The position numbers were made by a program, and so were the translations under genes. A stretch of DNA of 39,389 nt from Actinomycetota bacterium (lineage in GTDB: Bacteria > Actinomycetota > Actinomycetes > S36-B12). Every line of letters starts with the position of its first letter. Positions within the stretch are counted from its first letter, which is position 1. This document shows positions 1 through 39,389 of the stretch, piece by piece. The stretch spans positions 1 to 39,389 of the forward strand of contig JAFMFD010000013.1 in assembly GCA_017856385.1 (NCBI GenBank). Direction: 5' to 3'. The notes beneath the pieces are model-generated. The model was not told the DNA's origin, did not search any database, and saw nothing but the letters and a program-made list of their open reading frames with translations.

Positions 1-2019
1 CCGCAGGAGTTCCTGGCCAAGATCCCGGCGGTGGAGCCCATGATGTCCGGGTACAAGGGCACGTCGTCGTTCATCCCGCCGGCGGTGGCCAACGCGAAGG
101 ACAAGCGCGGGTGCAACCTGCGCCAGCGCATGCTGATCTCTGCGGCCTACACCAAGCCCAAGGTCGGCAAGAAGTGCGCGCTGACCGGCGGTGTGTGGTG
201 GGTCGACGGCGGGACCAAGAAGGTGACGAGGGCGAAGGACGTCACCTTCACCACGGCGCTGACCCTCGCTGAGGCGTGGGGTCAGGGTGCATCGCAGTGG
301 ACCCCGCAGCAGCGGCTGGCCTGGGCCACGCAGGTTGAACGCTCCACACCCGCCGCGGGCGTGCAGACCCGGGCCAAGGCTGTGTCGGCCCTCGCGGCCA
401 CGCAGCAGGTCATCAGCGAGGCGACCAAGAAGGAGGCCGAGGCGCAGGTCGCCCTGGAGGACCGGAAGATCGAGGTCATCCTCTACATGACCTACTGCAA
501 TCGAGGCCTGTTCACACTGGCGGCAATGGCGACGAATGTGTTCATTGTGGGCATCTGCAGCCAGAAGTGGACTGATGAGCAGGTGAAGGCGATCCTGAGC
601 GCGGACGATGTGCTCGAGCGGATCTGCTGGCGTGAGGGCAATCGCATGTTCAACGTCGTCTCCTGGGGCCTCTCGCTCGCGCCCGATGACCTCGAGCGCC
701 TTGACGCCATCACCGGCATCTGCCAGGAGGTGGGCGTGCTCTCGGGCGCCTACATCATCGGGATGGCGTCCGAGGAGTACAAGATCGCCCGGATACCGCA
801 GCCCACGACGGTGACGACATCCGTGATCGACCCCGATGGAGTCGACCGGGGGACCACCGTCGTGAAGGTACCGTTCCAGGACTACTCGGGCCAGGCGACC
901 ACGCCCCTGATCACCAGCGAGCTCTTCGGCGTGGCGGCCCCGGTCGACTGGGGTGATCCGGGAGTCCCGACCGGGTACCTGCGCCTGTGGGATGCGGGTG
1001 TCTCGTGGCGGCAGATGCAGCCATCGAAGGACGGGCCCATCGACTGGACCAAGCTCGATGCCACGATGGCGATGGCGTCACGCATCGGCGCGAAGGTGAT
1101 GTACGTCCTCGGCGACACCCCCGGCTGGGCCAACGGCGGCAAGAGCGGCGCCACGCCGCCGACCAACCTCGATGATGCGACGAGGTTCATCAGTCAGGTC
1201 TGCAGTCGTTACAAGGGCTCCACGCCCATTCATGCCTACGAGGCCTGGAACGAGGGCAACCTCGAGACCTTCTGGACCGGGTCCATGTCCGATCTTGCAG
1301 AACTGACGTCGCGCCTGGATCGGACATTGAGCACCTGCGGATCGGGGAACCTCTACGCGTCCAGCACCGGCACGCGTTCGACCAACGCCTTCGCCACGAA
1401 GTACCCCGAGTACCTGCGCCAGCTCGAGGCACGCTTTTGGCCCATCGACGGCTACACCGTCCACTCGTATCCGGCCGCTGATGGTGGTCCCGCGCAGCGG
1501 ATCGAGGAGATCGCCCAGTTCAAGACCCTGCTCGCGCAGAACCGAGCGCCGGTCAAGCCGATCCTCGACACCGAGCTGAACTACGGGCTTGCGGGGCTGG
1601 GGCAGGATCGCCGTGCGATCGATCCGAGCACCGGTGCTGCCTACCTCTCGCAGTCGTTCATCCAGTCGGTGCAGTACGGCGTGGACTCGCTGTTCTGGTT
1701 CCTGTGGACGCAGGCCGACTACGACAAGCTGGGTATCCAGCTCAATGCCGGCACCCCGCAGACGATCCAGGCGTGGAAGCAGACGTACTCGTGGCTGGTG
1801 GGCCGGCAGATGACGCGCTGCGCGGACGGCCTTGTCGTTCAGGCGTGCCAGCTGACAGGGGCGAAGGGCAACATCACCCTGCTGTGGACGAAGGGTCCGG
1901 AGGTGTCGGTCGACGTGACCGGGCTCGGCAGCACCGTCCAGTACCTCGACGGCACGTCACTGTCGATCGGATCCTCCAAGACCATCGGCCTGGGCATCGC
2001 CCCGGTGGCGGTCTCCTGA
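1..2019 (+). CDS. Secreted dead-HNH / glycoside hydrolase-like protein, copy 1 (5' partial)
   Basis: The reading frame is open from base 1, and the first residues (PQEFLAKIP) align with the region after the signal peptide in the complete copy downstream, so the true start lies before the window. Two parts are visible. An N-terminal part (about bases 40-330) matches the secreted HNH nuclease at 8875-9765 around RGC, KCAL and AWGQGA, but the nuclease motif DIDH is replaced by TFTT (bases 244-255). The C-terminal part (about bases 930-1830) looks like a clan GH-A barrel: WNEGN (acid/base Glu at 1252-1254) and LDTELNYG (nucleophile Glu at 1573-1575), with conserved VHSYP between them. A middle segment (about 450-800) is family-specific. 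Export is inferred from the sister copy. The sugar substrate cannot be told from sequence. Confidence 0.85.
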   Translation, partial: PQEFLAKIPAVEPMMSGYKGTSSFIPPAVANAKDKRGCNLRQRMLISAAYTKPKVGKKCALTGGVWWVDGGTKKVTRAKDVTFTTALTLAEAWGQGASQWTPQQRLAWATQVERSTPAAGVQTRAKAVSALAATQQVISEATKKEAEAQVALEDRKIEVILYMTYCNRGLFTLAAMATNVFIVGICSQKWTDEQVKAILSADDVLERICWREGNRMFNVVSWGLSLAPDDLERLDAITGICQEVGVLSGAYIIGMASEEYKIARIPQPTTVTTSVIDPDGVDRGTTVVKVPFQDYSGQATTPLITSELFGVAAPVDWGDPGVPTGYLRLWDAGVSWRQMQPSKDGPIDWTKLDATMAMASRIGAKVMYVLGDTPGWANGGKSGATPPTNLDDATRFISQVCSRYKGSTPIHAYEAWNEGNLETFWTGSMSDLAELTSRLDRTLSTCGSGNLYASSTGTRSTNAFATKYPEYLRQLEARFWPIDGYTVHSYPAADGGPAQRIEEIAQFKTLLAQNRAPVKPILDTELNYGLAGLGQDRRAIDPSTGAAYLSQSFIQSVQYGVDSLFWFLWTQADYDKLGIQLNAGTPQTIQAWKQTYSWLVGRQMTRCADGLVVQACQLTGAKGNITLLWTKGPEVSVDVTGLGSTVQYLDGTSLSIGSSKTIGLGIAPVAVS

Positions 2020-2107
2020 CCGTCGCTGCCCGATGTGGGCGCAGTTCCTCGGGGGCGGTCCGGGGAGAGTCGCTCGGCGATGGTGCGATCCGTGACACCA
2101 TGCGTCG

Positions 2108-4258
2108 GTGACGCGACGCGTAGGCGGCCGGTGGGCTGCGACAGCACTGACCTCCGCACTCCTGCTGGGAGCTCTTCCCTCGCAGGCTGCGGCGGCACCG
2201 GTGATCGATGCGGGAGGAGCGGCAGAGCGTGCGCGCCCGACGGCCCAGACGAGAGTCTCCGGCTCGGTCGCTGAGTTCATCCAGCAGATCCCCGGCATCG
2301 TGCCGATCAAGGCCGGCTACAAGGGAACCAGTTCGTTCATCCCCCCGGCGATCGCCAAGGGCAAGGACAAGCGCGGGTGCAACCTGCGTCAGCGCATGCT
2401 CATCCAGTCCGCATTCGTGGCGCCGAAGGTCGGCCGCAAGTGCGCCCTTAAGGGCGGGGTCTGGTACGTCAACAACGGAACGAAGCGGGTGACCAGGGCG
2501 AAGGACGTCGCCTTCAGCCCCACCATGTCCCTGAGCGATGCCTGGGGCCAGGGGGCATCGCAGTGGACCCCGGCGCAGCGACTGGCCTGGGCCACCCAGG
2601 TGGCCAAGCCCGGCCCGGCGAAGCGGGCTAAGGCGGCGACGTACCAGCAGGCGACGCAGCAGCTCATCTTCGCGTCCGACCTGGAGACGGCCTCGAATCT
2701 GGCGAGCGCGACTGCCACGGCTATGTCTGACGCAGAGCTGTACACCAAGTTCTGCAAGCGCGGCATCGCGACGCTCCTGTTCCTTGCCAGCAATCCCTCG
2801 ATGATCGCCCTGTGCTCGAGGTCGGACAGTGACGTGTGGTCTGCCCTGGAGGTCGCCGACGACCTCGAGAGCTTCTGCATGGCTTTCGTCTCCCGCGTCC
2901 TGAACGTGAGGTCGTGGGGTCTGTCCCTGTCGCCTCAGGAACTCCAGCTCCTGGAGGCGACCAGCTCCAAATGCGGGTTCTCGACCCTCTACTACCTGCT
3001 CCTCCTGGCCTCAGCCGAGAACGGCATCATCCCCATCCCGCAGCCACAGGCGGTGAGCACCACGGTCGATGGCGTCACCGCATCGGAGAGCGTGGTGACG
3101 CTGCCGTTCCGGGACTTCCATCCGTCGAGAGGTGGACTCCCGTTAGGACCAGAGCTCTTCGGTGTGGCTGCCCCGGTGGACTGGGGTGAGCCGGGTGTGC
3201 AGACAGACTACCTGCGCCTGTGGGACGCCGGCGTCAGTTGGCGCCAGATGCAGCCGTCGAAGGACGGGCCGATCGACTGGGAGAAGCTCGACCTGACCAT
3301 GGCGATGGCCGAGAAGATCGGCGCGAAGGTCATGTACGTCCTTGGTGACACGCCAGCGTGGGCGAACGGCGGCAAGAGCGGGGCGACACCTCCGACCGAC
3401 CTGGGCGACGCGGCGACGTTCGCCGGCCAGGTGTGCTCCCGCTACAAGGTCACCAATCCCATCACGTCGTTCGAGGTGTGGAACGAGGGGAATCTGACGA
3501 CCTTCTGGACCGGCACGATGGAGGAGCTCGCAGATCTGACAGCGAAGGTCAGCGCGGCCTTGGAGGCCTGCCGTGGGGGGACGATGGTGTTGGCCTCGTC
3601 GACCGGCACCCGGGCGAGCAATGCCTTCGTGACGAACTACCCGGCCTACCTCAAGGCGCTGGCGGCCAGGGACTGGCCGGTCGACGGCTTCACCGTCCAC
3701 TCGTACCCGTCGGCCAGCGGGGGCCCCGTCCAGCGCGCCGAGGAGATCGCCCAGTTCAAGACCCTGCTCGCGCAGAACAGGGCTCCGCTGAAGCGCCTCC
3801 TCGACACCGAGCTGAACTACGGCCTGGCGGGCCTGGGTGAGGGGCGTCGGGTGATCGATCCGGCCACCGGCGCGGCCTACCTCTCCCAGTCGTTCATCCA
3901 GTCGGTGCAGTACGGGATCGACTCCACGTTCTGGTTCCTGTGGACGCAGGCCGACTACGACAAGCTCGGCATTCAGCTCAATGCCGGCACCCCGCAGACG
4001 ATCACGGCCTGGAACCAGACCCGCTCGTGGCTGCTGAACCGGACCATGGAGCAGTGCGCGAGCGGCCAGGGCGTCACCGCCTGCCAGATGTCCGGCGGGA
4101 GCGGCAACCTGTTGCTGCTGTGGACCGATGAGGGGACCAAGCAGGTGAACCTCGGGGGTCTGGGCTCGAGGGTTCAGCAGCTTGATGGCTCGGTGTCCTC
4201 CGTGCCGGCCAGCAGGGTGATCACGGTGGGAATCGCCCCGGTGGCCGTCCTGCCATAG
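2108..4258 (+). CDS. Secreted dead-HNH / glycoside hydrolase-like protein, copy 2
   Basis: This is a 716-residue tandem paralogue of the preceding gene, starting at GTG 88 bases after it. Residues 1-30 form a signal peptide (arginines, then a hydrophobic run ending AAAA). Residues 70-165 align with HNH/DUF1524 nucleases: RGC (Cys91), KCAL (Cys112), GGVWY and DAWGQGA are kept, but the catalytic D-x-D-H positions are Ala135, Ser137 and Pro138, so nuclease activity is not expected. Residues 350-640 resemble a clan GH-A hydrolase, with Glu460 in WNEGN as likely acid/base and Glu568 in DTELNYG as likely nucleophile. The two copies are very similar in the barrel and diverge in the middle (residues 170-330). 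The likely role is extracellular glycan binding or cleavage; the exact family and substrate are unknown. Confidence 0.87.
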   Translation: MTRRVGGRWAATALTSALLLGALPSQAAAAPVIDAGGAAERARPTAQTRVSGSVAEFIQQIPGIVPIKAGYKGTSSFIPPAIAKGKDKRGCNLRQRMLIQSAFVAPKVGRKCALKGGVWYVNNGTKRVTRAKDVAFSPTMSLSDAWGQGASQWTPAQRLAWATQVAKPGPAKRAKAATYQQATQQLIFASDLETASNLASATATAMSDAELYTKFCKRGIATLLFLASNPSMIALCSRSDSDVWSALEVADDLESFCMAFVSRVLNVRSWGLSLSPQELQLLEATSSKCGFSTLYYLLLLASAENGIIPIPQPQAVSTTVDGVTASESVVTLPFRDFHPSRGGLPLGPELFGVAAPVDWGEPGVQTDYLRLWDAGVSWRQMQPSKDGPIDWEKLDLTMAMAEKIGAKVMYVLGDTPAWANGGKSGATPPTDLGDAATFAGQVCSRYKVTNPITSFEVWNEGNLTTFWTGTMEELADLTAKVSAALEACRGGTMVLASSTGTRASNAFVTNYPAYLKALAARDWPVDGFTVHSYPSASGGPVQRAEEIAQFKTLLAQNRAPLKRLLDTELNYGLAGLGEGRRVIDPATGAAYLSQSFIQSVQYGIDSTFWFLWTQADYDKLGIQLNAGTPQTITAWNQTRSWLLNRTMEQCASGQGVTACQMSGGSGNLLLLWTDEGTKQVNLGGLGSRVQQLDGSVSSVPASRVITVGIAPVAVLP

Positions 4259-4266
4259 TTGGGGGC

Positions 4267-4812
4267 ATGGCTCCGAACACCCTCATGTTCCTCCGCCATG
4301 CGGAGAAGCCGGGCGAGCACGGCCAGGGGGTCGACCAGCGCGGTGAGCCGGACCCCCATTCGCTGTCGGTGCGCGGCTGGACGAGGGCCGGTGCGCTGGC
4401 CGCGCTCTTCGACCATGTGCCGTCGCCCAACCGGCCGGGCCTGGCTCGCCCGGAGCGAGTCCTGGCCACCAAGCCGACCCACGAGTACCGGAGCAAGCGC
4501 GAGCGGGACACGGCATCGCCGACCGCCGAACGGCTGGCGGTCCAGATCGAGGACGGGTTCAGCCACGAGGACGGCAAGCTGGCCGCGCACAGCCTGCTCG
4601 GCGACGATCGCGATGCCCTCGTCGTGTGGCACCACGGGAGCATGCCTGCCCTGCTGCGTGAGTTCCCGCTGTCGGATGCGTCGACGATCCCCGACGCGTG
4701 GCCCGACGACCGCTTCGACCTGGTGTGGGTGCTGACCCGAGGTGAGGAGGGCACGTACTCCTTTTCCCAAATGGCACAGGACCTGCTCGCAGACGACGGC
4801 GCGTCACCATGA
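4267..4812 (+). CDS. Histidine phosphatase-like (SixA/PGM fold) protein
   Basis: A 181-residue cytoplasmic protein. It opens with LMFLRHAEKP, the RH(A/G)E signature whose histidine (His11) is the phosphorylated nucleophile of the histidine phosphatase superfamily. A second conserved histidine is expected late in the fold and is present as VVWHHGS (His122/His123). Arginines between them (HEYRSKRERD) could bind phosphate. The ATG lies 8 bases after the preceding stop and has a GGGGG run just upstream as a possible ribosome site. Its 3' end overlaps the next gene by 4 bases (ATGA), so the two are probably translated together. The substrate is unknown; the RHAEKP form is common in small phosphatases of uncertain target. 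Confidence 0.75.
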   Translation: MAPNTLMFLRHAEKPGEHGQGVDQRGEPDPHSLSVRGWTRAGALAALFDHVPSPNRPGLARPERVLATKPTHEYRSKRERDTASPTAERLAVQIEDGFSHEDGKLAAHSLLGDDRDALVVWHHGSMPALLREFPLSDASTIPDAWPDDRFDLVWVLTRGEEGTYSFSQMAQDLLADDGASP

Positions 4813-5180
4813 ACGACGACGTCCTGCTGGAGGCGCGCGAGGCCTTCGCGAGGGGCCGGGCTGACGAGGCCCTGCAGGAGGCCTGGCAGATGACGATGCC
4901 CGCAGTTCTCGGTCAGGACGCTGAGCAGCTCGCCCGGTCAGCGGCGTTCGCCGAGGAGGTGGCGTGCGCCACGTCCGGGGGGACCCAGAAGGAGGCCCGC
5001 CAGTACGCGGCCTACTGGTCGGCCTGCATCGAGGAGCCGCGTGACCGGCAGGGGACCGCATGGAACATCAAGAGCTGGTTCCGCCGGGCTCCGCGGGAGC
5101 GGCGGTATCCGTGCCCGCAGTGCGCTGAACTCATCCTCGTCGATGCCAAGGTGTGCCGATTCTGCGGACACGGGCTGTGA
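4809..5180 (+). CDS. Small protein with C-terminal zinc ribbon
   Basis: A 123-residue protein starting at an ATG that overlaps the previous stop (ATGA). The first 90 residues are mostly helical and charged, with no recognised family. The last 25 residues carry two Cys-x2-Cys knuckles (CPQC and CRFC) 15 residues apart, the pattern of a zinc ribbon of the kind found at the ends of small regulatory or adaptor proteins. No signal peptide or membrane segment is seen. Its position between a phosphatase-like gene and a membrane glycosyltransferase, with overlaps on both sides, argues for one transcript. The function is not known. Confidence 0.7.
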   Translation: MNDDVLLEAREAFARGRADEALQEAWQMTMPAVLGQDAEQLARSAAFAEEVACATSGGTQKEARQYAAYWSACIEEPRDRQGTAWNIKSWFRRAPRERRYPCPQCAELILVDAKVCRFCGHGL

Positions 5181-6628
5181 CGACCCTGGCACCGAGTCCG
5201 CGGCGGCGGATGCTTCCGTCCGGTCAGGGGCGCACGCTCGGCCGGCTCGTGGTGGTGCTCGTCGTCCTCGTCCCCCTGGCCATCGCGTGGATCACGGCGT
5301 TCGCCGCGAAGTACCTCGACGGTGACCCGTTCAATCCGGAGCCGCTGGTCTTCGCGCTGCCCGGCGTGACCATCCTGACCATCAACGAGGCGCCGCGCAT
5401 CGAGCTGTTCGTGCTGGCTGGCGTGGGCCTGACGATCGTGGTGCTGGGAGCCGTCGTGCTCGAGGGACTGGCCTCGCTGCGGGTGCTGTATCCGCTGCGC
5501 AACCGCCTACCGTTTGTGCTGCCACCCTCCGCGGAGAGATCCGAGCCCACCGTCGTCGTCGTGCTGCCTGCTCACAACGAGGCGGAGACCCTGCCTGCGA
5601 CGCTGGCCGGACTCGCGGCCCAGACACATCGACCTGATCGCATCGTGGTCGCGGCCGACAACTGCCAGGACGGGACGGAGGCGGTGGCCCGCGCACTCGG
5701 TGCGGAGGTGTACGTGACCGAGGGCAACACCGATCGCAAGGCGGGGGCCCTCAACCAGGTGCTCACGCGACTCCTGCCGACGCTTCGCCAGCAGGATCTC
5801 GTCCTCGTCGCGGACGCCGACACCGTCCTCAACCCAGACTTCCTGGCGAACGGCCTCGCGGCGATGCAGGCCGATCCGGGGATCGATGCCATCGGGGGCC
5901 TCTTCTACGGCGACTCCGGATCAGGACTGCTGGGGCAGTTCCAGCGGAACGAGTACGAGCGGTACCAGTTGCAGATCAAGCAGCGGAAGGGTCGTGTCTT
6001 CGTGCTCACCGGCACGGCATCGATGTTCCGTGCGGAGACCTTGGCCGACGTCGCGCAGGCGCGAGGCACCCTGCTCCCGGGGCGGTCGGGCGACATCTAC
6101 GACGCTTCGGCCATCACCGAGGACAACGAGCTGACGCTGGCCCTGAAGACGCTCGGGTGCCGCATGACGTCGCCGGTCGGCTGCACGGTCGCGACGGAGA
6201 TCATGCCGACCTGGCGGGCGCTGTGGACCCAGCGCAAGCGGTGGCAGCGAGGAGCGCTCGAGAACCTCGGCTCGTACGGCTTCACCACCGCCACTGTCCG
6301 GTACTGGGGCCAGCAGTTCGGCCTCGCCTACGGGGTCATTGCGCTGACGGCGGCGTACGTGCTGCTCCTCATCGCCGCGCTGGCGGCCGACCAGTGGTAC
6401 TGGGTGCCCTTCTGGGTCGCCGTGACCGTCGTCTATGTCGTCGAGCGCGTGCTCACCGTGCTGCGCGGTGGCCCTGCCGCGATGCTCGTCGCCGCACCGC
6501 TCATCCTGGAGATCGCCTACACGTTCTTCCTGCAGGCGGTGTTCGTCTCGGTGCTGTTCGACATCGTGCGGAGGCGCACCGCGAGATGGGGCCATGTGCA
6601 GCGGAAGGGGGTCGTCGATGCCTCCTGA
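5177..6628 (+). CDS. Membrane family 2 glycosyltransferase (processive type)
   Basis: I chose GTG 5177 because it overlaps the upstream stop (GTGA); an in-frame GTG at 5153 is an alternative. The protein is about 483 residues: two N-terminal membrane helices, a GT-A catalytic domain, then three or more C-terminal helices. Family 2 motifs are all present: VVVVLPAHNE at the start of the domain, Asp213-Ala-Asp215 (metal/UDP-sugar binding), the TED motif (Glu315-Asp316) for the catalytic base, and QRKRW at 352-356, the acceptor-site motif of processive enzymes such as cellulose, hyaluronan and poly-N-acetylglucosamine synthases. It therefore probably builds or exports a cell-surface polysaccharide from a nucleotide sugar at the inner membrane face. 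The sugar is not deducible. The last 11 bases overlap the next gene. Confidence 0.88.
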   Translation: MTTLAPSPRRRMLPSGQGRTLGRLVVVLVVLVPLAIAWITAFAAKYLDGDPFNPEPLVFALPGVTILTINEAPRIELFVLAGVGLTIVVLGAVVLEGLASLRVLYPLRNRLPFVLPPSAERSEPTVVVVLPAHNEAETLPATLAGLAAQTHRPDRIVVAADNCQDGTEAVARALGAEVYVTEGNTDRKAGALNQVLTRLLPTLRQQDLVLVADADTVLNPDFLANGLAAMQADPGIDAIGGLFYGDSGSGLLGQFQRNEYERYQLQIKQRKGRVFVLTGTASMFRAETLADVAQARGTLLPGRSGDIYDASAITEDNELTLALKTLGCRMTSPVGCTVATEIMPTWRALWTQRKRWQRGALENLGSYGFTTATVRYWGQQFGLAYGVIALTAAYVLLLIAALAADQWYWVPFWVAVTVVYVVERVLTVLRGGPAAMLVAAPLILEIAYTFFLQAVFVSVLFDIVRRRTARWGHVQRKGVVDAS

Positions 6629-6884
6629 GGTGCTGCTCGCGGGGGTCGTGTTCCCGAGCTCGCTGTTCGAAGAGGAGTGGATGTGGTACCTCGGGGCGTT
6701 CGTGGCGTTCAACACGATCGTGTTCGTCGGCCTTTCCATAGGCAAGTTCATCCCGTGGCCGCCGCAGGCGTCCGCGACCGCGCTCGACGAGCGGCGCAAC
6801 AGGGCCGAGCGCGCTGCGCTGACGGAAGGCCTTGCGCGGGACCGCCAGGAGCCCCCGCCTCCTTGGCCTACTGCACCGGCCTGA
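6618..6884 (+). CDS. Small membrane protein after the glycosyltransferase
   Basis: An 88-residue protein starting at ATG 6618, inside the last codons of the glycosyltransferase in another frame. It has one clear membrane helix (from WMWYLGAFVAF through IVFVGLSIG) followed by a basic and acidic, then proline-rich cytoplasmic-type tail. An 11-base overlap with the upstream gene implies coupled translation, so it may be an accessory subunit of the glycosyltransferase, as small partners are known for other processive synthases; that is inference. Its 3' end overlaps the converging gene on the other strand by 17 bases. No family is recognised. Confidence 0.6.
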   Translation: MPPEVLLAGVVFPSSLFEEEWMWYLGAFVAFNTIVFVGLSIGKFIPWPPQASATALDERRNRAERAALTEGLARDRQEPPPPWPTAPA

Positions 6885-7407
6885 GCCCCTTGGCGATCTG
6901 CACGAGCTGCTGGCCGGAGACGGGCTTCGGTCCGATGGTCTCGACCCACACCACCGTGTCGGTCAGGGTGCCGACACCCGGAAGCGTCACGGCCAGGTGC
7001 CCTCCATAGCGAGTGACGTCACCGAGGGTGCACTTCTTGCCAGTCGAGGGATCGCAGTAGCCGTAGACGCGCGCCTTGCGCCCCTGCACGGTCGTGGTCA
7101 GCACCAAGGCACCGACGCCGATGTCGCTGGACATCGGGTTGCCCTCACGGATGTTGAAGTTGCGCCCGTTGGAGCGGCCGTACTCGGCGGAGAGGTTCTC
7201 GTCACCGGTGAAGCCGGCGTCGGCGATGGCGCCGCCGACCTGGATCTGCTTCAAGCCGGCGACGTAGGTGGGCTCGTAGACCGTGTAGCGGACACCGACC
7301 TGCATGTCCTCGTAGGGATTGCCGGAGCCCATGGCCAGGGCCGGGGCGGCCGTGGCCAGCAGGGCGACGGACGTGATGCCGGCGACGACGGCGCTGCGGA
7401 TTCCCAT
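6868..7407 (-). CDS. Secreted protein of unknown function
   Basis: A 179-residue protein with a standard signal peptide (residues 1-25: short basic start, hydrophobic core, cleavage after APALA). The mature part is beta-rich, with repeated glycine-containing strands and a single cysteine pair (GYCDPSTGKKC) that probably forms a disulfide outside the cell. The start is supported by GAGAGGTG about 7 bases upstream and a TACTCT box 31 bases upstream. It is transcribed divergently from alkB and converges on the small membrane protein with a 17-base overlap. I do not recognise the family. Confidence 0.7.
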   Translation of the reverse strand: MGIRSAVVAGITSVALLATAAPALAMGSGNPYEDMQVGVRYTVYEPTYVAGLKQIQVGGAIADAGFTGDENLSAEYGRSNGRNFNIREGNPMSSDIGVGALVLTTTVQGRKARVYGYCDPSTGKKCTLGDVTRYGGHLAVTLPGVGTLTDTVVWVETIGPKPVSGQQLVQIAKGLRPVQ

Positions 7408-7437
7408 GAAGGCACCTCTCTGGTTGGGGGTGATCCC

Positions 7438-7443
7438 AGAGTA
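7438..7443 (-). promoter_or_regulatory. -10-like box for the secreted protein
   Basis: TACTCT on the minus strand, followed by a leader of about 25 bases with a GAGAGGTG ribosome site and the ATG at 7407. No good -35 element was found. It sits back to back with the alkB promoter. Confidence 0.45.
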
Positions 7444-7457
7444 GGGGCTGTGAGCGC

Positions 7458-7486
7458 TTGCGCGCGGTGCCCACGCTGCCTACCGT
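7458..7486 (+). promoter_or_regulatory. alkB promoter (leaderless type)
   Basis: TTGCGC at 7458-7463 and TACCGT at 7481-7486 are 17 bases apart, the usual spacing for the main sigma factor. The ATG at 7494 begins 7 bases after the -10 box, where transcription itself should start, and no ribosome site lies between. A leaderless mRNA is therefore likely. Confidence 0.6.
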
Positions 7487-7493
7487 CATTGCC

Positions 7494-8867
7494 ATGACGA
7501 CGCTGGCATGGCGTGATCGCAAGCGGCCGCTGTGGCTGCTCGCCCTCGCCATGCCCCTGATCCCCTTCGCCGCCGTCGGCCTGCTCGACGTGACCGGCTG
7601 GGCCGTGTGGGCGTGGCTTGGGCCGATCGTCATCCTCGGGGTGGTCCCGCTGATCGACCTGCTGGCCGGGGTCGATCGCGATGGGCCGGGTGACGATGCG
7701 ATCGCCGCCGTCGAGCAGGACCGCTACTACCGCTGGATCACGTTCGCCTTCCTGCCCTTGCAGTACGCGGGGTTCGCGTTCGCGTTCTGGTACCTCGCGA
7801 CGGGCGGGATATCTGTCGTGGACCGGATCGGGCTGGCGGTGACGGTCGGCTTCATCGCCGGTCTGGGCATCAACACCGCGCATGAGCTGGGGCACAAGCG
7901 TGAGGAGCACGAGCGCTGGCTGGCCAAGATCGCCCTCGCGCAGAGCGCCTACGGGCATTTCGCCGTCGAGCACAACCGTGGTCACCATGTGCGGGTCGCG
8001 ACGCCGGAAGACCCGGCGAGCAGCCGGGTCGGGGAGTCCTTCTACGGGTTCTGGCCGCGTACCGTCGGTGGCTCCGTGCGCAGTGCGTGGGCCATCGAGC
8101 GGCGACGCCTCGGGCTGCGCGGGCGTCGACCCCTGAGGTGGGACAACGATGTCGTCAATGCCTGGGCGATGACGCTGGCGCTGTGGATCGTGATGGTCGT
8201 CTGGCTGGGCTGGGCGATCCTGCCGTACCTGGTCATCCAGGCCCTCGTCGGCATCACGCTGCTGGAGGCGGTGAACTACCTCGAGCACTACGGCCTCCTG
8301 CGCGAGCGCGTCGGCACCGGGGAGCGCGAGCGGTACGAGCGCGTGGAGCCCCGGCACAGCTGGAACTCGAACAACCTCGCGACGAACGTGCTGCTGTACC
8401 ACCTGCAGCGTCACAGCGACCACCACGCGTATCCGACCCGTCGCTACCAGGCCCTTCGCGATCACGACGAGGCGCCGGTTCTGCCCACGGGCTACGCCGG
8501 GATGATCCTGCTGGCGCTCGTTCCGTGGGCCTGGAGCCGCGTGATGGATGTGCGGGTCCTCGACCACTACGACGGTGACATCACGCGCGCGAACGTGCAG
8601 CCGTCCGCGCGATCGCGCGTCCTTGAGAGGTACCCCGTCCCCACGCAGTCACCGAGGCTCGCGGTCGACGTGGCGGTCGGTGCGACGTCGACACTCGCCG
8701 AGGCGGCGCACCTGCGCTGCCCGGGGTGCGGCTACCGCTACGACGTCGAGCGCGGTGATCCGCGGGAGGGCCTCATGCCGGGCACCCCGTGGGCCGATGT
8801 GCCCGTGGACTGGGTGTGCCCGGACTGCGGCGTGCGCGGGAGGGACGACTTCGTCGCCGAAGCGTGA
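7494..8867 (+). CDS. alkB: Alkane 1-monooxygenase fused to rubredoxin
   Basis: A 457-residue integral-membrane di-iron hydroxylase that adds oxygen to the end carbon of alkanes or related chains. The three histidine boxes of the AlkB family are present: HELGHK (from His130), EHNRGHH (159-165) and LQRHSDHH (304-311), plus NYLEHYG. Several membrane helices surround them. Residues 405-455 are a rubredoxin, with iron-binding pairs Cys409/Cys412 (CPGCGY) and Cys442/Cys445 (CPDCG), so the electron donor is built into the enzyme. Such fusions are known in actinobacteria. The start at ATG 7494 is set by the promoter spacing. A rubredoxin reductase is not seen nearby. It ends 7 bases from the converging nuclease gene. 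The real substrate range cannot be read from sequence. Confidence 0.93.
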
Positions 8868-8874
8868 CGCCGTG

Positions 8875-9765
8875 TCACTCGCAGGCGACCCCGTCGCGAT
8901 CCCGGTCCATGTGTCTGTTGGCGGCGTACAGCGCGGGTGAGTCGGCGCGACGGATCGGCGTCACGCCGGCCGCACGAGCGGCCGTGCAGTTGGTGTATCG
9001 CACGACGTCGCCGGCCACTGCAGCCGTCGGCATCGACGACTGCGGTGCCGGGGGGACGAAGCCCGTGGTGCTCGGGGCAGGCTCGGTGAACGTCCCGTCC
9101 TTCGGCAGCCGCTTGTCCGGGCACGCCGACAGGATCCGGCGGATGGCGTCGCGCTCGGCCGTCGTCACCCACAGGTCGTAGCGGCTCTTCACCGCCACCT
9201 GCCGCGCCACGTACGCGCATCGGTAGCGCCTGCTCGACGGCAGCCATGTGGCCGCATCACCGTCGCCCTTCTGCCGGTTGGCGCTGGCTGAGACGGCGAG
9301 GAGGTTCAGTGGGTCGTTCGCGAACTGCTCGCGCACCGCGAAGTCCAGCTGCTGGGCGCCGGTCGCCCACGCATTGCCCAGCGCGACCACGTGGTCGATG
9401 TCGACCACGGACCGGCCCCTGACGAAGGTCAGGGGGCGGCCTGTGTAGGGGTCCGGGTACAGGACACCGGACAGCACCGTGCAGCGGTTCCCCATGACCC
9501 GCTCGACGAGGTCGCGCCGCAGGACGTCGTTGCGGGTGTCGCACCCGTTGCGGTCGACGTCCTTCCATGACGAGCCGAACTGGGCGCGGTGGTACCACGT
9601 CATGGGCGCGCGGCCCTTGACCGGCAGGGACTCCAGCACCGACAGCGCGGTCGGGGCAGGGTCCGCCATCGCGGGCGACGGCAGTGCCACGGGCACGAGC
9701 AGCAGCGCCGCGGCAAGGGCCAGCAGCAGCGCTGCCGACCTGAACGTCCCCCGCACTGCTGTCAT
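8875..9765 (-). CDS. Secreted HNH nuclease (DUF1524/GmrSD type) with Excalibur domain
   Basis: A 296-residue exported protein. Residues 1-34 are a signal peptide. Residues 50-230 are the HNH domain of the DUF1524/GmrSD C-terminal type: RNGC (Cys75), a second Cys95, then DIDH (122-125) with the catalytic histidine, and a later NRQKGD motif that completes the site. After a proline-rich linker, residues 260-296 form an Excalibur domain, with the calcium-loop motif DRDRDGVACE at the very end. I chose ATG 9765 because the signal peptide begins there. Proteins of this build are common in actinobacteria and are thought to act on extracellular DNA; the role here is inferred. The two paralogues at the window start carry a dead version of this nuclease domain. 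Confidence 0.88.
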   Translation of the reverse strand: MTAVRGTFRSAALLLALAAALLLVPVALPSPAMADPAPTALSVLESLPVKGRAPMTWYHRAQFGSSWKDVDRNGCDTRNDVLRRDLVERVMGNRCTVLSGVLYPDPYTGRPLTFVRGRSVVDIDHVVALGNAWATGAQQLDFAVREQFANDPLNLLAVSASANRQKGDGDAATWLPSSRRYRCAYVARQVAVKSRYDLWVTTAERDAIRRILSACPDKRLPKDGTFTEPAPSTTGFVPPAPQSSMPTAAVAGDVVRYTNCTAARAAGVTPIRRADSPALYAANRHMDRDRDGVACE

Positions 9766-9789
9766 CCCTGCCCCCGATTCGCCCACGCC

Positions 9790-9795
9790 ACTATG
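9790..9795 (-). promoter_or_regulatory. Possible -10 box for the HNH nuclease gene
   Basis: CATAGT on the minus strand, about 24 bases before the ATG at 9765, with a G-rich possible ribosome site (GGGGGCAGGG) in between. No convincing -35 element. Confidence 0.3.
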
Positions 9796-9825
9796 GCAGA
9801 AGCCACACCTAAGGGGTCCTGACGA

Positions 9826-9831
9826 GATACT
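9826..9831 (+). promoter_or_regulatory. Possible -10 box for the membrane protein gene
   Basis: GATACT lies 32 bases before ATG 9864; the sequence AAGGGAG at about 9851-9857 is a good ribosome site for that ATG. A weak candidate on its own. Confidence 0.35.
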
Positions 9832-9863
9832 GGGTACCTGCCAGGTTGACCAAGGGAGCGGGC

Positions 9864-10568
9864 ATGGCAGCGAAGTCCTCAGGCCCACGCGCGGTGGGCG
9901 CGATCCGCGTTATCGCGATCCTGCTCGCCGTCGTCACGGCCCTTTACACCGCGATCGCGCCATCGATCCTGTTCTTCATGTCGATCGGCTCGTACGAGTG
10001 CCTCGGCACGTCCTGCGATGCCGCCACCCGCGCCGTCGCGTGGGGCGCACTCATCGCCTATCTCGCGGGAGCGGTCTCCATCATCGGGTGGATCATGCTG
10101 GCGGTGCGGCCCGGGAGGGCGCCGGCCGTCGTCGCCATCGTGGCTGCCCTGGTGCTCGTGGTGGCAACCCTCGCGCAGGCGTGGGGGGTCTCGACGCTGT
10201 CCGCAGGACGTGCGGCCGGCAGTGCTGCGACCGAACTCGTCGTCACTGCGGCCGAGGCGGCGCAGCGGGCGGTCGAGGAAGTCACCGGCCGGTCGATCAA
10301 GGAGGGCGCGGACATGTGGGGTCCGGACATCGAGGTCGCGGACTGCCCCGATGGCGAGACCGGCTTCGTCGCTGTCGTCCGCCTGTACTTCGCGCCCGGT
10401 GTGGTGGTCGAGGATCCCGCGCAGGTGCGTGACGTGCTCAGTGCCGCATCCCCGGACCCGGTGCCGCCGTCGACTGCCCTCACCTGGACTGTCGAGTGGC
10501 AGGAGGAGGCCGACCGCGGCGTGCTCGAGGTGCGCTCGAACTGCCAGCCGTTGCCCGTGGGGTCCTGA
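9864..10568 (+). CDS. Membrane protein of unknown function (three helices)
   Basis: A 234-residue protein. I chose ATG 9864 because AAGGGAG sits about 7 bases before it; an in-frame TTG at 9846 is less likely. Three hydrophobic segments (about residues 11-37, 55-75 and 80-100) are followed by a 130-residue soluble tail that begins with an alanine-rich helix and contains two cysteines (VADCPD and SNCQP) that could pair. The two extra cysteines between the first helices (ECLGTSC) may also form a disulfide, suggesting an outside loop. The family is not recognised. The gene ends 6 bases before the converging VWA gene. Confidence 0.65.
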   Translation: MAAKSSGPRAVGAIRVIAILLAVVTALYTAIAPSILFFMSIGSYECLGTSCDAATRAVAWGALIAYLAGAVSIIGWIMLAVRPGRAPAVVAIVAALVLVVATLAQAWGVSTLSAGRAAGSAATELVVTAAEAAQRAVEEVTGRSIKEGADMWGPDIEVADCPDGETGFVAVVRLYFAPGVVVEDPAQVRDVLSAASPDPVPPSTALTWTVEWQEEADRGVLEVRSNCQPLPVGS

Positions 10569-10574
10569 TCGGCG

Positions 10575-12542
10575 TCAGCGGCCGCGTGCGCGTGCGGCGA
10601 CGTAGTCACTGATCACGTAGTCGCCCAGCCGGTCGACCGACGGGGCGAGGACCTTGCCGCCGTTGCGGCGGGCCATCGCGTCGAGGAACCGCGCGAGCCG
10701 CGGCTCATCGCCGAGCCGGAACCACGAGATCCCGACCCGCCTGCGGGTCATGGCGTCCACCTGCTCGACCGTGCTGGCGATGGTCTGCGAGGTCGGCGGC
10801 CAGTCGAACCACCAGCCGCCGTCGGGGCTCAGGTGGGCGGTGGGCTCCCCGTCGGTCACCACCATCACGATGCGCTGCGAGCCCGGGTGACGGTCGAGGA
10901 AGCGCCCGGCGAGCATCAGGGCGTGCTGCAGGTTGGTGCCCTGGATCTCGCTGGCCTGCAGGTCGGGGATGTCCATCGGATCGATGACGCGGGCGAGGTT
11001 CGCGAAGCCGATGACCTGCAGGGCGTCCAGCGGGTACGTCGTCGAGGTCAGTGAGTGGAGGGCGAGGGCCATGGTCTTCGCCGCACTCCACGTGTCGTTT
11101 ACCACCATCGAGAACGACTGGTCGATCAGCAGGGCCACGGCAGCACGCGTGACAGTCTCGGTCTCTGCGATCTCGAAGTCCTCGGGGCTCAGCATGGTGC
11201 TGTCGCCCGTGGCGATCCTGCGTCGCACGGCGTTGTGGACGGTGCGAACGGAGTCGATGGCCTCCTCGTCGCCGAATCGCCACGATCGGTGCGTGCCCGT
11301 CGGCTCGCCGGCCGCTCCGGTGCGATGCATGCCATGGTCACCGCGATCGTGCCCGTCGATCTGGTCGAACACCTCGCGCAGGGCTGTGCGCCCGATGCGG
11401 CGGATCGCGCGAGGGCTCAGTCGCAGGCTGTCGCCCTCGCCGGTGAGGAATCCCTGATCGGCGAGATCACGCTGCATCTGCTGCAGCGCCTCGAGGTCGT
11501 CGCGTGCGCTGCGGCCCAGCGCCCGCTCGAGTGCCTCGGGATCGATCTGGTCGAGGTCGGCGAGGGCGTCGGCGTCCGACAGCTGCGAGGCGAGATCCTC
11601 CAGGTCGGCCATCTCGGCGAGCGCCTGCGTGGCATCGGGCAGCCCGAGCGGGGAGTCGCCGCTCAGCGGCGTGCCCCGACGTCGCGAGAGGTCCGGGCGC
11701 AGGGCACCGAGGTTGTCCTGCAGGCGGGCCATCTGCTCCTGCAGCCCCATCGACTCGAGCGCCTGGCTCATCGCCTCGGTGAGCTCGGCGCGCTGCTCGG
11801 GCGTCATCGACGCGAGCATGCGGTCCATCGCTGCTGATCGGCGGGCGAGGTCGTCGATGAACTCCTCGAGGGTCTCCGGCGCATCCGGGAAGAGGTCTCG
11901 GTGCCGATCGATGAAGTCCTCGTAGTCCTGCTGGGTGGCCGTGCCCTCGCGATGGGCCTCGAGCAGGTCGTTCAGGTCCTTCATCATCTCGGCCATGGCG
12001 GCCCGCGCCTGCGGGTCGGCGAGGTTCTCCACCGATCGGGTCAGGCCCGCGAACTGCTGATCGATGACGTCGCGACGCAGTCGCTCCTGCATCTGCTCGA
12101 AGATCTCGCGCGCCTCGTCCGATCGCCACGGGTAATTCGAGAGCTCCTGCATCGCGCGCGGCACATCGTCCGGGAGGGCATCGAGCATCGCCTCCGCGAA
12201 GCGTGCGTCGTCTGACGGGTCCGGGAAGAGCGCACTGCGCTCGGCATCGAGGGCGCGGTCGAGCATCTCGCGCAGGTCCTGCAGCAGCCCATCCATGCTG
12301 CCGGAGCGGCTCAGCTCCCGGTGGCGCTGGCGCATCTGGCGCATCAGGTCCGAGAGGCCCCGGCGGCCCTGGCTTCCGGCACGCAGCACATCGCGCAGCG
12401 CGTCGCGGATCGACTGCCCGGCAAGGATCCGCTCGCCGATCTCATCGACTGCAGCGGCGGCGTCAGCCCGCTCGGCCAGCGGGTCGGGGCCGCCGCGGAA
12501 GGGCCCGTAGCGACCACGTCGGTAGGGCGAGCGTCGGCTCAC
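10575..12542 (-). CDS. VWA-domain protein partnered with MoxR-type ATPase
   Basis: A 655-residue cytoplasmic protein. The GTG at 12542 overlaps the stop of the upstream ATPase gene (GTGA), so the pair is translationally coupled. The first 420 residues are long charged helices rich in Arg, Asp and Glu, likely a scaffold. The C-terminal 200 residues are a von Willebrand factor A domain with the metal-binding motif DQSFS (from Asp474) and a later TDGEP. This build matches the mycobacterial Rv0959 family, which pairs with the ATPase Rv0958, and resembles the D subunit of magnesium chelatase. Such pairs are thought to remodel or insert metals into target proteins; the target here is unknown. No other chelatase or cofactor genes are adjacent. 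Confidence 0.82.
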   Translation of the reverse strand: MSRRSPYRRGRYGPFRGGPDPLAERADAAAAVDEIGERILAGQSIRDALRDVLRAGSQGRRGLSDLMRQMRQRHRELSRSGSMDGLLQDLREMLDRALDAERSALFPDPSDDARFAEAMLDALPDDVPRAMQELSNYPWRSDEAREIFEQMQERLRRDVIDQQFAGLTRSVENLADPQARAAMAEMMKDLNDLLEAHREGTATQQDYEDFIDRHRDLFPDAPETLEEFIDDLARRSAAMDRMLASMTPEQRAELTEAMSQALESMGLQEQMARLQDNLGALRPDLSRRRGTPLSGDSPLGLPDATQALAEMADLEDLASQLSDADALADLDQIDPEALERALGRSARDDLEALQQMQRDLADQGFLTGEGDSLRLSPRAIRRIGRTALREVFDQIDGHDRGDHGMHRTGAAGEPTGTHRSWRFGDEEAIDSVRTVHNAVRRRIATGDSTMLSPEDFEIAETETVTRAAVALLIDQSFSMVVNDTWSAAKTMALALHSLTSTTYPLDALQVIGFANLARVIDPMDIPDLQASEIQGTNLQHALMLAGRFLDRHPGSQRIVMVVTDGEPTAHLSPDGGWWFDWPPTSQTIASTVEQVDAMTRRRVGISWFRLGDEPRLARFLDAMARRNGGKVLAPSVDRLGDYVISDYVAARARGR

Positions 12543-13990
12543 TCGCCGTCGTCCTCGTCGATCACGACGCTGCTGGCGTAGGTGATCGTGACGCCGTCGT
12601 CGTCCTTGTCGATCCGCCGCGTGAGCCACAGGCCCTCGGCCGCGAACTCGATGACCGCGGCCGCGAGTCCTGGCGACTCGTCCATCCCCGGCTCGACGTG
12701 CGACACAACGGCGCCGAGGCCCTCCATGGGCCCGAGGGCATCAAGGATCTCGCGGGCGCTGGTGATGTCGGAGGTCTCGAGCACATTGCCGGCATCGAAG
12801 TGGGCGACGAGCGCGGTGAGGAACGGGCGGGTGCGCTGGCCGCCGAGCAGCTCACGCCACGCGTCTGCCGTGGCCTGCCGGGCGAGCAGCACGAGGATCT
12901 CGTCCTCATTGCCCTCCTCGCCCACGTCGAACTCCACCTTGCCGCGCAGCGAGGGCACGATGTCGACGAGATCGCCGACGCGTGCGACCGGCTCGTCGTC
13001 GCCTGTGATCGCTGCCCGGCGCAGGGCGGCGCCGGAGAGCTCCTCGACGCAGGCGATGGAGAAGCGCGCCGAGACTCCGCTTCGCGGATCGATGGCCGGG
13101 GAGCTGCGCACGCGGTGCGTGAACCTGGCGACGATGTCGAGCAGGTGGTGGGGCACGACCGCCTGGATCTCCGACTCTTGGGCGATCAGCTCGACCTCCT
13201 GCGCGAGGTCGCGCGGGTAGTGCGTGCGGATCTCAGCACCGAAGCGGTCCTTGAGCGGGGTGATGATGCGCCCGCGATTGGTGTAGTCCTCGGGATTCGC
13301 GCTGGCCACGACGAGCATGTCGAGCGGCAGGCGCAGGCTGTAGCCTCGGACCTGGATGTCACGCTCCTCGAGCACGTTCAGCAGCGCCACCTGGATGCGC
13401 TCCACGAGGTCGGGCAGCTCGTTGATCGCGAAGATCCCGCGGTTGGTGCGCGGCACGAGGCCGAAGTGGATGGTCTCCGGGTCGCCGAGGCTGCGGCCCT
13501 CGGCGACCTTTACGGGGTCGATGTCGCCGACGAGGTCGCCGACGGAGGTGTCGGGGGTCGCGAGCTTCTCCCCGTAGCGCTCGCTGCGGTGGCGCCACGC
13601 GATCGGCAGGTCGTCCCCGAGCTCCGCGGCGAGGCGGCGGGCGGAGGCGCTGACGGGGGCCGTCGGCTCGTCATTGATCTCACTGCCCGCGACGTAGGGC
13701 ATCCACTCGTCCAGCAGGCCGATGAGCGAGCGGATGAGCCGCGTCTTGCCCTGACCACGCTCACCGAGAAGGACGAAGTCGTGGCCGGCCAGCAGGGCCC
13801 GCTCGACCTGGGGGCCGACGGTGTCCTCGAACCCGATGATCCCGGGCAGCGTGGGCAGGCCGGCGCGCAGGCGGGCCAGGAGGTTCTGCTGCATCTCGGC
13901 CTTGACCGTGCGGGAGGTGTAGCCGGAGGCGAGGAGGGCGCCGAGGGTTCGGGGCAGGTCGGCGGGCGGAGTGGGCGCGAAGTGGGTCAC
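12539..13990 (-). CDS. AAA+ ATPase, MoxR/magnesium-chelatase-I-like
   Basis: A 483-residue AAA+ protein starting at GTG 13990. The Walker A loop is GERGQGKT (76-83). The Walker B region reads GIFAINELPDL: the usual aspartate is asparagine, while the glutamate needed for hydrolysis is kept. A sensor-1 asparagine follows in ASANPEDY, and an arginine lies in LKDRFG. This arrangement, including the variant Walker B, fits the family of mycobacterial Rv0958 (annotated as a magnesium chelatase). The C-terminal region is helical, with an acidic tail. It is coupled to the VWA gene by a 4-base overlap, so the two form one functional unit. A TAGCGT box 6 bases before the start suggests a leaderless mRNA. 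Confidence 0.85.
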   Translation of the reverse strand: MTHFAPTPPADLPRTLGALLASGYTSRTVKAEMQQNLLARLRAGLPTLPGIIGFEDTVGPQVERALLAGHDFVLLGERGQGKTRLIRSLIGLLDEWMPYVAGSEINDEPTAPVSASARRLAAELGDDLPIAWRHRSERYGEKLATPDTSVGDLVGDIDPVKVAEGRSLGDPETIHFGLVPRTNRGIFAINELPDLVERIQVALLNVLEERDIQVRGYSLRLPLDMLVVASANPEDYTNRGRIITPLKDRFGAEIRTHYPRDLAQEVELIAQESEIQAVVPHHLLDIVARFTHRVRSSPAIDPRSGVSARFSIACVEELSGAALRRAAITGDDEPVARVGDLVDIVPSLRGKVEFDVGEEGNEDEILVLLARQATADAWRELLGGQRTRPFLTALVAHFDAGNVLETSDITSAREILDALGPMEGLGAVVSHVEPGMDESPGLAAAVIEFAAEGLWLTRRIDKDDDGVTITYASSVVIDEDDGE

Positions 13991-13996
13991 CCCCCG

Positions 13997-14002
13997 ACGC
14001 TA
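13997..14002 (-). promoter_or_regulatory. -10 box, leaderless type, for the AAA+/VWA pair
   Basis: TAGCGT on the minus strand ends 6 bases before GTG 13990. No clear -35. It lies back to back with the promoter of the Ddn-family gene in a 60-base intergenic region. Confidence 0.5.
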
Positions 14003-14038
14003 TGCCGACGACGCTGCCGACGCACGGCGATCAGCCGC

Positions 14039-14044
14039 TACCGT
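14039..14044 (+). promoter_or_regulatory. -10 box, leaderless type, for the Ddn-family gene
   Basis: TACCGT, 6 bases before GTG 14051. The same hexamer is found at the same distance before alkB (7 bases) and the Rieske gene (6 bases). Confidence 0.5.
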
Positions 14045-14050
14045 GCGGTC

Positions 14051-14500
14051 GTGGGCTCCCGGGCGTACGACCTCGTCTGGGGCACCGCCCTGACCTCGAC
14101 CCGGGTCGTCCACCAGGCCCTCGTGCGCGTCAGCGGCGGTCGGCTGGGCCAGCGCTTCCCGGGCGGTGCGCAGGTCGTGTGGGTCACGACGCTCGGCCGG
14201 CGGAGCGGCATCTGGCGGCGGACGCCGCTGCTCGGCGCCCGTGACGGGGACTCGTGGGTCGTGGCCGGGTCCAATGCCGGGCAGGAGCAGGTGCCCGCCT
14301 GGGTGCACAACATGCGTGCCCATGACCAAGGCCGGCTCGAGGTCGACGGCGTCGAGAGCGAGGCCGCCTTCGTCGAACTGCATGACCAGGAGCGGGCCGA
14401 CGCGTATGCCCGGCTGGTGGGGATCTGGAAGTCCTTCGCGATGTACGAGCGGAACGCCCAGCGGGCGATCCCGGTCTTCCGGGTCACCCGGCAGTCCTGA
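14051..14500 (+). CDS. Ddn-family F420-dependent nitroreductase-like protein
   Basis: A 149-residue protein of the deazaflavin (F420)-dependent nitroreductase family. It has TTLGRRSGIWRRTPLL, matching the family's G-R-x-S-G-x-x-R-x-x-PL signature, and GSNAGQEQVPAWVHNMRA, matching its G-S-N-x-G...P-x-W motif that lines the F420 pocket. The start at GTG 14051 is chosen from the TACCGT box 6 bases upstream and from the family's length. It implies the host makes coenzyme F420 or a related cofactor. The substrate is unknown. The 3' end, including the stop codon, is part of a 26-base tandem repeat. Confidence 0.83.
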   Translation: MGSRAYDLVWGTALTSTRVVHQALVRVSGGRLGQRFPGGAQVVWVTTLGRRSGIWRRTPLLGARDGDSWVVAGSNAGQEQVPAWVHNMRAHDQGRLEVDGVESEAAFVELHDQERADAYARLVGIWKSFAMYERNAQRAIPVFRVTRQS

Positions 14501-14527
14501 CCTTCCGGGTCACCCGGTAGTCCTGAC
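14476..14527 (+). repeat. 26-base tandem repeat containing a palindrome
   Basis: Two adjacent copies (14476-14501 and 14502-14527) differ at one base. Each holds the perfect dyad CCGGGTCACCCGG (6-base arms around one base). The first copy is the coding end of the Ddn-family gene and its stop; the second is non-coding, about 40 bases before the Rieske -10 box. It could be a slippage duplication, a hairpin pair that ends transcription, or a two-site operator for the downstream gene. Confidence 0.8.
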
Positions 14528-14544
14528 GAGCACGGCCGCGCGCG

Positions 14545-14573
14545 TTGTGGCCCCCGGGTCAGTGGTCTACCGT
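14545..14573 (+). promoter_or_regulatory. Rieske oxygenase promoter (leaderless type)
   Basis: TTGTGG at 14545-14550 and TACCGT at 14568-14573, 17 bases apart. GTG 14580 follows 6 bases later, with no room for a ribosome site. Confidence 0.6.
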
Positions 14574-14579
14574 CGTACC

Positions 14580-15770
14580 GTGACCGTGCCCTTCACTCCC
14601 GCGCCGCTGCCTGCCGAGGCCCTTGAGGCCGTCCTGCAGCCCCTCGATCGCAGCCGGATGCTGCCACCCGAGGCGTACACCAGCGAGGAGGTCTTCGCCT
14701 GGGAGAAGGCGCACCTGTTCTCCGGTTGGCAGTGCATCGGGCGCTCCGACTCGATCCCCGAGCCACGCATGCAGCGTGCAGAGCAGGTCGGCGACACGTC
14801 CGTCCTCCTCGTCCGCGGTGAGGACGGTGTCCTGCGCGCCTTCGCCAACACCTGCCGCCACCGCGGCCACGAGCTGCTGCCGTGCTCCAGTGAGGTCTCC
14901 GGGCGTGCCATCCGGTGCCCGTACCACTCGTGGACGTTCTCCCTCGAGGGCGAGCTCATCGGGACCCCCGGCTACACCGGCCACCCCGACTTCGACAAGT
15001 CGCAGTACCCGCTGCGCTCGCTGGCCGTTCAGGAGTGGCACGGCTGGATCTTCCTCGACCCGTCGGGCGCCGCCGGTCCGCTCGCCGCGCATCTTGACGG
15101 GATCGAGCCGCGCGTCGTGAACTACGCACCGGAGGACCTCGTCGTCCAGGGTCGGCACGAGTACGTCGTGCAGGCCAACTGGAAGATCGTGATCGAGAAC
15201 TACCAGGAGTGCTACCACTGCACGTCCATCCATCCCGAGCTCTGCCAGGTGAGCCCGCCCGACAGCGGCGCCAACATGGACCAGGGATCGGGCGCGTGGG
15301 TGGGGGGATGGCTCGACCTGCGTCCGCACGCGGTGACCATGTCGCTCGACGGCCACAGCGACGGCACCTTCATCCCCGGCCTGACCGAGGTCGAGCAGCG
15401 GCGGGTCGACTACCTCGCCGTCTTCCCCAACCTGCTGGTGAGCCTGCACCCGGACTACGTCATGACGCACCGCATGGTCCCGCTGTCGGCACGTGAGACG
15501 TGGATCGAGTGCCTGTGGGCGTTCCCCCGGGAGGCACTCGACCTGCCCGGCTTCACCCCCGACTACGCCATCGACTTCTGGGACATCACCAACCGGCAGG
15601 ACTGGAGCGCCTGCGAGTCGGTGCACCGCGGGCTGAGCAGCGGATTCGCGAGCGCCGGTCCGATCGCGCCCCGCGAGGACGGCGTACACCAGTTCGTCTC
15701 GATGATCGCGCGCGGCTACCTCGGTCGGCCGCTCGGCGCGGTCCAGCACGCGCTGCCCGCGCAGGGGTGA
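14580..15770 (+). CDS. Rieske non-heme iron oxygenase, quaternary-amine demethylase type
   Basis: A 396-residue oxygenase alpha subunit. The Rieske [2Fe-2S] ligands are Cys92/His94 (CRHRGH) and Cys113/His116 (CPYHSW). The catalytic iron site is ENYQECYHCTSIH, with His213 and His218, and Asp341 in RQDW as probable third ligand. The residue that bridges electrons between subunits is Glu210, where aromatic dioxygenases have Asp; glutamate here is the pattern reported for carnitine monooxygenase CntA and, in NRECYHC form, for glycine betaine/choline-type oxygenases. With the transporter and demethylase genes downstream this suggests hydroxylation and loss of an N-methyl group from a betaine-like substrate. 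No ferredoxin reductase gene is adjacent. It converges on the ATPase gene with a 19-base gap. Confidence 0.87.
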   Translation: MTVPFTPAPLPAEALEAVLQPLDRSRMLPPEAYTSEEVFAWEKAHLFSGWQCIGRSDSIPEPRMQRAEQVGDTSVLLVRGEDGVLRAFANTCRHRGHELLPCSSEVSGRAIRCPYHSWTFSLEGELIGTPGYTGHPDFDKSQYPLRSLAVQEWHGWIFLDPSGAAGPLAAHLDGIEPRVVNYAPEDLVVQGRHEYVVQANWKIVIENYQECYHCTSIHPELCQVSPPDSGANMDQGSGAWVGGWLDLRPHAVTMSLDGHSDGTFIPGLTEVEQRRVDYLAVFPNLLVSLHPDYVMTHRMVPLSARETWIECLWAFPREALDLPGFTPDYAIDFWDITNRQDWSACESVHRGLSSGFASAGPIAPREDGVHQFVSMIARGYLGRPLGAVQHALPAQG

Positions 15771-15789
15771 CACCCACGCCGCTGCGGCA

Positions 15790-16872
15790 TCAGGTCGCGA
15801 GGGCTCCCGGCGGCAGCAGACTCATCGCGCCCTGCCGGAAGTGCACGGTGGCCTGCTCGCCGGGCCGATGGTGCCCCGCGTGCTCGCTGGGCCGACGGAC
15901 CACCAGCTCGGCGCCCCCGTCGAGGCCGACGATGACGTCCGTGGTGGGGCCCTGGTAGGTGACGCGGGTGATGACGCCGCGGACCGTCCCGGCCTCCTCG
16001 TCGGTGGCCTCGAGCAGCAGTCGCTCCGGCCGGATCACCAGCCGCACGCCTGCTCCCGGCGACACGGTGCCGCGGCAGGTGAGCGACTGGCCCGCCAGCA
16101 GGACCTCGGTCCGGCCGTCGCCGACGGCCCCCTTCACCTCGACCTCCAGCACGTTGGCGCTGCCGAGGAAGTCCGCGACGTAGGCGGTGGCCGGGGTGTC
16201 GTAGAGGTCGGCGGGAGTGCCCACCTGCTCGATCGCGCCGCCGGCCATGACGGCCATGCGGTCGGACATCGTCAGCGCCTCCTCCTGGTCGTGCGTGACG
16301 TAGATGAACGTGATGCCGAGGTCCCCTTGGAGGGACTTGAGCTCCACCTGCAGGGCCTTGCGCAGCTTCGCGTCGAGGGCGCCGAGCGGCTCGTCGAGGA
16401 GGAGGACGCGCGGGCCGAGCACGATGGCCCGGGCGAGGGCGACCCGCTGTTGCTGGCCGCCGGACAGCTGGGCGGGCCGACGCCTGGCGTACTGGCCCAT
16501 GCGCACGAGTTCGAGCGCCTCGGCGACCCGGCGGCGGGCATCGTCCTTGCCGACTCCCTGGTAGCGCAGCCCGAAGGCCACGTTGTCCTCGACGGACATG
16601 AAGGGGAACAGGGCGTAGTTCTGGAAGACGGTGTTGACCGGACGGTCATTGGCCGGCACCGCGGAGACGTCCTTGCTGTCGATGAGCACTGCGCCGGACG
16701 ACGGGGTCTCGAAGCCGGCGACCATCCGCAGGGTAGTCGTCTTGCCGCACCCGGACGGCCCGAGCAGGCTGAAGAACTCCCCGGCGGCGACTGTCAGGTC
16801 GATACCGCGCACGGCCTCGACGTCGCCGTAGGACTTGGTGAGCGCGACGAGCTCGACGCTCCCGCCCTTCAC
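15790..16872 (-). CDS. potA: ABC transporter ATPase, PotA-like
   Basis: A 360-residue ATP-binding subunit for a type I importer. Walker A GPSGCGKT (38-45), signature [14 protein letters not shown], Walker B VLLLDEP and switch histidine VTHDQEEAL are all intact, and a TOBE domain fills the last 110 residues, as in PotA/MalK-type ATPases. I chose GTG 16872, which gives the normal family length; the open frame runs further upstream but that part is GC-driven and overlaps the start of the divergent lipoprotein gene. It is transcribed away from the binding-protein and permease genes, from a shared 130-base control region. It should energise the importer encoded at 17003-20122. Confidence 0.88.
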
Positions 16873-16932
16873 CGTGGGCGTCCGTCGTGCCGAGCGTGCA
16901 ATGGGCCTCCCCGGTCGTGTCGCGAAAAGGGG

Positions 16933-16976
16933 GTTGCCGTCGGGGCAACAGTGGTTGAGTGTAGGCGGACTCCTAC
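16933..16976. promoter_or_regulatory. Two adjacent inverted repeats in the potA/potD control region
   Basis: GTTGCC-N5-GGCAAC at 16933-16949 and GTAGG-N6-CCTAC at 16961-16976 lie in the divergent intergenic region of the transporter. Two dyads 11 bases apart, at a divergent promoter, look like binding sites for a dimeric repressor or activator. No regulator gene lies in the block to name one. Confidence 0.5.
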
Positions 16977-17002
16977 CGGCCCGAGGGAAGTTGAGGCAGC
17001 AC

Positions 17003-18304
17003 ATGGACCGTCGGCCCCGCCCACCGCTCTCACGTCGCCGCATGCTGCAGGCGTCAGCGCTCGCCCTGCCGGGCGCGTGGGCGCTGGCCTCGTGCGCGCG
17101 CGAGCAGCCGCTCGGCGCCCCGGCACCCGCCAGCTCTGCCGCAGGTGCGCCGGCGAGCAGCGCGGCCGCGGCACCGTCGCCGTCCGCGACGCTGCAGATC
17201 GCCTCGCCCCAGAACCCTGTCAAGTGGCCCATCAACCCCGGCAACGAGCCGATCGCCTCCGGCCTCGAGCCCGAGGCGAATGCCACGCTGCGCCTCTACA
17301 ACTTCCCGGACTACCTCGACAAGGCCGTCATCAAGGACTTCACCAAGGAGTACTCGGACTACAACGTCAAGGTGGAGTACTCGACGTTCAACGACTACTC
17401 CGAGGCGATGACGAAGATCCGCAGCGGGACGGTGCCGTACGACGTCAGCTTCCTGACGTACACCTACATCGCCAAGCTCGTGTACGGCGATCTCATCCGA
17501 CCGCTCAACCACGACTACGTCCCGAACATCGAGGACGTCTGGACGGAGTTCCAGAATCCCTGGTACGACCTCGAGTGGCAGTACACGGTGCCGTACGTCA
17601 TCTACACGACGGGTATCGGCTGGCGTGCCGACCTGATCAGCGAGGACATCGGCGCCCTCGCAAACCCCTACGACGTCTTCTGGGACAGCGCGTACGCCGG
17701 CAAGCTCGCCGTGCTCGACGACAACCGCGAGGTCATCGGCATGACCATCCTGCGTGACGGCGGCACCGACGTGAACACCGCCGATCCCGCAGCACTCGAG
17801 CTGGCACGCGACGCGATGCTCGAGATGCTCGGCATGACTCAGCCGCGCGTGACGATCACCGGGTACACCGACATCCCCGAGGGGGTGCTGTCCCTGTCGC
17901 AGTGCTGGTCCGGCGACATGATCACCGGGCAGTACTACATGCCCGAGGGGCTCGACTCGTCCGTGCTGCGCTACTGGAGCCCGCCCGACGGGCGTGGCCT
18001 GATCAACAACGACTTCATGGTCGTGCTGAAAGGGGGCGAGAACCCGGTGCTCGCCCACCACTTCCTCAACTACATGATCGGCAAGGACGTCTCGCTGAAG
18101 AACTTCTCGTGGGTCGGCTACCAGCCGCCACTGCGGGCCCTCACGCCCAAGTCGATGGTCGCCGACGGCTACATCCCGAAGAACCTCGCGGGCGCGGTGG
18201 TCCAGCCGGAGTGGTTCAAGGTCGGCTACCCGCTGCTGGAGCTGCAGCCGCAGGTGCAGGCGGAGTACGACGCGATCTGGCAGCAGTTCAAAGCCGGGGC
18301 GTGA
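17003..18304 (+). CDS. potD: Substrate-binding lipoprotein, PotD-like
   Basis: A 433-residue extracellular binding protein. Its N-terminus holds a twin-arginine motif (SRRRMLQ, 10-16) and a lipobox LASC (lipid-modified Cys31), so it is probably folded inside, exported by Tat and anchored to the membrane. An Ala/Ser/Pro linker follows, then a PotD/PotF-type fold (RLYNFPDYLDKAVIKDF near residue 95). PotD relatives bind polyamines, but many actinobacterial members bind other cationic amines such as betaines; the neighbouring demethylation genes favour the latter. The ATG is 3 bases after a GAGGCAG-like ribosome site. It leads a three-gene run with both permeases. Confidence 0.87.
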   Translation: MDRRPRPPLSRRRMLQASALALPGAWALASCAREQPLGAPAPASSAAGAPASSAAAAPSPSATLQIASPQNPVKWPINPGNEPIASGLEPEANATLRLYNFPDYLDKAVIKDFTKEYSDYNVKVEYSTFNDYSEAMTKIRSGTVPYDVSFLTYTYIAKLVYGDLIRPLNHDYVPNIEDVWTEFQNPWYDLEWQYTVPYVIYTTGIGWRADLISEDIGALANPYDVFWDSAYAGKLAVLDDNREVIGMTILRDGGTDVNTADPAALELARDAMLEMLGMTQPRVTITGYTDIPEGVLSLSQCWSGDMITGQYYMPEGLDSSVLRYWSPPDGRGLINNDFMVVLKGGENPVLAHHFLNYMIGKDVSLKNFSWVGYQPPLRALTPKSMVADGYIPKNLAGAVVQPEWFKVGYPLLELQPQVQAEYDAIWQQFKAGA

Positions 18305-18305
18305 C

Positions 18306-19202
18306 GTGGGGGATCGCTCCACGCGGCTCCTGTGGCCGATCCTCGGGCTGCCCGCCATGGTGTGGATCGCCCTGTTCTTCCTCGTACCCCTGTACGTCGT
18401 GCTGTGCGTCGCGTTCGGCACCAGTGACCCGGTGTTCCGCACCGCCATCCCGATCTGGAACCCGCTGGAGTGGCAGTTCGCCCAGGTGCAGGTGGTGTGG
18501 GAACGGCTCTTCGGGGCGGACAACTTCTACCTGCCCGTCGTCCTGAGGACGATCGTCTACGTGGTGCTCGCGGTGTGCGGGTGCCTGCTCATCGCCTTCC
18601 CGGTCGCGTACTTCACCGCGCGCTTTGCGGGCCGGTTCCGCGGTCTCGTGCTCGCACTGCTCATCGCGCCGTTCATCATCTCGTACATGATGCGCATGCT
18701 TGCGTGGATCAACCTGCTCCAGCCGGACGGCCTCGTCAACTCGATCATCACGCTCGGGGGGCTGCTCCCCCTCGAGGTGAACTGGCTGAGCGGCAAGCCG
18801 TACGTGGTCGTGATGGGGCTGGTCTACGGGTACATCCCGTACATGCTGCTGCCGCTCTTCGTCGCCCTCGATCGCATCAGCCCCAGCCTGCTCGAGGCCG
18901 CACGGGACCTTGGCGCAGGAGGTGTGAGCACCTTCCGTCGCGTGATCCTGCCGATGAGCATCCCGGGGATCGTCGCGGGCACGCTCCTCGTGTCGCTCCC
19001 CATGATGGGTGACTACTTCACCTCGGACATGCTGTCCAAGTCGCCCAAGACGACGATGATCGGCAACCTGATCAACCTGTCGATCGTCTCGCCCGGGCAG
19101 GCCGGCCAGGCGGGTGCGCTGCTGATCCTCGTGCTCCTCGTCCTTCTGGTCCCCATGGTCTGGTACACCCGCAGCAACGCCCGGGCTGAGGTGCGCTCGT
19201 GA
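18306..19202 (+). CDS. potB: ABC transporter permease, PotB-like
   Basis: A 298-residue inner-membrane permease starting at GTG, one base after the potD stop. About six membrane helices are seen. The cytoplasmic EAA loop that docks on the ATPase is present as EAARDLGAGG followed by RRVILPMSIPG. It contains the longer N-terminal region with a periplasmic loop typical of PotB/PotH subunits. It overlaps the next permease gene by 4 bases (GTGA). Together they form the membrane channel of the importer. Confidence 0.88.
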   Translation: MGDRSTRLLWPILGLPAMVWIALFFLVPLYVVLCVAFGTSDPVFRTAIPIWNPLEWQFAQVQVVWERLFGADNFYLPVVLRTIVYVVLAVCGCLLIAFPVAYFTARFAGRFRGLVLALLIAPFIISYMMRMLAWINLLQPDGLVNSIITLGGLLPLEVNWLSGKPYVVVMGLVYGYIPYMLLPLFVALDRISPSLLEAARDLGAGGVSTFRRVILPMSIPGIVAGTLLVSLPMMGDYFTSDMLSKSPKTTMIGNLINLSIVSPGQAGQAGALLILVLLVLLVPMVWYTRSNARAEVRS

Positions 19203-20122
19203 CCGTCTCCGCTGCCCCCGCCGAGGCGATACTCGACAGCAGCCGATCGCCGCGGCGACGAGCCCTGCGCGGCACCCCGGGCGCCAAGGCCTACGGGCTG
19301 GCCACGATCACGGCGGTCTACCTGCTGTGGTCTCTGCTCCCCGTGGCGATCACGGTGCTCTTCTCGTTCAACGAGGGACGGTCCCGCAGCACGTGGCAGG
19401 GCTTCTCGCTGCGCTGGTACACGTGGGACCCGACCGGGTCGATCATCAATGACGAGTCCCTGCGAGTCGCACTGCTCCACACGTTCGTGCTCGCGGTGCT
19501 TGCGACCTTGATCACCGTCCCGCTCGGCGTCCTGTTCGCGCTGGCGCTCGATCGCTGGCGTGGCCGCATCCCGGCGGGCGCGAACTTCCTGGCCCTCATC
19601 ACCTTCGTCATCCCCGAGATCGCCCTCGCGATCGGGCTGCTGTTCATGGTGACCTACCTCGCGACGCCGTTCGGCCTCGGCACGTGGGCGCAGGTGATCG
19701 GCCTGGTCACCTACCAACTGGCCTACCCGATCGTGATCTGCCGGGCGCGGCTCCTGACCATCGGGGCCCACTACGAGGAGGCCGCGCGCGACCTCGGGGC
19801 GAGCGCCCTCGGCGCCGTGCGCCGGGTGATCCTGCCCATGCTCTTCCCGGCGATCCTGGTCAGCGCAATCCTCGTGTTCGCGGATGTCCTCGACGACTTC
19901 GTCCTCGTGCGCTACCTGTCGTCGGATGCTTCCACCGAGACCACGTCCATGCGGATCTATGCGACGGCCCGTGCAGCGCCCTCACCCGCCCTCAATGCGA
20001 TGGCGACGGTGATCCTCGCGGTGTCGATCCTGACGATCGTGGTCGGGTGGCTCCTGTTCCGCAGGTGGGCCAGGCGCCAGGGCGAGAAGGCCGACATGGG
20101 CTCGCTGGCGAGCACGCTGTGA
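19199..20122 (+). CDS. potC: ABC transporter permease, PotC-like
   Basis: A 307-residue second permease, with about six helices and the EAA loop (EAARDLGASA, then RRVILPMLFP). An unusual 30-residue arginine-rich cytoplasmic start precedes the first helix. The GTG start overlaps the potB stop. A 43-base gap separates it from the flavoprotein gene, whose GGAGGA ribosome site lies in that gap, so the catabolic gene is probably on the transporter transcript. Confidence 0.88.
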   Translation: MTVSAAPAEAILDSSRSPRRRALRGTPGAKAYGLATITAVYLLWSLLPVAITVLFSFNEGRSRSTWQGFSLRWYTWDPTGSIINDESLRVALLHTFVLAVLATLITVPLGVLFALALDRWRGRIPAGANFLALITFVIPEIALAIGLLFMVTYLATPFGLGTWAQVIGLVTYQLAYPIVICRARLLTIGAHYEEAARDLGASALGAVRRVILPMLFPAILVSAILVFADVLDDFVLVRYLSSDASTETTSMRIYATARAAPSPALNAMATVILAVSILTIVVGWLLFRRWARRQGEKADMGSLASTL

Positions 20123-20165
20123 TGGCCCCTGACTTCCCGGTGGCTGACGGACGAGTGGAGGACGA

Positions 20166-22631
20166 GTGGTAGCGCTGCCCACCCGGGCTGACGTCGTCAT
20201 CGTCGGCGGCGGGGTCATCGGCTGCTCGATTGCCTATCACCTCGTCGCGCGGGGCGTGCGCGACGTGCTCCTGATCGAGCGCAGCGAACTGACGTCGGGC
20301 ACGACTTGGCACGCCGCCGGGCTCATCACCAGCGCTGGCTTCCACGACGAGACCTCCCTGTGGATGTGCCGGTACTCGCGCGACCTGTACGCCCGGCTCG
20401 AGGAGGAGACAGGGCACTCGACGGGATTCCGTCCCGTAGGCCACCTGTCCGTGGCGCGGACCGCGGCACGCATGGAGACCCTCGTGCGCGAGCGGGACTT
20501 CCAGGTCGGCTTCGGGGTGCCCAACGAGATCGTCGGGCCGGAGCGCATCGCGGAGCTGTTCCCGCTGCTGCGCACGGACGATCTCGTGGGCGGGTCCTAC
20601 GTGCCCGACGAGGGGCGGGCGGACCCGGTCGGGGTTGCCACCGCGATGGCCAAGGGTGCACGGGCCCGGGGCGCGACGATCGTCGAGGGCGTGCGCGTGA
20701 CCGACCTGCTGCGCGAGCCGGGCAGTGCGGGTCGGCGTGACCGGATCACCGGGGTCGTCACCGATCACGGCACGGTCGAGGCGGGGACCGTCGTGCTGGC
20801 GGCCGGCCTGTGGACGCGGCAGCTCGCCGCACTGGCGGGCGTCGACGTGCCGCTCCAGGCGGCCGAGCACTACTACCTGCTGACCGAGCCGCTCGACGGC
20901 GTGCACCGCGACCTGCCGATCGTGGAGGACCTCGACTGCTACGGCTACTTCCGCGAGGAGGGCGGCGGGATGCTCGTCGGCCTGTTCGAGCCGGTCGCCG
21001 CGCCCTGGCACCTTGACGGCGCTCCGGAGGACTTCGCCTTCGGGACCATCCCGCCGGACTGGGACCGCATGACGCCGTTCCTGGAGAAGGCGATGGCGCG
21101 CATCCCCTCGCTGTCCGACGTGGGCGTGCGCCTGCTCTTCTGCGGACCGGAGAGCTTCACCGCCGACGTCGCCCCGATCCTCGGTCCTGCGCCGGAGGTG
21201 CAGGGGCTGTGGGTCGCGGCGGGGCTGAACTCCGTCGGCATCCTCCTCGGCGGCGGGGTCGGGCACGTCATGGCGGACTGGATCGTCGACGGCGTCTGCC
21301 CGGTCGACAACGCCGCCTACACGATCGAGCGTGCGCTGCCTTTCCAGTCCTCGCGCCGGTTCCGCGGCGAGCGGATCGTCGAGCAGCTGGGAGTGCTGTT
21401 CGGCGACGGGACGTACCCGACGTTCCACCAGCACACCGCGCGCGGCATCCGACGCTCCCCACTGCATGAGGTGTGGGCGGCGCGGGGCGCGCACTTCGCC
21501 GACTCGGCCGGCTGGGAGTTCGTCGAGTGGTTCCGCCCGCCGGGGGAGCCGGAGCGGGAGATCCCTCGGACCTGGGACCGGGACTTCTGGTCGCCGTGGG
21601 TGGCCGAGGAGCACCGGACCGTGCGCGAGGCGGTCGGGGCGCTCGACATGACGCTGATGTCACGGTTCCTCGTGCAGGGCCCGCACGCGGCTGATGTGCT
21701 CGACCGGCTGAGCGCGAACGCCGTGGTGGGTCCGGTGGGCCAGGTCACCTACACGCAGTGGTGCAACGAGCGCGGGGGCATCGAAGCCGACCTCACCGTC
21801 ACGCGAACCTCGCAGGAGGCCTTCCTTGTGGTGGTCTCCGATGTCTCGCATCGACGCGTCGAGCGGATGCTGCGCGACGAGCGCCGTGACGACGAGTTCA
21901 TGACGGTCACCGATGTCACGGCCGGATACTGCATGCTCTCGATCCAGGGGCCCCGGTCACGTGAGCTGCTGCAGCGCGTCAGCCCGAACGACCTGTCCGA
22001 GGAGGCCTTCGGCTACCTGACCTCGCAGGAAATCGAGATCGGCTACTCGCGGGTGCGTGCGCTGCGCGTCACGTATGTCGGCGAGCTCGGTTTCGAGCTG
22101 CTGATCCCCAGCGACCAGGCGGTGTCGGTGTGGCAGGTGCTCGAGGATGCCGGCGCGGACCTCGGATTCCGCCCGGTCGGCCTGGCCGCCCTCCACGGCC
22201 TGCGCCTGGAGAAGGCCTACCGCGACTACGGCGTCGACATCGACGTCACCGACACCCCGGTGACGGCCGGGCTGGCGTTCGCGGTGGCCTGGGACAAGCC
22301 GACAGCCTTCCGCGGACGGGAGGCGCTGGTCGCGGCGCGCTCCGACAGGTCGCTGCGGCTCGTGCCCGTCCGCATCGACGACCCGGCACCCCTCCTCCAC
22401 GGGGGTGAGGCGGTGCTCAGGGACGGCACGTGGGTCGGGTACGTGCAGGCCGGCGGCTTCGGGCACACGCTGGGCACATCCGTCGGGCTCGCCCAGGTGA
22501 GCAATGCGGACGGGGTCACGGCGGACTGGCTCAAGGCGGGGGGCTTCGAGGTGGTCATCAACGGCACCCGCCACCCGGCCACCGTGCAGTTCGCGCCGTT
22601 CTTCGACCCGGAGCGCACGAGGGTGCGCTGA
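20166..22631 (+). CDS. Dimethylglycine/sarcosine dehydrogenase-like flavoprotein with GcvT domain
   Basis: An 821-residue fusion of an N-terminal FAD amine oxidase (DAO) domain and a C-terminal GcvT-type folate domain, the layout and near the size of dimethylglycine and sarcosine dehydrogenases. The dinucleotide fold is VVIVGGGVIGCS (10-21). The motif GTTWHAAGL contains His49 at the position where FAD is covalently bound in that family. The folate half (about 430-810) keeps RSRELLQR, a GELGFELLIP stretch and GLRLEKAYRDYG. The reaction should oxidise an N-methyl group and pass the one-carbon unit to tetrahydrofolate. GTG 20166 follows GGAGGA by 3 bases. The exact methylated amine is not set by sequence. 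Confidence 0.88.
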   Translation: MVALPTRADVVIVGGGVIGCSIAYHLVARGVRDVLLIERSELTSGTTWHAAGLITSAGFHDETSLWMCRYSRDLYARLEEETGHSTGFRPVGHLSVARTAARMETLVRERDFQVGFGVPNEIVGPERIAELFPLLRTDDLVGGSYVPDEGRADPVGVATAMAKGARARGATIVEGVRVTDLLREPGSAGRRDRITGVVTDHGTVEAGTVVLAAGLWTRQLAALAGVDVPLQAAEHYYLLTEPLDGVHRDLPIVEDLDCYGYFREEGGGMLVGLFEPVAAPWHLDGAPEDFAFGTIPPDWDRMTPFLEKAMARIPSLSDVGVRLLFCGPESFTADVAPILGPAPEVQGLWVAAGLNSVGILLGGGVGHVMADWIVDGVCPVDNAAYTIERALPFQSSRRFRGERIVEQLGVLFGDGTYPTFHQHTARGIRRSPLHEVWAARGAHFADSAGWEFVEWFRPPGEPEREIPRTWDRDFWSPWVAEEHRTVREAVGALDMTLMSRFLVQGPHAADVLDRLSANAVVGPVGQVTYTQWCNERGGIEADLTVTRTSQEAFLVVVSDVSHRRVERMLRDERRDDEFMTVTDVTAGYCMLSIQGPRSRELLQRVSPNDLSEEAFGYLTSQEIEIGYSRVRALRVTYVGELGFELLIPSDQAVSVWQVLEDAGADLGFRPVGLAALHGLRLEKAYRDYGVDIDVTDTPVTAGLAFAVAWDKPTAFRGREALVAARSDRSLRLVPVRIDDPAPLLHGGEAVLRDGTWVGYVQAGGFGHTLGTSVGLAQVSNADGVTADWLKAGGFEVVINGTRHPATVQFAPFFDPERTRVR

Positions 22632-22634
22632 CCC

Positions 22635-22660
22635 TAGAGTGAAGTCCTCACGCTGAGGAG
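22635..22660 (+). promoter_or_regulatory. Internal promoter box and ribosome site before the GcvT-family gene
   Basis: TAGAGT (22635-22640) straight after the flavoprotein stop, then GAGGAG (22655-22660) 7 bases before ATG 22668. The ribosome site is good; the promoter is tentative, with no clear -35. It may give extra expression of the last two genes. Confidence 0.4.
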
Positions 22661-22667
22661 CCCTCCC

Positions 22668-23867
22668 ATGATGCGCACGACCCCGTTCCACCCGAGGCTG
22701 GAGCAGCTGAACCACGCCCACGCGTGGGGCAACTGGTCCGGCTATCTCTCGGCCCTCAAGTACGACCTGTCCAGCAAGCACGAGTACTTCAGCGTGCGCA
22801 ATGCCGCGGGGTTCTTCGACACCTCGCCCCTGCACAAGTACTGGCTCCGGGGGCCCGATGCCGAGCGATTCTGCAGCCACGTGTTCGCCCGTGACGTGCG
22901 GGCCCTGCGGCCGGGCCGCGCGCAGTACCAGGTGTGGTGCGACGACGCCGGGTTCGTCCTGGAGGACGGCGTCATCTTCCGGACGGCCGCCGACGAGTTC
23001 TTCCTGACGGCTGCCGAGCCCAACTACGGGTACCTCACCTCCCTGGCCCGCCGCTACGAGCTTGACGTGGTCGATGCGACGGAGGACTTCGCGTCCCTGG
23101 CCGTCCAGGGGCCGCGGTCGCGTGACATCCTCCGCGCGCTGACGCCCGATATCGACGAGCTCCGGTACTTCGGCCTCACCCACACCAAGATCGGCGACAC
23201 CGAGGTGATGGTCAGCCGCACCGGATTCTCCGGAGACCTCGGCTACGAGCTCGTCATCCCCGCAGACGCCGCCCTCGAGGTGCTCGATGCGATCATCGCC
23301 GCGGGAGAGCCCCACCTCCTTAGGCCCTACGGGGAGGAGGCGCTCAACATGGTGCGCATCGAGGCCGGGCTTCCGCTGCTGGGCAAGGAGTTCACCTCCA
23401 GCCGCTACGCCTACACCGACGCGCATCGCTTCACCCCGGACGAACTCGGCCTCGGCTGGCTGCTGAAGGGGATCGACGACGAGAGCCGGCCCTTCATCGG
23501 ACGCGAGGCGATCCTCCGCGAACGGGCGACCGGGTCGTCGCGCTGGCGCACGGTGGGCGTCGCCATCGAGTGGCGTGACTACTACGACCTGTTCGCGTCG
23601 AACGGTCTGCTGGCCGTGCCCGACGAGATACCGGTGGGGTGGGAGACGATGCTCTACAGCGCGAAGGGCAAGCGCATCGGCTACGCGACCAGCTTCATGT
23701 ACTCCCCGTACGCGCAGCGCCACATCGGCATCGCCCGGGTGCGGCCCAAGTTCGCGGAGATCGGCACCGAGATCCAGGTCGAGCAGACGGTCAACCACGA
23801 GTACCTCAACGTGCGGGGCCACGTCACCGGACTGCCGTTCTTCAACCCTGAGAGGAAGGTCGCCTGA
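22668..23867 (+). CDS. GcvT-family tetrahydrofolate-dependent methyl/aminomethyltransferase
   Basis: A 399-residue cytoplasmic protein covering the full GcvT fold. Family landmarks: VRNAAGFFDTSPLHK early on, LAVQGPRSRDIL mid-protein, SRTGFSGDLGYELVIP (the T-G-x-x-G-x-x-G-x-E region) and RIEAGLPLLGKEF. It is longer than the glycine cleavage T protein and lies outside any gcv operon, so it more likely demethylates a substrate using tetrahydrofolate, as do relatives such as DmdA and aromatic O-demethylases. Next to the dehydrogenase it may handle another methyl group of the same compound. It is followed after one base by the flavoprotein gene, so the two are certainly co-transcribed. Confidence 0.83.
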   Translation: MMRTTPFHPRLEQLNHAHAWGNWSGYLSALKYDLSSKHEYFSVRNAAGFFDTSPLHKYWLRGPDAERFCSHVFARDVRALRPGRAQYQVWCDDAGFVLEDGVIFRTAADEFFLTAAEPNYGYLTSLARRYELDVVDATEDFASLAVQGPRSRDILRALTPDIDELRYFGLTHTKIGDTEVMVSRTGFSGDLGYELVIPADAALEVLDAIIAAGEPHLLRPYGEEALNMVRIEAGLPLLGKEFTSSRYAYTDAHRFTPDELGLGWLLKGIDDESRPFIGREAILRERATGSSRWRTVGVAIEWRDYYDLFASNGLLAVPDEIPVGWETMLYSAKGKRIGYATSFMYSPYAQRHIGIARVRPKFAEIGTEIQVEQTVNHEYLNVRGHVTGLPFFNPERKVA

Positions 23868-23868
23868 G

Positions 23869-25458
23869 ATGGCCGACTCCCACGCCTACGACGTCATCGT
23901 CATCGGGGCGGGCCACAACGGTCTGACCAATGCGGCCTACCTCGCCAAGGCGGGGCAGCGCGTGCTCGTCCTCGAGCAGAACAGCCTCGTCGGTGGCGCG
24001 GCGATCACCGAGGAGCTGCGGCCCGGATTCCAGTTCACGACGTTCTCCTACGCGCTCAGCCTGCTGCGACCGGAGATCATCGCCGAGCTCGACCTCGTCC
24101 GGTACGGCTTCAACCCGCTCTACATGCGCTCGCATTTTGCGCCGATGGACAACGGCGACTACCTGCTCCTCGGCCCGGACGATGCCGTGAACCGGCAGGA
24201 GATCGCGCGCCACTCCAAGGCTGACGTCGATGGCATGGAGCGCTTCCAGCACGACACGTCCCGCGTGCGGCAGTTCCTGCGACCGCTGTTCGACAGCATC
24301 CCGCCCAACGTGTTCAGCAAGGATCCGCAGGACGCCGACCAGGTGGCATGGCTGCTGAACCACCTTGGCGGTGCTGACACCAAGGTCATCCACGACAGTG
24401 TGCGACTGCTGACGGGCAGCATCAAGGACTTCGTCGACGACTACCTCGAGTCGGAGATCATCAAGGCGACGATCTGCTCGGCCGCGTGCGTGGGCATCAA
24501 GCTCGGTCCGATGTCGCCGGGCACGGGCATGAACTGGCTGTACCTCGCGATGGGCGAGCACGACGGGCACTCGGGCTCGTGGTCCTTCCACAAGGGCGGC
24601 AACGGCGGGTTCACGCAGGTGCTCGCCCGTGCGGCCACGGCGTACGGAGCGGAGATCCGGCTCAACTCGGCGGTCTCGCACCTGCTGACCAAGCACGGCG
24701 AGGCGCGCGGAGTGGTTCTGCGCGACGGCACCGAGTTCCGCGCCCCCGTCGTCGTCAGCTCGCTCGACCCCCGCCGGACTTTCCTGCAGATCGCTGATCC
24801 GCGCGAGCTGCCGTCCGACTTCGTCGAGACGATCGAGCGCTTCCGGTTCCAGGGGGTGTCGTCGAAGGTCAACTTCGCCCTCGACGGGATCCCGCGCTAC
24901 CCCGCCCTCGGCGACCGCACCGACCACCTGCTCGGCTTCCTGAACTTCGCTCCCACCGTCGAGTACATGGAGCGGGCCTACGACGCCGCCAAGTACGGCT
25001 GGTACTCCGAGCACCCCTACATCGACGCGTGCATCCAGTCGTTCATGGACCCCGACATGGCGCCCCCCGGCAAGCACGTGATGTCCTGCTACGTGATGTA
25101 CACCCCGCACGAGCTCAAGAGCTCGACGTGGGCGGAGCAGCGCGAGAACATGGCCGACCGGGTGCAGGCCACCGTGAACCGGTTCTTCCCGAACTTCGAC
25201 GATCTCGTCCTGCAGCGCGAGGTGGTGACGCCCGACATCATCGAGGAGCGCACGGGACTGTCGGAGGGCAACATCTACGCCGGGGAGTTCTTCCCGCACC
25301 AGATGTACTTCTTCCGCCCCGCTCCCGGCTACAGCGACTACCGGACCCCGATCGAGGGCTACTACCAGTGCGGGTCGGGGACGCATCCGGGTGGCTGCGT
25401 GATCGGTGCACCGGGGCGCTTCGCCAGCCAGCAGATCATCAAGGACACGCGTCGGTAG
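23869..25458 (+). CDS. FAD-dependent oxidoreductase, PYROXD2/CrtI-like
   Basis: A 529-residue flavoprotein of the phytoene desaturase-like superfamily (COG1233 type). The FAD-binding fold is VIVIGAGHNGLTNAAYLAKAG followed by an acidic strand end and GGAAITEE. The C-terminal FAD motif is GSGTHPGGCVIGAPG, as in PYROXD2-like proteins. There is no membrane segment and no carotenoid gene nearby, so carotenoid desaturation is unlikely. Starting one base after the GcvT-family stop, it probably performs an oxidation in the same pathway. I chose ATG 23869; the frame is open further upstream but without homology. It is followed by a 72-base gap holding a hairpin and the lhr promoter. Confidence 0.82.
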   Translation: MADSHAYDVIVIGAGHNGLTNAAYLAKAGQRVLVLEQNSLVGGAAITEELRPGFQFTTFSYALSLLRPEIIAELDLVRYGFNPLYMRSHFAPMDNGDYLLLGPDDAVNRQEIARHSKADVDGMERFQHDTSRVRQFLRPLFDSIPPNVFSKDPQDADQVAWLLNHLGGADTKVIHDSVRLLTGSIKDFVDDYLESEIIKATICSAACVGIKLGPMSPGTGMNWLYLAMGEHDGHSGSWSFHKGGNGGFTQVLARAATAYGAEIRLNSAVSHLLTKHGEARGVVLRDGTEFRAPVVVSSLDPRRTFLQIADPRELPSDFVETIERFRFQGVSSKVNFALDGIPRYPALGDRTDHLLGFLNFAPTVEYMERAYDAAKYGWYSEHPYIDACIQSFMDPDMAPPGKHVMSCYVMYTPHELKSSTWAEQRENMADRVQATVNRFFPNFDDLVLQREVVTPDIIEERTGLSEGNIYAGEFFPHQMYFFRPAPGYSDYRTPIEGYYQCGSGTHPGGCVIGAPGRFASQQIIKDTRR

Positions 25459-25489
25459 CTGGCAGGCCTGTTCCCGCGTCGGGGTGCGC

Positions 25490-25508
25490 GACCGGATGCG
25501 CGCCGGTC
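25490..25508. terminator. Hairpin between the amine block and lhr
   Basis: GACCGG, a 7-base loop, then CCGGTC. It could end the upstream transcript but has no T-run, so a factor-independent terminator is not proven. It also lies where a -35 element of lhr would be. Confidence 0.35.
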
Positions 25509-25517
25509 CAGGCTGGG

Positions 25518-25523
25518 TAGTGT
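25518..25523 (+). promoter_or_regulatory. -10 box, leaderless type, for lhr
   Basis: TAGTGT, 7 bases before GTG 25531, with no ribosome site between. Spacing fits transcription starting at the start codon. Confidence 0.5.
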
Positions 25524-25530
25524 CGATCGG

Positions 25531-28500
25531 GTGACGAAGCGGCTGCCCTTCTCGCCTGCGACGCAGGCGTGGCTCGCCGCCGCCTTCGAGGCCCCGACGC
25601 CAGCCCAGCAGGAGGCGTGGGCGGCGATCAGCGCGGGCGACGACACCCTCGTGGTGGCTCCGACAGGCAGCGGGAAGACGCTCGCGGCCTTCCTCTCGGC
25701 GCTCGACCGCCTGCACTCCGAGCCCGTTCCCGATGAGCGTTCGCGCTGCCGGGTCCTGTACGTCTCGCCGTTGAAGGCGCTCGCCGTCGACGTGGACCGC
25801 AACCTCGCGAGCCCGCTGCGCGGCATCGCGCTTCAGGCCGGACTGCTCGGCGAGCAGGTGCCCGAGGTGCGTGTCGCGCTGCGCACTGGCGACACCCCTG
25901 CGGCGGAGCGCGCGCGCTTCGTGCGCCATCCGGCGGACATCCTGATCACCACGCCGGAGTCGCTCTTCCTCATGCTGACGTCTCAGGCGCGCGAGGCCCT
26001 CACCGGCATCCACACGGTGATCGTCGACGAGGTGCATGCTGTCGCGGGCACCAAGCGGGGTGCCCACCTGGCGCTGTCCCTCGAGCGGCTGGATGCCCTG
26101 CTCGAGCGCCCCGCCCAGCGGATCGGGCTCTCGGCGACGGTGCGGCCGATCGAGGAGGTCGCGCGCTTCCTGTGCGCAAGCCGCCCGGTCACGGTCGTCG
26201 CGCCCAAGAGCCGCAAGGAGTGGGACCTGCGCATCGAGGTGCCGGTCGAGGACCTCGCGGCGATCGGCGAGACCACCGGCGAGTTCACCGGCTCGGCGGC
26301 CGGCGCCGAGGCCCGCACGTCAATCTGGCCGCACATCGAGGAGCGCCTCGTCGACGTGATCGCGGAGCACCGGACCACCCTGGTGTTCGCGAACTCACGT
26401 CGACTCGCCGAGCGCATCACGTCGAGACTGAACGAGATCGCCGACGAGCGCGGCATGGACGTCCCGATCGCGAAGGCACACCACGGATCGGTGAGCCGCG
26501 AGCAGCGGGCCCTCATCGAAGACGACCTCAAGGCCGGACGCCTGCCGGCGGTGGTGGCCACGAGCAGTCTCGAGCTCGGCATCGACATGGGCGCGGTCGA
26601 CATGGTTGTGCAGGTCGAGACGCCACCGAGCGTCGCGAGCGGCCTTCAGCGCGTGGGCCGTGCCGGCCACCAGGTCGGAGCGGTGTCGCGCGGTGTCGTC
26701 GTCCCGAAGTACCGGGGCGACCTCGTCACGTGCGCGGTGGTCGTCGAGCGCATGCTCGCCGGGCGCATCGAGGCCCTGCGCATCCCGCGCAATCCGCTCG
26801 ACGTGCTGGCGCAGCAGGTGGTTGCGGCGGTCGCGATGGACGACTGGAACGTGGGCGACCTGCTCGGGCTCGTGCGGCGCTCGGCGCCCTTCACGACCCT
26901 GACCGAGCCCGTCTTCGCGGCCGTGCTCGACATGCTCACCGGCCGCTACCCCTCCGATGACTTCGCGTCGCTGAAGCCGCGGCTCGTGTGGGATCGCGTG
27001 ACGGGGATGCTGACGGCTCGTCCGGGTGCGCAGCGCCTTGCCGTCACCAGTGGGGGCACCATCCCCGACCGCGGGCTGTTCGGGGTGTTCCTGGTCGGGG
27101 AGAAGGCCTCGCGCGTCGGTGAGCTCGACGAGGAGATGGTCTACGAGTCGCGCGTCGGCGAGGTCATCACGCTGGGTGCATCGAGCTGGCGGATCGAGGA
27201 GATCACCCATGATCGCGTTCTGGTCTCCCCGGCCCCGGGCCAGCCGGGCAAGGTGCCGTTCTGGCACGGCGACTCGCTCGGGCGCCCGGCCGAGCTCGGC
27301 GAGGCGGTAGGGGAGTTCGTGCGGACGGTCTCCCGCGCGAAGCCCGACGCGGCGCAGGCGCGCCTCGCGGAGGCCGGGCTCGACGAGCGCGCGTCGACGA
27401 ACCTGCTCGCCTACCTGGGCGAGCAGCGTGCAGCGACCGGGCGGGTGCCGGACGACCGGACGATCGTGGTCGAGCGCTTCCGCGACGAGCTCGGCGACTG
27501 GCGTGTGGTGATCCACTCGCCGTTCGGTGCCGCCGTGCATGCGCCGTGGGCCCTCGCGATCGCCGCACGGCTGCGCGAGTCCGTGGGTCTGGACGCGCAG
27601 GTGATGCACGCCGACGACGGCATCGTGCTCCGACTGCCTGACGCGGAGTCCGACGAGCAGGTGCGGTCCGTCACCGACGCCCTCGTGCTCGAGCCGGAGG
27701 AGATCGACCGCATCGTCACCGACAACGTGGCGGGCTCGGCTCTCTTCGCCAGTCGGTTCCGCGAGTCGGCAGCACGTGCGCTGCTACTGCCGCGCAGGAA
27801 CCCGGGGCGTCGCTCGCCGCTGTGGCAGCAGCGGCAGCGGTCGGCCCACCTGCTCGACGTCACGAGTGGGTTCCCGTCCTTCCCGATCGTCCTCGAGACC
27901 GTCCGGGAGTGCCTGCAGGACGTGTATGACGTCCCGGCCCTTGTATCGCTTGCCGAGCGCATCCGTCGCGGGGAGATCGCGGTCGTCGAGGTCGAGACGG
28001 CTACGCCGTCGCCGTTCGCCCGCTCGCTGCTGTTCGGCTACGTCGCGTCCTACCTCTACGAGGGCGACTCGCCGCTCGCCGAGAGACGCGCGCAGGCCCT
28101 CACCCTCGACCCCTCGCTCCTCGCGGAGCTGCTCGGCACACCCGAACTGCGTGAGCTGCTCGACCCCGAGGCGCTCGCCGAGGTAGAGGCCGAACTGCAG
28201 CACCTCCCGGAGGATCGGCATGCGCGCGATGCGGAGGACGCCGCCGACCTGCTGCGCGTCCTGGGCCCCCTCACGGACGAGCAGGCGCTGGCGCGGGGCA
28301 TCGATCTCGCATGGCTGGAGGGCCTGCGCGATGCCCGCCGCGTGATCCGCGTGCGGATCGACGGCGTCGACCACACGGCAGTCGTCGAGGACGCACCGAG
28401 GCTGCGGGATGCCCTCGGAGTGACGCTGCCGCCGGGCATCCCCGACGACCTGCTCGCCCCGGTCGCCGACCCGATCGGCGACCTCGTCCACCGGTTCGCA

Positions 28501-29958
28501 CGCACGCACGGCCCCTTCGCGCTGCCGGACGTGTCCCGGGCACTCGGCCTGCCGATGGCGGTGGCCGAGCTGGCCGTCGACCGCCTGCGCACGTCCGGGC
28601 GACTGGTGTCGGGGGAGTTCCGGCCGGGTGGCAGCGGCACGGAGTGGTGCGATCCGGAGGTGCTGCGACGCATCCGCCGCCGTAGCGTCGCCCGGCTGCG
28701 CCAGGAGGCCGAGCCCGTGGCTGCGGAGGACTTCGCGCGGTTCCTGCCGGCGTGGCAGGGCATCGGACCGGTGTCGCAGGCACCGGCCCGGACGGGTGCG
28801 GACGGGGTGCTCGCGACCATCGAGCAGCTGGCCGGCGTGCCGCTGCCCGCGTCGTCGTGGGAGTCAGCAGTGCTGCCGGCCCGCGTCCGCGACTACCACC
28901 CAGGGCTGCTCGACGAGCTGACCACGGGTGGCGAGGTCACGTGGTGGGGAGCGGGTCAGCTGGCGCGCGGCGACGGGCTCGTGGCGATGGCCCCCGCGGA
29001 CCTCGCTGACGCCCTGCGTCCGCCCCCCGAAAGTGACGAGGAGCCGGAGCCCCTTCACGAGCAGGTGCTGGGGGCCTTGGCGGACGGCGGCGGCTGGTTC
29101 TTCCGCGACATCTCCGATCGGGTCGGATCCCTTGACGACGCGGCGCTGGAGCAGGCCCTGTGGTCGCTCGTCTGGCAGGGGCGGGTGACCAATGACAGCT
29201 GGGCACCCCTTCGCGCCCGTGCGGGTGGCCGGGCCCAGCGTCCGCGCGTGCAGCAGCGACGCGGACGTCCCGCGCTCCCCCGCCGCACCGGGCCACCGAC
29301 CGCGTCGGGACGGTGGTCGGTGCTGCCCGCTGCCGTGTCGTCGTCCGAGCTGCGTGCGCAGGCGACGGGGGATGTGCTGCTCGCCCGCTACGGGGTGGTG
29401 ACGCGGGGCAGCGTCGTCGGCGAGCGGATCCCCGGCGGCTTCTCGGCGGCCTACCGCACGCTGGCGGCGTTCGAGGAGGCCGGACGCTGCCAGCGCGCCT
29501 ATGTGATCGACGGGCTCGGGGCGGCGCAGTTCGGGCTGCCGCAGGCCATCTCACGCGTGCGCGCGGCACGAGAGGGATCCGGCGACGTCGTCGTCCTCGC
29601 CGCCGTCGATCCTGCGAATCCCTACGGCGCCGCGCTGCCGTGGCCGCAGCCACCCACGAGCGACCTTGCGCATCGACCCGGGCGCAAGCCCGGCGCGTGG
29701 GTCGTCGTCGTCGACGGCACCCTTGCGCTGTTCGTCGAGAAGGGCGGCGCTACGGCACTGGCCTGGGCGGAGGAGGAGCACCTCGTGGTCGCGTTGACGG
29801 CACTGGGAGCGTCGCCGATCGTGCAGCGTTCGGCACGCCTTGCCCTGACGAGCATCAATGGCCGGCTGCCCGCGGAGGGCGACACGCTGGGCCGGGCGCT
29901 CATCGCGAGCGGCTTCACCTTCACTCCCCAGGGCTGGCGGCACCGTGCCCGAGGGTGA
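25531..29958 (+). CDS. lhr: ATP-dependent helicase Lhr
   Basis: A 1475-residue superfamily 2 helicase, the usual size for full-length bacterial Lhr. Walker A is APTGSGKT (43-50), the DEVH box is at 166-169, and SATVRP (motif III), SSLELGIDMG (motif V) and QRVGRAGHQ (motif VI) follow. The last 900 residues are the winged-helix and C-terminal domains typical of Lhr-Core plus CTD. Lhr translocates 3' to 5' on single-stranded DNA and unwinds RNA:DNA hybrids; in mycobacteria it belongs to a DNA-damage response. Near residues 1215-1265 lies an Arg/Pro-rich insert (RAGGRAQRPRVQQRRG). The 3' end overlaps nei by 14 bases. Confidence 0.95.
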   Translation: MTKRLPFSPATQAWLAAAFEAPTPAQQEAWAAISAGDDTLVVAPTGSGKTLAAFLSALDRLHSEPVPDERSRCRVLYVSPLKALAVDVDRNLASPLRGIALQAGLLGEQVPEVRVALRTGDTPAAERARFVRHPADILITTPESLFLMLTSQAREALTGIHTVIVDEVHAVAGTKRGAHLALSLERLDALLERPAQRIGLSATVRPIEEVARFLCASRPVTVVAPKSRKEWDLRIEVPVEDLAAIGETTGEFTGSAAGAEARTSIWPHIEERLVDVIAEHRTTLVFANSRRLAERITSRLNEIADERGMDVPIAKAHHGSVSREQRALIEDDLKAGRLPAVVATSSLELGIDMGAVDMVVQVETPPSVASGLQRVGRAGHQVGAVSRGVVVPKYRGDLVTCAVVVERMLAGRIEALRIPRNPLDVLAQQVVAAVAMDDWNVGDLLGLVRRSAPFTTLTEPVFAAVLDMLTGRYPSDDFASLKPRLVWDRVTGMLTARPGAQRLAVTSGGTIPDRGLFGVFLVGEKASRVGELDEEMVYESRVGEVITLGASSWRIEEITHDRVLVSPAPGQPGKVPFWHGDSLGRPAELGEAVGEFVRTVSRAKPDAAQARLAEAGLDERASTNLLAYLGEQRAATGRVPDDRTIVVERFRDELGDWRVVIHSPFGAAVHAPWALAIAARLRESVGLDAQVMHADDGIVLRLPDAESDEQVRSVTDALVLEPEEIDRIVTDNVAGSALFASRFRESAARALLLPRRNPGRRSPLWQQRQRSAHLLDVTSGFPSFPIVLETVRECLQDVYDVPALVSLAERIRRGEIAVVEVETATPSPFARSLLFGYVASYLYEGDSPLAERRAQALTLDPSLLAELLGTPELRELLDPEALAEVEAELQHLPEDRHARDAEDAADLLRVLGPLTDEQALARGIDLAWLEGLRDARRVIRVRIDGVDHTAVVEDAPRLRDALGVTLPPGIPDDLLAPVADPIGDLVHRFARTHGPFALPDVSRALGLPMAVAELAVDRLRTSGRLVSGEFRPGGSGTEWCDPEVLRRIRRRSVARLRQEAEPVAAEDFARFLPAWQGIGPVSQAPARTGADGVLATIEQLAGVPLPASSWESAVLPARVRDYHPGLLDELTTGGEVTWWGAGQLARGDGLVAMAPADLADALRPPPESDEEPEPLHEQVLGALADGGGWFFRDISDRVGSLDDAALEQALWSLVWQGRVTNDSWAPLRARAGGRAQRPRVQQRRGRPALPRRTGPPTASGRWSVLPAAVSSSELRAQATGDVLLARYGVVTRGSVVGERIPGGFSAAYRTLAAFEEAGRCQRAYVIDGLGAAQFGLPQAISRVRAAREGSGDVVVLAAVDPANPYGAALPWPQPPTSDLAHRPGRKPGAWVVVVDGTLALFVEKGGATALAWAEEEHLVVALTALGASPIVQRSARLALTSINGRLPAEGDTLGRALIASGFTFTPQGWRHRARG

Positions 29959-30760
29959 CACCGTCTGGCTTGCGGCGAAGCGCCTGCGCGAGGCGCTGCA
30001 GGGCCGCGCCATCGTGGACAGCGACTTCCGCCTCCCTGCACTGGCGCATGCGAGCGTGACGGGGCGCGAGGTGCTTGACGTCGTGCCGGTGGGAAAGCAC
30101 CTGCTGATGCGGTTCGACGACGACCGCACGCTCCACTCCCACTTCCGCATGGACGGCGCGTGGCACCTGCACGGATCGAGCGACAGGTGGCAGGTGCCCG
30201 CGCATGCTGTTCGGGTGGTTCTGCGCACCGATGACCGCGTGGCGCTGGGGGTGCGTCTCCATGACGTGCGCCTCGTGCCGAGCCAGCAGGAGCAGGAGCT
30301 CGTCGGGCACCTCGGCCCCGACATCCTCGGTGAGGCATGGGATCCGGCAGACGTCATCGCGCGGATGCAGGCAGTGGCTGATCTCGAGATCGGCCTTGCA
30401 CTCCTCGACCAGCGGCTCGTCGCCGGGATCGGCAACCTCTACCGCAACGAGGCCCTCTTCATCCGACGCCTGAACCCCTGGACCCCGGTGCGTGAGGTCG
30501 ACGCCCTGCACGAGCTGCTGCAGGTGGCCCACCGCCTGATGGACCGCAACAAGGGCCACTGGTCGCAGGCCACCACGGGTGAGACCGGGCCTGGCCGCGA
30601 GCACTACGTCTTCGAGCGTGGACGTCGGCCCTGCCGACGCTGCGGCACGCGCATCTCGATCGCCGACCAGGGCACCCCGCCCCGGCAGCGCCTCACCTAC
30701 TGGTGCCCGACTTGTCAGCCGACGGTTCCCCGGACTTCAGCGTCCATCGAGCCTGACTGA
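29945..30760 (+). CDS. nei: Formamidopyrimidine/endonuclease VIII-type DNA glycosylase
   Basis: A 271-residue Fpg/Nei-family base-excision enzyme. The catalytic start PEGDTVW follows the initiator codon: Pro2 is the Schiff-base nucleophile and Glu3 assists. The helix-two-turn-helix region is present (GIGNLYRNEALF), and the C-terminal zinc finger has four cysteines (CRRCG and YWCPTC), with the arginine (RQRLTYW) that wedges into DNA. It removes oxidised bases and cuts the strand. GTG 29945 lies inside the end of lhr, so the pair is coupled; the same order, lhr then nei, is known from Mycobacterium (Rv3296-Rv3297). Confidence 0.92.
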   Translation: MPEGDTVWLAAKRLREALQGRAIVDSDFRLPALAHASVTGREVLDVVPVGKHLLMRFDDDRTLHSHFRMDGAWHLHGSSDRWQVPAHAVRVVLRTDDRVALGVRLHDVRLVPSQQEQELVGHLGPDILGEAWDPADVIARMQAVADLEIGLALLDQRLVAGIGNLYRNEALFIRRLNPWTPVREVDALHELLQVAHRLMDRNKGHWSQATTGETGPGREHYVFERGRRPCRRCGTRISIADQGTPPRQRLTYWCPTCQPTVPRTSASIEPD

Positions 30761-30805
30761 CCGGTTCGCGCACCCCGACGCAGCGCCATCGTGTATCCAT
30801 GCCGC

Positions 30806-32038
30806 ATGGACGCGCCGGGCGACGATGTCGTCTCGAGCCAGTACGAGCGGTGGGTGTACCCGGCGCCGATCGAGGACCTGCCTGCGTGGCTGGCGGACAG
30901 CTGGCAATGGTTCGATCCCAGCCACGCGCACCGGCTCCTGTGGCCCGATCGCGACTACGCCGCGGGCATGGACATTCTCGTGGCCGGGTGCGGCACGAGC
31001 CAGGCAGCCGTCATCGCCTACAACAACCCTGCTGCACACGTGGTGGCGATCGATGTCAGCCGGACTTCGCTGGACCACCACGAGACGCTGAAGGAGCGGT
31101 ACGGGCTGGGCAACCTCGAGCTCCACCTGCTGCCCATCGAGGAGGCGGCGTCACTGGGGCAGGACTTCGACCTGGTGGTCTCCACCGGGGTGCTGCACCA
31201 CCTCGCGGATCCGCGTGTCGGGATGCAGGCACTGGCCGATCGCCTGCGCCCTGACGGTGTCATCGCACTGATGCTCTACGCCCGGTACGGACGCGTCGGC
31301 GTGGAGCTGCTCGAGGGGGTGTTCCGCGACCTCGGGCTCGGGCAGGACGAAGCCTCGATCGCGATGGTGCGCGAGGCGCTCGCCGTGCTGCCGGATCACC
31401 ATCCGCTGCACGGGTACCTCGCGATCGCCCCGGACCTCGGCTACGACGCCGGGCTGGTCGATACGTTCCTGCACGGCCGGCAGCGCAGCTATACCGTCGG
31501 CGACTGCCTGGATCTCGTCGAGTCGGCGGGCCTGGTGTTCCAGGACTGGTTCCTGAAATCCCCCTACGAGCCCTTCCGTGCGCCCGGCAGCGGCTTCCTC
31601 ACCGCGGTCGCCGCGCTTCCTGATGCCCAGCGCTGGTCGGTCATGGAGCGCATCGCCACGTCGAACGGCTGCCACTTCTTCACCGCGTGCCGGCGCGATC
31701 GCCCGGTGTCGACCTACCGCATCGACATTGACGGACCGGACGCCATGCAGCTGGTCCCCGTCATGCGCTACCGCTGCGGCGTCGACGGCTCGGACGTCGT
31801 GCGCCCGGGGTGGCGCTGGCCGCTCGATGACGCCCGTCGCGCGATCGCGCGGGCGGTCGACGGACGCCGAACGATCAAGCAGATCGCCGACGTGACCCGT
31901 GCCGCGGCTCCTCAGGCCGCCACTGGAGCCACCGACCACGACACCGACCACTGCACCGACCACGACACAGTGGTGCGCGAGTGGATCGGGGACCTGTGGC
32001 GGCGCGACTTCGTCGCCCTGACCATCGCCCCTCGCTGA
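30806..32038 (+). CDS. Class I SAM-dependent methyltransferase
   Basis: A 410-residue protein. The SAM-binding loop is DILVAGCGTSQAA (about residues 54-66), followed by VVAIDVS with the acidic residue for the ribose, and VVSTGVLHHLADP as the motif IV/post-IV region. Residues 140-300 form an extra domain of unknown role, and the last 110 residues form a winged-helix-like tail (RAVDGRRTIKQIADVTRA). Near residue 376-387 lie three near-identical four-residue units (TDHD, TDHC, TDHD). I chose ATG 30806; a TATCCA sequence 6 bases before it is a weak leaderless -10 candidate. The methyl acceptor is unknown; the next gene is a P450 on the same strand. Confidence 0.82.
   Translation: MDAPGDDVVSSQYERWVYPAPIEDLPAWLADSWQWFDPSHAHRLLWPDRDYAAGMDILVAGCGTSQAAVIAYNNPAAHVVAIDVSRTSLDHHETLKERYGLGNLELHLLPIEEAASLGQDFDLVVSTGVLHHLADPRVGMQALADRLRPDGVIALMLYARYGRVGVELLEGVFRDLGLGQDEASIAMVREALAVLPDHHPLHGYLAIAPDLGYDAGLVDTFLHGRQRSYTVGDCLDLVESAGLVFQDWFLKSPYEPFRAPGSGFLTAVAALPDAQRWSVMERIATSNGCHFFTACRRDRPVSTYRIDIDGPDAMQLVPVMRYRCGVDGSDVVRPGWRWPLDDARRAIARAVDGRRTIKQIADVTRAAAPQAATGATDHDTDHCTDHDTVVREWIGDLWRRDFVALTIAPR
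31931..31966 (+). repeat. Three in-frame 12-base tandem repeats
   Basis: Three units ACCGACCACGAC, ACCGACCACTGC, ACCGACCACGAC inside the methyltransferase gene, in frame, giving Thr-Asp-His-(Asp/Cys). The last unit runs on into ACA. Likely a slippage-made microsatellite coding for a metal-friendly patch. Confidence 0.85.
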
Positions 32039-32074
32039 CGCGGCAACGGCCGGCACGGCCGGAGCCCTCCCGCC

Positions 32075-32080
32075 TACGAT
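32075..32080 (+). promoter_or_regulatory. Possible -10 box for the P450 gene
   Basis: TACGAT. The ATG 6 bases later (32087) is out of the P450 frame; the frame's own candidate starts are ATG 32079, ATG 32094 and GTG 32142 (GGAGG 5 bases before). See the finding on this start. Confidence 0.35.
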
Positions 32081-32141
32081 GCCTGCATGCCCCATGTCAC
32101 CGGGGCCGGTGAGAGTGCAGGCAGCAGGGCTGGAGGCGCGG

Positions 32142-33392
32142 GTGGAGATCACGGGCACGCTGCTCGACGCGCAGACGGCCGCCTGCCCGTTCGCCCACTA
32201 CGACGAGCTGCGCGAGAAGGCGCCCGTCTACCTGATGCCCGAGACGGGCTTCTACCTGATCACCCGGTACGACGACCTGCGTGACATCGTCGCGGACCCC
32301 CAGACCTTCTCGAACTCGATCGAGATGCACGCGCAGGCGGGTGAGCGGACCAGCGACGGCAGGAATCTCGGCGAGGTCTATGCCGAGCGCCTCGCCGAGG
32401 TGGGCTGGGGCCGGGTGCGGACCCTCCACCGCACGGATGCACCCGAGCACACCCGCTACCGCCGGCTGATGAACCGGGCCTTGGCCCCCGGGATGGTGCG
32501 CCGCATGATGCCCGACGTCGAGCGGATCGCGAGCGAGCTCGTCGACGGCTTTGCCGACCGCGGGTCGTGCGAGTTCATAGGCGAGTTCGCCTTCCCGCTG
32601 CCCGGCCAGGTGATCGCGCACCTGATCGGCATGGACGACGCCGACATCACGACGTTCAAGAGGTGGGCGGACGCCATGCTTGCCCCGGCGCAGGGCCTGC
32701 TCGTCGACGAGGAGTCCGCCCGGCACTTCGCGGAGGTCGAGGCGGAGGCTCAGCACCACATGGCCGCCGTCTTCGAGGAGCGCCGCAGGAGCCCGGGTGA
32801 CGACCTGATGTCGGCCATGATCGCGCCGCCGGATGACGGTGACGAGCCGTTCACGATGCATGAGCTGATGGACCTGATGAACCAGCTCATCACCGGCGGC
32901 TACACCACCACGGCTGATGCCATCGGCAACGGCATGCTTCTGCTGCTGGAGAACCCCAACCAGATGGCGCTGCTGCGCAGCGACCCGTCGCTCCTGCAGA
33001 ACTTCGCGCACGAGGTGATGCGTCACAGCACGTCCGTCCAGGGCCTGTTCCGGCGGACTACCCGCGATGTGACCCTCGGCGGCGTCGACATCCCGAAGGA
33101 CTCGATTCTCCATATCCGCTACGGGGCCGCCAATCGTGACCCGGAGATGTTCCCGGAGCCGGAGGCCTTCGACATCACTCGCGAGAACGCAAGCAAGAAC
33201 CTCGCCTTCTCGCGCGGCCCGCACTTCTGCGTCGGCCAGCCGCTGGCGATCCAGGAGCTGATCGTGGGATTCGGCGCGGTTCTCGACCGGCTCGACGACA
33301 TCTCGCTTGCCGCCGACTTCGTCCCCCAGCGCGCCCCCGGCTTCTTCCTCTACTCGCTCACCTCACTGCCGATCACGTTCAGGAAGTCATGA
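32142..33392 (+). CDS. Cytochrome P450
   Basis: A 416-residue soluble bacterial P450 if started at GTG 32142, which has GGAGG 5 bases before it; ATG 32094 is an equally possible longer start. The oxygen-activating I-helix motif is GGYTTTADAIG, the ExxR motif is EVMR (in FAHEVMRHS), and the heme loop is FSRGPHFCVGQ with the heme-ligand Cys363; the loop usually starts FG, here FS. No membrane anchor. Its ferredoxin and reductase are not nearby, and the substrate cannot be told. It follows the methyltransferase after a gap holding its own TACGAT box, and ends 4 bases before the channel gene's ATG. Confidence 0.9.
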   Translation: MEITGTLLDAQTAACPFAHYDELREKAPVYLMPETGFYLITRYDDLRDIVADPQTFSNSIEMHAQAGERTSDGRNLGEVYAERLAEVGWGRVRTLHRTDAPEHTRYRRLMNRALAPGMVRRMMPDVERIASELVDGFADRGSCEFIGEFAFPLPGQVIAHLIGMDDADITTFKRWADAMLAPAQGLLVDEESARHFAEVEAEAQHHMAAVFEERRRSPGDDLMSAMIAPPDDGDEPFTMHELMDLMNQLITGGYTTTADAIGNGMLLLLENPNQMALLRSDPSLLQNFAHEVMRHSTSVQGLFRRTTRDVTLGGVDIPKDSILHIRYGAANRDPEMFPEPEAFDITRENASKNLAFSRGPHFCVGQPLAIQELIVGFGAVLDRLDDISLAADFVPQRAPGFFLYSLTSLPITFRKS

Positions 33393-33396
33393 CGCG

Positions 33397-34251
33397 ATGA
33401 AGCAGTCGACTGCAGTCCCCCGGATCGAGTTCCTCGCGAGGATCGTCGATGCCGACTGGTTCCAGATGGTCATCAGCGGCGTCATCGTGGCGAACGCCGT
33501 CGTGCTGGGGGCCGAGACTTACCTCTCCCCCGGAACGTCGGCCTTCGATGCGCTGATGCGCGTCAATGAGGCCTTCTACGTCGTCTTCCTGATCGAGCTG
33601 ATCGTCCGGATCGTCTCCTACGCGCCAAGGCCCTGGAACTTCTTCCGCTCGGGCTGGAACGTCTTCGACTTCATCGTCATCGGTGGCGCATTGGTCCCGG
33701 CTCTGCGCTCGCAGGCGGAGATCATGCGACTGCTGAGGCTTGCTCGCATCGTGCGGCTGCTGCGCTTCCTGCCGGATGCGCGCGTGCTGGTCGGCACTCT
33801 GGCCAAGGCGCTCCCGTCGGTGTTCTCGATGATCGTGCTCGTCATCCTGATCGTGTTCGTGTACGGGATGATCGGGGTCACGCTGCTCGGTGATGCCCTC
33901 CCGCAGCAGTGGGGCACGATCGGCTCGGCGATGCTGACCCTGTTCGTGCTCCTCACGCTGGAGAACTTCCCGACCTACCTGGAGCAGGCGCAGGAGGTCA
34001 CGCCCTTCGCCACGATCTTCTTCATCTCCTACGTCCTGATCGCGGCGTTCGTCGTGCTCAATCTCGTGCTCGGCATCGTCATCGGCGCGATGGAGGAGGC
34101 TCGGGAGGAGGAGCGCCAGCGGCTGAGAGCCGAGGAGCAGGACGAGCACGAATCGCTCGTCGACCTCCTCCGTGGCATGCGCGACCAGCTGAACGCGATG
34201 GAGCGCGAGATCGAGGCGCTGGGCCGCAAGGACGGATCGACCGACCGCTGA
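33397..34251 (+). CDS. Bacterial voltage-gated sodium channel (BacNav)-like protein
   Basis: A 284-residue single-domain six-helix cation channel. The voltage sensor S4 reads RLLRLARIVRLLRF (about 110-123), with arginines every third residue. S1-S3 precede it (acidic residues in VFLIELIVRI and FDFIVIGG). The pore filter is TLENF (187-191), with Glu189 at the selectivity site; sodium channels NaChBac and NavAb have TLESW there, so Ser and Trp are changed. S6 follows (FFISYVLIAAFVVLNLVLGI), then a charged coiled coil from about 229 on, the tetramer-forming tail of BacNav channels. ATG 33397 comes 4 bases after the P450 stop, probably one transcript. Ion selectivity is uncertain because of the filter changes. 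Confidence 0.85.
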   Translation: MKQSTAVPRIEFLARIVDADWFQMVISGVIVANAVVLGAETYLSPGTSAFDALMRVNEAFYVVFLIELIVRIVSYAPRPWNFFRSGWNVFDFIVIGGALVPALRSQAEIMRLLRLARIVRLLRFLPDARVLVGTLAKALPSVFSMIVLVILIVFVYGMIGVTLLGDALPQQWGTIGSAMLTLFVLLTLENFPTYLEQAQEVTPFATIFFISYVLIAAFVVLNLVLGIVIGAMEEAREEERQRLRAEEQDEHESLVDLLRGMRDQLNAMEREIEALGRKDGSTDR

Positions 34252-36198
34252 CTACCGCCTGCTGACGAGGGACCAGCGCCATTCCGGCGACGCTGCAGTG
34301 GTCGTGGCGTCGATGGTGACGGACACGGTGACGGGGGTGCCCCCGGTGCCACCCAGGGTGGCGTAGCTGAGCTCGGCCTCGAAGACCGGGTAGTCGCCGA
34401 TTGCCGTCAGGGCGACGGATGCCGTGCCGCTGCCGCTGGGGTAGGTCAGGGTGCCCGTCGCTCCGGAGTCGGCGACCACGCTGGCGACCAGGCTTCGGCC
34501 GGACTCGATGGTCACCGTCCTGGTGATGGACAGCGAGGCTCCGGTTGCGGTGTCCTCGAACAGGATGGTCGACGAGGCCGCCGGGTTCGTCAGGCGCGCG
34601 GTCGGGCCGGAGCTCACCGGCGCGCTGGGCTGGGCGAGGGTGGGCAGCACGTAGTCGGTGAAGAGTCGATTGTCACTCGTCATGTTGGCGTGCTGGATCC
34701 CCGGGCTGATGCGCGTGACGACGTCGACCGCCTGGGCCTGCGTGCTCCAGGCCGGCACGAAGAGGTCGCCGGCATTGGCATCGAAGCAGGTGGAGCCGAA
34801 GTGGTCCGAGTAGAGCGATGTCGTGAACGCTCCCGGGTAGCCCGGATAAAGCATGTTGAAGCTGTCCATCGCTGCGTAGGTGAGCTCGCTGTTGGCGGGC
34901 ACCTGCCAGGCAGTGGAGCAGGAGGAGCCGCCGTTGGGCGTGCCGAGGAGGACGACCGACCGGATCGCGTCCTGGGCCGCCTGGCCATTGGTCGCGTCGT
35001 GGAGCATCCGTCGGGTGATGACGCCGCCGAGGGAGTGGGCGAGGACGTCGACCTCGTGCGCGTTGAGCGCGGCCATTCGGCCTTGGATGTAGTCCCAGGC
35101 GAGGGCGGCGTTCTGCGCAATGGTGTTCACCGAGGCGTAGGGCAGGAGCGCGGAGCCGGTGTCCATGGTGTTCACCGCGTAGCCCAGCCATTGGCTGTTG
35201 CGCGTGACTAGGCGGTTGCCCGACTGCGTGTAGGTCGACCAGACGCTTGCCGAGGACCACATCCCGTGGATCATGATCAGCGGCCGGGGAGCCATCACGA
35301 TGGGCACGTCGAAGGATGTCGTCGACGTGCGGACGGCGACGCGCGTGCGCTGTTGTTCGAGGTAGCTGATCTCCAGCCGTGCGCAGCCGCGGGCAACGGG
35401 TGATCCGGTGCGCAGCCGCACGGTGCGGCCGGTGGACGCCGCAGCGTCGGCGACCATGCGTGCCAGCTGACGTCGCGTCGGGCAGTCGTCATCCGGACGT
35501 GTCGACGCCCGGATTACGGCGAAGACGGTGATGCCGGGGGGCAGGGACCGGATGGCCCTGCGCAGCGAGCGTCGATCGGCACCCGATGTTCCCGTCACGG
35601 TCACGCGCACGGGCCGTGGCAGGGCAAGGGCGGAAGGCGTCGGCTCGGGGTCGGGTGATGTCGACGCCGAGGGGGTGGGCGAGGACGTCGTCGACGGCGT
35701 CGCGGATGGTGTCGCGGATGGCGTCGCCGTGGACGCGGGAGCGGCCGGGGGTGTGCGCGTGAAGGAGACGTCCACGTCGAGGTGGTCAGCGGTGTTCTGC
35801 ACCGACCCGGCCAGCCAGGCGCCGTAGGACAGGTCGAGCGGGACGGTGACGGTGCTGGCCCCGGCGGAGACGGAGGTCGAGGCATCGGCCACGGCGCTGG
35901 TGCGGCCGGGCAGGGTCACGGTCGTGTGCACCACACCCGCCTCGGGCGCCTCGACGGCCATCACCAGTCGTGTCGGGGAGCCCTCATAGACCGTGGTCGT
36001 CGACACCCACGAGGCCGGCGCCGCGACCGACTGGACCTCGATCGCGGCGCTCGTGACGACCAGTCCGTCGGTCGAGACGGGGAGGGCGGTGCTGGGCGGA
36101 GCGGTCAGGGCTGCCGTGGCCGCCAGGAGGGCTGCCGCGATGAGCGCGGTTCCGGCGCGCCCCCTGGGCCGCACCCGGCTCTTCGCTGCCGCTCTCAC
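34252..36198 (-). CDS. Secreted lipase/esterase-like alpha/beta hydrolase with Ser/Pro/Thr linker
   Basis: A 648-residue exported protein; GTG 36198 begins an Arg-rich signal peptide with a long Ala/Leu core. A first beta domain (about 45-145) is followed by a Thr/Ser/Pro linker (about 150-190), then a small domain. The hydrolase domain (about 305-540) has HGMW (oxyanion hole), AHSLGG with nucleophile Ser389, a likely acid in AGDLFVP and a likely base in IQHANM. A C-terminal beta domain closes the protein. It resembles actinobacterial triacylglycerol lipases and other serine esterases; the substrate is unknown. Its stop codon directly abuts the sodium channel's stop (TGA then CTA). Confidence 0.83.
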   Translation of the reverse strand: MRAAAKSRVRPRGRAGTALIAAALLAATAALTAPPSTALPVSTDGLVVTSAAIEVQSVAAPASWVSTTTVYEGSPTRLVMAVEAPEAGVVHTTVTLPGRTSAVADASTSVSAGASTVTVPLDLSYGAWLAGSVQNTADHLDVDVSFTRTPPAAPASTATPSATPSATPSTTSSPTPSASTSPDPEPTPSALALPRPVRVTVTGTSGADRRSLRRAIRSLPPGITVFAVIRASTRPDDDCPTRRQLARMVADAAASTGRTVRLRTGSPVARGCARLEISYLEQQRTRVAVRTSTTSFDVPIVMAPRPLIMIHGMWSSASVWSTYTQSGNRLVTRNSQWLGYAVNTMDTGSALLPYASVNTIAQNAALAWDYIQGRMAALNAHEVDVLAHSLGGVITRRMLHDATNGQAAQDAIRSVVLLGTPNGGSSCSTAWQVPANSELTYAAMDSFNMLYPGYPGAFTTSLYSDHFGSTCFDANAGDLFVPAWSTQAQAVDVVTRISPGIQHANMTSDNRLFTDYVLPTLAQPSAPVSSGPTARLTNPAASSTILFEDTATGASLSITRTVTIESGRSLVASVVADSGATGTLTYPSGSGTASVALTAIGDYPVFEAELSYATLGGTGGTPVTVSVTIDATTTAASPEWRWSLVSRR

Positions 36199-36219
36199 CG
36201 GATCATTGTGCGTCAGGGC

Positions 36220-36278
36220 TATGCTTCGCAGCGCTGCTGGTTGAACGTCGCCCCGCCGCACCGTCTCGAGGAGGAAGG
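36220..36278 (+). promoter_or_regulatory. -10 box and strong ribosome site for the fibronectin III protein
   Basis: TATGCT at 36220-36225, near the ideal -10 sequence, and GAGGAGGAAGG at 36268-36278, 7 bases before ATG 36286. This is the strongest ribosome site in the window and suggests high expression. Confidence 0.6.
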
Positions 36279-36285
36279 ACCGTCC

Positions 36286-37338
36286 ATGGCCCCCACATTT
36301 AAGTCCGGATTCGTCCTGGTGGCAGGTGTCGGCGTCGCGGCATCAACGCTGGCCCTCGCTGTCCCGGCCGCGGCAGCCAGCGGCAAGACCACCCTGAGCG
36401 CCGGCAACGGCACCGTGGGCGTGAACCAGGTGCTCACGGCGACCTACGTCGCGTACGACGCGACGACCTCGTGCGATGACGAGCCGGGCAGCATCAGCTT
36501 CGACTTCCAGTACGGCAACGGCAACGACCTCGGCACCATCGACGGCACGTGCACGCCGGTCAGCAACGGCTCCTACACCCCCGTCGCCACCTGGACCGCG
36601 ACCATGAACTGGACACCGACGGCGAGCGGCAACGTCAACCTCTCGGTCAACGTCATTGAGCCGCTCATCGGCGGGAGCCCCGTCACGCTGGGTCAGGCGT
36701 CGAAGCGGGTCAGCATCGCGCCCGGCCAGCAGACGAGCGCTCCGTCCAAGGTGCAGAACCTGAAGGTCACGGGTGTCTCGACGAACGCGGTCTCCCTGAA
36801 CTGGAACGCGCCGAGCAGCAGCGGTGGCTCACCCATCTCCGGCTACATCGTCAAGTGGACGGGCCCGACGAGCGGGCAGATCACCGTGCAGGCCACGAAC
36901 GCGAACGTCGGCACGCTCTCGGCCGGCTCGGCCTACACGTTCAGCGTCTCCGCTGCCAACGCGCAGGGCTGGAGCGACTGGGTGAGCGTCACGCAGAACA
37001 CGGCCAACGCCCCGACCCCGCCGCCCACCCAGCAGCAGGTCCTCGACGGCCCGATGTGGACCGGTGGCGGCCCCAAGGTGAAGAGCGGCCAGTGGCGGAC
37101 GTTCAACAACACCTCGAACCTCGACACGAACGCTGGCCGTGAGGCCCAGTTGAGCGCGATCAACCGCTCATCGACGCTGAAGTCGGTCACCTTCCGCTAC
37201 GACGGTGACAACGCGCAGGTCAAGGCCGTGCTCAAGCCGGGCGCCAAGAGCGGCTCGTTCACGCTGCGCGAGTTCTCGCCCGCACTGCCGGGCTTCACGG
37301 CCATGAGCATGACCAAGGTCATCAAGGTTGTGAAGTAG
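36286..37338 (+). CDS. Secreted protein with fibronectin type III domain
   Basis: A 350-residue exported protein. The signal peptide covers residues 1-34 (cleavage near AAAAS). Residues 35-145 form a beta domain with one cysteine pair (SCDDE, GTCTP). Residues 150-245 are a fibronectin type III module, opening APSKVQNLKVTG and with LNWNAPSSSGGSPISGY, the pattern of bacterial FN3 domains that act as spacers or bind carbohydrate. Residues 260-350 form a C-terminal beta region rich in Lys and Gly. No sortase signal or membrane anchor is seen, so it is likely released or bound non-covalently. The function is unknown; a strong ribosome site suggests it is abundant. Confidence 0.8.
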   Translation: MAPTFKSGFVLVAGVGVAASTLALAVPAAAASGKTTLSAGNGTVGVNQVLTATYVAYDATTSCDDEPGSISFDFQYGNGNDLGTIDGTCTPVSNGSYTPVATWTATMNWTPTASGNVNLSVNVIEPLIGGSPVTLGQASKRVSIAPGQQTSAPSKVQNLKVTGVSTNAVSLNWNAPSSSGGSPISGYIVKWTGPTSGQITVQATNANVGTLSAGSAYTFSVSAANAQGWSDWVSVTQNTANAPTPPPTQQQVLDGPMWTGGGPKVKSGQWRTFNNTSNLDTNAGREAQLSAINRSSTLKSVTFRYDGDNAQVKAVLKPGAKSGSFTLREFSPALPGFTAMSMTKVIKVVK

Positions 37339-37380
37339 GAGGCAGCCCAGTAGGTCACAGGTGTCAGCCTGCCCTCATTC

Positions 37381-39267
37381 TCAAGGGCTGGTGGGTAACC
37401 AGACTGCGAACAGATGCCGTTCGTTCGTAGGGTGCTCCGCCCAAGACTGGGGGGCAGGGGCGCCGGGCGGGTATGTCAACCCGCTCCCGTCGCCTGCTGT
37501 GTTCCAGCCGCCGAGCTTGTGGCCCTGCGGTACGCATGAAGACGATGTGGGGAACCTCGCCATCTCAATGTCGTCACGCGGGATCCACACATGCTCTACT
37601 CGACCACCGTTCGATGTATGGAGTGTCCTCGTCTGCACGCAGGCGTCCTTTACGGCGATGTTCGCGTCGAAATCAACGCGGAGGACTGGCTCCTTTGCGA
37701 CGACAGTGAACTGCTGGGAATCGACGACTCGCACAGCCAATCCGGGTGGAAAGGGTTCGTTCGACGATCCGTATCCGCCGAAGCCGGGTGGAACAGGAAT
37801 GGTCCAACCGGCAACGGTCGCCCCGGGAAGCGTTTGACAGGTGGCGTCCACACCGGGGAGGACATACATGACTCCCACACGTACGCGAACGGGGCTTATC
37901 GCTGTGCACTCTCGGCCATCGGGAAGCACAAAGGTGAAGTCGACATACCGGTCTCCACTGGACGAGCCCGTCGACCTACCTGAATCCGGCGAAGAACCGG
38001 ACCCGCCTGGCACCCCGCTGAAACTGAAGGCGCGTACCTGACCGGCATTGGCAACCCCATCGTCGTTTCGGGGAGCGCCAATAGCCAACGTAGAAGCATC
38101 GCGCGACAGGTCGAGGCTTGAGCCGTCCTGGTCAGCTGGGTCCTCTGCTGCTATGTCGCCGCCGACTTGGGTCCATGCCCCTCCAATCCAGGAGAAGGCT
38201 CGCGTGACCCCTGAATTGGAAGAGGCCAATGGCACCCCGAAAGCAACTGTGTCACCGCTTCCGGACAAGGAGACCGACCACCCGGCTCGACCACTGGCCG
38301 CGTTGCCGTTGAGCCGGGATCCGACTTGCGACCACGATCCCCCGCTATAGGCGAAAACGGCGACCGCGCCCGCATCCGAAGCGCCGGTGTCGTCGAATGG
38401 AATGCCCACCGCGAGCCAGGTTCCATCGGTGGAAAGCGAAACGGAATTGCCGAAGTAGGCGTCAGCGTTGGGACCATCGAGGTCGCTGCCCAGCTGTGTC
38501 CACGCGGCACCTGTCCACGAGAAGGCTCGTACGTGCCCAGCATTGACCGCAGCACCGTCGTTCAGCCGGGCGCCAACGGCAAGGATCGATCCGTCTCCAG
38601 AGAGCGACACGGCTCGCCCGAAGTAGTCACCGGCGCCTTCGCCGTCGATGTCCGTCCCGCGCTGGCTCCACGAACCACCTGAGTATGTGTAGACCCGAAC
38701 ACTTCCAGCATCAGAGCCGTTTCCGTCATTCTTGTATGCGCCGACCGCGATCGTGTTGCCGTCACCACTGAGCGACACGGACCACCCGGCATTGTCACCG
38801 CCGGCCTCACCGTCCAGATCGAGACCACGTTGCACCCACGCCGACCCGTTCCACTCGAAGACTCGTGCGTGGCCGGCGCTGGAACCTGCACCGTCATTAT
38901 CAGGTGAGCCAATCGCAAGAATCGATCCATCATCGGACAGATCGACAGAAGCGGCCTTGTCGTCAGCGGCTTCACCGTTGATGCTGCTACCCCGTTGACT
39001 CCAAGCAACTCCGTTCCATTCGTAGATGCGCACCTGCCCTCTATTACCGGTACCGCCGTAGAAGGCACCGATGGCGAGCACAGACCCATCAGCTGAGAGC
39101 GCGACCGAGAACCCGGACTCCTCCTGAGCAAGGATGCCCTGGATGTCCCCGCCGATCTGCGTCCATACATCGACGGCTCGGGCTGGCGAGGCTACGAGAC
39201 CGAGGGATACGCAGGTAACCGCGGCAACGGCCGACAGGGAGCATGACGTGGCTCCGACCAGATTCAT
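37381..39267 (-). CDS. Secreted seven-repeat beta-propeller protein with InlB-like tail
   Basis: A 628-residue exported protein. I chose ATG 39267: it has GGGGGT before it and starts the signal peptide (to about residue 31, PARA). Seven repeats of about 50-57 residues follow, each with W(S/T/V)Q(R/V/L/I)G, then SVSLSGDG, then LA(I/V)GA and ending in a VR(V/A)(Y/F) strand, the number expected for a seven-bladed propeller of FG-GAP type. After a Ser/Gly/Arg linker come two more beta regions, the last with GGWNTAGDGSG, the InlB B-repeat/Flg_new-type motif. The role is probably adhesion or surface binding. GC is about 59% by hand count, against about 70% elsewhere, so acquisition is likely. Confidence 0.8.
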   Translation of the reverse strand: MNLVGATSCSLSAVAAVTCVSLGLVASPARAVDVWTQIGGDIQGILAQEESGFSVALSADGSVLAIGAFYGGTGNRGQVRIYEWNGVAWSQRGSSINGEAADDKAASVDLSDDGSILAIGSPDNDGAGSSAGHARVFEWNGSAWVQRGLDLDGEAGGDNAGWSVSLSGDGNTIAVGAYKNDGNGSDAGSVRVYTYSGGSWSQRGTDIDGEGAGDYFGRAVSLSGDGSILAVGARLNDGAAVNAGHVRAFSWTGAAWTQLGSDLDGPNADAYFGNSVSLSTDGTWLAVGIPFDDTGASDAGAVAVFAYSGGSWSQVGSRLNGNAASGRAGWSVSLSGSGDTVAFGVPLASSNSGVTRAFSWIGGAWTQVGGDIAAEDPADQDGSSLDLSRDASTLAIGAPRNDDGVANAGQVRAFSFSGVPGGSGSSPDSGRSTGSSSGDRYVDFTFVLPDGRECTAISPVRVRVGVMYVLPGVDATCQTLPGATVAGWTIPVPPGFGGYGSSNEPFPPGLAVRVVDSQQFTVVAKEPVLRVDFDANIAVKDACVQTRTLHTSNGGRVEHVWIPRDDIEMARFPTSSSCVPQGHKLGGWNTAGDGSGLTYPPGAPAPQSWAEHPTNERHLFAVWLPTSP

Positions 39268-39335
39268 TGTCAGAACCCCCAAGGCGCGTCGAGTCCCTCG
39301 TCATGAGGAAGCAAACCGCTCTGCGGCGGCACGCT

Positions 39336-39389
39336 TGGAGCGGGTGACGAGAATCGAACTCGCACTGTCAGCTTGGGAAGCTGATGTTC
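39336..39389 (-). tRNA. tRNA-Gly (anticodon CCC), partial
   Basis: On the minus strand the window's last bases give the 3' half of a tRNA. The anticodon arm is TCAGC-TTCCCAA-GCTGA, so the anticodon is CCC; the T arm is GCGAG-TTCGATT-CTCGT. The acceptor 3' strand CACCCGC is followed by T73 and an encoded CCA (39336-39338). T73 and the expected GCGGGTG partner fit glycine tRNA. The 5' part lies beyond the window. Confidence 0.88.

Follow-up and report, generated by a model that had tools for sequence, protein, structure and literature searches.

Nucleases with a DUF1524 domain are treated, in the accessible parts of the literature (including PMC4619093), mostly in connection with restriction and phage defence. 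The secreted DUF1524/GmrSD_C (PF07510) HNH nucleases of Actinomycetes have the same order of elements as the fusion proteins described here, both groups sharing GY, GC-x-x-R, C-x-L-x-GG-x-W, AW-x-x-GA-x-x-W-x-x-x-x-R, and a C-terminal W-x-L...C. The fusions differ from them in having lost D-x-D-H in 24 of 24 aligned proteins, in the replacement of the N..K half, in a basic core, and in the attached glycosidase. Fungal Ssd1 and other RNase II/Dis3-like pseudonucleases, as portrayed in the available portions of two reports (PMC8097288, PMC8934651), likewise keep a nuclease fold without catalysis, but they bind RNA, have another fold, and are not fused to a hydrolase. On the glycosidase side, PslG of Pseudomonas aeruginosa (GH39; PDB 5bx9, 4zn2, and 9g17) likewise combines a barrel with a C-terminal beta domain. 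Its construct of residues 31–442 comprises a catalytic and a carbohydrate-binding domain without a nuclease-derived module, and its key residues are Glu165 and Glu276 (accessible text of PMC7237758). The titles and abstract openings that were searched, with most subscription papers out of reach, held no description of a DUF1524–glycosidase fusion. Nor was DUF1524 met among the listed matches on domain architectures of secreted glycoside hydrolases, or GmrSD_C among those on secreted actinobacterial HNH endonucleases.

The window, that is, the whole stretch of 39,389 nucleotides that we analyzed, is the entire contig JAFMFD010000013.1 (C101) of an actinobacterial genome of 2.6 Mb in 161 contigs. 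Two tandem genes at its start each encode a fusion of a degenerate nuclease domain with a GH39-like glycosidase (Table 1), and this anatomy is well supported. The leader of copy 1 is absent because the contig starts inside the gene. A same-genus relative (L012, on the contig also designated L078) has a leader, and secretion of both proteins is suggested by leaders read by eye. The two copies are 69.7 per cent identical in the core, 36.1 per cent in the insert, 75.7 per cent in the barrel, and 50.0 per cent in the C-terminal part. Besides them, the genome contains six more matches, all of which cover the glycosidase or C-terminal part only, and GH39-like paralogues without the nuclease-like domain are present.

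Table 1. Coordinates of the fusion genes, their parts, and the comparison nuclease in the window.
Feature	Position	Strand	Basis
Copy 1, pseudonuclease–GH39 fusion, 672 codons, 5' end missing at contig edge	1..2019	+	
Copy 1 degenerate DUF1524 core, net charge +11	19..345	+	Core columns of alignment
Copy 1 TFTT where D-x-D-H would stand	244..255	+	Sequence and alignment
Copy 2, full gene, 716 codons, GTG start, Sec-type leader (by eye)	2108..4258	+	
Copy 2 degenerate DUF1524/HNH core, residues 60–168, net charge +15	2285..2611	+	hhalign to active nucleases
Copy 2 Cys91, first of conserved pair (24/24)	2378..2380	+	
Copy 2 Cys112, second of conserved pair (24/24)	2441..2443	+	
Copy 2 AFSP, residues 135–138, where D-x-D-H would stand	2510..2521	+	
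Copy 2 insert, mostly helical, faster-evolving, in place of HNH N..K half, plus linker; residues 169–338	2612..3121	+	dN/dS, models
Copy 2 retained DUF1524 C-terminal part, N..SWGLSLSP...C289	2903..2974	+	hhalign of remainders
Copy 2 GH39-like TIM barrel, residues 343–643	3134..4036	+	Foldseek, VIA-align, hmmsearch of PDB
Copy 2 E460 (WNE), predicted acid/base; aligns with PslG WNE	3485..3487	+	
Copy 2 E568 (DTE), predicted nucleophile	3809..3811	+	Invariance
Copy 2 C-terminal beta domain, residues 644–716	4037..4255	+	Model
Intact DUF1524 nuclease with Excalibur domain, comparison gene	8875..9888	-	Pfam, tree

Profile comparison confirmed, at the level of sequence, that the N-terminal domain of both copies shares ancestry with the secreted DUF1524/GmrSD_C HNH nucleases. 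The dead set consisted of 24 aligned fusion proteins, reduced to 22 when identical cores were merged, and the active set of 26 domains (25 loci and the window gene) out of 61 listed Pfam GmrSD_C matches. L043 and L041, which look like whole GmrSD restriction enzymes, were kept out of the active set, as were L039 and L040. The fusion alignment was made without L021, L022, L025, L034, L036, and L037 (partial or misread) and without L029 and L038. L017 was at first included with an X at its stop and later dropped, and L082, L086, L089, L097, and L100 are outside the final alignments owing to a stop, a frame break, or a gene that runs past the contig end. In hhalign, the 22 dead domains aligned over 107 columns with the 26 intact nucleases, which come from the same family (probability 98.8, E = 7.3e-17, score 113.7). 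The highest score among thirty column shuffles was 18.8, and the reversed profile scored 11.7. This bears out the claim of the earlier note that the surroundings of a nuclease fold are kept; the profile search, whose failure it had named as a refutation, found the relation. Its Cys91/Cys112 pair proved to be present in all the aligned fusions. Beyond the core, 38 columns of the remainders align in the expected register around WGLSLSP...C with a score of 25.9 (maximum of 50 shuffles, 18.8), although hhalign's own probability for this alignment is only 32.65. This last part of DUF1524, which is absent from the list in the earlier note, is also kept in the family.

Searched against 394 genomes of the class, the dead-domain profile had matches at E ≤ 0.001 in 200, reaching nucleases across many families with E down to 1.3e-29. 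Among the best matches in the 15 top-scoring genomes outside the family, 14 carry D-x-D-H and one R-I-D-H. The window's own intact nuclease matches Pfam GmrSD_C with E = 1.2e-16 (61.3 bits, cut-off 23). Descent of the fused domains from this neighboring gene is unsupported, as the tree groups it with a distant clade of active nucleases.

That D-x-D-H had become TFTT in copy 1 and AFSP in copy 2 was read correctly from the outset, as sequence and alignment agree. The motif occurs in none of the 24 aligned fusions, and its columns are without any D or H. K or R occupies the former first-D column in 11 of the 24, and the former H column is divided among P (11), K (11), and T (2). D-x-D-H is present in all 26 active comparison domains, a set that was itself cut using the motif. 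The earlier note was right about these four residues but underestimated the extent of the loss, which exceeds them because a variable insert in the fusions replaces the HNH segment that carries N..K in the nucleases. No fused f1 intermediate with the catalytic residues was found among the 24 aligned proteins, where f1 denotes the source bacterial family. Five additional f1 matches (L123–L127, four of them with the glycoside hydrolase motif and L127 ending at a contig end) also lack the residues in the stretch that matched. Judged by these alignments, catalysis by the nuclease-like domain looks lost.

In the model of the N-terminal domain alone, pLDDT is 84–92 in ten-residue blocks of residues 41–100 and 73–81 in the next three blocks. 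Its elements run helix, strands, helix, helix, strand, long helix, with the former D-x-D-H on the strand at residues 96–100; the last strand and helix are less confident, at about 71–73 at their starts. The full-length model is less confident in this region, and strands 96–100 and 146–150 are not called in it. Foldseek of the N-terminal domain against the PDB returned nothing at E ≤ 0.001, and the VIA-align rows fall mainly over the helical insert, with Z up to 4.1. Because no PDB relative of either the nuclease or the dead domain was found by sequence, comparison with PDB folds is uninformative here. The best match in BFVD was a phage protein with a GmrSD C-terminal domain, which is not significant and superposes poorly (probability 0.93, E = 0.093, TM-score 0.33, rmsd 14.9).

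For the rear part, the earlier note's clan GH-A-like barrel with two glutamates has become more specific, as the barrel is GH39-like by fold and both E460 and E568 occur in 24 of 24 aligned fusions. With the full-length model (mean pLDDT 73.9), the top four VIA-align rows are 5jvk, a GH39 protein of Bacteroides cellulosilyticus, and PslG, at Z 30.6 and 29.4–29.5 over 340–352 residues. Next come a Croceicoccus glucosidase (27.8) and a GH39 xylosidase (25.3), and further rows at Z of about 24 include GH39, GH30, and others. The best fold match, 5jvk, has an rmsd of 3.2 over 340 residues at 17 per cent identity and leaves the nuclease-like part of the model uncovered; PslG superposes with an rmsd of 3.1–3.4 over 347–352 residues at 18 per cent identity. 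Foldseek also ranks 5jvk first (E = 2.5e-13). In hmmsearch, the family profile finds GH39 xylosidases (E = 4.7e-07) and PslG (E = 8e-07) in the PDB. The alignment with PslG covers its WNE, which by residue count along the chain falls at about Glu165, and stops short of the PslG nucleophile, so that only E460 lies within the aligned stretch. E568 is predicted to be the nucleophile, in line with what is general for GH39 enzymes. In the 27 named-genome loci with a domain match, WNE is found in 25 and both glutamate motifs in 24; the loci that fall short are L086 (frame break) and L089 and L100 (genes that run past the contig end). Neither copy passes Pfam Glyco_hydro_39 (copy 2 scores 12.8 bits against a cut-off of 26, and copy 1 is unlisted), whereas a GH39-like paralogue of the same genome passes with 31.2. 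The predicted models support a GH39-like barrel nearest in fold to PslG and the Bacteroides GH39 protein, and the rear part is probably an active glycosidase.

The fusion was found only in the source family, as one clade. Strong domain matches, of ≥92 bits, occur in 14 of 35 genomes of that family and in none of 24 genomes of the order's other families; in the sample from the class, every match that exceeds 106 bits belongs to the source family. In a tree of 72 rows, the dead f1 domains form one side of a branch with support of 100/100; the tree is built on 110 columns and has long branches and a bootstrap that is not settled, and it was made without L109 (left out) and without L121, L128, and L166 (for which the cutting pattern failed).

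Selection was estimated with simple Nei–Gojobori counts in 10 gene pairs, which are not all independent and several of which have few changes. The core has dN/dS of 0.00–0.35 in nine pairs and is unchanged in the tenth, and the barrel and insert have 0.045–0.27 and 0.13–0.82, respectively. The insert exceeds the core in all nine pairs with changes; for copy 1 and L078, the values are 0.19 for the core, 0.19 for the barrel, and 0.34 for the insert. By these counts, purifying selection acts on the nuclease-like core about as strongly as on the enzyme.

The dead core is basic, in contrast to its mostly acidic active relatives and to the acidic barrel, and this observation is new here. Its net charge is +9 to +15 (mean +12.2) in 24 of 24 fusions, and that of the barrel in these proteins is −2 to −8. 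In the 26 active domains of the family, the corresponding half has a mean charge of −4.1 (range −10 to +4); for 14 of 15 domains from elsewhere in the class, the mean is −8.2. Well-kept basic positions include K86, R94, K107, R158, R173, and K175, with R158 being Arg in the nucleases as well and K86, K107, R173, and K175 not shared by the active nucleases. The alignments thus indicate that the dead core shifted from mostly acidic to basic, strongly in most fusions. As all 24 basic fusions form one clade, they represent a single event. Among more divergent fusions of the family, five have core charges of +4 (L035), +3 (L123), +3 (L124), +8 (L125), and +6 (L126), and the partial sixth, L127, has +11. 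The values of the five lie near or inside the active range, which extends up to +4. A uniform change of charge is not borne out, given L035 and L123–L126 and two active domains, at +10 and +11, from a second actinobacterial family (f14). Net charge can neither prove polyanion binding nor name a ligand.

Degenerate DUF1524 domains also occur in f14, where they lie at the C-terminus behind hydrolase and fn3-like domains. Among the first six such proteins (L128, L129, and L131–L134), Pfam Metallophos is above its cut-off in five, and L133 is a reprolysin-type peptidase. In the five Metallophos proteins, fn3 is above the cut-off in three and below it in two. GmrSD_C passes in two of the six dead domains (23.2 and 26.9), stays below the cut-off in two (19.7 and 19.6), and is unlisted in two. 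A phosphoesterase with a degenerate domain was found in five of eight f14 genomes (six proteins, L155 being judged by its similarity to L131), and the same genomes also hold intact D-x-D-H domains (L153, L154, L157, L160, L161, and L166). None of eight f14 domains chosen as degenerate has D-x-D-H or N..K. L128 keeps D-H and L129, L132, and L134 keep E-H, so that f14 may be at an earlier stage. The net charge of the six dead domains, of five phosphoesterases and one peptidase, is +16 to +19; for the preceding 500 residues it is −8 to −24. In a second, stricter cut made without L132, L134, L161, L166, and L121, six of eight f14 dead domains could be cut and carry +12 to +17. Of the active domains in this cut, the nearest f14 domain, L153, has +3, L114 has −9, and the two f14 domains of another clade have +10 and +11; 13 domains from the class's other families range from −21 to 0. 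On the core only, the f14 dead domains (+1 to +7) overlap the active ones (−8 to +6), and the charge argument is weaker in f14. In the tree, six f14 dead domains group together (100/98), one of them being L152, which has a stop in its match and for which fusion is not demonstrated. They then join two active f14 domains (96/80), so most f14 dead domains stand apart from the f1 ones and beside active f14 domains. L133 is placed separately on a long branch, and the dead label needs two changes within f14. The tree thus supports at least two separate losses, one in f1 and one in f14, and a possible third that it does not settle.

We propose that each gene encodes a secreted two-part enzyme, with a front domain derived from a nuclease and a rear GH39-like retaining glycosidase built like PslG. 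The front domain descends from a secreted DUF1524 HNH nuclease that lost its metal-binding and catalytic residues together with the second HNH half, kept the disulfide-type cysteine pair and the rest of the core, and became basic. It may now attach to a polyanion (DNA outside the cell, an acidic exopolysaccharide, or a polymer of the wall) and thereby anchor the hydrolase to a mixed matrix or to the cell surface, much as carbohydrate-binding modules do for other hydrolases. Reuse of a nuclease fold as a polyanion-binding module on a secreted GH39-like glycosidase is our best explanation, to which we give about an even chance; the earlier note had already suggested such reuse, for nucleic acid or a phosphate-rich polymer. 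We consider it the likeliest reading, since selection, charge, and the presence of dead domains on unrelated hydrolases agree, although the evidence from charge is not uniform. Sequence does not discriminate among the three kinds of ligand.

A narrower form of this explanation names the ligand: the domain would be a carbohydrate- or wall-binding module that recognizes a particular acidic polysaccharide or polymer of the wall, on which the glycosidase acts, and not nucleic acid; the chances of the two overlap, and we regard the narrower form as possible but on balance improbable. It is consistent with the activity of the structural neighbor PslG, which in the accessible accounts acts on a biofilm exopolysaccharide matrix. 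Two of the GH39-like paralogues in the same genome, one of which Pfam confirms, form a pair close to genes for an epimerase, a methyltransferase, and a bacterial sugar transferase, which fits polysaccharide metabolism. A family 2 glycosyltransferase gene also lies downstream of copy 2; however, it is not beside the fusion in L076. The K or R that replaced the first aspartate in 11 of the 24 fusions also argues against this form, and a nuclease fold already offers a surface for a phosphate backbone.

Alternatively, the dead domain could be a structural scaffold for folding, secretion, or oligomerization of the glycosidase, with no ligand of its own. The best-kept features are the disulfide-type cysteine pair and residues of the core, the domain is N-terminal and followed by a variable helical linker that leads to the barrel, and the five divergent fusions are only weakly basic, all of which would suit a scaffold. 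We nevertheless consider it unlikely, since it leaves unexplained both the change from mostly acidic to +9 to +15 in 24 sequences and the C-terminal dead domains behind fn3-like domains on unrelated hydrolases, and since GH39-like paralogues in the same genome exist without the domain. That the domain is still a nuclease using other residues is very improbable: catalytic residues may have migrated in pseudoenzymes (PMC10211241, as far as its accessible text goes), but His does not reach half of the 24 rows in any column of the domain, the N..K half is gone, and Asp87 is the only acidic residue among those listed as invariant. Convergence, with RGC, KC-L, GG-W, and AWGQGA-W being a chance pattern, might be suspected from the failure of Pfam GmrSD_C to list either copy at E ≤ 10 (HMMER filters discard most matches above about 0.1), but it is refuted at the profile level by the controlled 107-column alignment and by single-profile matches to nucleases of other families in the class, and we hold it to be next to impossible.

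Extending the polyanion-binding explanation to both families, secreted DUF1524 nuclease domains would have turned at least twice independently into a new class of basic targeting modules for extracellular hydrolases (glycosidases, phosphoesterases, and perhaps peptidases), with extracellular DNA or phosphate-rich matrix polymers as the anchor. This joint reading is tentative, and we would sooner expect it to fail than to hold. If true, the modules that target secreted enzymes would include a nuclease fold, further cases could be sought by a dead active site combined with a shift toward basic charge, and the arrangement would suggest how some bacteria direct hydrolysis of polysaccharides and phosphates to a DNA-rich or otherwise phosphate-rich matrix. 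HNH/DUF1524 labels on secreted multidomain proteins may also denote proteins that do not cut DNA.

We compared nine fusion loci by gene starts. Close relatives have common neighbors, no neighbor common to all nine was found, and none names a substrate; a conserved operon was rejected for want of a universal neighbor. The window's next gene is shared by L076, which has an intact nuclease nearby, and was seen in none of the other eight loci. Tandem fusion copies are also present in the genome of L085. The named relatives include an assembly from Lac Pavin, and most of the other relatives carry labels that we take to be those of lakes or reservoirs.

Relatives include apparently damaged versions of the gene that joins a degenerate DUF1524 (GmrSD_C) nuclease domain to a GH39-like barrel. 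The gene is interrupted by an in-frame TGA at L017/L082 and disrupted by a frame break at L086/L073, and these breaks reflect either assembly error or decay. At L038 (genome G053), a GH39-like frame of 618 residues keeps the degenerate domain minus its first half, with AWSQGAYGW and SWGLS as remnants; here the module has decayed further. Six relatives' loci (L080, L081, L082, L085, L091, and L100) are titled Bifidobacterium breve in public records, labels that are apparently mistaken, because the contigs share their gene family with Actinomycetota assemblies.

Degenerate DUF1524 domains also occur on other proteins. In genomes of another actinobacterial family (f14), the domain lies at the C-terminus of a metallophosphoesterase with an fn3-like domain (L128, L129, L131, L132, L134, and L155, the last assigned by its likeness to L131). 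The L133 protein, a reprolysin-like metallopeptidase that also has PPC and Ig-type domains, carries a degenerate domain at its C-terminus; this one is separate from the others in the tree. At L109, a 716-residue frame has R-I-D-H replacing D-I-D-H in its DUF1524 domain, preceded by a WHEWLH stretch that looks metalloprotease-like by eye.

The window's glycosyltransferase could be a maker of surface polysaccharide; at L076, this gene does not adjoin the fusion. The window's own genome has a GH39-like gene pair without the nuclease domain, near sugar transferase, methyltransferase, and epimerase genes.

Coordinates of genes in the window and at other loci
Location	Strand	Feature	Remark
Window 5153-6628	+	Family 2 glycosyltransferase	~900 bases 3' of fusion copy 2
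Window 7467-8867	+	Rubredoxin fusion of a fatty acid desaturase-type protein	Alkane hydroxylase-like
L143:3768-6298	-	GH39-like gene pair	Own genome
L133:1503-4082	-	Metallopeptidase with degenerate DUF1524
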